From: an uncultured Collinsella sp.
Lineage (GTDB): Bacteria > Actinomycetota > Coriobacteriia > Coriobacteriales > Coriobacteriaceae
Assembly: GCA_947507155.1 (NCBI GenBank)
Contig: CANNOC010000017.1
Span: forward strand, 1 to 64,000
DNA: 64,000 nt
Reading direction: 5' to 3'
Below the pieces are notes generated by a model. It did not search any database. It saw only the letters and a list, made by a program, of their open reading frames with translations, and was not told the DNA's origin. The position numbers and the translations under genes were made by a program. Positions 1-64,000 of the stretch are shown piece by piece; position 1 is the first letter of the stretch; every line of letters starts with the position of its first letter.

Positions 1-137
1 TCCTGTCGTTTCCGTGCCCTCGGATTGGGTCATAGTGTCTGACTTATGCTCAACCTATGGCGTCATCTCGCCCCAAAAGGGCCTCCCTCGCTCTGGCGGG
101 TTTTCGCTGTCGATACCAAAACATCGGCGTTGTCGAA

Positions 138-168
138 GTAGTCATTGGGGACGTTCTTAAATGACTAC
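138..168. repeat. REP-like small palindrome GTAGTCATT-(GGGGACGTTCTTA)-AATGACTAC
   Basis: Perfect 9-bp inverted repeat 138-146/160-168 with a GGGGAC-containing loop; intergenic. Confidence 0.75.
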
Positions 169-251
169 ATAGCAAATGAGAGTGGATAATCTCCCGGTTT
201 GAGTCTGCATTCGAGCTCAAAGTGGGAGATTATCCACTCTCATTTGCTATG
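168..251. repeat. Large perfect inverted repeat (28-bp arms)
   Basis: CATAGCAAATGAGAGTGGATAATCTCCC (168-195) and its exact reverse complement (224-251); the loop itself contains TTTGAG/CTCAAA. Confidence 0.9.
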
Positions 252-283
252 CGTTCGAAAATCCACGCTCGTTTGTTTTCTGC

Positions 284-871
284 CTACATTTGGAGGAAGA
301 GCTCGTGGAGGCGGGTGTCGTCGTCGAGCTCGGGGTGGAAGGTGACACCAAGCTGATTGTCTTGACGGGCGGCGACGATACGGCCATCGACTTCGGCTAG
401 GGCCTTGGTATTGCCGTGCACCTCGACGATGCGGGGCGCACGGATAAATGTTAATGGCACTTCACCGTCGATGCCGTCTACCTGCCCCTTGGTGTGAAAG
501 CTGCCGAGCTGTCTGCCATAGGCATTACGCTCAACGAGTACATCCATGGTTGCCAGGCGCGGCGCCCCTTTATCGTCATGGGCGGCAAGGTCGTGAGCCA
601 GTAGAATCAGGCCGGCGCAGGTGCCAAGGACAGGCATGCCTTCAACAATGCGGGTGCGAAGCCCCTCGAGCATACCGAGTTCGGCAAGTAGCTTGCCCTG
701 AACGGTGGACTCGCCGCCGGGGAGGACCAGGCGGTCAAAGTTCTGCTGCAAATCGGCCGCCTGCCTCAGCTCAATACAGTGTACGCCCAGCTCGGATAGT
801 CTTGCCTCGTGCTCGGCAAAAGCGCCTTGGACCGCCAGCACGGCGACCGTCTGGTCTACATAATCGCTCAT
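284..871 (-). CDS. pdxT: Pyridoxal 5'-phosphate synthase glutaminase subunit PdxT
   Basis: VAVLAVQGAFAEHEARLSELG, LPGGESTVQGKL, GTCAGLILLA and FHPEL motifs; adjacent to pdxS. Confidence 0.95.
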   Translation of the reverse strand: MSDYVDQTVAVLAVQGAFAEHEARLSELGVHCIELRQAADLQQNFDRLVLPGGESTVQGKLLAELGMLEGLRTRIVEGMPVLGTCAGLILLAHDLAAHDDKGAPRLATMDVLVERNAYGRQLGSFHTKGQVDGIDGEVPLTFIRAPRIVEVHGNTKALAEVDGRIVAARQDNQLGVTFHPELDDDTRLHELFLQM

Positions 872-891
872 ATGCGACCCTTTCTGCCGGA

Positions 892-1782
892 CTAGCGCCC
901 GCGCTCCTCCATGATAATCTCGATCTCGTCGGCGTTGATGCCCACCATGGCCTCGCCCAGGTCCTCCGAAAGCTCGGCAATGAGCTTGGCGTCGGTGAAG
1001 TTTGCCACAGCCTTAACGATGGCGGCGGCGCGCTTGGCGGGGTCGCCACTCTTAAAGATGCCCGAGCCGACAAAGACACCCTCGGCGCCCAGCTGCATCA
1101 TCAGCGCGGCGTCGGCGGGGGTCGCTACGCCGCCGGCGGCAAAGTTCACCACGGGAAGCTTGCCCGTGGCATGAACCTCGCGTACCAGCTCGACCGGAAC
1201 CTGCAGTTGCTTGGCTGTCTCAAAGAGCTCGTCGTCGCGCAGAGCAACAACGTCGCGGATCTGCTTTTGGATCTTGCGCATGTGGCGCACAGCCTGGACG
1301 ACGTCGCCCGTGCCCGGTTCGCCCTTGGTGCGAATCATCGTGGCGCCTTCGGTAACACGGCGCAGCGCCTCGCCCAGATCGCGGGCACCACAGACAAACG
1401 GCACGTCAAACTGGGTCTTGTCGATGTGATAGACGTCATCGGCAGGGGAGAGAACTTCGGACTCGTCGATGTAATCGATCTCGATGGCCTGCAGGACCTG
1501 CGCCTCGACAATGTGACCGATGCGGCACTTGGCCATAACAGGGATGGAGACGGACTCTTGGATGCCCTTGATCATCTTGGGGTCGCTCATGCGCGTGACG
1601 CCGCCTGCGGCGCGGATGTCGGCCGGAATGCGCTCGAGTGCCATGACGGCGCAGGCGCCCGCCTCCTCGGCGATGCGTGCCTGCTCAGGCGTGGTGACGT
1701 CCATGATGACGCCGCCCTTGAGCATCTGCGCGAGCTCGCGATTGAGTTTGACGCGATCGGCCTTGCTGGTCTGTTCTGCCAT
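892..1782 (-). CDS. pdxS: Pyridoxal 5'-phosphate synthase lyase subunit PdxS
   Basis: [60 protein letters not shown]; start set at [10 protein letters not shown]. Confidence 0.96.
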
Positions 1783-1921
1783 GGTTGCTCCCTTGATTGG
1801 CATGTGCATTGCTTGACGGAACATCCTATCGGGGAGCTGGGTATGGCAAAATACTCAGTTTTCGAGATAATAACAAGGTCAGACTAATACCAGATTGAAC
1901 GGTTCGATATGGTCAGGTGAT

Positions 1922-3343
1922 ATGCTCATGCTTGACTACAATTTGGAAAAACGCGGCGAAGCATCGCTCTATGAGTATGTTTACCAGCAAATTCGAGATG
2001 ATATTGTAGCTGGACGCATTGCGGCGGGGGAGCATCTTCCGTCTAAGCGCGCCTTTGCCAGTCATCTGGGAATCAGTGTCATTACCATCGAGAATGCATA
2101 TAGCCAGTTACTTGCCGAGGGTTATATTTGCTCAAAGCCGCGGCGTGGCTACTACGCTTGCGAGCTTCCGGATGCACCGGTTTTGCCTTTGGCTACGGGG
2201 AACATCGACCGAGATGTCGTCTCTGTGGGCCCTAGCGCGCATGATGCCGACGGACAGGTCGAGCGATTCGATGCGCTCTCTCCTTCCGCTTTGGAGGCGG
2301 CGCGGCTTTGGCAAAGCGCACTGCGGGCGACGCTGGCATCCGAAGACGAGCGCGAAATCTTCTCGCCCGCGCCAGCGCAGGGCACCGCTCGGCTACGACG
2401 CGCAATTGCTCACCATCTGCGCGGGACAAGGGGTATGAATGTCGACCCCGACAACATCGTTATCGGTGCGGGCGCCCAGCTGCTCGATACCATGTTGGTT
2501 CAGCTGCTTGGCGCGGACAAGGTGTATGCCGTTGAGGACCCGGGCTATTTGCGCCTGACGCGCATCTATCAGGCTATGGGCTGCAAAGTTCGACATATCC
2601 CGTTGGATGATGAGGGCGTGGACTTGAGCACTCTGCAGAAAAGCGGGACCGATGTCCTTCACCTGATGCCGTCCCATCAGTATCCGACCGGCCTGGTGAC
2701 GAGCATCGCGCGCCGGTATGCGCTGCTGAGCTGGGCTGCCGAACGGCCGGGTCGATATCTCATCGAAGATGACTTTGATTGTGAGTTTCGCCTTGCCGGC
2801 AAGCCGATTCCCGCGCTCGCGTCAATCGATGCCGCCCAGTCGGTTATCTACACCAACACGTTTTCGAAGAGCCTTTCATCGGCATTGCGTCTAGCGTACA
2901 TGGTGTTGCCCGATGAGCTGATGGAACGGTTTAGGCGCAACCTTGGTTTTTACGCCTCGTCGGTGAGTTCTGTTGACCAGGTCGCTTTGGCTCGTTTGCT
3001 GGAATCGGGTGATTACGAGCGGCATGTGAACCGCGTGCGCGTTCGTGCTCGCGAGGCGCGTGATGGCCTGATGGCGCTTGTGCGGAAGGTGTTTCCGGCA
3101 GGGGAGGTCTCGATTGAACATGCGGACGCGGGCCTTTACTGCACCGTTGCCCTGTCCGAGGACGGAGCGGGGAAGAGTTTCGCGAAGGCTCTTGCTGACG
3201 CTCGTATTTCCTATGTCAACATCGCCGATTGCCTGTGGACGGGTGATCGGGCATCGACTAAGAGCGCTCCATCTCGCGTCCTCATTCAATACGACGACCT
3301 GAGCCCTCAGTCGCTCATCGTTCTTCAAGAACAGCTGCAATAA
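1922..3343 (+). CDS. MocR/PdxR-family regulator (GntR HTH fused to aminotransferase-like domain)
   Basis: N-terminal GntR wHTH (YEYVYQQIRDDIVAGRIAAGEHLPSKRAFASHLGIS) and fold-type I aminotransferase domain (EDDFDCEFR, YTNTFSKSL); divergent from pdxST. Confidence 0.88.
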   Translation: MLMLDYNLEKRGEASLYEYVYQQIRDDIVAGRIAAGEHLPSKRAFASHLGISVITIENAYSQLLAEGYICSKPRRGYYACELPDAPVLPLATGNIDRDVVSVGPSAHDADGQVERFDALSPSALEAARLWQSALRATLASEDEREIFSPAPAQGTARLRRAIAHHLRGTRGMNVDPDNIVIGAGAQLLDTMLVQLLGADKVYAVEDPGYLRLTRIYQAMGCKVRHIPLDDEGVDLSTLQKSGTDVLHLMPSHQYPTGLVTSIARRYALLSWAAERPGRYLIEDDFDCEFRLAGKPIPALASIDAAQSVIYTNTFSKSLSSALRLAYMVLPDELMERFRRNLGFYASSVSSVDQVALARLLESGDYERHVNRVRVRAREARDGLMALVRKVFPAGEVSIEHADAGLYCTVALSEDGAGKSFAKALADARISYVNIADCLWTGDRASTKSAPSRVLIQYDDLSPQSLIVLQEQLQ

Positions 3344-3354
3344 GCCCACGAAAA

Positions 3355-3381
3355 AGGCCCGAACCAATACGGTCCGGGCCT
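3355..3381. terminator. Intrinsic terminator-like hairpin between convergent genes
   Basis: AGGCCCGAACC-aatac-GGTCCGGGCCT, A/T-rich flank on one side. Confidence 0.7.
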
Positions 3382-3415
3382 CATCGAGCTAGAGGTTATG
3401 TCTCAGGCGGTTGGC

Positions 3416-3976
3416 TTAGCCAAAGTAGCGCTTGAGCAGGCCGGCGAAAGCCTTGCCGTGGCGGGCCTCGTCGCGAGCCATCTCGTGCACGGTGTCATGG
3501 ATGGCATCGAGGCCAGCGGCCTTGGCGCGCTTGGCGAGATCGGTCTTGCCGGCGGTGGCGCCGTTCTCGGCCTCAACGCGCATCTCGAGGTTCTTCTTGG
3601 TGGAGTCGGTCACGACCTCGCCCAGGAGCTCAGCGAACTTGGCGGCATGCTCGGCCTCCTCGTGGGCAGCCTTCTCCCAGTACAGGCCGATCTCGGGGTA
3701 GCCCTCGCGATGAGCGACGCGAGCCATGGCCAGGTACATACCGACCTCAGAGCACTCGCCCTCAAAGTTGGCGCGCAGGTCGGCAACGATGTCCTTGGAG
3801 ACGCCCTCCATCTTGGCGACGCCCACGACGTGCTCGGCAGCCCACTCGAGCTGGCCCTCCTCCTGCTTCAGGAAACGAGAACCGGGAACGCCGCACTGGG
3901 GGCACTTGAAGTCCTCGGGCAGCTGGTCGCCGTCGAACTCTTCCACATAACCGCAAACGGGGCAAACAAACTTCAT
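3416..3976 (-). CDS. Rubrerythrin with N-terminal rubredoxin-like domain (reverse rubrerythrin type)
   Basis: [14 protein letters not shown]...[11 protein letters not shown], then ferritin-like domain ([25 protein letters not shown]). Confidence 0.9.
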
Positions 3977-4198
3977 GATTCGATCCTTTCGATCGATGGC
4001 GATGGTGCGCTCGCCCGGTCCCATAAGGGCCCTCTCCGGACGTGCGTCTTGACGAGTTCTATTATCCATAAATGAGACTGAAAGTGAAGCCTATTAGGAA
4101 TGATTTTTAATAAAACAATTTTGAGATATGAAGATGTTGATTGATTAACGATTGGCAGGCCGTCTTTGACCGCCGCTGAGTACAATCGGTCGAGCAAA

Positions 4199-4214
4199 TG
4201 TTGACGAATCAACA
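4199..4214. promoter_or_regulatory. Candidate operator palindrome TGTTGA-CGAA-TCAACA upstream of adh
   Basis: Perfect 6-bp IR 19 bp before the adh ORF; a degenerate copy TGTTGATTGATTAACG lies at 4135-4150. Confidence 0.45.
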
Positions 4215-4232
4215 AATGAAGGAGTTTCCTTT

Positions 4233-5453
4233 ATGCATCTAGCCCGCCGCGCCTGGTGCCGAACGTATCAAACGGTTTTTCGCATCGCATTGCCGGTGCT
4301 GCCCTATACCGAGCCACGCATTTTGGAGCATGCCGAGGATATGCCCGCGGTGCTTCAAAAGCGCTCGATACAGCGGGTTCTTATGGTAACGGATCTCGGC
4401 ATTGCCCGTCTGGGGCTCACGGCGCCGCTCGAGACGGCGCTCGCATCCAGGGGAATTGGCGTTACGGTCTATGCCGAAACGCGTGCGAACCCCACGGTCT
4501 CAAACGTGGAGGAAGCGGCGGCGCTGTATCGCGAGAACGACTGCCGGGCCATTATCGGCTTTGGCGGTGGCTCGGCCATGGACTGTGCCAAGGGCGTGGG
4601 AGCACGCATCGCGCAGCCAAACAAGCCCATCAACAAGATGCGCGGGCTGCTGCGGATTCATCGTCGCCTGCCGCTGCTCATCGCCGTTCCCACCACGGCA
4701 GGCACGGGAAGCGAGGTCACACTTGCAGCGGTAATTACCGATGACGAGACGCACTACAAGTACCCCATTAACGACTTTGTGCTTATCCCGCGCCTTGCGG
4801 TGCACGACCCCGAGCTTACGCGCGGCCTGCCCGCCTCCATTACGGGGCAGACGGGCATGGACGCCCTGACGCATGCCGTCGAGGCCTTTATCGGGCGAAG
4901 CACTACGCCCTATACGCGCAAGATGGCGCGACAGGCGGTGCAGCTCATCCACGACAATTTGCTCGAGGCCTATGAACATGGCGACGACATGCGTGCGCGT
5001 CGCAACATGCTTTCGGCGGCGTATAAGGCGGGTGTTGCCTTTACGCGCTCCTATGTTGGATACGTTCATGCCATCGCACACAGCCTGGGCGGGCGTTACG
5101 GGATTCCGCACGGCTTGGCCAACGCCATCATCCTGCCGCATATGCTTCGCGCCTATGGCGAAACTGCTGCTCCTAAGCTCGCCGATCTCGCCCGCATGGC
5201 CGGTATCGCGCCGGCTAACGCGCAGGACAGCCTGGCGGCCGAGGCCTTTATCGATTGGGTCGATCGAATGAACGCCGCCTTGGACATTCCCAAATATGTC
5301 ACGGGCATTCGCCGCTCTGACATTCCCGAAATGGCGGTGCATGCCGATGCCGAGGCCAATCCCCTGTACCCCGTTCCACTCCTAATGGACCGTTTGGAGC
5401 TCGAGCGTATGTACGAGGTCGTCGCGGGTGGTATGTTTGAGGACGAGAACTAG
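4233..5453 (+). CDS. Iron-containing alcohol dehydrogenase
   Basis: IIGFGGGSAMDCAKGV, PTTAGTGSEVT, GMDALTHAVEAF, HAIAHSLGGRYGIPHGLANAIILPH. Confidence 0.93.
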   Translation: MHLARRAWCRTYQTVFRIALPVLPYTEPRILEHAEDMPAVLQKRSIQRVLMVTDLGIARLGLTAPLETALASRGIGVTVYAETRANPTVSNVEEAAALYRENDCRAIIGFGGGSAMDCAKGVGARIAQPNKPINKMRGLLRIHRRLPLLIAVPTTAGTGSEVTLAAVITDDETHYKYPINDFVLIPRLAVHDPELTRGLPASITGQTGMDALTHAVEAFIGRSTTPYTRKMARQAVQLIHDNLLEAYEHGDDMRARRNMLSAAYKAGVAFTRSYVGYVHAIAHSLGGRYGIPHGLANAIILPHMLRAYGETAAPKLADLARMAGIAPANAQDSLAAEAFIDWVDRMNAALDIPKYVTGIRRSDIPEMAVHADAEANPLYPVPLLMDRLELERMYEVVAGGMFEDEN

Positions 5454-5461
5454 GAGGGTCC

Positions 5462-6841
5462 ATGAACACCGAGGAAATTGCGTGCATCGTCGGCGATCAG
5501 CGCACTTACTTTAAGACGCACGCTACGTTTGATGTCGATGCTCGACGTCGCGCGCTTGTGCGCCTGCGCGAGGCGGTACGGGCGCACGAGGCCGATATTG
5601 CCCATGCGCTCAAGACCGATTTGGGAAAGTCGCATGACGAGGCATATATGTGCGAGATCGGCACGTCGCTTTCTGAGATTCGTCATCAGATTGCGCATGT
5701 GGCTCGATGGAGTCGTCCGCGCCTGCGTCCGTGTGACCTTGCCAACGCCGTGAGTGTGTGCAAAACGCAAGCCGTGCCCTATGGCGTCACGCTCATCATG
5801 GCGCCCTGGAACTACCCGTTTTTGCTGACGCTCGAGCCGCTTGCCGGGGCCCTTGCCGCGGGCAATACCGTGGTCATCAAGCCGAGCGCCTATGCTCCGG
5901 CATCGAGCGCGGTGCTCAAGCAAATCTGTGAAGAAGCATTTGATCCGTGCTTGGTGACGGTTGTCGAGGGCGGGCGCGCCGAAAACGAAGCGCTGCTCGA
6001 CGAGTGCTGGGACAAGATCTTCTTTACCGGTAGCGTTCCGGTCGGCAAGCTCGTCATGGAGCGCGCAAGCAAAAACCTTACACCCGTGACGCTTGAGCTG
6101 GGCGGAAAGAGCCCCTGCATCGTGGATGCGACGGCAAACTTGAAGGTCGCGGCACGGCGTATCGCCTTTGGTAAATGGCTCAACGTGGGGCAGACCTGCG
6201 TGGCGCCCGACTACCTGCTGGTCGATACGCGCGTGCACGATGAACTGCTGGGCCTCATCAAGGAGGAGGTCCGTCGCATGTTTGGCGAGCACCCGCTCGA
6301 TAACGAGGACTACGGGCATATCGTCAACGCCAAGCATTTTGCCCGCGTGCGTGGGTTGATCGACCCCGATAAGGTCGTGCTGGGAGGCATGGCGCGCGAG
6401 TCGTCGCTCAAGATTGAGCCGACGATCCTAGACGGCGTGACCCCCGATGACGCCGTGATGCAGGAGGAGATTTTCGGCCCGATCTTACCGGTGCTGGCGT
6501 TTGAGAGCTTAGACGAGGCCGAAGCGTTTATCACAGATCGTCCGACGCCGCTGGCCCTGTATATCTTTAGCCAGGATCGCGCAGTTCAGCAGCGTTTTGT
6601 GCGTTACGTGCCTTTTGGTGGCGGCTGTGTCAACGACACGATCATGCACTTGGCTACGAGCCATATGGGCTTTGGCGGCATGGGAGCGAGCGGTATGGGA
6701 CAGTACCATGGCCGCGAGAGCTTCGATACGTTTAGCCACAAGAAGAGCATCGTGAACAAGGCAACGTGGCTGGATGTGCCATTCCGCTATGCTCCTTACG
6801 CAAGCTGGAAGCACAAGTTCGTGCGCATGTTTGTGCATTAG
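5462..6841 (+). CDS. NAD(P)-dependent aldehyde dehydrogenase family protein
   Basis: MAPWNYPFLLTLEPLAGALAAGNTVVIKPS, VTLELGGKSPCIV, NVGQTCVAPDYLL (catalytic Cys); 8 bp downstream of adh. Confidence 0.94.
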   Translation: MNTEEIACIVGDQRTYFKTHATFDVDARRRALVRLREAVRAHEADIAHALKTDLGKSHDEAYMCEIGTSLSEIRHQIAHVARWSRPRLRPCDLANAVSVCKTQAVPYGVTLIMAPWNYPFLLTLEPLAGALAAGNTVVIKPSAYAPASSAVLKQICEEAFDPCLVTVVEGGRAENEALLDECWDKIFFTGSVPVGKLVMERASKNLTPVTLELGGKSPCIVDATANLKVAARRIAFGKWLNVGQTCVAPDYLLVDTRVHDELLGLIKEEVRRMFGEHPLDNEDYGHIVNAKHFARVRGLIDPDKVVLGGMARESSLKIEPTILDGVTPDDAVMQEEIFGPILPVLAFESLDEAEAFITDRPTPLALYIFSQDRAVQQRFVRYVPFGGGCVNDTIMHLATSHMGFGGMGASGMGQYHGRESFDTFSHKKSIVNKATWLDVPFRYAPYASWKHKFVRMFVH

Positions 6842-6964
6842 AATCAGATGGCGTAGGGACAAACCGTCGAAAAGACGCAGACAGGATGAATTTGTGTCCG
6901 CACGGGTCCGTAAACTTCTCAGTAAGGTTAAGCGCCGGTTTATCCGGCCGTTAGAGGAGTTGCC

Positions 6965-7291
6965 ATGTACGAGCCTTCACGTGTTCTTCTGTCATTTCAC
7001 ATTGCGGGATTTCAGTATGCCGATGGCGCCTTGGTCCTGGGCGATCTTAAAGCGGGCGATAAGCTGACGCTGTGTGCCGAGCGCGATAATCCCCATGACC
7101 CTGAGGCGGTTGCGATCTATTACGGCAACACCAAGCTCGGCTATGTTCCGGGAAACGAGGTCGGCCCACTGTCCTTGATGATGTATTACGGCCACGAGGA
7201 CGTATTTGAGGCCCGCGTGCAACAGGTTGCCCCCGAGCGCAGCCCGTGGCATCAGGTGCGCGTTGGACTCTATGTGGTGGATGCTCGCTAA
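6965..7291 (+). CDS. HIRAN domain-containing protein
   Basis: FHIAGFQYADGALVLGDLKAGDKLTLCAERDNPHDPEAVAIYYGNTKLGYVPGNEVGPL matches HIRAN pattern. Confidence 0.82.
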   Translation: MYEPSRVLLSFHIAGFQYADGALVLGDLKAGDKLTLCAERDNPHDPEAVAIYYGNTKLGYVPGNEVGPLSLMMYYGHEDVFEARVQQVAPERSPWHQVRVGLYVVDAR

Positions 7292-7309
7292 TCGGTAAGG
7301 GAGGCTGCC

Positions 7310-7489
7310 ATGTTTGACGACGATGACCTGTTCGATTTGACGGATGGTTCGTTTGAGTGGGATCTGCTACTCGACGACGATGAGCTGGAACAGGACCGTA
7401 AGATGCGGCAGGACAAGAAAACTCAGGGTGACGCTTCGAAAAAGAAAGACAAACGCCGTCGCGGCCTGTTCGGCGGGCTCTTTGGCTAA
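7310..7489 (+). CDS. Small (59 aa) charged hypothetical protein
   Basis: Not in supplied ORF track (too short). ATG with GGAGG upstream; MFDDDDLFDLTDGSFEWDLLLDDDELEQDRKMRQDKKTQGDASKKKDKRRRGLFGGLFG*: acidic N-term, basic C-term. Confidence 0.6.
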   Translation: MFDDDDLFDLTDGSFEWDLLLDDDELEQDRKMRQDKKTQGDASKKKDKRRRGLFGGLFG

Positions 7490-7555
7490 CCGCCGCATCG
7501 CTGTGTCTGTATACTTAGCACGAGTTTGACGCGTTGCGAAATGAGGACATGGACG

Positions 7556-8101
7556 ATGATGTGGTTTACCGCCGACCTGCACCTGGGCGATACGAATATC
7601 TTGCACGACATGGATCGACCGTTTGGTTCGGTCGAGGAGATGAATCGTAAGGTCATCGATGCCATCAATGAGCGCGTTGCTGCGGACGACCGTCTCTATA
7701 TTCTGGGTGACTTTACCTATCGCTTGCCCTTGGCGGAGGCGGTGCGCCTGCGCGAGCGTATCGAATGCAAGAATGTGACGCTCATCCGTGGCAACCATGA
7801 CGGCGACTGGGAAGATCCGGACGCGCCGCATATATGGGAAGACGTGCGCGATTACTTGGAGATTGCTCCCGGCTATGCCAAGGGCCATCGTCTGGTTATG
7901 AGCCACTACCCCATGCTCAGCTGGAATGGCAAGGCGCGTGGTGCCATCATGCTGCATGGGCATATCCACAGCAGGGGAGACCGCACCAACGCACGCAACC
8001 GCGATCGCGAGCGCCCTATCTTTCGCTACGATGTCGGCCTCGACGCCAACGAGTACATGCCCGTAAGCCGTGATCAAATCCTCGGCTTCTTTGGGTTATA
8101 G
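7556..8101 (+). CDS. Metallophosphoesterase family protein
   Basis: WFTADLHLGDTNILH, LYILGDFTYR, LIRGNHDG, VMSHYPML, MLHGHIHS. Confidence 0.9.
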   Translation: MMWFTADLHLGDTNILHDMDRPFGSVEEMNRKVIDAINERVAADDRLYILGDFTYRLPLAEAVRLRERIECKNVTLIRGNHDGDWEDPDAPHIWEDVRDYLEIAPGYAKGHRLVMSHYPMLSWNGKARGAIMLHGHIHSRGDRTNARNRDRERPIFRYDVGLDANEYMPVSRDQILGFFGL

Positions 8102-8110
8102 AGCGCCAGA

Positions 8111-8148
8111 ACCACCATAAGGGGGACACAGTGCACCTTTGTGGTGGT
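8111..8148. repeat. REP-like palindrome ACCACCA...GGGGGACACAGTGCACC...TGGTGGT
   Basis: 7-bp perfect IR 8111-8117/8142-8148 with GGGGGACA in loop; related to 8945-8977. Confidence 0.7.
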
Positions 8149-8170
8149 TTTCACATAGATTGGAGTCGTT

Positions 8171-8935
8171 ATGAAGCAATTGCTTATTCGTGCCGATGAT
8201 ATCGGGTATTCGTATGCCGTTGACTTAGGGATTGCTCGCAGCGTCAACGAGGGCTTGGTGCGCTCGGCGGGCCTTATGCCTAATATGCCCGAGGCCGAGC
8301 GTGGGTGGTCGCTCGTGGCGGATGCCGATATTGCAGTGGGCCAGCATACCAACGTGTGCCTGGGCAAGCCGTGCGCCGATCCGGCGCTCATCCCGAGCAT
8401 GCTCAACGAGAGCGGCGAGTTCCATAGCAGCCGTACCTTCCGTGAGCATTTTAAGCGCGGTGAGGAGCTGATAGACTTCGACGAGGCCTGCATCGAGATC
8501 CGCGCACAGCACGACCGCTTTGTCGAGATTGTGGGCCGCGAGCCCGATTACTTTGAGGCCCATGCCGTCATGAGCGAAAACCTTAACCGAGCGATCTCGG
8601 CGGTTGCCCAGGAGCTGGGCCTTAAGGAGCAAAAGGCGAGCTTCGACCCCACGGCGGTGGTGCGTTGCGGAAATACTGATCTGCGCATGGTGATGCATTC
8701 GATGGAGCCGGGCTACGAACCCAAGGACTCGATTATGCAGGCGGTTCGCGAGATGTCCGACGGCGAGACGGTCGTCTTTGTGTGCCACCCGGGCTATCTC
8801 GATCGGTTTATCCTCGAGAACAGCTCGCTTACGACCGATCGTACCAAGGAAGTCGACGCGCTGATCGACCCTGAGCTGCGCGCTTGGCTCGGGTCTCAAC
8901 CTGATCTTCGCCTGGTCGACTATCGCGACCTGTAG
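8171..8935 (+). CDS. ChbG/HpnK (YdjC)-family carbohydrate deacetylase
   Basis: MKQLLIRADDIGYSYAVDLGIARSVNEGLVRSAGLMPNMPEAERG; QHTNVCLGKPCADPALIPSML; HPGYLD. Confidence 0.88.
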   Translation: MKQLLIRADDIGYSYAVDLGIARSVNEGLVRSAGLMPNMPEAERGWSLVADADIAVGQHTNVCLGKPCADPALIPSMLNESGEFHSSRTFREHFKRGEELIDFDEACIEIRAQHDRFVEIVGREPDYFEAHAVMSENLNRAISAVAQELGLKEQKASFDPTAVVRCGNTDLRMVMHSMEPGYEPKDSIMQAVREMSDGETVVFVCHPGYLDRFILENSSLTTDRTKEVDALIDPELRAWLGSQPDLRLVDYRDL

Positions 8936-8944
8936 TGACCCATG

Positions 8945-8977
8945 CCACCACAAAGGGGACAGGCACCTTTGTGGTGG
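8945..8977. repeat. REP-like palindrome CCACCACAAA-GGGGACAGGCACC-TTTGTGGTGG
   Basis: Perfect 10-bp IR with GGGGACAGG loop. Confidence 0.8.
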
Positions 8978-9073
8978 TTCTGGCGCCGTTGCCATTCTGG
9001 CGGCGGCGCCTTTTTGTCCGTGCGGCGCGGTAGAGTGTAGGCGGTTGAAATTTGCGTCCATCGAGGAGCTGCT

Positions 9074-10831
9074 ATGAACGAGATCAAGTGCCCGCATTGC
9101 GGCGAAGTTTTTAAGGTCGATGCGTCCGGCTATGCGGATATCGTCAAACAAGTGCGCGATGCCGAGTTTTCGCGCGACCTGGACGAGCGTGTGAAGGCAG
9201 TCCAGCGCGAGGGCGAGCAGGCGCTGGAGCTTGAGCGCTCGCGTTCGACGGCTGCCTTGCAAAAGGCAGAGTCTCAGCGCAACGCTCAACTTGTCGAGCA
9301 GAAGAACGCCGCGGAGCAGAAGCTGGCACAAGAGGTTGCCAAGCGCGACGCTGAGCTTGCCGAGCTGCGCGCCAAGCTCGAGGGCGCTGCCACAGAGCGC
9401 GAGAGCGCAAGTCAGCGCGCGGCGGTTGAGGCCCGTGCCGATGCTCAAAAGGAAAACGCCGAGCTTCAGCGAGAAATCGACAATTTGCGTGCGCAACTAG
9501 AGCGCAAAGATGACGAAGCCAAGCTCGTCGAGTCGGCGGCCCGCAATGCTGCTCAAAACGATTTGGCTGCACGTGATGCTCAGATTGCCGAGCTGCAGGC
9601 CAGGCTTGCCGCGGCGGACAAGGCCCAGGAGATGGCGCTTGCCGCCGCCGCGGCCGAGTCGCAGCGTGAGCTTGATACCGCTCGCAGCGAGGCCGAGCGC
9701 GCGCTTGCTGACTACCGCGCGACGGTACAGGAGAAGTTTTCCGCCGCAAAGGCACAATCTGAGCAAGAGGCCGAGGGTCTGCGTGCCCAGTTGCGCGAGC
9801 AGGAACTGATGGCAAAAATGAACCTGTCGGAGGCGGTCGCCGCGGCGGAGCGAGAGCGCGATGAGGCACGTGCCAAGCTGACGAGCGAGCTGGCGGTGCG
9901 CGATTCTCGCGAGGAACAGGCCAAGGCGGCACACGAGCTCGAGCTTGCGCAGGCCAAGCGCGCGAGCGATGACCTGATTCGCTACAAGGATGAAGAGATT
10001 GAGCGCCTTAAGGACATGAAGGTGCGCCTGTCCACCAAGATGGTGGGCGAGTCGCTCGAGCAGCACTGCGAGACCGAGTTTAACCGTCTGCGCATGACGG
10101 CGTTTCCCAACGCGTACTTCGAGAAAGACAACGATGCGTCCGAGGGTACCAAGGGCGACTTTATCTTCCGCGAGTGCGATGCGAGCGGCAACGAGGTCAT
10201 TTCGATTATGTTCGAGATGAAAAACGAGAACGACGAGACTGCGACCAAGCACAAAAACGAGGACTTCTTTAAGAAGCTCGATCACGATCGTCGCCAGAAA
10301 GGCTGTGAGTACGCGGTGCTCTGCACGCTACTCGAGCCTGAGAGCGAGCTCTATAACGCGGGAATCGTGGACGTGAGCTATCGCTACGAGAAGATGTACG
10401 TGATTCGCCCACAGTTTTTCATTCCCATGATTACACTTCTTCGCAACGCCGCCATGGGTTCGCTGCGCTATAAGCAGGAGCTGGCGGAGTACAAACAGCA
10501 GAATATCGACGTCACGAACTTCGAGGCCAAGATGGAAAAGTTCAAGAACGATTTCGGCCGCAACTACGAGATCGCGAGCCGCAAGTTCCAAACGGCAATC
10601 GATGAGATCGACAAGACGATTAGCCATCTGCAGAAAACCAAGGAGGCGTTGCTGTCCTCCGAGAACAATCTGCGCCTTGCCAACAAGAAGGCCGACGATC
10701 TTACCATTCGCAAGCTCACATGGGGCAACAAGACCATGAAGGCCGCCTTTGACGAGGCACGCGGGGCTGCGCCAGAGACAAACGATGAGCCAGCCGAGGC
10801 GGATTCGTATGAGGTCGAGGATGCCGAGTAA
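9074..10831 (+). CDS. DUF2130-type coiled-coil protein
   Basis: N-term [16 protein letters not shown], long coiled coil, C-term [33 protein letters not shown]...GDFIFRE. Confidence 0.85.
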
Positions 10832-10850
10832 GGCATAGCAGATAGCGCAA

Positions 10851-10887
10851 AAGCGGGGCCGCTGGCGATATTGCCAACGGCCCCGCT
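10851..10887. terminator. Bidirectional intrinsic terminator
   Basis: AAGCGGGGCCGCTGGC/GCCAACGGCCCCGCTT between convergent genes. Confidence 0.8.
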
Positions 10888-10909
10888 TGTTTCGCTCCAG
10901 TATGTTCGG

Positions 10910-13591
10910 CTAGTCCTCGAGCAGGTCCTCGATAAAGCCAACGCGGTAGTTTTTGAAGATGACCTCGCCGCCGTCTTGCGTGGCGTCCAGATCGACATCG
11001 CCCATGATGCCAAAGTCGTGGTCGCCATCCTCGTCGGCAAAGATCTGGTGCACGTGCCATACGTGCGCGGTCTTCTCGTCGGACTCGTCGATGGAAAACA
11101 TCGCGGCGCTGCGGGCATCTCCGTCGGTGAGGATTTCCTCGTGCTGCTCGTGGTAGGCATCGAGCGCCTTTTGCCAGCGAATTTCGCTCATGCCCCAGCC
11201 GTCGTCGAGCTCGCCCAGGTTGCGAACGTGCTCGCGGGCGGCAAGGGTCACGCGGCGGAAGAGCGCATTGCGCACCAACAGCGTGCAGCCGCGGCGGTCC
11301 GCCACGACCTCGTCAATGCCCTGTGGCGGCGCGGCATCGAGGGCCGCCGGGTTGCCGGCGTTCTCCCACTCGTCCACCAGGCTCGAGTCCACCGAGCGCA
11401 CCACAAAGCCCAGCCACGAGATAATGTCGCGCAGGCGCTCGTCGCGTTTCTCGATGGGCACGGTGCGGTCGAGCGAACGGTAGGCCTCTGCCAGGTAGCG
11501 CAGCAAAATACCCTCGGAGCGGGCGATGCCGAGCTTTTGAATGTAGCCCTTAAAATCGCTCGCGCTTTCCAGCATATCGCGCAGAACGCTCTTGGGAGAG
11601 AGCTGATAGTCGTTTGCCCAGGGTACTTCCTGACAGTACTTGTCAAAAGCGGCGTCGAGCAAATCCTCGAGCGGCTTTTCGTACGTGACGTCTTGAATGC
11701 GCTCCAGACGCTCCTCATATTCGATGCCGTCGGCCTTCATCTCGGCCATAGCGCGATCGCGTGCTGCGCGCTCCTGTGCGCGCAGCACCTGCTTGGGATC
11801 CTCGAGCGTTGCCTCGACCATCGAGATCAGATCCATGGTATAGGTCTCGCTCTCGGGATCGAGCAGCTCCAACGCGGCAAGCAAGAACGGCGAGAGCGGC
11901 TGATCGAGCGCGAAGTCCTCGGGCAGATCGACCGTCAGCGCATAGTCGATGCCTGGTGCGGCGTCAGCCGGGGCGTCGGGTGCGGGCGGCACCTCGGTGC
12001 GAACGACGACGCCGGAATCGATGAGCGTGGCGAAGATTTCGTCGGCGCGAACCTCGAGCTTGGCCTTTTCCTCGGGCGTTTGCAGGCTTGTCTCGATGAG
12101 GTCGTGCACGCGGGCTCGCGCATCGCCGCCCTGCTCGACCACGCTAATCACCATGGAGTGTGTGATGCGAAGGCGCGGCTTGAGCGTTTCGGGCTGCGTC
12201 TCGATCAGGCGCTCAAAGGTCTGCTTGTTCCAGGTGACAAAGCCCTCGGGGGCCTTTTTCTTTTTAATCTTACGGAGCTTTTTGGGGTCGTCGCCCGCTT
12301 TGGCCATAAGTTTGGCATTCTCGATCTCGTGCTCCGGGGCCTCGGCAATCACCATGCCCTCGGTATCGAAGCCCGAGCGGCCGGCGCGACCGGCAATCTG
12401 ATGGAACTCACGGGCGCGCAGGCGACGCATCTTGTAGCCATCGAACTTGGTGAGCGCGGTGAGGACCACGGTGTGGATGGGTACGTTGATACCGACGCCG
12501 AGCGTATCGGTACCGCAGATGACGGGCAGCAGGCCCTGCTGTGCCAAGCGCTCGACCAGCAGGCGATAGCGCGGCAACATGCCAGCATGGTGCACGCCGA
12601 CGCCGCATCCAAGCAGACGTTTAAGAATCTTGCCAAAGGCCGTGGAGAAGCTCGTGCCTTTGGCAGCTTCCTTAATGGCCTCGCGCTGCTCCTTGCTAGC
12701 GATGCCAAAATTGGCGAGCGACTGTGCCGTCGCAAGGGCGGCATCCTGGCTAAAGTGCACGATATAGAGCGGGGCCTCGCCGCGGCGCATGGCGAGCTCG
12801 ACGGTGCCCTCGAGGGAGGTCGTCACATAGTCGTAGCTCAGCGGAACAGGACGCGGGGCGTCGACAACCAAGTCGCAAGCAGCGCCGGTGTGCTCCTCGA
12901 GTGAGGCGGCGATGGCAGTGACATCGCCGAGCGTGGCGCTCATGAGCATAAACTGCGTGCGGGGCAGGGTGAGCAACGGCACCTGCCAGGCCCAACCGCG
13001 ATCGGGGTCGGCAAAGTAGTGGAACTCATCCATGGCCACGCAGCCCACATCGGCGTCCTCACCCTCGCGCAGCGCATCGTTGGCAAGGATTTCGGCCGTG
13101 CAGCAGATGACGGGTGCCTTGGTGTTGATATGCGTGTCGCCGGTGATCATGCCGACGTTATCGCGGCCGAGCACCTGCACAAGGTCGAAGAACTTTTCGC
13201 TGACCAGGGCCTTGATGGGGGCCGTGTAATAACAACGCTTACCCCGCGCCATGCCCATAAAGAGCATACCCAGCGCGACGAGCGATTTACCCGATCCGGT
13301 CGGTGTGCCTAAGATGACGTGATCGCCGGCAGCCAGGTCCATGAGGGCCTCTTCTTGGTGATCCCACAGTTCAATACCGCGATCGCTCGTCCATTCAAAG
13401 AAACGCTCGAAGGCCTGGTCGGGCGTGAGCCATGGCTCGGGCTCACTGCCATCCTCGGGCTCCCACCAGGTGGGGGAGAGCGCGCCGAGCGAGCCAAACT
13501 CGGCTTCGGTTCCCGTGCCGCCCGAGAATGAGCTGGCGGCGCCGGCGCCGGAGACGGTGCTGGCGGCGGTATCTGTCGTGGTCTGTGCCAT
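10910..13591 (-). CDS. DEAD/DEAH box (Ski2/Mtr4-like) RNA helicase, DUF3516-type
   Basis: GTPTGSGKSLVA, DEFHYFADPDRGWAWQ, LMSATLGD, GTDTLGVGINVPIHTVV, HQIAGRAGRSGFDTEG. Confidence 0.9.
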   Translation of the reverse strand: MAQTTTDTAASTVSGAGAASSFSGGTGTEAEFGSLGALSPTWWEPEDGSEPEPWLTPDQAFERFFEWTSDRGIELWDHQEEALMDLAAGDHVILGTPTGSGKSLVALGMLFMGMARGKRCYYTAPIKALVSEKFFDLVQVLGRDNVGMITGDTHINTKAPVICCTAEILANDALREGEDADVGCVAMDEFHYFADPDRGWAWQVPLLTLPRTQFMLMSATLGDVTAIAASLEEHTGAACDLVVDAPRPVPLSYDYVTTSLEGTVELAMRRGEAPLYIVHFSQDAALATAQSLANFGIASKEQREAIKEAAKGTSFSTAFGKILKRLLGCGVGVHHAGMLPRYRLLVERLAQQGLLPVICGTDTLGVGINVPIHTVVLTALTKFDGYKMRRLRAREFHQIAGRAGRSGFDTEGMVIAEAPEHEIENAKLMAKAGDDPKKLRKIKKKKAPEGFVTWNKQTFERLIETQPETLKPRLRITHSMVISVVEQGGDARARVHDLIETSLQTPEEKAKLEVRADEIFATLIDSGVVVRTEVPPAPDAPADAAPGIDYALTVDLPEDFALDQPLSPFLLAALELLDPESETYTMDLISMVEATLEDPKQVLRAQERAARDRAMAEMKADGIEYEERLERIQDVTYEKPLEDLLDAAFDKYCQEVPWANDYQLSPKSVLRDMLESASDFKGYIQKLGIARSEGILLRYLAEAYRSLDRTVPIEKRDERLRDIISWLGFVVRSVDSSLVDEWENAGNPAALDAAPPQGIDEVVADRRGCTLLVRNALFRRVTLAAREHVRNLGELDDGWGMSEIRWQKALDAYHEQHEEILTDGDARSAAMFSIDESDEKTAHVWHVHQIFADEDGDHDFGIMGDVDLDATQDGGEVIFKNYRVGFIEDLLED

Positions 13592-13689
13592 GTGTTTGCT
13601 TTCTCTCGCGATTGTCCGCCAACTATTATGGCGTAGCGGCGGCGCGGGGCGGCAGCGCGCGAGAAAATGCAGGAAATGGGCGCGTGAAG

Positions 13690-14529
13690 TTAGTGCTCTT
13701 GCGGCAGGCGCTTCTTGCCTTTGCGGGCACGGTTTTTAAAGTTCTCGACGGCCTCTTCCATGCCGAGAGGCACGTAGGTGAGCTCATCGAGGTTTTCGGG
13801 CAGGTAACAGGCAAGGCTTTGCTCCTGCTCTCGGCCTGCTGCGAGTTGCTCTTCGGTAGGCTTCTCGCCGGGTGTGGCGCAGATGCCATAGACGGCGGCA
13901 CCCATCTCGCGCGTGCGGCATTCATATTCGGTCTCGGGATGCTCGGGATGGTCGCGGCGGACGTCGTCACTTACCCAAAGCGTGTCGTAGCCTGCCGCGG
14001 CAAACTGCCCCAGGGCGTAATCGCGCAACGGCTTGCTGTCGGTGCGCAGCGTGACGGTGGCGCCGGCTGAAAAGAGCGGGCGGTAGAGCATCAGATGGTC
14101 GACATGGACGAGTCGTTTTTTGGCGTACTTGGCCTTGGGCTGCGGCGTGGGAAAGTTAATGGTAATGGCATCGAGCTCGCCTGCGGCAAACAGCTGCGGC
14201 AGCGATGCGGCGCCTCGGGGCAGGACGAGTACGTTTGATAGCTCCTGCTCGCAGATTTTCTGCGCGGCATAGGCGATGCAGATGGGCTCCTGGTCCATAC
14301 CGATAAAGAGGGTGTTTGGCTCGTGGGTCGCGCGCTCTACAAGGTACGTTCCCTTGCCACAACCAAGGTCCAGGTGAAGGTGTTCGAAGGGCTTGCTGCC
14401 AACTGGCGCACAGGCCTCGCGCCAATCTCCGGCATAGGCCTCGGGGTTCGTCTCAATTGCATCGGCGTAGCGCTCCAGGCGCTCCTCGAGCACAAAGTTC
14501 TTAGGCGTGCGAACGTGGACGGCTCCCAT
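13690..14529 (-). CDS. trmB: tRNA (guanine-N7-)-methyltransferase TrmB-like
   Basis: HLHLDLGCGKGTYLVERA, LFIGMDQEPICIAYAAQK, NFPTPQPKAKYAKKRLVH. Confidence 0.8.
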   Translation of the reverse strand: MGAVHVRTPKNFVLEERLERYADAIETNPEAYAGDWREACAPVGSKPFEHLHLDLGCGKGTYLVERATHEPNTLFIGMDQEPICIAYAAQKICEQELSNVLVLPRGAASLPQLFAAGELDAITINFPTPQPKAKYAKKRLVHVDHLMLYRPLFSAGATVTLRTDSKPLRDYALGQFAAAGYDTLWVSDDVRRDHPEHPETEYECRTREMGAAVYGICATPGEKPTEEQLAAGREQEQSLACYLPENLDELTYVPLGMEEAVENFKNRARKGKKRLPQEH

Positions 14530-14550
14530 GAGGCTCCTTGGTCATAAGTA

Positions 14551-14574
14551 TGGAACGCATGGCTGCGCGTTCCA
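14551..14574 (-). terminator. Hairpin TGGAACGC/GCGTTCCA, possible terminator of the 14649-15521 gene
   Basis: 8-bp perfect IR downstream of a minus-strand CDS; weak T-tract. Confidence 0.4.
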
Positions 14575-14648
14575 TCAATGGGTTGAAAAAGGGGCGGGCA
14601 TAGTTTGCCCGAAAGACGCGGTGCGGCTCGACGGCGAGTCGTCGGTGC

Positions 14649-15521
14649 CTACAGGCGCTTGAGAATCACATAGCGGTTGAGATCGCCGCTGCGACCGTCA
14701 GCATGGAAGCGCTCAAGCTCGCGCACGGGGACCTCGCCGCTCTTGTAGAACGTACGGACGCCGCGCACCAGGTCGGTGATCTGCTGATCGTCAAAGTGAT
14801 GGCAATAACGGTAGGCGTGACGGTCGTTTTGCCAGCCAATAAGGTGGTCGCCGGCTTCAAACTGCGCGGAATCGTAACCCTCAAACGGCGGGGTGAGCTC
14901 GGCGCGGGCTTCGGCGCGAACGGCCTTGCGCGCCATGCGCTCGTCGTTCATAAACTCCCAAAAACTGATAGCGATGATGCCGCCCGGGCGCGTCTGGCGC
15001 ACCAGGGCGTCGAGCACGCGTACACGATACTCGCATGACGGCACGTGGTGCATAAAGCCAAAGCAGACCGAGATGTCGGCGAGCGGTGCGTCGAAAAGGA
15101 CATCGGGCGTCTCGGCGGGGTTGAGCTTCATGAGGGCATCGAGCGCGTCGAGTTCCTGGAAGTGCAGGTTGGGAATGCGCAGGGCGTGGCCATGTGCATC
15201 GATAGCCAAATCTTGACACGAGTCGACACCATAGAACTCAAACGGGCAGCTGGCGTCTGCCGAGGGGTTTGCGCCGTCGACGCCCTTGGCGGCAAGTGCG
15301 CCGCCGGCGGCAAAGTTCTCGAATCGCATGTTGCCGCAGGCGAGATCGAAGACGCGGACGGGATGCTCGATTGTGGCGACGTCGAGCTGTTCGAGCGCGA
15401 TATCCATGGTACGTACCCAGCCGGGCCACGGGGCCTGGCGCGTATCGGAGAAGGAGGCGGAGTGCTCGCGATAGAACGTATTGTTGAGCTGGATGAGCGA
15501 TGAGGCGAAATCGCGGTTCAC
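14649..15521 (-). CDS. Class I SAM-dependent methyltransferase
   Basis: VRVFDLACGNMRFENFA, CFGFMHHVPS; GTG start with upstream GGAGG. Confidence 0.78.
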   Translation of the reverse strand: MNRDFASSLIQLNNTFYREHSASFSDTRQAPWPGWVRTMDIALEQLDVATIEHPVRVFDLACGNMRFENFAAGGALAAKGVDGANPSADASCPFEFYGVDSCQDLAIDAHGHALRIPNLHFQELDALDALMKLNPAETPDVLFDAPLADISVCFGFMHHVPSCEYRVRVLDALVRQTRPGGIIAISFWEFMNDERMARKAVRAEARAELTPPFEGYDSAQFEAGDHLIGWQNDRHAYRYCHHFDDQQITDLVRGVRTFYKSGEVPVRELERFHADGRSGDLNRYVILKRL

Positions 15522-15788
15522 GGCGCGGGACTCCCTCCGTTGGCGGTGCGGAATAAACAGTACGACCATACTACCGTTAACGCCGCAACGGGGACAACCG
15601 AGCCGTGGGTCATTGCTTTGTTTGGACACATTTCCGCAGCTCATATGTGCCCGCAACCGCCGGTTGTCAAAAATCTCACTAGAATAGGTGGCATGCTTTT
15701 GGCGGTGGCGGATAGATTTTTAACTGTGCAAGGCGCCTTAAGAACAAAAACGGTCCGGCGGCACGGCTGGCATCACATAGGAGGAACC

Positions 15789-16511
15789 ATGAATGTAGAA
15801 ACTGCGCAGCGGCTCGCCGACCTTCGTCGCAGCAAGGGTTTTAGCCAAGAAGGGCTGGCACGAAAGCTGGGACTGTCGCGCCAGGCGGTCAGTAAATGGG
15901 AGCGCGCGGAGAGCTCGCCCGATACCGAGAACCTGATCTCGCTCGCCAAACTCTATGGCGTTAGCCTGGACGAGCTGCTCAATCCGAGCGACGAGATCGA
16001 GGACGATATCGAGTTTGAGAACGAGGACCGCGCCCGTCAGCGCGAGGCCGAGGCGGCAGAGCGTGCTCGCACCCATGAGGCGGCGGCGCGCGCTACCGAG
16101 GCGGCAACGCAGGCGAGTGATGCTGCGGCCAAGGCGGCGCAAGCGGCAAGCTGGAGTGCGCAGGCCGCCAATGCCGCTACGGCGCAGGCGACGAGTGGCA
16201 CCGCGGTTGGCTCGACTCCGGTGAAGGGCCCGTTCCAGTCGTTCCCGTATTGGGCCGTGTGCTGGCTGCTGTTCTTTTTGCTGATGTTCCTGTTTGGTGC
16301 CGGTCCCTTTGCCGCGCTGATCTTCTTTACGATCCCCATCTATCACTGGGTGGCGCGTGCGCTCGATGGCGATTGGGCGCGCGGGGATATCCAGGTTGGT
16401 CCGGCGCCGGCGGTCGCTAGGACTAAGGGGGAGGACGTTTTCACAGCGGTTGACGCTGACATGGCTGCCGCGACCACCGCTGAGTCGAGTGCCAAAGAAG
16501 GTGATGAATGA
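15789..16511 (+). CDS. XRE-family HTH regulator with Ala-rich linker and C-terminal membrane segments
   Basis: RLADLRRSKGFSQEGLARKLGLSRQAVSKWERAESSPDTENLISLAKLYGVSLDELL; then hydrophobic WAVCWLLFFLLMFLFGAGPFAALIFF. Confidence 0.88.
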   Translation: MNVETAQRLADLRRSKGFSQEGLARKLGLSRQAVSKWERAESSPDTENLISLAKLYGVSLDELLNPSDEIEDDIEFENEDRARQREAEAAERARTHEAAARATEAATQASDAAAKAAQAASWSAQAANAATAQATSGTAVGSTPVKGPFQSFPYWAVCWLLFFLLMFLFGAGPFAALIFFTIPIYHWVARALDGDWARGDIQVGPAPAVARTKGEDVFTAVDADMAAATTAESSAKEGDE

Positions 16512-17410
16512 TGAAGCTCTCGCATGAGTCTAAGAGGCGCTTGGGCATTGGCATCGGAGCGTTTGTGCTCATCATCGGGCTTGTCTTTGGCACTTCGCGG
16601 ACTTTGATTCATTTTGATGGACCGTGGGATCTCAACGATGTTGTATCCGGCTTGTCTGGTATGGACGATGCGTTTGACGAGGACGATTCCTTGAATAGCG
16701 GTAACTATTCCGCTCGGCCTCAACAGCTTTCGAGCGAAACGTTTGATGCCGACGCGTTCACATCGCTTGACTTGGACGTGACGTCGGGCACGGTCGAGGT
16801 CAAACACGTCTCCGGCGGGCCAGTGCGCGTGATTGAAAGCGGTCGCGTGGCAACGGGGACCGTTGCCTTCGATGCGGCAACCCAGAACCTGGCCGAAATC
16901 AAGGGCTCTACGCTCAAGATTCGCCAGTTCGATTGCGATGACGAGCGCGCCATTGACCGCACGGTTACCGTCGAACTGCCGCGCAAAGTTGCCGATAACA
17001 TGGTGGGCATTACAGCGAATGTAGGATCGGGTGATCTGACGGTCGCGGGCATTGCGTGTCATGACCTCAACCTGACTCTGGACTCGGGAGACGTTGAGTT
17101 TACGGGCACCGTGACCGATACCCTGAATGCCGAGGTCGGTTCGGGCGATGTGACGTTCGAGCTTTACCCGGCCCCCACGAAGTCGATGGACGTGAGTGTG
17201 GGCTCGGGCGATGTGGAGATGACGGTTCCGAACTCGACGGGCTTTAAGGCGAGCCTCACCTTGGGCAGCGGCGACTTCGAGAGCGATTTCCTTCCGCTTG
17301 GCTACGACGGCGAGACCATTTTGAATCTTGAATTCGATAACGGTGACAAGTCTGCCACGTATCGTTTTGAGGTCGGTTCGGGCGACATGTCTTTTGATTC
17401 GGAGTATTGA
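16508..17410 (+). CDS. DUF4097-type beta-repeat membrane-anchored protein
   Basis: N-term TM anchor; recurring SGDV/GSGD motifs (VGSGDLTVAG, LDSGDVEFTG, VGSGDVTFEL, VGSGDVEMTV, LGSGDFESDF, VGSGDMSFDS). Overlaps upstream HTH gene by 4 nt. Confidence 0.82.
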   Translation: MMKLSHESKRRLGIGIGAFVLIIGLVFGTSRTLIHFDGPWDLNDVVSGLSGMDDAFDEDDSLNSGNYSARPQQLSSETFDADAFTSLDLDVTSGTVEVKHVSGGPVRVIESGRVATGTVAFDAATQNLAEIKGSTLKIRQFDCDDERAIDRTVTVELPRKVADNMVGITANVGSGDLTVAGIACHDLNLTLDSGDVEFTGTVTDTLNAEVGSGDVTFELYPAPTKSMDVSVGSGDVEMTVPNSTGFKASLTLGSGDFESDFLPLGYDGETILNLEFDNGDKSATYRFEVGSGDMSFDSEY

Positions 17411-17454
17411 GGCAGACGAAAGCCTAGGCGAAGATATAGACGCGCTGTTTGATG

Positions 17455-17488
17455 AAGGCGCCGAAGCCGAGATCGGCTCCGGCGCCTT
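17455..17488 (+). terminator. Terminator-like hairpin
   Basis: AAGGCGCCGAAGCCGA/TCGGCTCCGGCGCCTT followed by TGCCTTT. Confidence 0.55.
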
Positions 17489-17506
17489 TGCCTTTACAAT
17501 GGGGGC

Positions 17507-19414
17507 ATGGAACAGATTATCTTGAACATACTCGAGGCTCTGCGTCGCGGCGAGACCGTGGATGACAAAGCGCTCGTCAAACTGATACATGCCGAGGCGC
17601 GCCGTGAGGGTGCCGACAAACGCGATTTGGCCAAGCGCCGTCTGCTGCCGTTCTACCAGCGGGTGAAGCGCGAGGAGCCGGCTCGTTGGACGGTATGGAA
17701 TGTCGACGCCGAGCTAGAGCGTCAACTGCTGCAGGTGCTACGCATGAAGCCTCGTCGCACGGCTTCGGGCGTAGCGACCATTACCGTCATCACCAAGCCG
17801 TGGCCGTGCTCGGGCGATTGCCTGTTTTGCCCCAACGACCTGCGCATGCCCAAAAGCTATCTGCACGCCGAGCCGGCGTGCGCCCGTGCAGAGCAAAACT
17901 GCTTCGATCCATATCTGCAGGTGAGCGCCCGTTTGACGGCGCTTTCGCAGATGGGGCATGCGACCGATAAGATAGAGCTCATCGTGCTCGGTGGCACCTG
18001 GAGCGACTATCCGGAAGGGTATCAGACGTGGTTTATGTCGGAGCTTTTCCGTGCGCTCAATGACGATGCCGTCGCCGGCGTGGCGGCAAACCCCATGTTG
18101 GCGCGTCCGGGCATCAGTCGTGCCGAGGCGGGGCGCCTGCTCGATGACGCTCCCGCCGATGCACTGCCGCCGGTGGTAGCGGAGCGTCGCGAGCGCTATC
18201 GGGCAGCCGGCATTGCGACAGACGAGGTCGAGCTTGCTGCCGGCGTTGCCGACGACCAGGGGCGCGTGGATGCTGCCGTGGGCGGCTACAACCGTGCGGT
18301 GCGTCGTCTGTACGGCCCCGGTACGCCGTGGGGCGAAGTCGCCGAGTGGCAGACGGCAACGATGGAGGAGCTTGAACGTCAACAGCGCATCAACGAGACG
18401 GCGAAGCATCGCGTGGTGGGACTCGTTATCGAGACGCGCCCCGATGCCGTAACGCCGAAGGCCCTCACGCTTATCCGCCGCCTGGGCTGCACCAAGATCC
18501 AGATGGGCATCCAGAGCCTCGACCAGCACCTGCTCGATATCAACGAGCGGCGCATTTCGGTGGCGCAGATCGAGCGGGCGTTTTCGCTTGTGCGCCTGTT
18601 TGGCTTTAAGATTCACGCGCATTTTATGCTCAACTTGCTGGGCGCCACACCCGAGGGGGACAAGCGCGACTACGAGCGCTTTATGACCGTGGGGGCCTTT
18701 ATGCCCGACGAGGTCAAGGTCTACCCGTGTGCGCTCATTGAGGGTTCGCGTCTGGTGGGCTGCTATGAGCGCGGCGAGTGGCGTCCCTATACCGAGGAAG
18801 AGCTGCTCGATGTGCTGGCCGACGATATCGTGGTGACGCCGGCGTTCTGCCGCATCAGCCGCATGATCCGCGACTTTAGCTCCGACGACATCATGGTGGG
18901 CAACAAGAAACCCAACCTGCGTCAGCTCGTTGAGAACCGCCTGGCTGCTCGGTGGGATGGTGCGACGGTGCGCGAGATTCGCTATCGCGAGATCAGCACG
19001 GCTGGTGCCGACTTGGATGAGCTATCTCTTGACGAGGAGGTGGCGTACGAGACGCCGGTGACGCACGAGCGCTTTTTGCAGTGGGTGACATCGCAGGGCA
19101 AGATCGCGGGCTTTTTGCGCCTGTCGCTGCCTGACCATTCGTTTGTTGCCGCGCATGCGGACGAGTTGCCGACGACGCCGGACGAGGCGATGATTCGCGA
19201 GGTACACGTGTATGGCATGGCGGCACGCGTGGGCGACCAAGGCCAGGCGGCGCAGCATCACGGGTTGGGGCGTTTGCTCGTTGAGCGTGCGTGCGAGATT
19301 GCCCGGGATGCGGGTTATGCGCGTATCAACGTGATCAGCGCGATTGGCACGCGCGAGTACTATCGCCATTTGGGTTTTTACGACCATGGACTCTATCTGC
19401 AAAAGGAGCTCTAA
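17507..19414 (+). CDS. elp3: Elp3-type radical SAM/GNAT tRNA U34 modification enzyme
   Basis: CSGDCLFCPNDLRMPKSYLHAEPACARAEQNCFDPYLQ; IETRPDAVTPKALTLIRRLGCTKIQMGIQSLDQ; C-terminal GNAT (HHGLGRLLVERACEIARDAG). Confidence 0.92.
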   Translation: MEQIILNILEALRRGETVDDKALVKLIHAEARREGADKRDLAKRRLLPFYQRVKREEPARWTVWNVDAELERQLLQVLRMKPRRTASGVATITVITKPWPCSGDCLFCPNDLRMPKSYLHAEPACARAEQNCFDPYLQVSARLTALSQMGHATDKIELIVLGGTWSDYPEGYQTWFMSELFRALNDDAVAGVAANPMLARPGISRAEAGRLLDDAPADALPPVVAERRERYRAAGIATDEVELAAGVADDQGRVDAAVGGYNRAVRRLYGPGTPWGEVAEWQTATMEELERQQRINETAKHRVVGLVIETRPDAVTPKALTLIRRLGCTKIQMGIQSLDQHLLDINERRISVAQIERAFSLVRLFGFKIHAHFMLNLLGATPEGDKRDYERFMTVGAFMPDEVKVYPCALIEGSRLVGCYERGEWRPYTEEELLDVLADDIVVTPAFCRISRMIRDFSSDDIMVGNKKPNLRQLVENRLAARWDGATVREIRYREISTAGADLDELSLDEEVAYETPVTHERFLQWVTSQGKIAGFLRLSLPDHSFVAAHADELPTTPDEAMIREVHVYGMAARVGDQGQAAQHHGLGRLLVERACEIARDAGYARINVISAIGTREYYRHLGFYDHGLYLQKEL

Positions 19415-20290
19415 ATGAACAAGCCGAGTGTTTCTGCTGGCGTCGTTGCCGGCGTTGCTCTGGGAGCCGCGGCGCTTGGCGCGGCCGCCGTCGCTGTTCG
19501 TGCTGCCTGTCTGCAGGTTGCGCGAACTCGCAATGGGTTGGCGCGTGTGAAACGCATGCGCGATGAGAGCGGTGACGAGGTCCGTGTGCTCGTGCAGGGC
19601 GGCGTCTACCAAAGCGCGAGCTATGTTGGCGATCGTTGGGCGGAGCCGGTCTTTGCGTACTATCGTGCATTTGACGATGTGTTTGAGGCCGAGGATGCGA
19701 TGCGCGACGCCTATGGTCACGGTATCAACCGTATGCTTATGCTAGGTGGCGGCGGGTTTGCCTATCCCAAGTTTGCGCTGATGTCGCACGAGAACTTGCG
19801 CATGGACGTCATTGAGTACGATGCCGAGATTACGCGCCTGGCGCGCCGCTGGTTCTACCTAGACGAGCTGGAGCGCGCGGCGGGCGACCGCTTGCGGGTG
19901 ATTACCGCTGAGGCTCGCTCGTATCTGGGCGTGACGAGCGTGGGCCATCGTCGCTACGACGTGGTCGTGAGCGATTGCTTTGGCGGCGCCGAACCTGTAC
20001 GCGAGCTGGCGACGGTTGGGGCGTTGCGTTTAGTGCGAGGCAGCCTAAATGCCGGTGGCGTCTACGTTGCCAATATCGTGAGCGCAAACGAGGGGAGCGA
20101 TGTGACGTTCCTGCGCGACTGCGCCGCCACGGCACTCGAGGTGTTCGCCCACGCCTGGGTGGTCCCATGTGGCGATACGGAGTTCGGCGGCGAGGAAAAC
20201 TACCTGCTCATCGCCAGCGACGGCGACTATGCCTTTGCCGAAGCCGTGCCCTTCGACGCCGACTTCCTCGGCACTGCTCTCCACGACTAG
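19415..20290 (+). CDS. Spermidine synthase-like (Rossmann methyltransferase fold) protein
   Basis: RMLMLGGGGFAYPKF, MDVIEYDAEITRLARRWF, YDVVVSDCFGG. Confidence 0.72.
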   Translation: MNKPSVSAGVVAGVALGAAALGAAAVAVRAACLQVARTRNGLARVKRMRDESGDEVRVLVQGGVYQSASYVGDRWAEPVFAYYRAFDDVFEAEDAMRDAYGHGINRMLMLGGGGFAYPKFALMSHENLRMDVIEYDAEITRLARRWFYLDELERAAGDRLRVITAEARSYLGVTSVGHRRYDVVVSDCFGGAEPVRELATVGALRLVRGSLNAGGVYVANIVSANEGSDVTFLRDCAATALEVFAHAWVVPCGDTEFGGEENYLLIASDGDYAFAEAVPFDADFLGTALHD

Positions 20291-20303
20291 TACGTCTCCC
20301 TGC

Positions 20304-20392
20304 GACCAGTCTGTTTGTGGTGGGGCTCTTTTAGCTACTTCATGGTCATGCCCAAAGTAGCTCAACAAGCCCCGTCCCAAAAAGGACTGGTC
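20304..20392. repeat. Long interrupted palindrome between convergent genes
   Basis: Nested arms GACCAGTC/GACTGGTC, GGGGCT/AGCCCC, AGCTACTT/AAGTAGCT; contains GTCCC; abuts the stop codon at 20393. Confidence 0.75.
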
Positions 20393-22837
20393 TTAGGCGT
20401 GGTCGCCCCAGCCGAGAACGCGCTGCTTCATGCCCTCGATGTCGAGCACGCCTTCGGCAAAGCCCTTGCGCACGAGCTCTTCGGGAACAAACTCGTCGTA
20501 GCGGTCAAAATAAGGCACCTCGCCGGGATAGACGAGCTCGATGGGATCGAAGTCCTTCTCGGCCTCGGCGGCGAGCACCTCAAAGAACGTCTCCTCGTCG
20601 GCCTTCATCTTAAACTGCATAAAGTACGGGCGTGATGGGTCGAGTCCGCGAAGGCCCAGCTCCGCGGCACATTTAATCTTGAGCATGCGCTCGAGCGCCA
20701 AAAAGGCGTAGCTGCCCAGCCAGGGGAAGAGCACCCAGGTGTCGCCGCCCAGGTTGATGAGCGGCTTGGTTCCCGCACCCGAAATCTCGGCGGTATGACG
20801 AGCCTGTGCAAGGCGTGCCCGTGCGTTACCCATAAGGTACAGATATACTGCGCGCTCGTTGAGCGCCTTGCGCATGCGCTCGAGTACGTGTGTATTGATG
20901 TCGCCGGGGCAGTCGCCAAAGTAGGCCGGCACCCGGCCCTTGACCTGCGTGGCAAAGACGGTGTGGCGCTTCCAGTCCACTTCCTCGACAATCCAGCAGT
21001 GTCCGGCGATGGCGATGCGCTCACCGGGCGGTGGCGGATTGACGATTGTGCCCAACTCGGCCGACTCGCTGCGGACGGTGAACTCCTCGTTTTCCTGGAA
21101 CACGGCGTAGAACTTAAAGTTGTTAATGATGCGTTCGCCCGCGAGGCCCACAATGAGCCCACCGCCCTCGGTGACCTGGATATGGTCGATCTTGATGAGG
21201 TGACGCAGCAACACGCGATAGTCATCGGCCGAGACTCGATGGAAATAACTGAGCGTGAGTACGCGCTGGGCAAGCTCTGCCGGCGTGAGTTCGCCGGTGC
21301 TGGCAAGCGTCGACATGGTCTGGTGATAGAGCAGACTGTAGGGGAGTCGATCGAGCTCAGGCGGCTCGACCCACTTTTCCTCGCGATAGAGCTGTACGAG
21401 CGCGATGCCCTGCAGGAGCTTCCACGGAATGGTCTCGGGCATCATCGTGCGCGGCTCGGGCTCTTCCTCGCGCATGACGAACCACATCTCGGGTGGAAGA
21501 TCGCGGCGTCCCGTGCGGCCCATTCGCTGCAAAAAGGAGCTGACGGTAAATGGCGCATCGATCTGAAACGCACGCTCCAGACGGCCGATATCGATACCGA
21601 GTTCCAGCGTAGAGGTGGTGACGGTTGTCTGTGCCTGCTCCTCATCGCGCATAAGCTCTTCTGCCGTCTCGCGCAACGATGCCGAAAGATTGCCGTGGTG
21701 GATGAGAAAGCGGTCGGGCTCGTGCCGGCTCTCGCAGTAGCTACGCAGCATGGAGCATACGGCCTCTGCCTCCTCGCGCGAGTTGGCAAAGACCAAGCAC
21801 TTTCGGCCGCGCGTGTGCTCAAAGATATATCCCATACCGGGGTCGGCGTTGTCTGGTGCTGTATCGGTGGGGTTGAGTAATGCCTGTTCGGGTGCTTGGG
21901 GGATGTCGACTTCGCCCTCGGGGGCCGAGGAAGCTTGGCGGTCCTTGGGAGCGGCCTTGCCCTGTGCCCGCTCACGACGTTGACGGCGCTCCTCTTGTGT
22001 GAGCTGTCCGCTGTGACGCATGTCTTGGGCGCCGGCGGGCAGTGCCGCGGATGCCGCCGCATCGATGCGCTCGCACGCAAGCACTTCGGCCTCTTGAGGA
22101 CCTGTACCCATGAATCCCCGCTGCTGCGCCTGGGGGCCCGAGTTGTAGAAGTGCTCCATGGAGATGCGCCACACGCGACGCGGTTCCTCAAAACGGGGGA
22201 TAATGCAGTCGCGCCCCGTTCCCTGTGAGAGAAAAGCGCCCGTGCGCTCGGGGTCGCCGATGGTAGCCGAAAGGCCAATGCGGCGAGGCTGCACGCCGGC
22301 CATGCGCGAGAGTCGCTCGATAAGGCAGAGCGTTTGCCCGCCACGGTCGCCGCGCATGAGCGAGTGGACCTCATCGATGACCACGTAGCGCAGGTCGCAA
22401 AACATGCGCGGGATCGCCATGTGCTTATGGATTAAAAGCGCTTCGAGTGACTCGGGTGTAATCTGCAGGATACCGCTCGGTTTTTTAATGAGCTTAGCCT
22501 TGTGCGACTGCGAGACATCGCCATGCCAGTGCCAGACAGGGATATCGGCCTCTTCGCAGAGGTCGTTGAGGCGGACGAACTGATCATTGATGAGCGCTTT
22601 GAGGGGGCCGATGTAGAGGGCGCCCACGCTCGCGGGCGGGTTCTCCCAAAACTCGGTCAGGATGGGAAAGAAGGCTGCCTCGGTTTTGCCGGAAGCTGTG
22701 GATGCCGTTAGGAGCACATTGTCTTGTGTGTTAAAGATGGCATCTGCCGCCGCAACCTGGATAGAGCGCAGACTCTCCCAATCGTGGGAGTAGATGAAGT
22801 CTTGGATAAACGGAGCATATCGGTCAAAGGCGTTCAC
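20393..22837 (-). CDS. Lhr/BrxHI-like SF2 DEAD/DEAH helicase
   Basis: TASTASGKTEAAFFPIL (motif I), VVIDEVHSLMRGDRG (DEVH), GLSATIGD, TSTLELGIDIGRLE, QRMGRTGRRDLP; GTG start after GAGGGGAGG. Confidence 0.88.
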   Translation of the reverse strand: MNAFDRYAPFIQDFIYSHDWESLRSIQVAAADAIFNTQDNVLLTASTASGKTEAAFFPILTEFWENPPASVGALYIGPLKALINDQFVRLNDLCEEADIPVWHWHGDVSQSHKAKLIKKPSGILQITPESLEALLIHKHMAIPRMFCDLRYVVIDEVHSLMRGDRGGQTLCLIERLSRMAGVQPRRIGLSATIGDPERTGAFLSQGTGRDCIIPRFEEPRRVWRISMEHFYNSGPQAQQRGFMGTGPQEAEVLACERIDAAASAALPAGAQDMRHSGQLTQEERRQRRERAQGKAAPKDRQASSAPEGEVDIPQAPEQALLNPTDTAPDNADPGMGYIFEHTRGRKCLVFANSREEAEAVCSMLRSYCESRHEPDRFLIHHGNLSASLRETAEELMRDEEQAQTTVTTSTLELGIDIGRLERAFQIDAPFTVSSFLQRMGRTGRRDLPPEMWFVMREEEPEPRTMMPETIPWKLLQGIALVQLYREEKWVEPPELDRLPYSLLYHQTMSTLASTGELTPAELAQRVLTLSYFHRVSADDYRVLLRHLIKIDHIQVTEGGGLIVGLAGERIINNFKFYAVFQENEEFTVRSESAELGTIVNPPPPGERIAIAGHCWIVEEVDWKRHTVFATQVKGRVPAYFGDCPGDINTHVLERMRKALNERAVYLYLMGNARARLAQARHTAEISGAGTKPLINLGGDTWVLFPWLGSYAFLALERMLKIKCAAELGLRGLDPSRPYFMQFKMKADEETFFEVLAAEAEKDFDPIELVYPGEVPYFDRYDEFVPEELVRKGFAEGVLDIEGMKQRVLGWGDHA

Positions 22838-22921
22838 GGGGCCTCCCCTCAAATACGAACCTCTCAATGCGGTTGGCAATGGTTTGCTGCATTGCTGTCT
22901 CAACGTTTGTGCAGATAAAAG

Positions 22922-22952
22922 CTGCCAAAATAGACCTGTCCCTTTTTGGCAG
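22922..22952. repeat. REP-like palindrome CTGCCAAAA-(TAGACCTGTCCCT)-TTTTGGCAG
   Basis: Perfect 9-bp IR; GGGACAGG in loop on minus strand; inside the putative operon, just after the ATPase stop. Confidence 0.75.
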
Positions 22953-22953
22953 G

Positions 22954-24258
22954 TTAGATGGTGAATTCGGCGAAGTTGCGGTCGCCGTCTGCGGTGCCGG
23001 TGTCGCCTGTTGCGGCTGCCGGTGCCAGCGCGTCGCCGCCGACGCTTTGCAGCAACTCGGCCACGTTTGCATCGGGGTTCTGGCACAGGATATCGAGCAG
23101 CTCGATAAAGTCACGGATGACCTCACGCGGCGTCAGGTGCGTATCGGCTCCCACGCGGCCAAACTCAATCTTGAGAAAGTCTACCAAGTCGTTCTCGGTA
23201 AGCGTGGGCGTCCAGCCAAAGTATCCGGCATGGATCTGCATGAGTTTTTCGATCAGCACCAGCAACTCCTCGTAGGTGAGTGGCTGCAGGCGGATGATGG
23301 GCGCGAGCATGTCCTTAAGGTCCTCGCGTGCAAAGCGGCCCTGAGCGAGTCGACTTCGCAGGGCCTCGTAGGAGAACACGCCACGGCGGCGGTCTTCGAT
23401 GGAGGTTGGCGTGCCGCCCATGATCATGCCCAGGTACTGCGCCTTGCCCTGGAGCGTGTCGTTGTACATGGTCAGGATCTTCTCGTAGTTGTATTGGCGC
23501 GTGATGGCGTTGGGAATCTTATACAGATTCACGAGCTCGTCGATGAGCACCAGCATGCCCTTGTAGCCGCTGCAGACCAAAAAGCGCGCAATGAGCTTAA
23601 CGTAGTCGTACCAGTCGTCATCGCTGATGATGGTCGAGGAGCCCAGCTCGGCGCGTGCCTCACTCTTGGTGCGGTACTCGCCGCGAATCCATTTGGTCAC
23701 GCGGCTCATAGCTTCTTCGTCGCCCTCGGATACGGCCGCGCGGTAGCGGCGGAGCATGCGGGCGAAGTCGAAGCCGTGGACCATTTCCTCGAGTGGGGCC
23801 AGTTGGGCATTGACGGCAGACTCGTCGGCATCGGCACACGAGGCGACCCAGCGATCCAGGATAAGGTTGAGCGCACCGCCCTCGGGGCGCGTTTTAGTCG
23901 ATATGTTGCGGATGAGCTCACGGTAGGTGGCAAGGCCCTGTCCCTGGCCGCCCTGCAGGCGGCGCTCAGGGGATAGGTCGGCATCGGCGACGACGAATCC
24001 CTCGCCCATGGCGTGCGTGCGGATGGTCTGGAGCAAAAAGCTCTTGCCGGCGCCGTAACGACCGACCAGAAAGCGGAAGCTCGCGCCGCCGTCGGCGATG
24101 AGACTCAGATCGGTGAGCAGGGCGCGGATTTCGACCTCGCGCCCTACGGTGATGTAAGGAAGGCCGATGCGCGGGACAACGCCGCCCTTGAGCGAGTTGA
24201 GAATGACGGCGGCGACGCGCTTGGGCACACGGGGTGCTGCGGATGTGGTATCACTCAT
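22954..24258 (-). CDS. BrxC/BrxD-like (DUF2791) P-loop ATP-binding protein
   Basis: FRFLVGRYGAGKSFLLQTIR (Walker A), GMLVLIDELVNLYKI (Walker B), YNYEKILTMYNDTLQGKAQYLGMIMGGTP; BREX-type ATPase architecture. Confidence 0.82.
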   Translation of the reverse strand: MSDTTSAAPRVPKRVAAVILNSLKGGVVPRIGLPYITVGREVEIRALLTDLSLIADGGASFRFLVGRYGAGKSFLLQTIRTHAMGEGFVVADADLSPERRLQGGQGQGLATYRELIRNISTKTRPEGGALNLILDRWVASCADADESAVNAQLAPLEEMVHGFDFARMLRRYRAAVSEGDEEAMSRVTKWIRGEYRTKSEARAELGSSTIISDDDWYDYVKLIARFLVCSGYKGMLVLIDELVNLYKIPNAITRQYNYEKILTMYNDTLQGKAQYLGMIMGGTPTSIEDRRRGVFSYEALRSRLAQGRFAREDLKDMLAPIIRLQPLTYEELLVLIEKLMQIHAGYFGWTPTLTENDLVDFLKIEFGRVGADTHLTPREVIRDFIELLDILCQNPDANVAELLQSVGGDALAPAAATGDTGTADGDRNFAEFTI

Positions 24259-26011
24259 GGTCTAGGTATCCTCTCACGTCTGCTTCGTAGTCCTCGATAA
24301 TCTGCGGTCCTGCCGCTCCAAACTCGATAACGGTGTCACCCACCAGGTCAAAGAGCGCCTCGTTGATGGTATCGACGAGCATGTCCTCGCTTTTGCCCGA
24401 CTGTGCCACCGCCAATGCCGTCTGGGCCGTGTTCTGCTCGAGCAACGCGCGGAGATAGGCGTCTGCGGCAGGCGCGAGTTCGTTCGTGGCGTCAGCGGGC
24501 GCAGCAGCTGCGAACACGGGCGTCGGTGCGAGGAGCGGTGCCACGACGCCAAACTCTTCGGTGGAGACAGTCGGCTCGTCGGGTTCGTCTTGCCGTGTGG
24601 CCATCTCGCCAGGTCCGGCGGACATGCTGGGCGTAGACTCGGTGTTCGGTTGCTCGATAAGCGTCGCCTCGGCTTCCATAGGCACATCATCCTCGCGCTC
24701 CTCATCAATCAAAAGCGCTTCACGCGTTTGCGCGGCGGCGCTCCGAATGTGCCCCAGCTGACTCAAATCGATATCGATCTTGACAGGCTGGTGCGCGGCG
24801 TCCCACGAAAGCCATGCCACGATCTCGTCATCGATGATCTTGGCCAGATATTTGGGGACCTTCTCCTCCTTTAGGGGATGGGTGGGGTCTAGGGCCAGGC
24901 GCAGGCGTTGGTCGCAGGCGCGCATCATCTCACCGAGCTTGCTACTTTTTTGTCTGCTGCCGTGGATGCGCATGCATTCCCAAAAGCCATTTTGGCAGCG
25001 ATAGATGTGAATGGGGTCCAGGCGATATTCGCAGTCCTCGTGGCGCTCGGGCGCAAAGAACACGGCCGAGGCAAACATGGTGTAGGGCATGGCCGTCTCC
25101 TCCCCAAACAAGCTCGCTACGATGCCGGTCTTTCGGTGCGTGTCATAGTAGCGCGCCATACGGACATACACGGCGCATGCCACGTGGCGCAGGTCGCGAT
25201 GGTGGGAACGGTCGAGCCGTGAGTTATTCAGGTTGTACGTGGAGAGGGCGTTTATAGCGGTCATGAGTCGCTCCTCGCCTGCCTCGTCGGGCGGAAGGGG
25301 GAGCGTGGGCTCGGAGGTCTTGCGACGCGCAGGCGCCAGGTCTGACGGCGTTGGCGCGGGCGCAAGGTCTCGCGCCGCACGCCGCAGCTCGATAAGGGCG
25401 TTATCGAACATGACGGTTTTAGAGTCGCGAAGCAGCTTGGGGTCGAGTCCGTGGAACACGGCGTAGTCCTGCAGCCACACGCGTGCGAACCGGTCGATGC
25501 CGGGCTCGAAGGCGCGATAGGCATCCCAAAAGGCCTTGATTTTGTTAAAACCATCGAGTGGGTCATCTACGCCAATGCCGCAGATCAGCTCATAGAGATA
25601 CAGAAAGGCAAAGGACGTAGACGTTTCCTCGACGGTTCCGCGGCGCACTTGGGTGCGCCAGGTAAAATAGCCGCGCAGCTGCCGATCGCTCATGGCGTTA
25701 TAGGTGGGAAAGTACGACTTGAATGTGCCGTTGTAGGGACAGTCGTCCTCAAAGTCGGCCATCAGCAGGCCTTGGCGGTAGAAAAGCTCGGCTTCCGAAA
25801 GCCAACGTCCCGCGCCACCCTTGGGGTCTTCTTGCCAACGCGATATCTCACGCATTTTGCGGTACTGGTCAGGAAGGAAGTTCTGCATCTGACGACCGGT
25901 TTTGAGAATCGGCTCGTCAGCATAGACTTCGTTTGAGAAGCGAGCAGACTGATGGGTCCGGGCCTCGGCCATAATGCGCTCGATGAGCATCTTGATGTCC
26001 TGGTCGGCCAC
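24251..26011 (-). CDS. TerB-N / TerB-C domain-containing protein
   Basis: N-term FLPDQYRKMREISRWQEDPKGGAGRWLSEAELFYRQGLLMADFEDDCPYNG and YLYELICGIG; C-term MLVDTINEALFDLVGDTVIEF...IIEDYEADVRGYL. Stop overlaps ATPase start by 8 nt. Confidence 0.78.
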   Translation of the reverse strand: MADQDIKMLIERIMAEARTHQSARFSNEVYADEPILKTGRQMQNFLPDQYRKMREISRWQEDPKGGAGRWLSEAELFYRQGLLMADFEDDCPYNGTFKSYFPTYNAMSDRQLRGYFTWRTQVRRGTVEETSTSFAFLYLYELICGIGVDDPLDGFNKIKAFWDAYRAFEPGIDRFARVWLQDYAVFHGLDPKLLRDSKTVMFDNALIELRRAARDLAPAPTPSDLAPARRKTSEPTLPLPPDEAGEERLMTAINALSTYNLNNSRLDRSHHRDLRHVACAVYVRMARYYDTHRKTGIVASLFGEETAMPYTMFASAVFFAPERHEDCEYRLDPIHIYRCQNGFWECMRIHGSRQKSSKLGEMMRACDQRLRLALDPTHPLKEEKVPKYLAKIIDDEIVAWLSWDAAHQPVKIDIDLSQLGHIRSAAAQTREALLIDEEREDDVPMEAEATLIEQPNTESTPSMSAGPGEMATRQDEPDEPTVSTEEFGVVAPLLAPTPVFAAAAPADATNELAPAADAYLRALLEQNTAQTALAVAQSGKSEDMLVDTINEALFDLVGDTVIEFGAAGPQIIEDYEADVRGYLDHE

Positions 26012-26099
26012 CGTTTCTCCTCTCCTAACGCAGCTTCGGTGACCTCATATCATAGCACAGCATCAAACAGGTGTTCGAGATACCGCTACGTAGATAGAT

Positions 26100-26816
26100 T
26101 TAGAACAGGAGGGCGTAGATGACGGCTATGACAACGGAGGGGAGCATATTGGCCGTGCGGAAGGTCTGAGGACGGATGAGGTTGACGCCGACGCAGAAGA
26201 TGAGTATAGAGCCCACGAGCGATAGACTGTCGAGGGCGGCGGCGGTCATGATGGGGGAGAGCGCGCCGGCAAACAGCGTAATCGTTCCCTGGAATACGGC
26301 AACGGGCAGGGCGGAGAAGATGCAGCCGCGGCCGAGCGAAGCCGTCATGGTGCAGACGATGATGCAGTCCAACGCGCCCTTGAGGGCAAGCGTGGACCAG
26401 TCGCCGAGCAAGCCGTCTTGGATTGATCCCACGATAGCCATGGCACCGATGCAGACGGTCAGCGATGTCGAGACAAAGGCATTGGTGAACTCGTTGTCTC
26501 CCTCGCTGCCGGTTTTGCGCTTGAGCCATTCGCCCAGGTTTTCGATGCCGGCTTCCAGGTTAACGGCCTCGCCGATGAGCGAGCCGAGGGCAAACGAGAC
26601 GATGAGCATGGTGGTGCCGGTGGTCTCCAGCGCTTTCCCGTCAATGACGAGCATCTTTTGCATGGTGCCGCCCAGTCCGATAAACAAAACGCACAGCCCC
26701 GACGCCTTCATGAGCGTGTCTTGGATGCGGGGTGTGATAAAGCGTCCGCCTATAAGGCCCAGCAGTCCGCCCGCAATCAAAAGTGCGACGTTGATGACCG
26801 TTCCCAAACCCGGCAT
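26100..26816 (-). CDS. DUF554 family membrane protein
   Basis: MPGLGTVINVALLIAGGLLGLIGGRF, GTTMLIVSFALGSLIGEAVNLE, LTVCIGAMAIVGSIQDGL; multi-TM. Confidence 0.88.
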   Translation of the reverse strand: MPGLGTVINVALLIAGGLLGLIGGRFITPRIQDTLMKASGLCVLFIGLGGTMQKMLVIDGKALETTGTTMLIVSFALGSLIGEAVNLEAGIENLGEWLKRKTGSEGDNEFTNAFVSTSLTVCIGAMAIVGSIQDGLLGDWSTLALKGALDCIIVCTMTASLGRGCIFSALPVAVFQGTITLFAGALSPIMTAAALDSLSLVGSILIFCVGVNLIRPQTFRTANMLPSVVIAVIYALLF

Positions 26817-26934
26817 GAACCCTCCCATATTGATGCCAACCTGGCAATCGTAGCAGAACGGGCTGCAGGGTGCGTCATGCCTCATCCTATACGTTATATA
26901 AGTGGTATTAATGACGGCATTTGGTGCCCGATCC

Positions 26935-28347
26935 TCAGCCTCCCATCACGACATAGGGGCTGTAATCGAAGCACAGCGTCATGAGTCGCTGCGGGGACTC
27001 AATGGCCGCGGCGATGATATCGGCATCTCGAGCTCGGTCAAATCCCACGAGCTCAATTTGATACGAGACGTCTTCCATTTTATGGAGTATCCGGTTATTC
27101 AGGAGATTCTCACCGTCGAATTCCTCGGTTTTGCCTCCGTCCGAGGTTACGGCATACAGGTGCAGTTTTGCGGTGGTCGCAGGGTCGGCGACCGTGAGGT
27201 TGTCGATTTGGTTGGCCGTGCCCTTTGCCCCAAGCAAGGTGAGCAAGGTGGGGGCTACGACCTCGCCCGATGGCAGAAAAACAACTTCGACGGTTTTAGG
27301 GAATGCGATAATGGCTGCTTTGCGGACGGGCTTATCGGCAGCGGTGACCTCAATGCTCGCGGCGTCGACGGTTTCCGTGCGGTCGAGCGCGACCATCATG
27401 CAACAATTGCCCTCGTCGATGTCTGCCGGCATGGGACACCCCAAGTTTTCGCCAGCTTGCGTGCCGCCCACTGCGGTGGCTGTTTCGCTTGGCTCGCTGA
27501 AAGTGGCTGAAGGACCGCTCGATGGCGGTGTTATGCCGCCTGGTGCGCCATTGTCCCCAGGCGCTATTTCACCGCTGCTCTCGCTGGAGTCGCTTGCGAT
27601 GTCACCTGTCGAGGGGGCGAGTCCGACCGCTCCTACTCCGCTCCATTCCATCTCGAGGAGCGCCGGATCGACAAGGACGTGATGCACATCTTGCGTTTCG
27701 GTACTGATATCGACAGGACCGGGATCTGCCCCTCGCGTCAGGCTGAGCGATCCGGTCCGCTGTTTGCCCCGAATCTCCTGGCTTTCTGTGCCGCTCGCGT
27801 AGAACATTAGAGCGATCTCGCCATTTGCCGTGGCGTCGGTGCCCGCCTTGGTCATTTTCAGCGATGCGGTGAATGAGATAGCGGGCTGCGTGCCATCGGC
27901 GCTCGAGGGGACGCAGCCCAGGCATACACCCCCTCCGTTTTCGAAAAACGTGCTGTCGAAGGCGACTGTTGCCCCGTCCGCCGAGTCATCGGACAGGGTG
28001 ATGTCGAGGCACAGCTCCACGTCGCAGGAATCGCCATCGGCATCAGTTGCAGCTGCGCGCCATGTGCAGATAACGCATCCCGTTAGGGGGCCGTCCGCTG
28101 TGCTCGAGTGCTCGGTATCCACGACTATCGAGCTGTTCGTGCAGCGACGGAGGCACCCCGAGGCCGAAATGCTTGCCTGCGCAAGCGAGAAGCGTTGGCG
28201 CGCGATGGTGCTCATCTGGTTTGTGGCGAGACAGTTGACAGCAGGTAAGGGGGCGTCCACGGCGGGTGTCGCTAGAGCGGCAACGGGCATGCCGGTGGCA
28301 AGCGCACTACAGAGCGCGGCAACGGGCAAAAGGTTCTTTGATGCCAT
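26935..28347 (-). CDS. Secreted cysteine-rich hypothetical protein
   Basis: N-term signal peptide (MASKNLLPVAALCSALATGMPVAALATPAV); about 14 Cys including CVIC, CLGC, CLRRC; Ser/Pro/Gly linker in the middle. Confidence 0.75.
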   Translation of the reverse strand: MASKNLLPVAALCSALATGMPVAALATPAVDAPLPAVNCLATNQMSTIARQRFSLAQASISASGCLRRCTNSSIVVDTEHSSTADGPLTGCVICTWRAAATDADGDSCDVELCLDITLSDDSADGATVAFDSTFFENGGGVCLGCVPSSADGTQPAISFTASLKMTKAGTDATANGEIALMFYASGTESQEIRGKQRTGSLSLTRGADPGPVDISTETQDVHHVLVDPALLEMEWSGVGAVGLAPSTGDIASDSSESSGEIAPGDNGAPGGITPPSSGPSATFSEPSETATAVGGTQAGENLGCPMPADIDEGNCCMMVALDRTETVDAASIEVTAADKPVRKAAIIAFPKTVEVVFLPSGEVVAPTLLTLLGAKGTANQIDNLTVADPATTAKLHLYAVTSDGGKTEEFDGENLLNNRILHKMEDVSYQIELVGFDRARDADIIAAAIESPQRLMTLCFDYSPYVVMGG

Positions 28348-28388
28348 GGGTTCTCCTTACCTATGCTGGACGGTCTCGATTCGTGTGG

Positions 28389-28646
28389 CTACCGGCTGCG
28401 TTTGATGTGCAGGCCAAGGCCGATGGCGCTAGCGCCTGCCGTGGCGATTCCTGCTGCCAGGAGCTGTCGCGTGTCGCTCGTTTGCGCGAGGGGTTCATGT
28501 TGGCCACTGCGTTCGAGTTCCGATAGATCGACAGTTACCTGCGTGGCAGCCTGCGCCTGCTCTTGTTGGGCAAAGGCGGCGATCGGGGCAAACGTTGCAA
28601 CGCCGATGATGACGGCAAGGACAATTGCCTTAGGCCGTGTGCGCAC
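28389..28646 (-). CDS. Small secreted protein with LPXTG-like (LAQTSD) C-terminal sorting signal
   Basis: Signal peptide (AVIIGVATFAPIAAFA) and C-term LAQTSDTRQLLAAGIATAGASAIGLGLHIKRSR. Confidence 0.7.
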   Translation of the reverse strand: MRTRPKAIVLAVIIGVATFAPIAAFAQQEQAQAATQVTVDLSELERSGQHEPLAQTSDTRQLLAAGIATAGASAIGLGLHIKRSR

Positions 28647-29229
28647 CGGGCTCGACCGTCCACGTAATGGTTGCGACCTGGTCGCCCGTGCCGGTCACAT
28701 GGAAGATGTCTCGCGTGACGCGGGCGACAGTGCCGCTCGTCTTAAGCTTAATCTTGTCCGTACCATCGGCGATGCCCTGGTAGCCCATGTCGAAGGATGC
28801 ATTTTTGGAAAGGTCGAGGCCCGCTTCCTGCGTCGCGGCGTGGGCGTCTTGGAGTGCCTTGTCTGGGCCGACCTTAAAATCGATGGAGTTCTGGGCGGTC
28901 CCCGTCTTGGCGTCGGCGACGATGCTCCAGGACTTCTGGGCGGCAATCTTCATGTTGGTAACGTGGATGCCATAGGCCGAAAGATTGTCGATGGTGGCTG
29001 TATTCTCGGAAGGGCCCTGGAGCGTGCCGTCTGCCTTAGCGACGAACGGAATGACGGTCGGGGCTTTGAACTTGATGTTGTCGATTTGGGTCCTGATGGT
29101 CACGTTGGTGGTTCCAGTGCGTCCCTCCGCCAGGGCGGTGGTCGGCGCGGCGCCCATTGCGAGTGCGAGCGCCAGCCCTGCGCCCACGACGAGCACCCTG
29201 GCCCCATTCAAGTTCCTGGTGATGTCCAT
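28630..29229 (-). CDS. Secreted beta-rich hypothetical protein
   Basis: Signal peptide (VLVVGAGLALALAMGAAPTTALAEG); beta-rich extracellular sequence ending in ATITWTVEPGAHTA. Confidence 0.72.
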   Translation of the reverse strand: MDITRNLNGARVLVVGAGLALALAMGAAPTTALAEGRTGTTNVTIRTQIDNIKFKAPTVIPFVAKADGTLQGPSENTATIDNLSAYGIHVTNMKIAAQKSWSIVADAKTGTAQNSIDFKVGPDKALQDAHAATQEAGLDLSKNASFDMGYQGIADGTDKIKLKTSGTVARVTRDIFHVTGTGDQVATITWTVEPGAHTA

Positions 29230-29317
29230 AATCGTTCCTTTCTATTCGTCACGGACCGTTTCCGTGAGGGTTAGACGAAAGCGGCACGGGTGCGCATTTT
29301 CATAACAGGTGGCAGGT

Positions 29318-29827
29318 CTAGTCTTCTGTCTGCGCAACTCGCACCTTGACGCGCGTGGGATTGCCATGGACGTCGTAGGTCTTGGCGTCGAGCGCTTGAA
29401 TCTCGATATACGCCTCGCCTTCTTTGATGTCGCCTGCAGGGCAGGTCTCAACGGTCTTGCCGGTCTCGACCACGCCCGATTCATAGATGGTCTCGTCGTT
29501 TTGGATCACGCGGAAACGCTGGGGAAACTTGTTATCCTGGACGTTTTGCACGTTGATGCGCAGCTTGCCGCCTTTTTGTAGCTGGGCGACCGGTGCGACC
29601 GAGATCGTCATCATGTTGTCGCGGACGATGGCATCGAGCTCGTCCTGGATTTCCTGACGCGACTTACCCTCTGCCGCTGTGACCGAGGCACCCGTCTCGG
29701 CGACAGGCTTTGACTGCCAAGCGTAAAGGCCGACGGCGATAAGGGCGCAGGCGATGGCCAAACAGACGGCGCCGAGCCTTTTTCGATGTTTTGACCCTAG
29801 GGGGCTCGACTGCTTCCTTACGCTCAT
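29318..29827 (-). CDS. Membrane-anchored hypothetical protein
   Basis: RKRLGAVCLAIACALIAVGLYAW N-terminal anchor; extracellular beta-rich domain; ATGA overlap with upstream ORF. Confidence 0.72.
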   Translation of the reverse strand: MSVRKQSSPLGSKHRKRLGAVCLAIACALIAVGLYAWQSKPVAETGASVTAAEGKSRQEIQDELDAIVRDNMMTISVAPVAQLQKGGKLRINVQNVQDNKFPQRFRVIQNDETIYESGVVETGKTVETCPAGDIKEGEAYIEIQALDAKTYDVHGNPTRVKVRVAQTED

Positions 29828-30120
29828 GCGGCATCCTTAGTGGTATAGACGCGCGCGAACGTGGACGGATCGGCGCCAAAGAGCATGTGGAGCATGAGGC
29901 GTCGCGAGTAGATGAGCTCGTCGAAGTTTGGGTCGAGTTTGATGTCGTGGATGTGGGCGATGTGGTGGGCGAGTGCCGAAAACGATTCGGGATCGCAAAT
30001 CACGTCGGTGGTGACGTGATAGACAGCCGCATCGGGAAATGCCTCCTCATCGAAGGGCAGAAGATATGGGTCATCGTCAACTTCGATGGCGATGCCGTAC
30101 TGGGGCCAGTAATATGCCAT
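29824..30120 (-). CDS. Hypothetical cytoplasmic protein (98 aa)
   Basis: MAYYWPQYGIAIEVDDDPYLLPFDEEAFPDAAVY...; GGGAGG RBS; overlaps next gene by 4 nt. Confidence 0.65.
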   Translation of the reverse strand: MAYYWPQYGIAIEVDDDPYLLPFDEEAFPDAAVYHVTTDVICDPESFSALAHHIAHIHDIKLDPNFDELIYSRRLMLHMLFGADPSTFARVYTTKDAA

Positions 30121-30465
30121 GGGAACCTCCCTGTTTTTGGGCCAAACCTTCTATTGGTTTTGGCTGTCGATGCCGACCGTATCAGCCACAACTTGACCAA
30201 TTTCTGACCAAATGCTTGACGGGTTTACATCGCCGCAGGTGAGAGACGCTAAAAAATATCTCAAGTTTTTTCGAGCGCCAATTGTGTGCGTGGCTGCGAT
30301 GGAAAGGAGCGCGTTAAATAGAGCGCCTGCCGAGAAAACGCCGCCGCTCGCCGAATTGCGCAAACGTAAAATTCGCCAATTATGGAGACGGTCTCAGTCA
30401 CGTCGACGAAACGATGCGGTAACATCTCCCTGCAAACACTGTAGTTAACTAAAGGGGGAGTTCGC

Positions 30466-32067
30466 GTGTCTGCAGCCATCAAACCCTTCGGCGACGAGTT
30501 CGAAGAATATGGTCGCGATGAATCTCGCACATCGGGCGAGGCGTCGAGCATCTCGTTTCCGACAACGGAGGACGAAGTCCGCGCCATTCTGCGAAAGCTC
30601 CATGCCGAGCATGTTCCAATAACGGTCCAGGGTGCTCGGACCGGTCTGGCTGCCGGCGCCGTGCCTCACGGCGGGCATATCCTCAACACTTCTCGTATGA
30701 ATCGCTACCTGGGTCTTCGCCGCGACGAGCGAGGCCGTTTTCTGCTGCGCGTGGAGCCGGGCGTCGTGCTTTCGGAGTTGCGCAAGCAACTGGGTAAGAA
30801 GGCATTGCCGACCGCTGACTGGGATCAGGTATCGCTTGAGGCCTATGAGGAGTTCCAGGCAGCTCCTGAGCAGTTCTTCCCCACCGATCCCACCGAGGCA
30901 TCTGCCTGCCTGGGCGGCATGGCGGCGTGCAATGCCTCCGGTGCCCGCAGTTACGCCTACGGCCCCATGCGCCCGCACGTTACGGGGCTTCACGTGGCAC
31001 TGGCGGACGGCGACCTGCTTGAGCTTCATCGAGGTCAGGCGCACGCTGACGCACGCCACTTGTCGCTCGTGACAGCGGAAGGCCGCGCGCTCGAGCTGGA
31101 TCTTCCTGGCTATACCATGCCCAAGACCAAAAACGCGTCGGGTTATTTCGTTTCGGACGATATGGACGCCATCGATCTTTTCATCGGTGCGTGCGGCACA
31201 CTCGGCGTCATTACCGAGCTCGAGATCGCCCTGCAGGCGGCACCTTCGGTCGTATGGGGCGTGAGCTGCTTTTTCGACAGCGAGGACAAGGCGGTTTCCT
31301 TTACCGATTCCGTGCGCCCCGTGCTGTCCCATGCCGCCGCTATTGAGTATTTCGATGCCGGCGCCTTGGATATCCTTCGCCGCCAGCGCGAGCAGTCGAC
31401 CGCGTTTGTCTCGCTGCCGGCACTCGACGATGAGGCAAAGGTCTGTGTTTACGTGGAACTCGACTGCGACGACGAGGCGCAAGCGACCGAGGAGCTGTAC
31501 CACCTGGGATGGGTTTTGGAGCTTGCGGGCGGCCGCGACGACGCGACCTGGGTTGCACGCACCGAGGTCGATCGCGAATGCCAGCGGTTCTTCCGCCACG
31601 CCGTTCCCGAGAGCGTCAACATGCTCATCGACGAGCGTCGCCGCACCGACCCCACCATTACCAAGCTGGGGTCGGATATGTCGGTGCCCAATGCGCGCCT
31701 GGCCGATGTCGTTGCCCTCTATCGCCGCACGCTGGCCGAAAGCGGGCTTGAGTCTGCCGCCTGGGGACATATCGGCAACAACCATCTGCATGTGAATATC
31801 CTGCCGCGCGATGCGCGGGACTACCGTCGCGGCGGTGAGCTGTTTGCCCAGTGGGCTGCGGAGGTAACGGCTATGGGCGGCGCCGTCTCTGCCGAGCACG
31901 GCGTCGGCAAGATCAAAGCGGGCTTTTTGGAGACGATGTACGGCCACGAGGCCATGGTCGAATCGGCTCGACTCAAGCTGCAGCTCGATCCTGCCGGGCA
32001 GCTGGGTCGTGGCAACCTGTTTTCGGAGAAGCTCTTGGATGAACTCGTCCAGAAAGGGGGCGCGTGA
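30466..32067 (+). CDS. FAD-binding oxidoreductase (GlcD / D-lactate dehydrogenase family)
   Basis: GTG start after GGGGGAG; VQGARTGLAAGAVPHGGHILNTSRMNR, GACGTLGVITELEIALQ, WGHIGNNHLHVNILP, SAEHGVGKIK. Confidence 0.88.
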   Translation: MSAAIKPFGDEFEEYGRDESRTSGEASSISFPTTEDEVRAILRKLHAEHVPITVQGARTGLAAGAVPHGGHILNTSRMNRYLGLRRDERGRFLLRVEPGVVLSELRKQLGKKALPTADWDQVSLEAYEEFQAAPEQFFPTDPTEASACLGGMAACNASGARSYAYGPMRPHVTGLHVALADGDLLELHRGQAHADARHLSLVTAEGRALELDLPGYTMPKTKNASGYFVSDDMDAIDLFIGACGTLGVITELEIALQAAPSVVWGVSCFFDSEDKAVSFTDSVRPVLSHAAAIEYFDAGALDILRRQREQSTAFVSLPALDDEAKVCVYVELDCDDEAQATEELYHLGWVLELAGGRDDATWVARTEVDRECQRFFRHAVPESVNMLIDERRRTDPTITKLGSDMSVPNARLADVVALYRRTLAESGLESAAWGHIGNNHLHVNILPRDARDYRRGGELFAQWAAEVTAMGGAVSAEHGVGKIKAGFLETMYGHEAMVESARLKLQLDPAGQLGRGNLFSEKLLDELVQKGGA

Positions 32068-32069
32068 AG

Positions 32070-32885
32070 ATGAGTGATTTCCATATGGTGGTGTGCGTCA
32101 AGGCGGTGCCGGGAAGCACCGAGGTCAAGATGGACCCCAAAACCAATACCATCGTGCGCGATGGCAAGCAGGCGGTCATTAATCCCTTCGATGCAAGTGC
32201 CCTCGAATGTGCGTTGGCGCTCAAGGACGACTTTATCGGCTTTGGCATGGATGTGCACGTGACGGTGGTATCGATGGGTATCCCTGCAACCGAATTGCTA
32301 CTGCGCGACTGCATCGCCCGCGGCGCCGACGATGCATTGCTGCTCACCGACCGTGCTTTTGCGGGCGCGGACACGTTGGCGACCACCTATGCTCTCAAAT
32401 GCGGCATCGAGGCGCTCGACGAGGACTTCGACCTGCTCATCTGCGGCAAGATGGCGGTGGATGGCGATACTGCCCAGATTGGCCCCGAACTGGCCGGCGC
32501 CTTCGAGATTCCCTGCGTGACCGATGTGAGCTGCGTACAGAGCGCGGGCTTTACGACGTGCGGCTCGCTGGCGCTTGTCCACGGCTGTGACGCCGGCGAG
32601 GAGACGGTCTATCTGGAGATGCCGTGCGCGATGACGACCGCCAAGGAGATCGGCCAGCTGCGCATGCCGAGCATCGCCGGCATTCGCGCGGCCGAAGATG
32701 CGGATGTGCGGGTGGTCAGTGCTGCCGATGTGCATGCCGACCCTTTGCGCTGCGGCCTTACCGGATCGCCGACGCAGGTCGTGCGCTCGTTTGTGCTCGA
32801 CCGTGACCAAACGTGCGAGGCCATCGAGGGCACGCCGGTCGAACAGGCGGCAAAGCTTGCCAAGATTATCGAGGGGATGGCTTAG
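32070..32885 (+). CDS. etfB: Electron transfer flavoprotein subunit beta
   Basis: MVVCVKAVPGSTEVKMDPKTNTIVRDGKQAVINPFDASALECAL; CGKMAVDGDTAQIGPELAGAFEIP. Confidence 0.92.
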   Translation: MSDFHMVVCVKAVPGSTEVKMDPKTNTIVRDGKQAVINPFDASALECALALKDDFIGFGMDVHVTVVSMGIPATELLLRDCIARGADDALLLTDRAFAGADTLATTYALKCGIEALDEDFDLLICGKMAVDGDTAQIGPELAGAFEIPCVTDVSCVQSAGFTTCGSLALVHGCDAGEETVYLEMPCAMTTAKEIGQLRMPSIAGIRAAEDADVRVVSAADVHADPLRCGLTGSPTQVVRSFVLDRDQTCEAIEGTPVEQAAKLAKIIEGMA

Positions 32886-34091
32886 ATGAGCGGACTGATA
32901 ATCGATAGCGAGGCATGCGTTGGCTGTGGCCGCTGCGTTCGCGCCTGTGCCTCGGGTGGCATTGTGGTGGAGGGCGAGCGCCCCAACCGCTGCGCCCATG
33001 TGACCGACGGCTGCATCTTGTGCGGCGGGTGCGTCGACGCCTGTCCCGTCAACGCCATTTCGATCGAGCGCGACGAGGCCGCCGGCGCGGTTGACCTCGA
33101 TGCGTATCGAGACATTTGGGTATTCGTTCAGACCGACGAGCACGATGACGTGGCCCCGGTGGCCTACGAGCTCATGGGCAAGGGCCGCGAGCTTGCCGAT
33201 GCACGCGGCTGTCGCCTGGTGGCGCTGGTCGGCATGGGCCCCGAGGGCTCGCTTGAGGACCTGGAGCATCTGGTTTGCGCCGGTGCGGACGAAGTTCTGG
33301 TCTGTCGTGACGAGCGCCTGCGTCAGAACGACGCGGAGGTCTATGCTCGCCTCATCTGCGATTTGGTAACCGAGCGCAAGCCCGAAGCCATTCTGTACGG
33401 TGCGACCGCTTTTGGCCGCGAGCTGGCGCCTGGCGTTGCCGTGCGCCTGCGGACGGGCCTTACGGCCGACTGCACCGTGCTTTCGATGGATACGGAGACG
33501 GGCGTGCTGCAACAGACGCGTCCGGCGTTTGGCGGCAACTTGATGGCCACCATTATCTGCCCCAACCACCGTCCCCAGATGGCAACGGTGCGCCCCGGCA
33601 TCTTTAAGGCGCCCGACTTTGACTATAGCCGCTCCGGAACGATTACCCAGGTATTACTTGCGGAAGACGCCAAGGCTCGTGTCGAGATTTCGATTCCCGC
33701 CGAGGAATGGGGCCAGCAGGCTTCGATTGCCGATGCCGAGCGTCTAGTTGTTGTGGGTCGCGGTATTGGCTCCAAGAAAAACCTACCCTTGATGCGAAAG
33801 CTCGCCGAAGTCCTGGGTGCCGAGCTCGGCTGCACGCGACCCGTCGTGGAGGCGGGCTGGCTGGAGTATCGCCACCAGATTGGCCAGACGGGCGTGTCGG
33901 TTTCGCCTAAGCTCCTTATGAGCATCGGCGTTTCGGGTGCCATCCAGCATCTTGCCGGCATCGGCGGTGCGGAGTGCATCATCGCCGTCAACGAGGACCC
34001 AGATGCCCCCATCTTCGGCGTCGCCCAGTACAAGGTCGTCGGCGACGCCGTCGAGGTCGTTGAGGAGCTGCTGGCCCAGCTTGAGTGCTAG
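32886..34091 (+). CDS. etfA: Electron transfer flavoprotein subunit alpha with N-terminal 2x[4Fe-4S] ferredoxin domain
   Basis: CVGCGRCVRACA and CILCGGCVDACP; VGRGIGSKKNLPLMRKLAEVLGAELGCTRPVVEAGWL...QIGQTGVSVSPKLLMSIGVSGAIQHLAGI. Confidence 0.94.
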   Translation: MSGLIIDSEACVGCGRCVRACASGGIVVEGERPNRCAHVTDGCILCGGCVDACPVNAISIERDEAAGAVDLDAYRDIWVFVQTDEHDDVAPVAYELMGKGRELADARGCRLVALVGMGPEGSLEDLEHLVCAGADEVLVCRDERLRQNDAEVYARLICDLVTERKPEAILYGATAFGRELAPGVAVRLRTGLTADCTVLSMDTETGVLQQTRPAFGGNLMATIICPNHRPQMATVRPGIFKAPDFDYSRSGTITQVLLAEDAKARVEISIPAEEWGQQASIADAERLVVVGRGIGSKKNLPLMRKLAEVLGAELGCTRPVVEAGWLEYRHQIGQTGVSVSPKLLMSIGVSGAIQHLAGIGGAECIIAVNEDPDAPIFGVAQYKVVGDAVEVVEELLAQLEC

Positions 34092-34900
34092 GCACTTGCC
34101 AGCCAGCTGCGCAGCTCGTCCTTTAGGCGCTCCCAGGTCGCTTGCGTGGCGGAATCGGTGAAGGGGCGCGTGATACCAAAGGGCGCGTCGAGCAGGCGGT
34201 AGATATCGCCCTGCTCGCGCGCCAGCGCGCGGCTTGCCGGATAGACAAGCTCAAACATAAAGCAGATAAGCCCCACCAAGTAGTCCGCGGGCTCATTGCG
34301 CTCATCGCGCGTGACGCAGCGGTGCTCGTCAAAGGCGGCCAGCGTCGGTGCCGAGAAGTGGCTGGCAAGAAACGCGTCCTCATTCACTTTGAGGATGGTG
34401 TCGACGGTACTGTCGGCGATGGTGCGCATGATGTCGATCTTGTCGCCATCGCGCACGATATCGCAGAAGCGCCGCGTGCGCTCGCCGAGCTGCGCGGGCA
34501 GACGGAAATTGCTGTGATAGGCAATGCTCGCTCGAATGAGTTCGTCTTCTACCGGATCGTCGATAAAGTCGCGGATACTTGTTGCCGCGGGCGCATCTGC
34601 AGGTGTTTTGCCAAAGAGGACCTCGACGCCCAACGCCGCATGGCTCACGCTTTCGGCATCCTTAAACGTATCCCAGCGTCGCAGCTGCTCAAAGCGGCCC
34701 ATATCGTGCAACAGCCCACAAAGCCACGCCAGATCAATGTCCTGCGGTGACCAGCCCTGTTCGCGTGCCACGGCATCGCATGCCTCGGCAACGTGGTACG
34801 TATGCTCGATTTTGAGCGCGATACGCGGATTGGCGGCATCGTAAGCATCGGTATAGCGTTTGAAGGCCGTGTTCGCCCGGCCCCGATCGATAGCTGTCAT
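34088..34900 (-). CDS. HD domain-containing protein (predicted phosphohydrolase)
   Basis: RIALKIEHTYHVAEACDAVAREQGW...LAWLCGLLHDMGRFEQLRRW; CDIVRDGDKIDIMR. Confidence 0.87.
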   Translation of the reverse strand: MTAIDRGRANTAFKRYTDAYDAANPRIALKIEHTYHVAEACDAVAREQGWSPQDIDLAWLCGLLHDMGRFEQLRRWDTFKDAESVSHAALGVEVLFGKTPADAPAATSIRDFIDDPVEDELIRASIAYHSNFRLPAQLGERTRRFCDIVRDGDKIDIMRTIADSTVDTILKVNEDAFLASHFSAPTLAAFDEHRCVTRDERNEPADYLVGLICFMFELVYPASRALAREQGDIYRLLDAPFGITRPFTDSATQATWERLKDELRSWLASA

Positions 34901-34931
34901 AATGACTTCCTAAAAAGCTGTGTCTTTCGAT

Positions 34932-34967
34932 CCGGTGGCAATTGTAGGTGAACTCGGTTGCCACCGG
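34932..34967. promoter_or_regulatory. 10-bp inverted repeat in divergent intergenic region
   Basis: CCGGTGGCAA (34932-34941) / TTGCCACCGG (34958-34967). Confidence 0.5.
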
Positions 34968-35027
34968 GCGATGATTCTGCCGCGTCGTTGAATGCGGCTC
35001 GGAAATCTTGTCGGGACGAGGAACGCT

Positions 35028-35720
35028 ATGGTGCTCAAAATCGTTAAAACCGTCTGGCCGGTGATGCTTACCTATGTTGCGATAGGCGCGCCGTGCGGAA
35101 TGATTATGGCGCAGACGGGAATGGAGCCCTGGATGGTTTTTGCTCTGAGCAGCACGTTTGTGACGGGTAGCGGCCAGTTTATGGTCTGCAATCTGTGGCT
35201 GGCAGGTGTGCCTGCGGCATCGATTGTCGCAAGTGTGGCCGCAATCTCCTCGCGCTTTGCACTTTATTCGGCATCAATCGCGCCCCATCTGAGGGGTGCC
35301 TCGAAGCGTCAGACGCTGGCTGTTGCCGCGACGCTTACCGAGGAGGCATATGGCATCTCGCTTGCCAAGTTGGTTGAAGGGGAGGATTGGGGCCCGCGCG
35401 AGTCCTTTGCGCTCAACGCGATCCTCATCGCGACATGGGGCGTTTCGTGTACGACGGGCGCCATCGTCGGCGCCGTTGTTGATGTTCCCACCGCTATTGC
35501 GGGTTTTGTCTGCACATCGCTCTTTATCTGCCTACTCTTTTCGCAGCGACTGTCGCGCGGCAATGTCGTAGCTGCCGGTTTGGCTGCGGTGTCCGTCGCC
35601 ATATGCAAGTTCTTGGGGTGGACGAATATCGCCGTGCCGGCAAGTGTGCTCGTCGGCGTTGTCACGGCACTCGCGTGCGATGTCCTCGCCGAGGGAAGGG
35701 GCGCTCGCGATGCCCGTTAA
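35028..35720 (+). CDS. azlC: AzlC family branched-chain amino acid exporter large subunit
   Basis: AIGAPCGMIMAQTGMEPWMVFALSSTFVTGSGQFMVCNLWLAG; TEEAYGISL. Confidence 0.88.
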   Translation: MVLKIVKTVWPVMLTYVAIGAPCGMIMAQTGMEPWMVFALSSTFVTGSGQFMVCNLWLAGVPAASIVASVAAISSRFALYSASIAPHLRGASKRQTLAVAATLTEEAYGISLAKLVEGEDWGPRESFALNAILIATWGVSCTTGAIVGAVVDVPTAIAGFVCTSLFICLLFSQRLSRGNVVAAGLAAVSVAICKFLGWTNIAVPASVLVGVVTALACDVLAEGRGARDAR

Positions 35721-36033
35721 TGAGTTTTTGGTTCTATGGCTGTCGTCATGGGCGGCCATCGCGTTTTTCCGCATTGCCCCGGCGTTTGCCTTGCGCGGGA
35801 GAACGCTGTCGCCCCGCGTTACCGAGGCCTTGGGTTATATTCCGCCTGCCGCCTTTGCGGCGCTGGTCGCCAACGATTTGATAAGCCCTGGCGCTTTCGA
35901 CGCCGGCTTGTGGCAGGGCTTGATTCCCTGGATTGCGGCCGCCGGCGTCGTGGCGGTGGCAATCAAGACAAAGTCGATGTTGTGGTGCTGCGTCTCGGGC
36001 ATCGTGTTCTATATCGTTTTGAGCTTCATATAA
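35710..36033 (+). CDS. azlD: AzlD domain-containing protein
   Basis: FRIAPAFALRGRTLSPRVTEALGYIPPAAFAALVANDL; overlaps azlC by 11 bp. Confidence 0.86.
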   Translation: MPVNEFLVLWLSSWAAIAFFRIAPAFALRGRTLSPRVTEALGYIPPAAFAALVANDLISPGAFDAGLWQGLIPWIAAAGVVAVAIKTKSMLWCCVSGIVFYIVLSFI

Positions 36034-36174
36034 GAGCGGAGCACGTTTAGCGTCCCGGCACACGTATCGAATTTCTCACCGAGCCGGTCTGCTTCTTCTG
36101 GTACCATGGTCAAACTTTACTGTAGCAAAGTATGACGTGGGCTTTTGTTCTGCGTCAGCGGAAATGGGGGTTTC

Positions 36175-37197
36175 ATGGCACAGGAAGCGACCGCCAACGA
36201 GCAAAAGAAATTCAAAGTCCCGCGTATCCCGGGTGACATCATGATCTACCCGATGATCGTTGGCCTTTTGCTCAATACCTTCTGCCCGCAGGTCTTTGAG
36301 ATCGGCGGCTTCTTTACCGCTGCCTGCCGCGGTGGTTCCAACACCATCGTTGCCGCGATCCTGCTGTTTGTGGGTGCCGGCATCAGCTTTAAGTCCACGC
36401 CGGGCGCCATCAAGACCGGCATCGTTGTGCTGATTCCTAAGCTTGTTGTTGCGGCTGCCCTTGGCTTGGGTGTGGCATATTTCTTTAACGACAACTTCCT
36501 AGGTCTGAGCTCCGTGTCTATCATCGGCGGCATTACGTTTTGCAACATGGCGCTCTACACCGGCATCATGGGCGAGTTCGGCGACGAGTCCGAGCAGGGC
36601 GCCGTCGGTATCCTGTTCTTTACGGCCGGCCCCGCCGTCACGATGATCATCCTCGGTGTCTCGGGTCTCGCCAACATCCCCGTCGGCACCATCATCGGAT
36701 CCATCCTGCCGCTTGTTATCGGCATGGTTCTGGGCAACTTGTTCCCGTTCATCAAGAACCTGCTGGTTCCCGGCGCCAATCCTGCGATTGCCGTTATCGG
36801 TTTTCAGCTCGGTGCGTCCATGAGTCTTTCGAGCTTTATCACCGGCGGCATTTCGGGCATCCTGCTGGGCCTCATCACGCTCTTTATCGTCGGTCCCATT
36901 ACCTTTGCCTTCGAGCGCCTGTGCGGTGGTAACGGCAAGGCGGCCGTTGCCTGCTCCACTATCGCCGGCACGGCTATGACCACGCCGGTCGCCCTCGCCG
37001 AGGTCGCTCCGCGCTATGCCGAGCTTGCGCCCACCGCGTATGCGCAGATCGCCACCGCCGTCATCATCACGGCAATCATGGCCCCGATTCTGACCGGCTG
37101 GGTCGACAAGAAGTTTTGCCAGGGCAAGGAGGATCTGTCGCCTGCCGGTGTCGAGGCCATCGAGGAGGCCGTCGCGACCGACATCGATGGCGAATAG
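36175..37197 (+). CDS. 2-keto-3-deoxygluconate permease (KdgT family)
   Basis: KVPRIPGDIMIYPMIVGLLLNTFCPQVFEIGGFFTAACRGGSNTIVAAILLFVGAGI. Confidence 0.92.
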   Translation: MAQEATANEQKKFKVPRIPGDIMIYPMIVGLLLNTFCPQVFEIGGFFTAACRGGSNTIVAAILLFVGAGISFKSTPGAIKTGIVVLIPKLVVAAALGLGVAYFFNDNFLGLSSVSIIGGITFCNMALYTGIMGEFGDESEQGAVGILFFTAGPAVTMIILGVSGLANIPVGTIIGSILPLVIGMVLGNLFPFIKNLLVPGANPAIAVIGFQLGASMSLSSFITGGISGILLGLITLFIVGPITFAFERLCGGNGKAAVACSTIAGTAMTTPVALAEVAPRYAELAPTAYAQIATAVIITAIMAPILTGWVDKKFCQGKEDLSPAGVEAIEEAVATDIDGE

Positions 37198-37242
37198 CAA
37201 TCGCTACCAATCAATGATGCCGGAGTGCAATTCGCGCCGTTT

Positions 37243-37286
37243 GAGCGCCCGAACGATGACTGTTTTGCAGTGACGTTCGGGCGCTC
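37243..37286 (+). terminator. Intrinsic terminator-like hairpin
   Basis: GAGCGCCCGAACG/CGTTCGGGCGCTC, 13-bp perfect arms downstream of the kdgT-like gene. Confidence 0.7.
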
Positions 37287-37366
37287 TGCTATGATTCCCC
37301 TTACCCCTGCGGGTAGGGGGTGTTTGTTGCCCAGACCAGAATCGGGCGATTCTGACCACTTGAATA

Positions 37367-38527
37367 TTGAAGGAATGGCGTCTAGTGGTTAAGGCACTCA
37401 AAATTGAGATATTCCTGCTATGCATGATTGTTCTTATCGGGCTTGCCGCACGAAGCCGCCGCTCCTTGTTCTCGAGCACCCAGCAGCTTCTGTTTAGCAT
37501 GCTGGGCTACACGTCTGCTGCCTACATTTTCTTCGATATGATCTGGGCGCTCTCGGACGGCGTGAGCGCTCCTGTAGGCATCACGGCCAACTGGATTTCC
37601 AACGCGGTCTCGTTTTCGCTGTTCGCCATCGCGTGCCTCATTTGGTTTTTCTATTCCGAGACAGTGCAGGGCTCACGCCTTTTGACCGCGCGCTATAGGG
37701 TGGCGCTCGTGACGTTGCCAACCGTATTGGTGGTCGTGCTGGCATTTACCAGCTACTGGACGCACACTATGTTCTATATCGATGCACAGGGCGTATATCG
37801 TCGCGGAGCGCTTTATATGATTCAGCCTATCGTTAGCTACTGCTACATCATATATACGTCTTTGCATGCCTTTATTCAGACTCGAAAAGTCGAAAGTCTG
37901 CAAAAGAAGGCCATTTATCGCACCCTCGCCTTTTTTGCGGTTCCCGCTCTGGTGGGCGGTACCTTCCAGGTTTTGTTTTCGGTACCGGGCCTTTGTGTCG
38001 GTATAACGCTGAGCATCCTGCTGCTCTACATCATCTACCAGGAGCAGCTGATCTCGACCGACCCGTTGACTGGCCTCAACAATCGCAACCGTTTTGAGAC
38101 CTATATGCTGTCGCTCTTTTCAAATGTGGATCAGGCCGAAGATGTATATCTGCTTATGATGGACGCTGACGGCTTTAAGCAGATTAACGACCGGTATGGA
38201 CATGTTGAGGGCGATCATGCCCTCCAGGTCATATCTGCTACGCTCAAAGAGGTCTGCTCGGCGTCTGGTGGCTTTATCGCACGTTATGGCGGCGATGAGT
38301 TTGTGGTGCTTCAAAAGGCGACGGCGGAGCAGGACATCATGTGTCTGTGCGCGGCAATCAGCGACGAGCTCGCGCGCGCCGAGGTCCCGTATCTGTTGCG
38401 GATGTCCATCGGCTACGCACGGGTTGGTGATGGCGTCGATACCTGGCAAGACTTGCTTCGCGCTGCCGACGCGGAGCTCTACCGCGTAAAGCGCGAGAAG
38501 AAGAAAGCCGGCGTCCAGATACGCTAG
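37367..38527 (+). CDS. Multi-TM GGDEF domain protein (diguanylate cyclase)
   Basis: N-terminal multi-TM region; DPLTGLNNRNRFETYM, DADGFKQINDRYGHVEGDHAL, RYGGDEFVVL. True start may be the GTG at 37385. Confidence 0.92.
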   Translation: MKEWRLVVKALKIEIFLLCMIVLIGLAARSRRSLFSSTQQLLFSMLGYTSAAYIFFDMIWALSDGVSAPVGITANWISNAVSFSLFAIACLIWFFYSETVQGSRLLTARYRVALVTLPTVLVVVLAFTSYWTHTMFYIDAQGVYRRGALYMIQPIVSYCYIIYTSLHAFIQTRKVESLQKKAIYRTLAFFAVPALVGGTFQVLFSVPGLCVGITLSILLLYIIYQEQLISTDPLTGLNNRNRFETYMLSLFSNVDQAEDVYLLMMDADGFKQINDRYGHVEGDHALQVISATLKEVCSASGGFIARYGGDEFVVLQKATAEQDIMCLCAAISDELARAEVPYLLRMSIGYARVGDGVDTWQDLLRAADAELYRVKREKKKAGVQIR

Positions 38528-38629
38528 AAAAAAAGGGCGAACGCTGGCGTGCGTTGCGGCCCTCAGCTCACCGATGTACTCCATTAAGCTAAAGCATGTG
38601 AATCTCCTCTACTAAATAAGGGCGGTTCG

Positions 38630-39565
38630 CTAGGCTTTTTTGGGTTTGTTGACGATGATGATGCCGCCGCAGACCAACAGCAGGGCAACAAGTACGGTAA
38701 CGGGGCTCGTGCCAGCGCCCTCGCCGAGCAGCAGTGCGCTCAACAGCACGCCAAAGACCGGGTTCATAAAGCCAAAGACCGAAACGCGGCTGACGGGGTT
38801 GACGGCGAGCAGGCGGGACCACAGCGAGTACGCGACGGCGGAAATGAGCGCCATATAAATGATGAGCGCGATGGCGGGGGCGATTTCGGTGGGGGAAAAC
38901 GTGCCGCCCATCAAAAACCCGATTGCGGTAAGGACCACGCCACCGACTAAAAACTGCCAGCCGGCGAGCAAGACGCCGTCATGCTCGCGCGAGAAGATGC
39001 CAATGAGGCAGGTCGACAGGGCGCCCGCAACAGTGGAAGCCAAGATAAATCCCTCGCCGTCGAGCGTAAAGCCAAAGGTGCCATCCGCGCCCGAAAGGTT
39101 GACGAGCGCGACGCCTGCAAAGCCCAGCACACAGCCAAGCACCTTGGGCGTATTGAGCCTCTCGGTGTGAAATGCCAAGGCGGCAAAGAGAATTGCGAGG
39201 AAGTTGGCGCTGGCCTCGATGATGGAACTCGACATGGCGCTGGCGCGCGAGAGTCCTAGGTAGAAAAAGAAGTACTGCCCGATAGTCTGGAAGAGTGACA
39301 AGACAAAGATGGGCTTGATGTCACGAGCCTGCGGAATGAGGGGGCGGCGTTGGGCCGCACTCATCCCAACGATAACCAGGGCGCCGGCAAGCGTGAAGCG
39401 CAAGCCCGCAAAGAGCAGCTGTGAGGCGCTATCGTGAGTGGGGATGCCAAAGAGCCCGTAACCGATCTTGATGCAGGGGAAAGCCGACCCCCAGAGCGCA
39501 CAGCAGACGAGACAGCCCAGGATGAGTCCGGGCAGGGTGGCGAGATACGGCTTGCGGCTTTCCAT
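38630..39565 (-). CDS. EamA/DMT family transporter
   Basis: Multi-TM; CCALWGSAFPCIKIGY, YSLWSRLLAVNPVSRVSVFGFMNPVFGVLLSALLLGE. Confidence 0.9.
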   Translation of the reverse strand: MESRKPYLATLPGLILGCLVCCALWGSAFPCIKIGYGLFGIPTHDSASQLLFAGLRFTLAGALVIVGMSAAQRRPLIPQARDIKPIFVLSLFQTIGQYFFFYLGLSRASAMSSSIIEASANFLAILFAALAFHTERLNTPKVLGCVLGFAGVALVNLSGADGTFGFTLDGEGFILASTVAGALSTCLIGIFSREHDGVLLAGWQFLVGGVVLTAIGFLMGGTFSPTEIAPAIALIIYMALISAVAYSLWSRLLAVNPVSRVSVFGFMNPVFGVLLSALLLGEGAGTSPVTVLVALLLVCGGIIIVNKPKKA

Positions 39566-39598
39566 GATGTCCTTCCTACATGTGCGAAGCAAAAAAGA

Positions 39599-39627
39599 AC
39601 CCGCCACCGGATGTGTCGGTGGCGGGT
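39599..39627 (-). terminator. Intrinsic terminator of purL
   Basis: ACCCGCCACCG/CGGTGGCGGGT with TTCTTTTTTG on the minus strand. Confidence 0.8.
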
Positions 39628-39664
39628 GTTGTTACCCGGAGGGATTGTACCCGATGGGAAAGGT

Positions 39665-42600
39665 TTAGGCGAAGTAGGCTACGCCGCTCTCAAAGATCGG
39701 CATGAACTTGTCGCCGGGGACATGCTCGGGCACGTTGCGGTACAGGTTGTCGCCGCGACGCTCGGCATGGCCCATCTTGCCCAGGACGCGGCCGTCGGGG
39801 CTCGTGATGCCCTCGATGGCGAGTGCGGAGCCATTGGGGTTGACGGAGAGATCCATGCTGGGCTTGCCGTCCTCGCCCACGTACTGCGTGGCGACCTGGC
39901 CGTTGGCGATGAGCTGGGCGAGCACTTCATCGTTGGCGACAAAGCGGCCCTCACCGTGGCTGATGGCGACGGTGTAGGGGTCGTCCAGGCTGCACAGCGA
40001 CAGCCATGGAGACAGGTTGGACGAGATACGGGTGCGCACCAGACGGCTCTGGTGGCGACCGATGGTGTTGAACGTCAACGTGGGCGCATCGGGCGTGGCA
40101 TCGACGATGTCGCCGTAGGGTACCAGGCCGAGCTTGACCAGGGCCTGGAAGCCATTGCAGATGCCCAGCATCAGACCATCGCGGGCCTTGAGCAGATCGC
40201 GGACTGCCTCGGTGACCTCGGGAGCGCGGAAGAACGCCGTGATGAACTTGGCGGAGCCATCGGGCTCGTCGCCGCCCGAGAAGCCGCCGGGGATCATGAC
40301 GATCTGGCTTGCACGGATGCGGCGGGCAAGCTCGTGGGTGCTCTCGGCGACGGCCTCGGGCGTGAGGTTGTTGATCACGAAGGTGTCGGCCTCGGCGCCG
40401 GCGGCGCGGAAAGCGCGGGCGCTATCGTACTCGCAGTTGTTGCCGGGGAACACGGGGATTACCACGCGCGGGCGGGCGATCTTGGCGCCGCCGTACACGT
40501 GGATATCCTTGGCACGGAAGTCGATGGTCTCGACCTCGGCGGTCTCGCCGGCGCTGCGGTAGGCAAAGACGCCCTCGATGCCGCTCTCCCAGGCCTCCTG
40601 GAGCTCGGAGAGCTCAATGACCTCGGAACCGGTGTCGATAACATAGCCCTCGACGGTGGTGCCCAGGGGCTCGACGACAACGCCGTCGGTGACCTCGGGC
40701 AGCTCGGCATCTTCGGCGAGCTCGACGATAAAGCTGCCATAGAGCGGGGTGAAGAGGCTCTCCACGTCCACGTCCTCGGCAAGCTCGATACCGATCTGGT
40801 TGCCGACACACATCTTAAAGAGGCTCTCGGCGCCGCAGCCGTAGCCGGGCGTGGAGACGGCCAGGGCGTCGCCGGTAGCAGTGAGCGCCTCGACGGCGTC
40901 AAACGCGGCGAGCAGCTGCTGGGCGTCGGGGCGGTAGTCCTGGCCATAGGTGGCGGGGGCGATGCGGACGACGCGGTGCGTCAGGCCCTTGAATTCGGGG
41001 GAGACGGCGCGCGCCGCGCGGCCCACGGCCACGGCGAAGCTGATGAGGGTCGGCGGAACGTTGAGCTCGCCGGCCTCGTCCTCAAACGAGCCGCTCATGG
41101 AGTCCTTGCCGCCGATGGCGCCGGCACCCAGGTCGACCTGGGCCATGAGGGCACCCAGGACGGCAGCCATGGGCTTACCCCAACGCTCGGCCTCGGTGCG
41201 CAGGCGCTCGAAGTACTCCTGGAAGGAGAGGTAGGCGCGCTTGTGCTCAAAGCCGGCGGCAACGAGCTTGGCGATGGACTCGACCACGGACAGGTAGGCG
41301 CCCGCAAACTGGTCGGCCTCCATCAGATAGGGGTTGAAGCCCCATGCCATGGCACTCGCCGTGGTGGTCTCGCCGTCCACGGGGAACTTGGCGACCATGG
41401 CCGAGCTTGGGGTGAGCTGCATCTTGCCGCCAAAGGGCATGAGCACGGTCGCGGCGCCGATGGTGGAGTCGAAGCGCTCGGAAAGGCCCTTGTTGGAAGC
41501 GACGTTGAGGTCGGTGACGAGCGAGGTCATGCGCTCGGCGAGCGTGGTGCCGGCCCAGCTGGGCTGCCACACGCTGCGGGCACAGACGTGGACGACCTGG
41601 TGCTTGGGCGCACCGTTGGAGTTGAGGAACTCGCGGGACAGATCGACGATGGCGACGCCGTTCCATGCCATGCGCATGCGCGGCTCGGCGGTAACCTCGG
41701 CGATAACGGTCGCCTCCAGGTTTTCCTCGGCGGCGTAGCCCATGAACTCCTCGACGTCACCGTCGGCGACGGCGCAAGCCATGCGCTCCTGGGACTCGGA
41801 GATAGCGAGCTCGGTGCCGTCCAGGCCGTCGTACTTCTTGGTCACGGTGTCCAGGTCCACGTACAGGCCGTCGGCAAGCTCGCCCACGGCGACTGAGACG
41901 CCGCCGGCGCCAAAGTCGTTGCAGCGCTTGATCAGACGGCAGGCGTCGCCGCGGCGGAACAGGCGCTGCAGCTTGCGCTCGACCGGGGCGTTGCCCTTCT
42001 GGACCTCGGCACCCGAGGTCTCGATGGACTCGGTGTTCTGGGTCTTGGAGGAGCCGGTGGCGCCACCGATGCCATCGCGGCCGGTGCGGCCGCCCAGCAG
42101 GATGATCTTGTCGGTGGGGGCGGGGCACTCGCGGCGCACGTGGTTTGCCGGGGTAGCGCCCACGACGGCGCCGACCTCCATGCGCTTGGCCACGTAGCCG
42201 GGGTGATAGAGTTCGTTGACCTGGCCGGTGGCAAGGCCGATCTGGTTGCCGTAGCTGGAGTAGCCGGCGGCGGCAGTGGTCACGAGCTTGCGCTGCGGCA
42301 GCTTGCCCTCGAGCGTCTCGGAAACCGGGACGGTGGGGTCGCCGGCGCCGGTGACGCGCATGGCCTGGTACACGTAGCTGCGGCCCGAGAGCGGGTCGCG
42401 GATGGCGCCGCCCACGCAGGTGGCGGCACCGCCGAAGGGCTCGATCTCGGTCGGGTGGTTGTGGGTCTCGTTCTTAAACAGGAACAGCCAGTCCTGGTCC
42501 TCGCCGTCGACATCGACCTTCACCTTGACAGTGCAGGCGTTGATCTCCTCGGACTCGTCGACATCGGTCATGACGCCGGTCTTCTTAAGGTACTTAGCGC

Positions 42601-43411
42601 CGATGGTGCCCATGTCCATGAGGCAGACGGGCTTGGCGTCGCGGCCGAGTTCGTGGCGCATCTCCATGTAGCGGTCGAAGGCCTGCTGCACCACGGCGTC
42701 GTCGATCGTCACGTCATCCAGGACGGTGCCGAAGGTGGTGTGGCGGCAGTGGTCGGACCAGTAGGTGTCGATCACGCGGATCTCGGTGATGGTGGGGTCG
42801 CGGTCCTCATCGCGGAAGTACTGCTGGCAGAAGGCGATGTCCGCCTCGTCCATGGCAAGGCCGCGCTCGGTGATAAAGGCGGCAAGGCCGGCCTCGTCGA
42901 GCTCGCGGAAACCGTCGAGCACTTCGACAGGCTGCGGCTCGGGTGTCTCAATGTGCAACGTCTCGGGCAGGTCGAGCGAGGCGATGCGCGCCTCGACGGG
43001 GTTCACCACGTAGTGCTTGATGGCCTCGATGGCGGCTTCGTCCAGAGTGCCCGAGATCATATAGACCTTGGCGGAGCGCACGGCGGGGCGCTCGCCCTGG
43101 CTGATGAGCTGCACGCACTCGCTGGCGGAGTCGGCGCGCTGGTCAAACTGGCCAGGCAGGAATTCGACGGCAAAGACGGCGCCATCGCTTGCGGGGAGCT
43201 CGTCATAGGTCACATCGACCTGGGGCTCACTAAAGACGGTCGGCACGCAGGAGCGGAAAAGCTCCTCGTCGATGCCCTCGACGTCGTAGCGGTTGATGAT
43301 CCTCAGGGCCTCGATGCCCTTGATGCCGAGAATCTCGGTCAGCTCGCCCTTGAGCTGCTGAGCCTCGACGTCGAACCCGGGTTTCTTCTCCACGTAGATA
43401 CGAGAGACCAT
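39665..43411 (-). CDS. purL: Phosphoribosylformylglycinamidine synthase, single-polypeptide form with C-terminal glutaminase
   Basis: WSDHCRHTTF, FKNETHNHPTEIEPFGGAATCVGGAIRDP, DFGAGGVSVAVGELADG, VFPGNNCEYDSARAF, LGICNGFQAL; start at MVSRIYVEKKPGFD. Confidence 0.96.
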   Translation of the reverse strand: MVSRIYVEKKPGFDVEAQQLKGELTEILGIKGIEALRIINRYDVEGIDEELFRSCVPTVFSEPQVDVTYDELPASDGAVFAVEFLPGQFDQRADSASECVQLISQGERPAVRSAKVYMISGTLDEAAIEAIKHYVVNPVEARIASLDLPETLHIETPEPQPVEVLDGFRELDEAGLAAFITERGLAMDEADIAFCQQYFRDEDRDPTITEIRVIDTYWSDHCRHTTFGTVLDDVTIDDAVVQQAFDRYMEMRHELGRDAKPVCLMDMGTIGAKYLKKTGVMTDVDESEEINACTVKVKVDVDGEDQDWLFLFKNETHNHPTEIEPFGGAATCVGGAIRDPLSGRSYVYQAMRVTGAGDPTVPVSETLEGKLPQRKLVTTAAAGYSSYGNQIGLATGQVNELYHPGYVAKRMEVGAVVGATPANHVRRECPAPTDKIILLGGRTGRDGIGGATGSSKTQNTESIETSGAEVQKGNAPVERKLQRLFRRGDACRLIKRCNDFGAGGVSVAVGELADGLYVDLDTVTKKYDGLDGTELAISESQERMACAVADGDVEEFMGYAAEENLEATVIAEVTAEPRMRMAWNGVAIVDLSREFLNSNGAPKHQVVHVCARSVWQPSWAGTTLAERMTSLVTDLNVASNKGLSERFDSTIGAATVLMPFGGKMQLTPSSAMVAKFPVDGETTTASAMAWGFNPYLMEADQFAGAYLSVVESIAKLVAAGFEHKRAYLSFQEYFERLRTEAERWGKPMAAVLGALMAQVDLGAGAIGGKDSMSGSFEDEAGELNVPPTLISFAVAVGRAARAVSPEFKGLTHRVVRIAPATYGQDYRPDAQQLLAAFDAVEALTATGDALAVSTPGYGCGAESLFKMCVGNQIGIELAEDVDVESLFTPLYGSFIVELAEDAELPEVTDGVVVEPLGTTVEGYVIDTGSEVIELSELQEAWESGIEGVFAYRSAGETAEVETIDFRAKDIHVYGGAKIARPRVVIPVFPGNNCEYDSARAFRAAGAEADTFVINNLTPEAVAESTHELARRIRASQIVMIPGGFSGGDEPDGSAKFITAFFRAPEVTEAVRDLLKARDGLMLGICNGFQALVKLGLVPYGDIVDATPDAPTLTFNTIGRHQSRLVRTRISSNLSPWLSLCSLDDPYTVAISHGEGRFVANDEVLAQLIANGQVATQYVGEDGKPSMDLSVNPNGSALAIEGITSPDGRVLGKMGHAERRGDNLYRNVPEHVPGDKFMPIFESGVAYFA

Positions 43412-43595
43412 TGGTTCCTGCCTTCCTGATCGGTTGGGCGTACGGTACGGTATGCGGCAGCGGTCGGTTTGCGGGGACTGCCCTGCGGTCGCCTTGAGCC
43501 ACATGTTTGTAAACCTCACTATGATACGACAGCTCGTGGCGCGTTGCGGACGGCGAGGGTGCTACAGTGATGCGCAAACAAGAGAAAGGCATCAC

Positions 43596-45158
43596 ATGGC
43601 ATTCGTTTCGCTCGCCATCATCGCGCTCGTGGCCTTTGCAAGCCCCTTCATCGCCTCGTCGATTCCCGGAAAACCCGTTCCCGAAACGGTCTTTTTGCTC
43701 GTGTTCGGCGCAGTGCTGGGACCCCATATGCTCGGCGTCATCCATGTAGATGCCGAGGTCTCGCTCGTGTCAGAGCTCGGTCTGGCATTTTTGTTCCTGC
43801 TTGCCGGCTTTGAGATCGATCCCAAGAACATCACGGGCGTCGAGGGCCGCTACGGTATGGCCACGTGGGCTGTCACATTTTGTATCGCCTGGCTTGCCGT
43901 GCGCTTTACCCCGTGGTTCTCGGTCAGCCATTTCGACGGTATCGCCGTGACGCTCGCCTTGACCTCGACGGCGCTTGGGGCGCTCATGCCCATCTTGCGC
44001 GAGCGGTTGCTTGCCGGAACGCGCGTCGGTGATTCGATTCTTGCCTATGGTACGTGGGGCGAGCTCGGCCCCGTGCTCGCCATGTCGGTACTGCTGTCTG
44101 CCCGTACGGGCATCGAGACGCTGCTGATCTTGGGCTTATTTGCCGCCGTGTGCGTGCTGCTTGCCGTGGTCCCCAGCCGCTCCAAACGCGTCGGCAGCCG
44201 CTTCTTTGCGTTTGTCGAGGAGCGCGCCGATACCACGTCGCAGACGTTCGTACGCCTGACAGTGCTTATTTTGGTCACGCTCGTGGCGTTCTCGGCCATC
44301 TTTAGCCTCGATATCGTATTGGGCGCTTTTGCCGCCGGCTTTGTCCTGCGCTATATCATCCCCGAGGGCAACCATACGCTTGAGACCAAGCTCGACGGCC
44401 TGGCCTACGGCTTTTTGATCCCGGTGTTCTTTACCGTGTCGGGCGCTAAGATCGACCTGACGGCCGTGGTGTCGCGCCCCGGGCTGCTCGTGGGCTTTAT
44501 CTTGGCGCTGCTGATCATTCGTGCCGTGCCCATTCTCATCTCTATGAGCATTTGTCCCGTGACGCGCGATGTGTCGGCGTATGGCCGCATTACCGTGGCG
44601 CTCTACTGCACCACGGCGCTGCCGATCATCGTTGCCGTAACGAGCGTGGCCGTCAACGCGGGCGCGCTGTCGCAAGATATTGCGTCGGTCATGGTTGCCG
44701 CCGGTGCCATCACGGTGTTCTTGATGCCATTGCTCGCGCAGCTCTTCTACCGCGTGGTCGACGCCGCGCCGGTCGCCGCCGTGGCAGAGGTTGCCGAGCA
44801 TCCATCCGATGCACTTGACATCCTGCGCGCCCATCACGATTTGGCGAGCCTGCTCGCACGCGAGCACGAGCTGCTGACCTCGCATGGCCATGGTCGCGTA
44901 TTCGAGGGCCTGCCTACGCTCGATACGATTGCCGAGCGTCTTTCCGCCGAGGCGGCGAGCGGCCACATCGATGCCCGCATCGTGGACGCGGCGCGTCTTC
45001 TTGCCGATAAGACCTATGGTGATGAGGTTGACCCGTCCGAGCTGACTCCGCGTGAGCGCCGCCGCCTTGAGCGCGCCAAGCTCGCCGTACACGAATACCG
45101 CCGCCGAATGCTGGAGCTCTACGCGCGCGATGAAGCCCAGGACGACGACGGCAGGTAG
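43596..45158 (+). CDS. Cation:proton antiporter (CPA2-like)
   Basis: PVPETVFLLVFGAVLGPHMLG, LGLAFLFLLAGFEIDPKNI, LDIVLGAFAAGFVLRYI; C-terminal soluble extension. Confidence 0.9.
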   Translation: MAFVSLAIIALVAFASPFIASSIPGKPVPETVFLLVFGAVLGPHMLGVIHVDAEVSLVSELGLAFLFLLAGFEIDPKNITGVEGRYGMATWAVTFCIAWLAVRFTPWFSVSHFDGIAVTLALTSTALGALMPILRERLLAGTRVGDSILAYGTWGELGPVLAMSVLLSARTGIETLLILGLFAAVCVLLAVVPSRSKRVGSRFFAFVEERADTTSQTFVRLTVLILVTLVAFSAIFSLDIVLGAFAAGFVLRYIIPEGNHTLETKLDGLAYGFLIPVFFTVSGAKIDLTAVVSRPGLLVGFILALLIIRAVPILISMSICPVTRDVSAYGRITVALYCTTALPIIVAVTSVAVNAGALSQDIASVMVAAGAITVFLMPLLAQLFYRVVDAAPVAAVAEVAEHPSDALDILRAHHDLASLLAREHELLTSHGHGRVFEGLPTLDTIAERLSAEAASGHIDARIVDAARLLADKTYGDEVDPSELTPRERRRLERAKLAVHEYRRRMLELYARDEAQDDDGR

Positions 45159-45173
45159 CCGATACCCTCTCGG

Positions 45174-45528
45174 GGAAGCCGCGTCCCGCTTTGAAGGCTC
45201 GAAACGGGACGCGGCTTCCGCATCGGCCCCCATCGGGAAGCTACATCCCAGAACGGACGCTCAGAGCGGGATGCAGTTTCCGCTTTGGACCCCCGCCGGA
45301 AAGCGCGTCCCAGTCTGAAGGTTCAAAATGGGATGTGGTTTCCGAAACAGGAGCCGTTGGGAAGCTGTGTCCCGGAATGGGCGCCCGGAGTGGGATACCG
45401 TTTCCGCAGGAGGCCCATTGCGGAAACGGTACCCCAGAATCGACGTTCAAAACGGGGTGCAGTTTCCGCAAGGAGGTCCTGGGGAAACCGTGCCCCGTTC
45501 TGAGCTGAAATACCGGGACGCAGCTTCC
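45174..45528. repeat. Array of six hairpin units with ~62-bp period
   Basis: Left arms (consensus GGAAGCYGYGTCCC) start at 45174, 45236, 45298, 45360, 45422, 45483; matching right arms (GGGAYGCRGYTTCC) end at 45219, 45281, 45343, 45405, 45467, 45528. Confidence 0.92.
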
Positions 45529-45542
45529 CCTGCAAACAGAAC

Positions 45543-45584
45543 AAGGCGCGCTGCCTGCGGTTGATGCAGGCAGCGCGCCTTTTG
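45543..45584. terminator. Strong intrinsic terminator
   Basis: AAGGCGCGCTGCCTGC/GCAGGCAGCGCGCCTT followed by TTG; between convergent genes. Confidence 0.8.
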
Positions 45585-45625
45585 CGTTGGGCCTCGTTGA
45601 GGTTCGAAGTCGTGGCTTGCGACCT

Positions 45626-46375
45626 TTAGGAGCGGGCGGCTCCGTCGACGGGGAGCACGGCGCCCGTGACATAGGATGACATGTCGCTCGCTAGGAAAAC
45701 GAAGGCGTTGGCGACATCCTCGGGCTCGCCCATGCGGCCGAGCGGAATAGTGGCGACGATGGGCTTGATGACCTCTTCGGGCAGGTTGGCGACCATGTCG
45801 GTCTTAGTCACGCCAGGGGCAACGGCGTTGACGCGGATACCCATGGGGGCGAGCTCGCGCGAGAGCGACTGGACCATGCCGTTGACGGCGAACTTGGACG
45901 TGGGGTAACCGACGCCGGAGGGCTGGCCGTACTTGGCGACCATCGAGCTCGTGGTAGTGATGGTGCCGCCGTGGCCGGCCTCGGTCATAATCTTGGCGGC
46001 CGCCTGGTGACCGTTAAAGACAGCGACGACGTTGAGGTCCATGACCTTTGCAAACTCCTCGGCCGTGTAATCCAAAAGGGGCGAGCGCTGGGAGATGCCG
46101 GCGTTGTTGACGACCGTATCGAGACCGCCCATGTCGGCTGCGGCCTGCGTAAAGGCCTCGGTCACGGCCTCGAGTGAGGTGAGGTCGCAGGAACGGCCCC
46201 AGACCTTGGCGTCGGGATAGGCGGCTGTCAGCTTCTCAACGGCCGCGTCGGCAGTCTCCTGGCGCGAGCCAAAGACGGTGACGGCAGCGCCCTCCTCGAT
46301 AAAACGGCAGGCGATCGCATAGCCGATACCGCGCGTGCCTCCGGTGATGATTGCTTTCTTGCCCTCGAGCAACAT
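45626..46375 (-). CDS. SDR family oxidoreductase (FabG-like)
   Basis: KKAIITGGTRGIGYAIACRF, NNAGISQRSPL, YPTSKFAVNGMVQSL, VNAVAPGVTKTDM. Confidence 0.92.
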   Translation of the reverse strand: MLLEGKKAIITGGTRGIGYAIACRFIEEGAAVTVFGSRQETADAAVEKLTAAYPDAKVWGRSCDLTSLEAVTEAFTQAAADMGGLDTVVNNAGISQRSPLLDYTAEEFAKVMDLNVVAVFNGHQAAAKIMTEAGHGGTITTTSSMVAKYGQPSGVGYPTSKFAVNGMVQSLSRELAPMGIRVNAVAPGVTKTDMVANLPEEVIKPIVATIPLGRMGEPEDVANAFVFLASDMSSYVTGAVLPVDGAARS

Positions 46376-46533
46376 GGTGCTTCCTCTCATCGCGGGCGGA
46401 CATACACGGCACAGCATAGCGGCGGCAAAATACAGCTGCCGTCGCATATCGGCAAACGGTATCCACGGTTGTTGACGAACGGTCAAGTTGTTCAAACGTT
46501 AGTCGACCACTTCGTGCAAAAGATGTAACTAAA

Positions 46534-46565
46534 AGGGGCTCCCATCCAATCGGACGGGAGCCCCT
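46534..46565 (-). terminator. Intrinsic terminator of hom
   Basis: AGGGGCTCCC...GGGAGCCCCT with TTTT on the minus strand. Confidence 0.78.
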
Positions 46566-46595
46566 CATGCGTTATTTGATTTGCCGAGAATCGGA

Positions 46596-47939
46596 CTAGT
46601 TGGCCATGACGCCTTCGGTCCAGGCCTCGACGTCCTCGATGCGCAGGACGTTGGCGACTTCGGCCACGCAGTCGACGCTGCCAAGCTCGGCGGCGGCAGC
46701 CTGGACGTCCTTCTCGAGCGCGCGGTGCGTCAGGAAGATGACCGAGCAGGCATCGCTGACGCCCGACTTGCCGTCCTCGACCTGGTTGATGAGCGAGATC
46801 GAGATGTTATGCTTGGCAAAGATATCGACCGTCTCGGACAGGGCGCCCACGCGGTCGGCGACCTTCAGGCGCACATAGTACTTGGTCTGGAGCTCGTCCA
46901 TGGGCTTAAAGGCGAGGTTGTGACCATAGGGCTCAATCTCGGGCAGCGGAGCCACGCCGCGGCTGATCTGCTCGGAGAGCGACAGGATATCGCCCACGAC
47001 GGCGCTCGCGGTGGGGAAGGAGCCTGCGCCGGCACCGTAGAACATGGTCTCGCCCACGGCGTCGCCTACCACGTAGACAGCGTTCATGGCGCCGTTGACC
47101 TTGGCGAGCATGTGATCGGCGGGGATCAGCGTGGGGTGCACGCGAACGTCGACGCCGGCGTCGGTGTTGCGGGCGATGCCGAGCAGCTTAATGGTGTAGC
47201 CGAGCTCGCGGGCCTGGGCGATGTCCTCGGCGCCGATGGTACGGATACCCTGCTGGTACACATCATCGGTGGTCACGCGGGTGCCAAAGCCGATGGAGGC
47301 GAGGATCGCCGTCTTGCTGGCGGCGTCGAAGCCGTCGACGTCGGCGGACGGGTCGGCCTCGGCGTAGCCCTTGGCCTGGGCGTCGGCGAGCACGTCGGCG
47401 TAATCGGCGCCCTCGGCGTCCATGCGCGACAGGATGTAGTTGGTGGTGCCGTTGAGAATGCCGGCGATGGTCAGGATCTTGTTGCCCACCAAGTCGTGCT
47501 CGAGCGTGCTCACGATGGGGATGCCGCCGCCGCAGCTGGCCTCGCACTTAATCTGCACGCCGCATGCGCGCGCCTTCTCGGCGAGCGTCTCGACATGACG
47601 GCCCAGCAGGGCCTTGTTGGCAGAGACGACGTGCTTGCCGTTCTCAAAGGCGGTGGTAAAGATCTCGGTTGCGGGATGCTCGCCGCCGATCAGCTCGACG
47701 ACGATGTCGACGGCGGGGTCGGTGACGACATCGTGCCAGTCGCTTGTAAAGGCCTCACGCTCAATACCGGCTGCCTCGGCCTGCTCCCAAGCAAGCGCGC
47801 AGGCGCGGGTCAGCTTAAGGTCGATGCCGTAGGCTGCCAGGTACTCATCGTGGTGGCTCTTGATCAGACGGGCCACGCCGCCGCCGACGGTTCCCAGACC
47901 GATCAGACCGACGTTCACGGTGCGCAGGGGTTCGCTCAT
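46596..47939 (-). CDS. hom: Homoserine dehydrogenase (C-terminal ACT domain)
   Basis: NVGLIGLGTVGGGVARLI, VVELIGGEHPA, ANKALLGRH, CEASCGGGIPIVSTLEHDL, GILNGTTNYILSRM. Confidence 0.95.
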   Translation of the reverse strand: MSEPLRTVNVGLIGLGTVGGGVARLIKSHHDEYLAAYGIDLKLTRACALAWEQAEAAGIEREAFTSDWHDVVTDPAVDIVVELIGGEHPATEIFTTAFENGKHVVSANKALLGRHVETLAEKARACGVQIKCEASCGGGIPIVSTLEHDLVGNKILTIAGILNGTTNYILSRMDAEGADYADVLADAQAKGYAEADPSADVDGFDAASKTAILASIGFGTRVTTDDVYQQGIRTIGAEDIAQARELGYTIKLLGIARNTDAGVDVRVHPTLIPADHMLAKVNGAMNAVYVVGDAVGETMFYGAGAGSFPTASAVVGDILSLSEQISRGVAPLPEIEPYGHNLAFKPMDELQTKYYVRLKVADRVGALSETVDIFAKHNISISLINQVEDGKSGVSDACSVIFLTHRALEKDVQAAAAELGSVDCVAEVANVLRIEDVEAWTEGVMAN

Positions 47940-48413
47940 AGATAGCTCCTTCGTGCATCTTATGGATGGATTAACCGCTTAAAGGTTGAGTGCATTCTAG
48001 CGTGAACCGAGGGCGCGTGCTCGCCAGGCAACAGGAGTCGCACAAAACGGCACCCCCGAAACGCTGCGGAAACATTGGAAACATGCTCGCTACATACGAC
48101 CTACAGCTTATGTGATTCAGGATGGCAAGTACATCGCCGCCTAAGTGCATATAACGACACCGGTGGGGCCGTTTTATTCAGGGCAAGGACGCCTGTAACA
48201 GAACGGAAACATTACTTTCACACAATAAAGTGGCTAAACTGCATAAACCGACAGGAATACGCAGAATTATGGATAAATGGGCAAAACAAAAGAAAAGTTG
48301 AAATAATCGCCACTTTTCTCAACTAAAGCGTCTACTATTTTGCGAACGCCGAACACGGCGAAGGATGGCCTGTCGGGTAACCGAAACCCGACGAGATTTG
48401 AGAGGAGAGCCGC

Positions 48414-49601
48414 ATGTCGAGCCTCACCGGTAAGTCATTGAACCCTGTTATGAATCGCAGGAGCGTTATCGCGAGCGCAGCAGGTCTGGGGGCGATGTCC
48501 ATTCTAGCTGGCTGCTCCTCCAACGGCGGCGACAGCGGTTCCGCTTCGAGCGACGCTTCGTTTAAGATCGGCACCATCGGCCCGCTGACCGGCGCCAACG
48601 CGTCCTACGGCAAGTCCGTTACCCAGGGTGTCGAGCTTGGCTGCAAGGATTTCTCGACCAAGGAGCTGCCGCTTGCCAGCAAGGCCGAGGACGACCAGGC
48701 CGATGGCGAGAAGGCCGTCAACGCCTTCAACACCCTGCTCGACTGGGGCATGCAGGCCCTCGTCGGTCCAACCACCACGGGTGCGTCGGTTGCCGTTGCC
48801 GCAGAGTGCGGTAACGACCCCAAGACGTTCATGATCACCCCGTCCGCGTCCTCCGAGGACGTCACCGACGGCAAGGATTGCGTCTTCCAGGTTTGCTTCA
48901 CCGACCCCAACCAGGGTGTCAACGCTGCCAAGTTCCTGGCGCAGAAGTATGCGGACGAGAAGTTCGTGCTGTTCTATAACTCCGGCGACGCCTATTCTTC
49001 GGGCATCGCAGATTCCTTTAAGGCCCAGGCCGCTGAGTCCAAGCTCGAGATTGTTGACGAGGAGACCTTTAAGGACGACTCTGCCACGAGCTTTACCAAC
49101 CAGCTGACCAAGGCCAAGCAGGCCGGCGCCACCATGATCTTTGCGCCGATCTACTACACCCCGGCGTCCGTCCTGCTCAAGAACGCCAAGGACATGGGCT
49201 ACGACGTCAAGATGATGGGCTGCGACGGCATGGACGGCATCCTGGGCGTTGAGGGCTTCGATACCTCTCTTGCCGAGGGTCTGCTGCTCATGACCCCGTT
49301 CTCCGCCGACGACGAGAAGAACGCCGACTTCGTTAACGCTTACAAGGATAAGTACGGCGATACCCCCGACCAGTTTGCCGCCGACGCCTACGACGGCGTG
49401 CACGCGGTGGCCGAGGCCGTCAAGGAGGCCGGTCTTGGTGTCGACGCCGATCCGACCGAGGTCGCCGAGAAGCTGTCCAAGGCTATGCTCAAGATTACCG
49501 TTGACGGTCTGACCGGCAAGCTCACCTGGAACGATAAGGGCCAGGTCCAGAAGGAGCCCACGGCGTACGTCATCACCGATGGCAAGTACGTACAGGCCTA
49601 A
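48414..49601 (+). CDS. Branched-chain amino acid ABC transporter substrate-binding lipoprotein
   Basis: Lipobox LAGCSSNGG; FKIGTIGPLTGANASYGKSVTQGVELGCKDF. Confidence 0.92.
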   Translation: MSSLTGKSLNPVMNRRSVIASAAGLGAMSILAGCSSNGGDSGSASSDASFKIGTIGPLTGANASYGKSVTQGVELGCKDFSTKELPLASKAEDDQADGEKAVNAFNTLLDWGMQALVGPTTTGASVAVAAECGNDPKTFMITPSASSEDVTDGKDCVFQVCFTDPNQGVNAAKFLAQKYADEKFVLFYNSGDAYSSGIADSFKAQAAESKLEIVDEETFKDDSATSFTNQLTKAKQAGATMIFAPIYYTPASVLLKNAKDMGYDVKMMGCDGMDGILGVEGFDTSLAEGLLLMTPFSADDEKNADFVNAYKDKYGDTPDQFAADAYDGVHAVAEAVKEAGLGVDADPTEVAEKLSKAMLKITVDGLTGKLTWNDKGQVQKEPTAYVITDGKYVQA

Positions 49602-49740
49602 TAAGCCGCCTTACATAGAGCGGTTTTGATCCCAAGCAGGGGAGGTTTTGGCCTTCCCTGCTTGCTTGGTATCTAGGGACGATGTAACGTCCCTGTTTCA
49701 TACATTAACTGGAAACCTATTCGAAAGGGGGATGTGGAAC

Positions 49741-50622
49741 ATGACGGTCTTTATCCAATACCTGGTCAACGGCCTGTCCATGGGCAGCGTCTACGCCATC
49801 ATCGCGTTGGGCTACACCATGGTCTACGGTATCGCCAAGATGCTCAACTTCGCTCACGGCGATGTCATCATGGTCGGTGCCTATGTCTCGTTCTGCGCCA
49901 CGTCGTATCTCGGCCTCCCGGGCTGGGCATCTGTAGTTCTCTCTTGTGTGGTCTGTACGGTTCTCGGTGTTCTCATCGAGGGTCTGGCCTATAAGCCGCT
50001 GCGTCAGGCGGGCCCGCTGGCCGTTCTGATCACGGCTATCGGCGTGTCTTACTTCCTGCAGAACGCCGCGCAGCTTCTGTGGGGCGCCACGCCCAAGAAC
50101 TTCACTTCGCTCGTCACCTTCCAGGTGCCGGAGTTCTTGGCCAAGTTCAACGTAAGCGCCGTCTCGCTCGTCACCATCGTCGCCTGCCTGGTTATCATGG
50201 CCGGCCTGATGTTCTTTACAGGAAAGACCAAGATGGGCAAAGCCATGCGTGCCGTGTCCGAGGACAAGGCCGCCGCTCAGCTCATGGGCATCAACGTCAA
50301 CCGCACCATCTCTATGACGTTTGCCATCGGCTCTGCCCTTGCCGCCATCGCCGGCGTGCTGCTGTGCTCTTACTCGCCGGTGCTGCAGCCCACGACGGGT
50401 GCCATGCCTGGCATCAAGGCCTTCGACGCCGCCGTCTTCGGTGGCATCGGCTCCATCCCCGGCGCCTTTGTCGGCGGCATTCTCATCGGCATCATCGAAG
50501 CGATGGCGCAGGCCTACATTTCCACGAGCCTTGCCAACTCCATCGTCTTTGGTGTTTTGATCATCGTCCTGCTCGTCAAGCCTGCCGGCCTCTTGGGCAA
50601 GTACGTCCCCGAGAAGGTGTAG
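49741..50622 (+). CDS. livH: Branched-chain amino acid ABC transporter permease LivH
   Basis: QYLVNGLSMGSVYAIIALGYTMVYGIAKMLNFAHGDVIMVGAY. Confidence 0.95.
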   Translation: MTVFIQYLVNGLSMGSVYAIIALGYTMVYGIAKMLNFAHGDVIMVGAYVSFCATSYLGLPGWASVVLSCVVCTVLGVLIEGLAYKPLRQAGPLAVLITAIGVSYFLQNAAQLLWGATPKNFTSLVTFQVPEFLAKFNVSAVSLVTIVACLVIMAGLMFFTGKTKMGKAMRAVSEDKAAAQLMGINVNRTISMTFAIGSALAAIAGVLLCSYSPVLQPTTGAMPGIKAFDAAVFGGIGSIPGAFVGGILIGIIEAMAQAYISTSLANSIVFGVLIIVLLVKPAGLLGKYVPEKV

Positions 50623-50631
50623 GTGAGCGCT

Positions 50632-51711
50632 ATGAAGTTTCTTAAAGACAAGCAGACGCGTCACGACTTTGTCACGTACGCCATGTGCATCGTGGCATTC
50701 GCCATCGTGTTCTTTATGCAGTCTAACCATATGATTCCGCGCATGATCGCCGGTCAGCTGGTTCCCATCACGGCCTATATCGTCATGGCCATCTCCCTTA
50801 ACCTCGTCGTCGGCATCGCGGGCGACTTGTCGCTGGGCCACGCGGGCTTTATGAGCGTCGGCGCCTATACGGGCATCGTTACCGCTGTCGCGCTGGAGAG
50901 CGCCGTTCCCTCCGATCCGGTGCGCCTGATCATCAGCATTGTGGTCGGCGCTATCGCCGCTGCCATCTTGGGCTTCTTGATTGGTATCCCGGTCCTGCGC
51001 CTGAGCGGCGACTATCTGGCCATCGTGACCCTGGCTTTTGGCGAGATCATCAAAGAGATCGTCACCTGCCTCATTGTGGGCGTCGACTCCCGCGGCCTGC
51101 ACGTGATCTTTAACATCACGGGCAACTCCACGATCGACGACCTGCACCTGCTCGAGGACGGCACCGCCATCATCAAGGGCGCCCAGGGCGCCTCGGGCGT
51201 GTCGACGTACTCGACCTTCCTCGCCGGTGCCATCCTGGTCATGGTCGCACTCGTGATCGTGCTCAACCTGGTTCGCAGCCGTACCGGCCGTGCCATTATG
51301 GCCGTGCGCGATAACAAGATTGCAGCCGAGTCCGTAGGCATCTCCGTCACCGAGTACCGCATGATCGCCTTCGTGGTTTCCGCTGCCCTCGCCGGTGCTG
51401 CCGGAGCCCTCTTCGGCGGTAACTTCTCGCAGCTCTCCGCCACCAAGTTCGACTTCAACACGTCCATTCTCATCCTGGTGTTCGTGGTCCTGGGCGGTCT
51501 GGGCAATATGCGCGGCTCCGTCATCGCGGCGGCGCTGCTCACGGTGCTTCCCGAGCTGCTCCGTCAGTTCTCGGACTACCGCATGCTCATCTACGCCATC
51601 GTGCTGATCCTGGTCATGATCTTTACCAACAACCCGCAGCTCAAGGCGTTCTTCGGTCGCGTCAAGGACCGCTTTGCTTCCAAGAAGGAGGTGGCAGCCG
51701 ATGCCCAGTAA
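50632..51711 (+). CDS. livM: Branched-chain amino acid ABC transporter permease LivM
   Basis: ISLNLVVGIAGDLSLGHAGFMSVGAYTG; FGEIIKEIV. An alternative GTG start lies at 50623. Confidence 0.95.
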   Translation: MKFLKDKQTRHDFVTYAMCIVAFAIVFFMQSNHMIPRMIAGQLVPITAYIVMAISLNLVVGIAGDLSLGHAGFMSVGAYTGIVTAVALESAVPSDPVRLIISIVVGAIAAAILGFLIGIPVLRLSGDYLAIVTLAFGEIIKEIVTCLIVGVDSRGLHVIFNITGNSTIDDLHLLEDGTAIIKGAQGASGVSTYSTFLAGAILVMVALVIVLNLVRSRTGRAIMAVRDNKIAAESVGISVTEYRMIAFVVSAALAGAAGALFGGNFSQLSATKFDFNTSILILVFVVLGGLGNMRGSVIAAALLTVLPELLRQFSDYRMLIYAIVLILVMIFTNNPQLKAFFGRVKDRFASKKEVAADAQ

Positions 51712-52561
51712 ATTTGAGTTCAAGAAGGGCAAGATGGTCCCGTATCCTTCTGGCGCCATCGTTCCCGACCGCGACCTGGGCGAGCGCCCGGCGCTCGAGT
51801 GCATCCACCTGGGCATTGAGTTCGGTGGCCTTAAGGCAGTCGACGACTTTAGCCTGACCATCGGCAAGACCGAGATCGCCGGTCTCATCGGCCCCAACGG
51901 TGCCGGCAAGACCACGGTCTTCAACCTGCTCACCAAGGTGTATCAGCCCACGCATGGCACCATCCTGCTCGACGGCGAGGACACCTCGGGCAAGTCGGTC
52001 TATCAGGTCAACCGCATGGGTATTGCCCGTACATTCCAGAACATTCGCTTGTTCAACACCATGACGGTGGAGGATAACGTTAAGGTTGGCCTGCACAACC
52101 AGGAACGTTACTCCGGCTTTGAGGGCGTGCTGCGCCTGCCGACGTATTGGAAGCACGAGAAGGCCGCCCACGAGCGCGCCATGGAGCTGCTGTCCATCTT
52201 TGATATGGAGCACCTGGCAAACGAACAGGCCGGCTCGCTGCCTTACGGCGCTCAGCGCCGCCTGGAGATCGTCCGTGCACTTGCCACCAATCCCAAGCTG
52301 CTGCTGCTCGACGAGCCTGCCGCCGGCATGAATCCGTCCGAGACCGCAGAGCTCATGGAGAACATCGTCAAGATTCGCGACACCTTCGGCATTGCCATCA
52401 TGCTTATCGAGCATGATATGTCACTCGTTATGAACATCTGCGAGGGCATCTGCGTGCTCAACTTTGGTAAGGTCATCGCCAAGGGCACGGCCGAGGAGAT
52501 CCAGAACAACGACGCTGTTATCGAGGCGTATCTGGGCAAGCAGGATAAGGGGGAGAACTAA
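51701..52561 (+). CDS. livG: Branched-chain amino acid ABC transporter ATP-binding protein LivG
   Basis: AGLIGPNGAGKTTVFNLLTKVYQPTHG, GIARTFQNIRLF, LLLDEPAAGMNP. Confidence 0.95.
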   Translation: MPSKFEFKKGKMVPYPSGAIVPDRDLGERPALECIHLGIEFGGLKAVDDFSLTIGKTEIAGLIGPNGAGKTTVFNLLTKVYQPTHGTILLDGEDTSGKSVYQVNRMGIARTFQNIRLFNTMTVEDNVKVGLHNQERYSGFEGVLRLPTYWKHEKAAHERAMELLSIFDMEHLANEQAGSLPYGAQRRLEIVRALATNPKLLLLDEPAAGMNPSETAELMENIVKIRDTFGIAIMLIEHDMSLVMNICEGICVLNFGKVIAKGTAEEIQNNDAVIEAYLGKQDKGEN

Positions 52562-53275
52562 ATGGCAGAGCCGATGCTTTCCGTCTACAACATCAACGTC
52601 TGGTACGGCGCCATCCACGCCATCAAGGACATCTCCTTTAACGTCAACGAGGGTGAGATCGTTGCTCTGATCGGTGCGAACGGTGCCGGTAAGTCTACGA
52701 CGCTTAAAACCGTCTCGGGCCTGCTGCGTTCCAAGACCGGCTCCATCAAGTTTATGGGCGAGGACATTACTCATACGCCTGCCGACAAGCTGGTGGGCAA
52801 GGGCCTGGCACAGGTGCCCGAGGGCCGTCGCGCCTTTTTGCAGATGACGGTCGAGGAGAACCTGGAGATGGGCGCCTATACACAGCCCAAGTCCACGGTC
52901 GCTCCGGGCCTTGAGCGCGTCTACGAGCAGTTCCCGCGCCTGAAGGAGCGCCGTCGCCAGGTCGCCGGCACCCTTTCAGGTGGCGAGCAGCAGATGCTCG
53001 TTATGGGCCGCGCTCTTATGAGTAACCCTAAGCTGCTCATGCTCGACGAGCCTTCCATGGGCCTGGCGCCGATTCTGATTGAGCAGATCTTCCAGATTGT
53101 CGAGGACCTGCACAAGGCCGGCACCACGGTGCTTCTGGTCGAGCAGAACGCACAGATGGCGCTCTCGATCGCCACGCGCGGCTATGTGCTCGAGACCGGC
53201 AAGATCACCATGACCGGCACGGGCCAAGAGCTCCTGCACGACGATAACGTCCGCAAAGCCTATCTTGGTGGTTAA
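52562..53275 (+). CDS. livF: Branched-chain amino acid ABC transporter ATP-binding protein LivF
   Basis: ALIGANGAGKSTTLKTVSGLL, LSGGEQQMLVMGRALMSNPKLLMLDEPSMGLAP. Confidence 0.95.
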   Translation: MAEPMLSVYNINVWYGAIHAIKDISFNVNEGEIVALIGANGAGKSTTLKTVSGLLRSKTGSIKFMGEDITHTPADKLVGKGLAQVPEGRRAFLQMTVEENLEMGAYTQPKSTVAPGLERVYEQFPRLKERRRQVAGTLSGGEQQMLVMGRALMSNPKLLMLDEPSMGLAPILIEQIFQIVEDLHKAGTTVLLVEQNAQMALSIATRGYVLETGKITMTGTGQELLHDDNVRKAYLGG

Positions 53276-53285
53276 TCCATTCAAC

Positions 53286-53323
53286 AAAGGGGCGCTGACT
53301 ATCCCGGTCAGCGCCCCTTTTTA
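53286..53323 (+). terminator. Intrinsic terminator of liv operon
   Basis: AAAGGGGCGCTGAC/GTCAGCGCCCCTTTTT. Confidence 0.88.
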
Positions 53324-53391
53324 AGTTGCGGTGAAATAGGGACTAAATGAAGGCTCCAGAGGCCAAAACAGTCCCTATTCCACCGCAACTT
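53323..53391. repeat. Long REP-like inverted repeat (22-bp arms, 21/22 matched)
   Basis: AAGTTGCGGTGAAATAGGGACT (53323-53344) vs AGTCCCTATTCCACCGCAACTT (53370-53391). Confidence 0.85.
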
Positions 53392-53449
53392 CATTGGGAT
53401 GTGTGACAATGCCCGTCGGAAAACATCTGCTGTCTTTGGGGGTCTATCT

Positions 53450-54127
53450 ATGGTGTACGAGTTTTGTGCCGAGAACTTTGAGCGGGTGCCGGCGGCTATC
53501 GATGCCGGTGCAAGGCGTATCGAGCTGTGCGACAACCTTGCCGTTGGTGGCACCACGCCTTCGGCCGGCGTTATCAGCGCTACGACCAACTATGTCCACG
53601 AGCACGATGCACGGATGATGTGCATGATTCGCCCGCGTGGCGGCGACTTTCACTACGACCAGGACGAGCTGCGTATGATGGAGATGGACCTGGGCCTTGC
53701 CGTAAGCGCCGGCGTTGACGGCTTGGTCTTTGGCTGCTGCAAGCCCTGCGCTGGCGGATGGGCGCTCGACGAACTTACGCTTGGCGCCCTCGTGATGGCT
53801 GCGGGCTGCGCGACCGAGGAATGTAAGCGTGAGCCCATCGACATCACCTTCCACATGGCATTTGACCAGCTCTCGCCCGAGGCTCAGCTCGATGCGATTG
53901 ATACACTTGCCGACTGCGGCGTTACGCGCATCCTCACGCATGGCGGCGCTGCCGGTACGTCGATCGAGGATAATTTCGATCACCTGGCTCGTTTAATCGA
54001 GTATGCGGGTGATCGTTTGACCATCCTTCCCGGCGGCGGCATCACTACGGCAAATCGCGACGCGGTCGCGGCGGCGCTAGACGTCTCCGAGCTCCATGGC
54101 ACCAAGATCGTGCCGCTGGAGGTATAA
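53450..54127 (+). CDS. cutC: CutC family copper homeostasis protein
   Basis: YEFCAENFERVPAAIDAGARRIELCDNLAVGGTTPSAG, MIRPRGGDFHY, RILTHGGAAGT, ILPGGGI. Confidence 0.93.
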   Translation: MVYEFCAENFERVPAAIDAGARRIELCDNLAVGGTTPSAGVISATTNYVHEHDARMMCMIRPRGGDFHYDQDELRMMEMDLGLAVSAGVDGLVFGCCKPCAGGWALDELTLGALVMAAGCATEECKREPIDITFHMAFDQLSPEAQLDAIDTLADCGVTRILTHGGAAGTSIEDNFDHLARLIEYAGDRLTILPGGGITTANRDAVAAALDVSELHGTKIVPLEV

Positions 54128-54130
54128 CCC

Positions 54131-54931
54131 GTGGCGCTGGTATTCGATGTTCAGCAGGCGAGCGGCAAGCCCGACGACAACCGTCGCCCCGGTACCGCGT
54201 GTCCCTTTTGCAACACGGAGGGGCTCACCAACATCATCCAGCGCGACGGTGACTGCATCTGGCTCGAGAATAAGTTCAAGACCCTGCGCGCCACCCGTCA
54301 AACCGTGCTGATCGAGTCGGCCGATCACGATGCCGACCTGGTGACCTATAAGCCGGATGAACTCCACCATGTGATGAGGTTTGCTCTGGATTGCTGGCAG
54401 CAGATGATCGATTCGCAGCAGTATCGAAGCGTGCTCATGTACAAGAACAAGGGTCCGCTTTCGGGCGGCAGCCTCGTCCATCCACACATGCAGATTGTGG
54501 GCTTGGAACAGGAGGACGGCTATGCGGCGCTGACCTCAGCCAACTTTGAAGGCATCGATGTTTGGCAGAGGGGAAGGGTTGCGGTCAACATCTCAACCGA
54601 ACCGATTATGGGGTTCTTTGAGGTCAATGTTTCAGCCCCGCAGGGAATCGCCGCCAGCGATGGCGCGCGAGACCAAGCCGAGACGGACCTCTTCGCCGAT
54701 GCGATTCAGGTAGCTCTGCGCTATATCCTGAACGAGCACCATGGTGGTCGCGCAGAGTCGTACAACTTGTTCTTCTACCACATGGACGGCCGGACCATTG
54801 CCAAGGCGCTTCCGCGCTGGGTGGTTTCACCCTACTTTGTCGGGTATCGGCTGGCTCAGGTCAATGCTGAGACCACGCTCGATGTCGATGCGGAGCGATT
54901 CCGCGCACATCTGGAGGCGCTCACATCGTAA
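54131..54931 (+). CDS. DUF4931 / galactose-1-phosphate uridylyltransferase-like (HIT superfamily) protein
   Basis: CPFCNTEGL, LENKFKTL, NKGPLSGGSLVHPHMQIVGLE (HPHxQ). Confidence 0.78.
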   Translation: MALVFDVQQASGKPDDNRRPGTACPFCNTEGLTNIIQRDGDCIWLENKFKTLRATRQTVLIESADHDADLVTYKPDELHHVMRFALDCWQQMIDSQQYRSVLMYKNKGPLSGGSLVHPHMQIVGLEQEDGYAALTSANFEGIDVWQRGRVAVNISTEPIMGFFEVNVSAPQGIAASDGARDQAETDLFADAIQVALRYILNEHHGGRAESYNLFFYHMDGRTIAKALPRWVVSPYFVGYRLAQVNAETTLDVDAERFRAHLEALTS

Positions 54932-54958
54932 AGTGAGCGCCCGCACACTGCGGACGGT

Positions 54959-55957
54959 TTAGCGCGCCATTGCATCGCGGCCGGCCTCGACCCGCTTGCG
55001 CTGGGCGGCGCGCTCCTCGCCGGTCAGACGCTCAAAGAAGTGTCCGATAAGCGAGGCGAGCACCTGCTGAAACAACGTTCCACACATGACGGGAAACACA
55101 ACTTCGCCCGGAAAGTATTGCGTGGCGATGACGGCGCCCGAAGAGATATTGCGCATGCCGCAGGTAAAGCACATGGTGGTCGTTTCGCTATATGGCAGAT
55201 GCAGCGCGCGGGCGACCAGAATGCCGACGACAAAGCCGCTGATGGCGAAGACCAAAATAAAGAGGGCGACTTCCAAGCGCACCGCGTTCATGTGCAGCAC
55301 GTACTCGCTCATGGCGGTGGGGTTGGAGGCGATAACGCCCATCATCATGAACTTGCAGGCGGGCGAGAGCGCGGGGGAGAGTTTTTCGTGCCCCCATCCG
55401 CGCGTGAGCTCGTTGATCACGATGCCGAGCACGGCGGGGATGGCGATCATAAAGGCCATGTTCTGCATCATGCTCGGCACGTCGATCGAGACGGTGGCGC
55501 CCAGCAGGAGCTTGAGCGTAAGCGGAATCGTCACAGGGGAGATGACCGAGGAAGTCAGGATGATGGTGAGCGCGAGCGGGCCGTTGCCGCCGAACATGCT
55601 GATCCACATAAAAGCGGTGACTGCCACGGGCACACTGTATTCGAGCACGATGCCGCAGACAAGGTTGGGGTTGGAACCAAAGAACAACGATCCCATGGCG
55701 TAGGCCGCGATGGGAATAAGCGCCGCCGAGACCAACAACGCCAGAATCAGGTGCAGCGGACGGTGGAACACCTCGGCTACCTGGTGAAAGGTGTTGCTGA
55801 GCGCACCTTGGAACGTCATAAAGGCAAACAAGGTGGGAACGATGGGCTTGAGAACGCCGATCTGTTGAGGAAAGAGCACGCCGAGCGCCACACAAATCGG
55901 AACGATGATTTGCATGTGCCCCGCGAGAAACTTGCCCAGTCCAACCCATTGCTTCAT
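54959..55957 (-). CDS. Bile acid:sodium symporter (BASS) family protein
   Basis: Multi-TM; IVLEYSVPVAVTAFMWISMFGGNGPLALTIILTSSVISPVTIPL; CFTCGMRNISSGAVIA. Confidence 0.82.
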   Translation of the reverse strand: MKQWVGLGKFLAGHMQIIVPICVALGVLFPQQIGVLKPIVPTLFAFMTFQGALSNTFHQVAEVFHRPLHLILALLVSAALIPIAAYAMGSLFFGSNPNLVCGIVLEYSVPVAVTAFMWISMFGGNGPLALTIILTSSVISPVTIPLTLKLLLGATVSIDVPSMMQNMAFMIAIPAVLGIVINELTRGWGHEKLSPALSPACKFMMMGVIASNPTAMSEYVLHMNAVRLEVALFILVFAISGFVVGILVARALHLPYSETTTMCFTCGMRNISSGAVIATQYFPGEVVFPVMCGTLFQQVLASLIGHFFERLTGEERAAQRKRVEAGRDAMAR

Positions 55958-56181
55958 ATGCTCTTGTGACTCCCTTTGCTCGTGAATCCGTTTTGACTGG
56001 ATATGCTAGACGCTCACATGTGTCCGTGCGTCAGAAACGCTCGATTATTTCGAGGCTATTACCGGCATCGTTTACCGAAACCGCGGCATGCTGCGGCGAT
56101 TTGCGTCCGCGCCGCACGGTATAATAAATCCGTTCAACAGATCTGCCTGCCGAAGCGGGCATACACAGAGGACTCATCGCT

Positions 56182-56247
56182 ATGAACCGTGAGAGGTATC
56201 GCGGCGACCTGCCCCTATCGGGGGTGGGTGCCTATGTCATCGCTTAA
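56182..56247 (+). CDS. Short upstream ORF (21 aa) overlapping recJ start
   Basis: ATGAACCGTGAGAGG...GCTTAA = MNRERYRGDLPLSGVGAYVIA*; preceded by AGAGGA; stop lies 11-13 nt inside the downstream CDS in another frame. Confidence 0.4.
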   Translation: MNRERYRGDLPLSGVGAYVIA

Positions 56248-59200
56248 GACGACGCATCGCTGGGCGGTCGCTCAGCAAAACCCCGAGCTCGAAAAGGAGC
56301 TTTCGGCTGGTCTGGGCATTCCCGGGCTGGTGGCGCGCATTATGGTCGCGCACGGCATTGGCTCAATCAAAGAGGGCCAATTGTTTTTGACGCCTTCGCT
56401 CGATCGCGACTGGGCCGACCCACTCATTATCCCGGGCATGTCGGTCGTTGCCGACCGCGTCGAGCGTGCTATTCGCAACCACGAGCGTATCGCCGTCTTT
56501 GGCGATTTTGACGTCGACGGCATTACGTCGACTTGTCTGTTGACCGAGGCGCTACGTTCGTTTGGCGCCAACGTCACGCCGTTTATTCCGCACCGCTTTG
56601 ACGAGGGCTACGGCCTGTCGCGTGCGGCGCTCGACCGCGTCAACGAGCTCGCTCAACCCAACCTGATTGTGACCGTCGATAACGGCATTGCCGCCAAGGA
56701 AGAGGTTTCCTATCTGGAGAGCCTGGGGATCGATTTGGTGGTCACGGACCATCACGAGCCCTCCGACCAGGTGCCGCAGGGTGTGCCCCTGACCGACCCC
56801 AAGCTCGAGGACGAGGGCCCCTCGCGTGAGCTTGCCGGTGCTGGTGTGGCGCTCAAGCTGGTGCAAGTCCTGGGTGAGCGCCTGGGCAAGCCGTCGTATT
56901 GGCGTTCGCTAATCGAGGTCGCGGCGCTGGGCACCGTGTCCGACATGATGCCGCTCACGCCCGAGAACCGCGCGCTGGTTGCCGAGGGCATCCAGCAGAT
57001 GCGCGTAACCGCTCGCCCGGGCTATATCGCGCTTGCCGCGCTCGCCAAGGCGGACCTTTCGAGCATTACGGCGGATGGCCTGTCATTCTCGCTCATTCCC
57101 CGCTTAAACGCTGCCGGTCGCATGGCTGATCCCAAGCTGGCGCTCGACCTGCTGCTTGCCCGCGATCCCATCGAAGCAAGCGCACTGGCGGCTGAGCTCG
57201 AGGAAATCAACCGCCAGCGCCGTGAGATCGAGGCGGAGCTCACGCGCGATGCCATGGCAAAGGTCGAGGAGACCTATGACGGCGGACGCGCGATCGTCGT
57301 GGGCGGCGAAGGCTGGCACGAGGGCGTCAAGGGCATCGTGGCAAGCCGTCTGACCAACCGCTACCACGTGCCGGCTCTGCTGTTCTCGATCGAGGACGGT
57401 ATCGCGCGCGGCTCTGGTCGCTCGGTGGGCAAAGTTAACCTGTTTGACGCCATCGAGCGCTGTTCCGACCTGATGATTCGTCGCGGCGGACATGCCGGTG
57501 CGGTGGGTGTGACCATCGAGGCATCCAAGCTCGACGAGTTCCGCCGTCGCCTTTCCGCCGTGTTGTCCGAGCTTCCCGCCGAGGACTTTGAGGACACCGA
57601 CGAGGTTGCCGCCACGGTCGACCTTTCCGAGCTGAATATCGAGACTATAGAGCAGATTTCCCGCCTTGAGCCGTTTGGCCAGGGTAATAAGGTGCCGCTG
57701 CTGGCTGCCGAGGGCGTGACGATGTGTGATCGCGCCGTGGTGGGTAAAACCGGCGAGCACATGCGCTTTGTGGCGACCGATGGCGCCGCGAGTGTGCCGG
57801 CCATTATGTTCCGCGTGCCGCAAATCGATAAGCTCATCAACTGCGATAGCGCTGTCGACTTGGTGTTCGAGGCCGTTGCCGAGCATTGGCAGGGTCGTGT
57901 GAAGCCCAAGCTCATGGTCAAGGATGTTCTGGTCCGCGATACCACGCTGCCCAGCGTCGACGATCCGGCATGCGAGCTTCGTCGTGGCGTGCAGCCGGCG
58001 GATTCCGGCCTGCGCTTGGAGTCGCGCAAGCGCGAGACGCTCGCCCAGCTTTCCTATACCGAGCTCACGCGCTCGCTTATCCATAGCTTTATCGGATCGA
58101 ACCAGCCGCACCGCGCGCAGGTTGAGGCGCTCGACGCCTTGGCCGATCACCAGAGTGTCTTGACGGTTATGGGAACGGGCCGCGGCAAGTCGCTCATCTT
58201 CCATGTGCATGCCGCGCGTGAGGCGGTGCTTCGCGGACGTGCGAGCATCTTTGTCTATCCGCTGCGTGCACTTGTTGCCGACCAGGCCTATCACCTCTCG
58301 TCGACGATGGCATCGCTTGGCATTGGCGTTGGCGTGCTGACCGGCGAGACCGTGGAGGCCGCACGCGATGACGTGTTCGCCGGCCTAGCTTCGGGCCGCA
58401 CCGGTATCGTGCTCACGACGCCCGAGTTCCTATCTATCCACCGTGACCGCTTCGCGCGTTCGGGCCGCATCGGCTTTGTCGTTATCGATGAGGCACACCA
58501 TGCCGGCCTTGCCAAGGGCGGCGACCGCAGCGCTTATCTCGACATGCCCGATATCCTCAAAGCCTTGGGCGACCCGGTCGTTATGGCTGCGACGGCCACC
58601 GCGACGGCTCCGGTCGTGGCCGAGCTTGCCCGTATGCTGCCGATCACTCGCACGGTGGTCGACGAGACGGTGCGCGAGAACCTGCGGCTCGAGGACGACC
58701 GTGATCTTGCAAGTCGCGAGAACCGTTTGGTGTCGATTGTGGCGACGGGGGAAAAGACCGTCATCTACGTCAATTCGCGCGACCAGTCCGTGGCGCTCGC
58801 CAAGACGTTGCGCAAGCGTGTGCCCGATTGCGCAACCCATATCGCGTTCTATAACGCGGGGCTTGCGCGTTCCGATCGCCGTCGCGTGGAGGAAGCATTC
58901 CGAGACGGAAGCCTCAGCTGCATCGTTTCAACTTCGGCCTTCGGTGAGGGCGTCAACCTGCCCGATATCCGTCATGTCGTGCTCTACCACATGCCGTTTG
59001 GTGCGATTGAGTTTAACCAGATGAGTGGCCGTGCCGGCCGCGATGGACAGCCCGCCGTGATTCACCTGCTCTATTCGTCGCGTGACGCTCGTATTAATGA
59101 GCGCCTACTCGATTGTTACGCGCCCGAGCGCGATGAGCTTGTCACGCTCTATCGAGCACTGCAGACCATGTGGCGCTCCAACCGTGGCAAGACGGGGGAC

Positions 59201-59521
59201 GATTCATTCTGCGCAAGCGATATCGACATTGCGCAGATGTGTCTTGCCATCGATGCCCGCACGCCGGTCGACGAGCGCTCGGTGGAAAGCGGCCTGGGAA
59301 TCTTCGAAGAACTCGGTTTCTGCCGCGTTTCGGGGTTTGACGATACGCGTCGCATCGCGATGGCGGAAAACCCCGGCCGCGTGCAATTGAGCAGGTCAAT
59401 TCGCTATTTGGAAGGCTTGCGCTCGCGCATGGAGTTCTCGGCTTTCCGGAGCTGGGCGCTCGATTCGTGCGCTTCTGATATGCTAGCCAAAGTTAACCGC
59501 CCGATCGTACCGCGGGCCTAG
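56234..59521 (+). CDS. recJ: RecJ single-strand DNA exonuclease fused to RecQ-like SF2 helicase
   Basis: RecJ: VFGDFDVDGITSTC, VTVDNGIAAKEE, VVTDHHEP, RRGGHAGAVG. Helicase: VMGTGRGKSLIF, VVIDEAHHAGLAKGGD, MAATATATAP, FGEGVNLPDIRHVVLYHMP, QMSGRAGRDGQPA. Confidence 0.92.
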   Translation: MSSLKTTHRWAVAQQNPELEKELSAGLGIPGLVARIMVAHGIGSIKEGQLFLTPSLDRDWADPLIIPGMSVVADRVERAIRNHERIAVFGDFDVDGITSTCLLTEALRSFGANVTPFIPHRFDEGYGLSRAALDRVNELAQPNLIVTVDNGIAAKEEVSYLESLGIDLVVTDHHEPSDQVPQGVPLTDPKLEDEGPSRELAGAGVALKLVQVLGERLGKPSYWRSLIEVAALGTVSDMMPLTPENRALVAEGIQQMRVTARPGYIALAALAKADLSSITADGLSFSLIPRLNAAGRMADPKLALDLLLARDPIEASALAAELEEINRQRREIEAELTRDAMAKVEETYDGGRAIVVGGEGWHEGVKGIVASRLTNRYHVPALLFSIEDGIARGSGRSVGKVNLFDAIERCSDLMIRRGGHAGAVGVTIEASKLDEFRRRLSAVLSELPAEDFEDTDEVAATVDLSELNIETIEQISRLEPFGQGNKVPLLAAEGVTMCDRAVVGKTGEHMRFVATDGAASVPAIMFRVPQIDKLINCDSAVDLVFEAVAEHWQGRVKPKLMVKDVLVRDTTLPSVDDPACELRRGVQPADSGLRLESRKRETLAQLSYTELTRSLIHSFIGSNQPHRAQVEALDALADHQSVLTVMGTGRGKSLIFHVHAAREAVLRGRASIFVYPLRALVADQAYHLSSTMASLGIGVGVLTGETVEAARDDVFAGLASGRTGIVLTTPEFLSIHRDRFARSGRIGFVVIDEAHHAGLAKGGDRSAYLDMPDILKALGDPVVMAATATATAPVVAELARMLPITRTVVDETVRENLRLEDDRDLASRENRLVSIVATGEKTVIYVNSRDQSVALAKTLRKRVPDCATHIAFYNAGLARSDRRRVEEAFRDGSLSCIVSTSAFGEGVNLPDIRHVVLYHMPFGAIEFNQMSGRAGRDGQPAVIHLLYSSRDARINERLLDCYAPERDELVTLYRALQTMWRSNRGKTGDDSFCASDIDIAQMCLAIDARTPVDERSVESGLGIFEELGFCRVSGFDDTRRIAMAENPGRVQLSRSIRYLEGLRSRMEFSAFRSWALDSCASDMLAKVNRPIVPRA

Positions 59522-59536
59522 GGGAAGGGGACCTCG

Positions 59537-61897
59537 ATGGATGCCGCAGCCCGTACCGCCCATGATTCCACCCTCCAGCCGTTTTCGGAGATGGAGCACT
59601 ATAAGCATGCCGATGAGCTGCCGCCCGAGATTATGGCGGACAGCTACGACAAGCTGGAGCGCCTGTGCCTCAAATATATGAATGAGGACGACTTTTCTAA
59701 GGTTGAGCAGGCCTACTGCTTTGCCGCCGAGAAGCACTGCAACCAAAAGCGCCGCTCGGGCGAGATGTACATTAACCATCCCGTCGAGGTTGCCATCATT
59801 TTGGCCGATCTCAAGATGGACTGCGATGTGGTGTGTGCCGCGCTGCTGCACGATACCGTCGAGGATACCGAGACCTCGCTCACCGATGTTTCCGGCCTGT
59901 TTGGCGAAACGGTGGCCGAGCTCGTCGATGGCGTGACCAAGCTCACCAACATCGAAGTCGACAGCATGGACGAGAAACAGGCCCTCACGCTGCGCAAGAT
60001 GTTCCTCGCCATGTCCAAGGACATTCGTGTCATCATCGTTAAACTTGCCGACCGTCTGCACAACATGCGTACGCTGGCGGCCCTGCGTGAGGATCGTCGC
60101 CTGTTTAAGGCTCGCGAGACCATGGACGTGTACGCGCCCTTGGCCGACCGCCTGGGCATGAGCTCTATTAAGTGGGAGCTCGAGGACCTGTCCTTCTTCT
60201 ACCTGGAGCCCGATGCCTACCAGCGCATCGCGCGCATGGTGGCTGAGTCGCGCGAGGTCCGCGAGCGCTACCTTGCCGAGACCATCAAGACGCTCACCGA
60301 CGAGCTCAACCGCATTGGCCTGGAGGGCTTCCAGATTAATGGCCGCTCCAAGCACTATTGGTCCATCTACCAAAAGATGAAGCGCAAGGGCAAGGAGTTC
60401 TCCGAGATCTACGACCTGGTGGCGCTGCGTGTTATTACCCATTCGGTGCGCGATTGCTACTCCACGCTCGGTGCGGTGCATACGCTGTGGCATCCCATGC
60501 CTGGTCGCTTTAAAGACTATATCGCCATGCCCAAGGTCAATAACTACCAGTCGCTCCACACGACGGTCATCGGCCCCACGGCTCGTCCGCTCGAGATTCA
60601 GATTCGAACCTACGAGATGCATGAGCAGGCCGAGTATGGCATTGCCGCCCACTGGCTATATAAGAAGTCGGGCGGATCGTCTGCTTCCAAGACCAATGAC
60701 GCTCAACGTTTGGACGACCAGATCAACTGGCTCAAGCATTCGCTCGATTGGGCGGCTTCCGACGAAATCACCGATGCCAAGGAATACCTGCATTCGCTGA
60801 AGGTCGACCTCTTCGATCAGGAGATTTTCGTCTTTACGCCCAAGGGCGAGGTCATGGCGCTTCGTGCCGGCTCCACGCCGCTCGACTTTGCCTACGCCGT
60901 TCACACCGAGGTGGGAAACCACTGCGTCGGCGCTAAGATCAACGGTGCGGTGGCCCCGCTCACGCACGAGATCAAGACGGGCGACCGCGTTGAAATCCTG
61001 ACTAACAAGAGTTCCAAACCGTCGCGTGATTGGCTCAAGATCGTCAAGACGCCTTCCGCCAAGTCAAAGATCCGCCGCTATTTTGCCGCTGCGACCAAGG
61101 ACGACGACGCTGCCGCCGGCCGCGATATGCTGGCCAAGGACCTGCGTAAGCGTGGCTATGGCATTTCTACGCCGCGTTCGACGCGCGCGCTCAATGCCGT
61201 GGCGGAGCAGTTTAACTTCAAGCAGCTCGAGGACCTGTTTGCCGCCGTCGGCGCCGGCAAGGTTGCCCCGCGCGCTGTGGGCAATAAGGTCGAGCAAATC
61301 TTGGACCCAAAGCCCGAGGAACAGCTCACCAAGGCCGAGGCTATCGCCGAGGTCGTGAAACAGCCTGCTCGCGGCTCCAACCGCAAGCCGCAAAAGCGCG
61401 GCAAGAGCGCCAGTAACGGCATTATCGTCAAGGGCGAGAGCAACAGCGGCCTGCTAGTCCGTCTGGCTCATTGCTGCAACCCCGTGACGGGCGACGACAT
61501 CGTCGGCTTTATCACGCGCGGCCGAGGTGTCTCAGTGCATCGCGCCAACTGCCCCAACGTCAAGGGCCTCATGGAGCACCCCGAGCGCATGATTGACGTA
61601 GAGTGGGATGGTGCTGCCGACACTCTCTTCCAGGTCGAGATCGTGGTCGAGTGCCTGGACCGCATGGGCCTGCTCAAGGACGTCACCATTGCCATTGGCG
61701 ATGCAGGCGGCAATATCCTTTCCGCCGCCACCTCGACCAACCGCGAGGGTATTGCGACCCTGCGCTTTATGGTCGAGATTTCGGATGCGAGCGGCCTGGA
61801 TCCGCTGCTGGCTTCCATCAGCAGCGTCGACTCGGTCTACGACGCTCGCCGTCTTATGCCCGGCGAGGGCGGAGCGCAACTCAAGCGCCGTGTGTAG
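59537..61897 (+). CDS. RelA/SpoT family (p)ppGpp synthetase/hydrolase
   Basis: HD (HDTVEDTETS), synthetase (YDLVALRVIT...YQSLHTTVIG), TGS (EIFVFTPKGEVMALRAGSTPLDFAYAVHTEVG), ACT domains. Confidence 0.96.
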   Translation: MDAAARTAHDSTLQPFSEMEHYKHADELPPEIMADSYDKLERLCLKYMNEDDFSKVEQAYCFAAEKHCNQKRRSGEMYINHPVEVAIILADLKMDCDVVCAALLHDTVEDTETSLTDVSGLFGETVAELVDGVTKLTNIEVDSMDEKQALTLRKMFLAMSKDIRVIIVKLADRLHNMRTLAALREDRRLFKARETMDVYAPLADRLGMSSIKWELEDLSFFYLEPDAYQRIARMVAESREVRERYLAETIKTLTDELNRIGLEGFQINGRSKHYWSIYQKMKRKGKEFSEIYDLVALRVITHSVRDCYSTLGAVHTLWHPMPGRFKDYIAMPKVNNYQSLHTTVIGPTARPLEIQIRTYEMHEQAEYGIAAHWLYKKSGGSSASKTNDAQRLDDQINWLKHSLDWAASDEITDAKEYLHSLKVDLFDQEIFVFTPKGEVMALRAGSTPLDFAYAVHTEVGNHCVGAKINGAVAPLTHEIKTGDRVEILTNKSSKPSRDWLKIVKTPSAKSKIRRYFAAATKDDDAAAGRDMLAKDLRKRGYGISTPRSTRALNAVAEQFNFKQLEDLFAAVGAGKVAPRAVGNKVEQILDPKPEEQLTKAEAIAEVVKQPARGSNRKPQKRGKSASNGIIVKGESNSGLLVRLAHCCNPVTGDDIVGFITRGRGVSVHRANCPNVKGLMEHPERMIDVEWDGAADTLFQVEIVVECLDRMGLLKDVTIAIGDAGGNILSAATSTNREGIATLRFMVEISDASGLDPLLASISSVDSVYDARRLMPGEGGAQLKRRV

Positions 61898-61931
61898 GTG
61901 CGAGAGCCTCTCAGCATCATAGATATTGGTT

Positions 61932-61967
61932 ACGTTCGAGGCATCGTTTGGTGCCTCGAACGTATTT
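61932..61967 (+). terminator. Terminator-like hairpin downstream of relA/spoT
   Basis: ACGTTCGAGGCA/TGCCTCGAACGT then ATTTT. Confidence 0.75.
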
Positions 61968-61985
61968 TAGAAGGAGGGTATGCGC

Positions 61986-62669
61986 ATGGGCGATATGACT
62001 TTGGACCTGACACCCCGAGGCGCGGCTTCGATTGAGGCGCTCGTCAACGGCCCGATTCAGACCAACAGCTACGCCGTGATTTCGAATGACGAGTGCTTAA
62101 TCGTCGATCCGGCGTGGGAGGGCGAGCGTCTTGTGGAGCATATCCGCACCGCGCATCCCGAGGTGCGCGTGCTCGGCTCTGTCTGCACGCACGGTCATGC
62201 CGACCATGTTGGCGGGGTTGCCGGGGTTCGAGCTGTCGTTGGCGACAGCGCACTATATGAGTTGTGCGCTAAGGACGTGACGGTACCTCGCGCAAATATC
62301 GAGGAGCAGCGAGCGATGTGGGGCATCGAGACGCCCGATCCGGGCGAGCCGACGCGGCTGCTTGCCGAGGGCGATACCATTGAACTAGGCGACATTTGTC
62401 TGCAGGTTATCGAGGTGCCTGGGCATACGCCGGGCGGCATCGTTCTATTCGCCGCAACAGAGCAGGGAAATATTGCTTTCGTGGGGGACACGCTCTTTCC
62501 CGGCGGGCACGGCCGCACCGATCTTTCTGGAGGAGACGAGGCGGCGATTCTGCGCTCGCTCTCCAAGCTCGCCCGGCTTCTCCCGCCCGATACCGTTTGC
62601 CTAACCGGTCATGGCGATTCGACCACCATGGCACGCGAGCTCATGCAGAACCCTTTCATGCAGGTGTAG
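61986..62669 (+). CDS. MBL-fold metallo-hydrolase (glyoxalase II-like)
   Basis: VCTHGHADHVGGVAG, VIEVPGHTPGGIVLF, FVGDTLFPGGHGRTDLSGGDE, CLTGHGDSTTM. Confidence 0.92.
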   Translation: MGDMTLDLTPRGAASIEALVNGPIQTNSYAVISNDECLIVDPAWEGERLVEHIRTAHPEVRVLGSVCTHGHADHVGGVAGVRAVVGDSALYELCAKDVTVPRANIEEQRAMWGIETPDPGEPTRLLAEGDTIELGDICLQVIEVPGHTPGGIVLFAATEQGNIAFVGDTLFPGGHGRTDLSGGDEAAILRSLSKLARLLPPDTVCLTGHGDSTTMARELMQNPFMQV

Positions 62670-62863
62670 CTTTATAGTCAGCTTCTAAAGCACGAGAAGC
62701 GTCCAAACGTCAAGCTATTTTTCCCCAACAGGTCAATTTCGTAGGGCAAACGGTCAAAAAAGTCTGTTTGGACGATATTCGTGAACAAACGAACGTTTAT
62801 GCTCGGGTGCGCCGTGGTAAAATCACAGGCGTTATCGGAGCAACCTTACAGGAGGTTTCTTTT

Positions 62864-63730
62864 ATGCTCGTCAACGCAGCAGACATGCTCAAGAAGGCCG
62901 AGGCCGGCAAGTACGGTCTTGGTGCCTTCAACACCAACAACCTCGAGTGGACCCTGGCTATTCTCCAGGCCGCCGAGGAGGCCAAGTCTCCGCTGATCCT
63001 TCAGTGCACCGCTGGTGCCGCTAAGTGGATGGGCGGTTTCAAGGTCTGCGCCGACATGGTCAAGGCTGCCGTCGAGGCCACGGGCGTTACCGTTCCCGTC
63101 GCCCTTCACCTCGATCACGGTTCTTACGAGGACTGCTTCAAGTGCATCGAGGCCGGCTTCACGTCCATCATGTATGACGGCTCTCACGAGGAGACCTTCC
63201 AGCTTAACCTCGACCGCACCAAGGAGCTCGTTGAGCTTGCCCACTCCAAGGGCATGTCCATCGAGGCCGAGGTCGGCGGCATCGGCGGCACCGAGGACGG
63301 CGTGACCTCCAACGGTGAGCTCGCTGACCCTGCTGAGTGCAAGCAGATCGCTGACCTGGGCGTCGACTTCCTCGCCTGCGGCATCGGCAACATCCACGGC
63401 GTGTATCCCGCCGACTGGGCTGGCCTTTCCTTCGAGCGTCTGGGCGAGATCAAGGCTCAGACCGGCGACCTGCCCCTCGTCCTGCACGGTGGCACCGGCA
63501 TCCCCGAGGATCAGATCAAGAAGGCCATCTCCCTGGGCATCTCCAAGATCAACGTCAACACCGACCTGCAGCTCGTCTTCGCCAAGGGCGTCCGCGAGTA
63601 CATCGAGGCTGGCAAGGATCAGCAGGGCAAGGGCTTTGATCCCCGCAAGCTCCTCAAGCCTGGTCGCGACAACATCGTTGCCCGCACCAAGGAGCTCATG
63701 GAGGAGTTTGGCTCCGTCAACAAGGCGTAA
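62864..63730 (+). CDS. fba: Class II fructose-bisphosphate aldolase
   Basis: YGLGAFNTNNLEWTLAILQAAEEAKSPLILQ, VALHLDHGS, SIMYDGSHE, LVLHGGTGIPEDQIKKAI, KINVNTDLQ; GGAGG RBS. Confidence 0.96.
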   Translation: MLVNAADMLKKAEAGKYGLGAFNTNNLEWTLAILQAAEEAKSPLILQCTAGAAKWMGGFKVCADMVKAAVEATGVTVPVALHLDHGSYEDCFKCIEAGFTSIMYDGSHEETFQLNLDRTKELVELAHSKGMSIEAEVGGIGGTEDGVTSNGELADPAECKQIADLGVDFLACGIGNIHGVYPADWAGLSFERLGEIKAQTGDLPLVLHGGTGIPEDQIKKAISLGISKINVNTDLQLVFAKGVREYIEAGKDQQGKGFDPRKLLKPGRDNIVARTKELMEEFGSVNKA

Positions 63731-63750
63731 GCGTCGCTAAACTTCCCGCC

Positions 63751-63842
63751 GGAAGCCCCGTCCCCCTACACTGTTTCCTTTGCGCTCACCTGGCTTCGCC
63801 AGAAGTCGCGCCAAGGAAACAGTTCCGGGAGACGGGGCTTCC
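63751..63842. repeat. Nested long hairpin related to the 45-kb array units
   Basis: GGAAGCCCCGTC/GACGGGGCTTCC (63751-63762/63831-63842), inner ACTGTTTCCTT/AAGGAAACAGT and apical TGGCTTCGCCA. Confidence 0.85.
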
Positions 63843-63983
63843 TTCGTTTAACGCCGCAGGGTTACTGGGCTGAATTCATTTTTAATAGGTACCGTTTATC
63901 GGTGTTGAGGGTTCCTTTATTGGGGCTTTCTTTTTTATCTCGCTACAATGGGCTTCAAGAGTTCTAATGACTTGGAGTTTGGT

Positions 63984-64000
63984 ATGGCTGTTATTGATGT
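63984..64000 (+). CDS. Possible start of a CDS truncated by the window edge
   Basis: ATGGCTGTTATTGATGT preceded by TTGGAG; too short to assign. Confidence 0.35.

Follow-up and report, generated by a model that had tools for sequence, protein, structure and literature searches.

Shango is an anti-phage system of three genes, known from E. coli and P. aeruginosa (PMC10250203), in which a TerB-family protein (SngA), a BrxD-like ATPase (SngB) and a DEAD/DEAH helicase (SngC) are encoded in one locus. It is an accessory system of defence hotspots in E. coli and P. aeruginosa PA14, and it occurs in few P. aeruginosa strains (PMC10855318). In the literature searched we found no mechanism for Shango and no report of a LexA-type operator before its genes. 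Homologues of its ATPase and helicase are found in BREX type 2, where BrxD and the Lhr-CTD helicase BrxHI form a linked dyad, thought to be a helicase loader with its helicase (PMC12839542). SngC groups with BrxHI, DruE and DpdJ (PMC12278908), and DruE engages replication intermediates containing ssDNA (PMC13192584). Here we describe a Shango locus in a 64,000-nucleotide stretch of DNA (the window) from an uncultured Collinsella sp. of the Coriobacteriaceae. The system itself is already known; what is new is its setting, namely its core status and an SOS-type operator.

Identity of the locus

Three minus-strand genes, all intact, occupy positions 20393–26011 of the window in the order sngA-sngB-sngC (Table 1). 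The PADLOC models SngA (260 bits), SngB (565 bits) and SngC (912 bits) are the top or only matches of the products and cover nearly their full length, and the three components that define Shango lie together in one locus, which is a complete copy of the system. The sequence-only reading of this DNA had proposed a TerB-N/TerB-C protein, a BrxC/BrxD-type ATPase and an SF2 helicase, with HMM support for the TerB and BrxC/D domains as a check, and the profiles bear this out: in Pfam the sngA product matches TerB_N at 112 bits (cut-off 25, aa 64–199) and TerB_C at 60 bits (cut-off 26; best stretch aa 407–580, folded tail 514–584), the sngB product matches PF10923 (BrxC_BrxD) at 501 bits, and the sngC product matches DEAD at 93 bits and Helicase_C at 65 bits. 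The 8-nt overlap that it saw between sngA and sngB, ATGAGTGA, is exact, and the motifs that it called intact are all present, Walker A (GRYGAGKS) and Walker B (VLIDE) in SngB and ASGKT, DEVH, SAT and QRMGRTGR in SngC, with core positions falling in invariant columns in alignments of 43–52 relatives. The middle of SngA is predicted to form an alpha+beta domain (~aa 243–441), followed by a disordered linker (442–509). We place the start of sngC at the GTG at ~22837 and not at 23086 of the longest ORF, because that is the residue at which the alignment with relatives begins. The gap between sngB and sngC holds, in the C. aerofaciens group, an inverted repeat, CTGCCAAAA...TTTTGGCAG, followed by T-rich sequence, which together make a possible attenuator.

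Table 1. Features of the Shango locus and its flanks, in window coordinates.
Feature	Position	Strand	Description
Elp3-type radical SAM/GNAT gene	17507-19414	+	conserved flank, convergent with sngC
Spermidine-synthase-like gene	19415-20290	+	conserved flank, convergent with sngC
sngC	20393..22837	-	Lhr-type SF2 helicase/translocase; GTG start
sngB-sngC gap	22838..22953	-	116 nt
sngB	22954..24258	-	AAA+ ATPase, BrxC/BrxD family PF10923
sngA	24251..26011	-	Pfam TerB_N + TerB_C; AlphaFold2 model pLDDT 84
Putative -10 element TATGAT	26049..26054	-	9 nt downstream of operator
LexA/SOS-box-like operator CGAACACCTGTTTG	26064..26077	-	52 nt before sngA start; matrix score 18.3
DUF554 gene	26100..26885	-	conserved flank, upstream of sngA

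The labels 'BrxD-like' and 'BrxHI-like' are right as to relatedness but are not the best ones, as the PADLOC BREX models score far lower than those of Shango (BrxD 134 bits on SngB, BrxHI 407 bits on SngC). Against NCBIfam BrxD the sngB product reaches 135 bits, under the cut-off of 350. A PF10923 search of the window's genome gives one strong match and no homologue of BrxC/PglY size, and no PglX methyltransferase, PglZ phosphatase, BrxC/PglY or other BREX gene is found among the window proteins scanned; PglW, PglX, PglZ and PglY of BREX type 2 are all missing from this set. On the scores and the absence of partners among those window proteins we reject an assignment to BREX, and a reduced or variant form of it (a type 2-like BrxD–BrxHI dyad plus TerB), which would account for the kinship of SngB and SngC with that dyad, is on the same evidence highly improbable. 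The suggestion that the locus is either stand-alone or of a family not usually described under BREX was thus correct in that it stands alone and is not BREX, while the family turns out to be described and named. No Ter proteins were found among the direct neighbours examined. SngC also scores only 193 bits against the ligase-associated DEXH helicase model TIGR04121 (cut-off 850), and its gene is linked to those of SngA and SngB, not to a ligase.

Distribution and evolution

SngA, SngB and SngC are each found in 64/64 good Coriobacteriaceae (Collinsella) genomes, and the genes lie mostly at one chromosomal place. Shango is a core chromosomal gene set in Coriobacteriaceae, in contrast to E. coli and PA14, and the accessory, defence-hotspot setting usual for the system does not describe this locus. 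The neighbourhood formed by the Elp3-type gene, the SpeE-like gene and sngCBA is common to genera g1 and g3–g6, and DUF554 lies upstream of sngA in g1 (the C. aerofaciens group and one other), g5 and g6. Among 20 flanking window proteins no convincing defence system was detected, the only signals being two weak helicase/ATPase-type cross-matches. In some genomes the operon is split, with sngC separated from sngB and the genes retained. The idea that the genes inserted between them are defence cargo was rejected, as the readable ones include hydrogenase, ABC transporter, PIN and lipoprotein-like genes.

The three-gene order, the conservation of which the sequence-only reading had set as a further check, is kept in Coriobacteriaceae, Atopobiaceae, some Eggerthellaceae and Ruminococcus/Clostridia. 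SngB is found in 82/104 and SngC in 83/104 Atopobiaceae genomes, the same ones except for one, and presence is nearly all-or-none by genus, with whole genera lacking the system; most Eggerthellaceae are also without it. Viral carriage was rejected: IMG/VR yielded no relative of SngA, and phage records none of SngB. A SngB relative occurs in 696 plasmid records and a SngC relative (E <= 1e-60) in only 3, and most of the plasmid SngB relatives probably represent other ATPases of the BrxD-like kind or distant Shango systems.

Within Coriobacteriaceae the distances of SngB and SngC track those of RpoB (Mantel r 0.85 and 0.73, 0/2000 permutations) and a single origin is not rejected (AU p 0.069); the system has been retained vertically since at least the main radiation of the family. 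The Atopobiaceae Shango genes do not form one clade (AU p 1e-39) and therefore point to old transfers between families, and old transfers with gut Clostridia are visible as well. In Coriobacteriaceae sngABC is under purifying selection: dN/dS is 0.038 for SngB and 0.034 for SngC (26th and 39th percentile in a 186-gene sample), with 0.074–0.084 for the neighbours. SngA, at 0.121 (75th percentile), is the fastest-evolving part of the system.

A LexA-type operator before sngA

The box upstream of sngA was initially spotted on visual inspection of a single genome and was accepted after a matrix test in other genomes, the matrix having been trained on lexA-promoter boxes only. Of 24 Coriobacteriaceae, 20 have a matrix site in the 200 nt that precede sngA (shuffle rate 0.0007), compared with 0/51 upstream regions of flank genes; in the four misses the box lies farther upstream or just below the cut-off. 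The operator is conserved upstream of sngA in each of the 20 diverged Coriobacteriaceae that we examined, and a -10-like hexamer is found in relatives at about the same distance from it. In 28/30 of these genomes the lexA promoter has one to three boxes, often of the identical GTTTG form, so that the operator at the sngABC promoter is of the same type as that of lexA. The motif is common to genes of the LexA regulon (lexA, recA, uvrA, Y-family polymerase), and in the window's genome recA and uvrA also have it; in the literature searched, we found no organism in which sngABC is counted among the SOS genes. In the window's genome the box before sngA departs from a perfect palindrome by one mismatch, and ~16/1750 upstream regions of that genome are expected to match as well by chance, so that the box is not significant there; the case for the operator rests on conservation across genomes.

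What becomes of the box when the operon is split? At the strict cut-off 11/19 unlinked sngC genes have a box of their own (shuffles ~0), compared with 2/40 linked ones; at 2 mismatches the count for unlinked genes is 15/19 (shuffle 0.077). The re-appearing sngC box is strong evidence for functional regulation, with co-regulation apparently kept after the split. No good box was found in about half of the sampled Atopobiaceae, nor in several Eggerthellaceae. Judged by its operator, sngABC of Coriobacteriaceae would belong to the SOS regulon, and we infer that LexA binds the box.

Defence, repair and a proposed mechanism

The designation of the locus as a stress or defence candidate holds, and core status and the SOS-type operator favour its 'stress' half as much as its 'defence' half. 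The genes could be those of an ordinary anti-phage Shango, stably inherited in Coriobacteriaceae by chance, with SOS control acting only as a switch-on during infection. The resistance to several phages that Shango confers on P. aeruginosa and E. coli (PMC10250203) speaks for this, as do the old transfers and the faster evolution of SngA, which might be expected of an invader-facing part. However, defence genes are usually patchy, as Cas1 is here (22/64 of the same genomes) and Shango is in P. aeruginosa, whereas in Coriobacteriaceae sngABC is present throughout, the locus is outside any defence island, and the genes are retained even where the operon is split; we regard this reading as possible, with rather less than an even chance of being right. 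Alternatively, Shango may be primarily a host machine of the SOS response for DNA repair or replication-fork rescue, its anti-phage effect elsewhere being a by-product of acting on abnormal DNA. The operator common to sngA, lexA and recA, the core status, the slow evolution of SngB and SngC and the Lhr fold of SngC are all consistent with such a role, but the known phenotype is phage resistance, and Shango is absent from whole Atopobiaceae genera and most Eggerthellaceae and is therefore not indispensable for SOS repair, which leaves a primarily host-directed function tenable but tentative.

The explanation that we favour, and consider likely, is that Shango of Coriobacteriaceae was absorbed into the core chromosome and, to judge from the operator, into the SOS regulon, as a DNA-processing module for which anti-phage activity is one outcome. 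The best fold match of SngC, and its closest solved fold, is the M. smegmatis Lhr structure 5v9x (E 2e-21). In mycobacteria, Lhr has been tied to the response to DNA damage. SngA matches no solved structure by sequence or fold, and SngABC showed no recognisable nuclease or other effector domain. As a side observation, the weak hits of SngA to LysR winged helices in the PDB (E 0.4 or worse), none of them significant, are at most a lead for TerB_C. Under the favoured explanation, LexA on the box overlapping the sngA promoter would hold the operon down, and DNA damage from genotoxins, phage DNA replication or host DNA breakage would activate RecA, leading to LexA cleavage and SngABC production. 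By analogy with the BrxD–BrxHI dyad, likely a loader and a translocase, SngB would load the Lhr-type DNA translocase SngC at sites of abnormal DNA such as single-stranded gaps and stalled forks, while SngA may act as an adaptor or sensor by which the target is selected. Stripping or remodelling of the DNA by the translocase would then block phage DNA replication and help to process host damage. Shango may confer phage resistance in Collinsella too.

Core status and a conserved SOS switch suggest a role in dealing with DNA that is damaged or foreign. We tentatively raise the idea that Shango is fundamentally a DNA-damage machine under SOS control, which Coriobacteriaceae and related lineages of the gut carry as core genes and which was co-opted in other bacteria as a mobile system against phages; if this is true, the question of the Shango mechanism would become how SngB loads SngC on damaged DNA. 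Universal, slowly evolving and, by its operator, wired to LexA, Shango of Coriobacteriaceae points to the trigger of the system and its probable DNA substrate, and the family is a natural setting for studying it. A major genus of the human gut has an anti-phage system in its core genome, where the operator would place that system beside the SOS response, which also controls prophage induction.

The Shango genes and their distribution

The sequence-only reading of the trio as a TerB protein, a BrxC/D-like ATPase and an Lhr/BrxHI-like helicase, a candidate stress or defence cassette, holds at the level of the genes: all three are present on the minus strand with their motifs and the 8-nt overlap intact, and the calls for TerB_N, TerB_C, PF10923 and the SF2 helicase domain each lie above the curated Pfam cut-off. 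The helicase start was set at the GTG at 22837 rather than at 23086, because the alignment of relatives begins at that residue. PADLOC identifies the trio as Shango, with 260 bits for SngA, 565 for SngB and 912 for SngC versus 134 for BrxD and 407 for BrxHI, and in NCBIfam neither the BrxD model (135 bits, cut-off 350) nor the ligase-associated Lhr model (193 bits, cut-off 850) was reached. The name was given to a TerB-like, ATPase and helicase trio which protects P. aeruginosa and E. coli modestly against several phages (PMC10250203).

Features of the Shango locus and related sites
Feature	Position or locus	Remark
sngA	24251-26011	minus strand
sngB	22954-24258	minus strand
sngC	20393-22837	minus strand
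Inverted repeat, then T-rich sequence	22838-22953 (sngB-sngC gap)	CTGCCAAAA...TTTTGGCAG
Predicted LexA-type operator	26064-26077	CGAACACCTGTTTG, upstream of sngA
Other strong LexA-type sites, same genome (contig:position)	C29:10334, C1:122735, C8:19408, C8:19425, C21:21305, C7:45042	adjacent ORF of unknown function, or no gene start called nearby
Split loci	L068-L075, L087, L088, L102	insert between sngB/sngC or sngA/sngB

The core status of Shango in Coriobacteriaceae is shown by computation: sngA, sngB and sngC are each found in 64 of 64 good genomes, against 22 of the same 64 for the CRISPR gene cas1, our control for a defence gene. Among 104 Atopobiaceae genomes SngB occurs in 82 and SngC in 83 (the same genomes except one), nearly all-present or all-absent per genus, while in Eggerthellaceae only 11 of 97 genomes carry Shango, and a phylum-wide sample outside the order gave a strong SngB in only one genome. 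The A-B-C gene order recurs in Clostridia, Ruminococcus among them, whose SngB shares 61-67% identity with that of the window.

Several other arrangements were seen. A second Shango lineage (loci L104, L112, L116 and L117, from Eggerthellaceae genus g64 and another family, f6) has SngC at only 35-44% identity where nearly complete, and a LexA-like box precedes sngA in three of the four loci. Locus L180, from a distant actinomycetote (G477), has a 798-aa ORF ahead of an SngB-like gene and a 1102-aa SngC-like helicase; no SngA was found there by HMM, and this is perhaps a related system with a different first component. In L086 (G173, Atopobiaceae) sngB and sngC have no sngA nearby, its place being taken by a NadA-like gene on the opposite strand.

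The predicted operator before sngA

A TATGAT starts 9 nt past the predicted operator, on the sngA side. The same motif is found in the window's genome at recA, uvrA, a Y-family polymerase gene and lexA, the last with three sites at the scan cut-off, but since ~16 one-mismatch matches per 1750 upstream regions are expected by chance, a single genome is insufficient as proof. Conservation of this putative operator across genomes is shown by computation. At most one mismatch to the motif is found in 29 of 55 sngA upstreams, with 0.3 expected from dinucleotide shuffles. With a matrix trained solely on boxes from 30 lexA promoters, a site is scored in 20 of 24 Coriobacteriaceae sngA upstreams, against a shuffle rate of 0.0007, and in none of the 51 flank-gene upstreams used as control. 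In the four missed upstreams the box is farther up or just below cut-off, so that all 20 diverged genomes of the family carry it, between flanks at 44% identity; motif anchoring inflates identity within the box, and it is the count which serves as evidence. The GTTTG form also occurs in lexA promoters, with an identical 14-mer in genome G053. The other strong sites in the window's genome are predicted members of a Collinsella SOS regulon.

Split operons and inheritance

The Elp3 - SpeE-like - sngCBA neighbourhood is common to Coriobacteriaceae genera g1, g3, g4, g5 and g6, some of which also have DUF554 upstream of sngA; parts of this neighbourhood are found in some Atopobiaceae and Slackia. 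In split loci of the family sngC is separated from sngB by 1-10 kb of other genes or lies on a different contig, and all three genes are retained. The most telling evidence for the operator comes from these breaks: sngC acquires its own box once the operon is broken, since a box at the strict cut-off lies upstream of sngC in 11 of 19 cases unlinked from sngB versus 2 of 40 linked. Kinship among genomes makes binomial p-values overstate independent events; neither this contrast nor the flank controls rest on them.

Several Collinsella-type and Olsenella-type genomes have the operon split by 1-10 kb of unrelated genes, the inserts including an FeFe hydrogenase, ABC transporters, a PIN protein, a lipoprotein and a DUF4143-type ATPase. 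The inverted repeat in the window's sngB-sngC gap, a possible attenuator, is largely kept in nine C. aerofaciens-group relatives.

Within Coriobacteriaceae, distances of SngB and SngC track those of RpoB (Mantel r 0.85 and 0.73, with 0 of 2000 permutations as high), the trees have subclades in common, and a single Shango origin is not rejected (p 0.069), while in Atopobiaceae it is rejected (p 1e-39). Inheritance is therefore vertical within Coriobacteriaceae, with earlier transfers between families. SngB and SngC are under strong purifying selection, with dN/dS of 0.038 and 0.034 versus 0.074-0.084 for three flank genes, which places both below the median of 186 sampled genes; SngA evolves faster (0.121).

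Proposed mechanism

The SngC model (mean pLDDT 77) has M. smegmatis Lhr as its best structural match (E 2e-21), consistent with the published BrxHI plan of helicase, winged helix, beta-barrel and Lhr C-terminal domains (PMC12839542). The SngA model (pLDDT 84) comprises a TerB_N part, an alpha+beta middle, a disordered linker and a small C-terminal domain, with no significant match in the PDB. No relative of known structure was identified for SngB by sequence, and none of the three proteins has a recognisable nuclease domain. The literature searched yielded no mechanism for Shango. We propose that LexA represses sngABC and SOS induces it, that SngB would act as an AAA+ loader of the SngC translocase, as proposed for BrxD-BrxHI (PMC12839542), that SngA would choose the target, and, by analogy with DruE from the same helicase group as SngC, that the system may act on intermediates that contain ssDNA or are stalled. 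The defence system AbpAB is known to be switched on by host DNA damage; however, its activation is independent of RecA and LexA (PMC10732053). By its parts the system is an ordinary member of Shango; it is the setting which is unusual, since the operon is core to a family of gut bacteria and carries an SOS-type operator.
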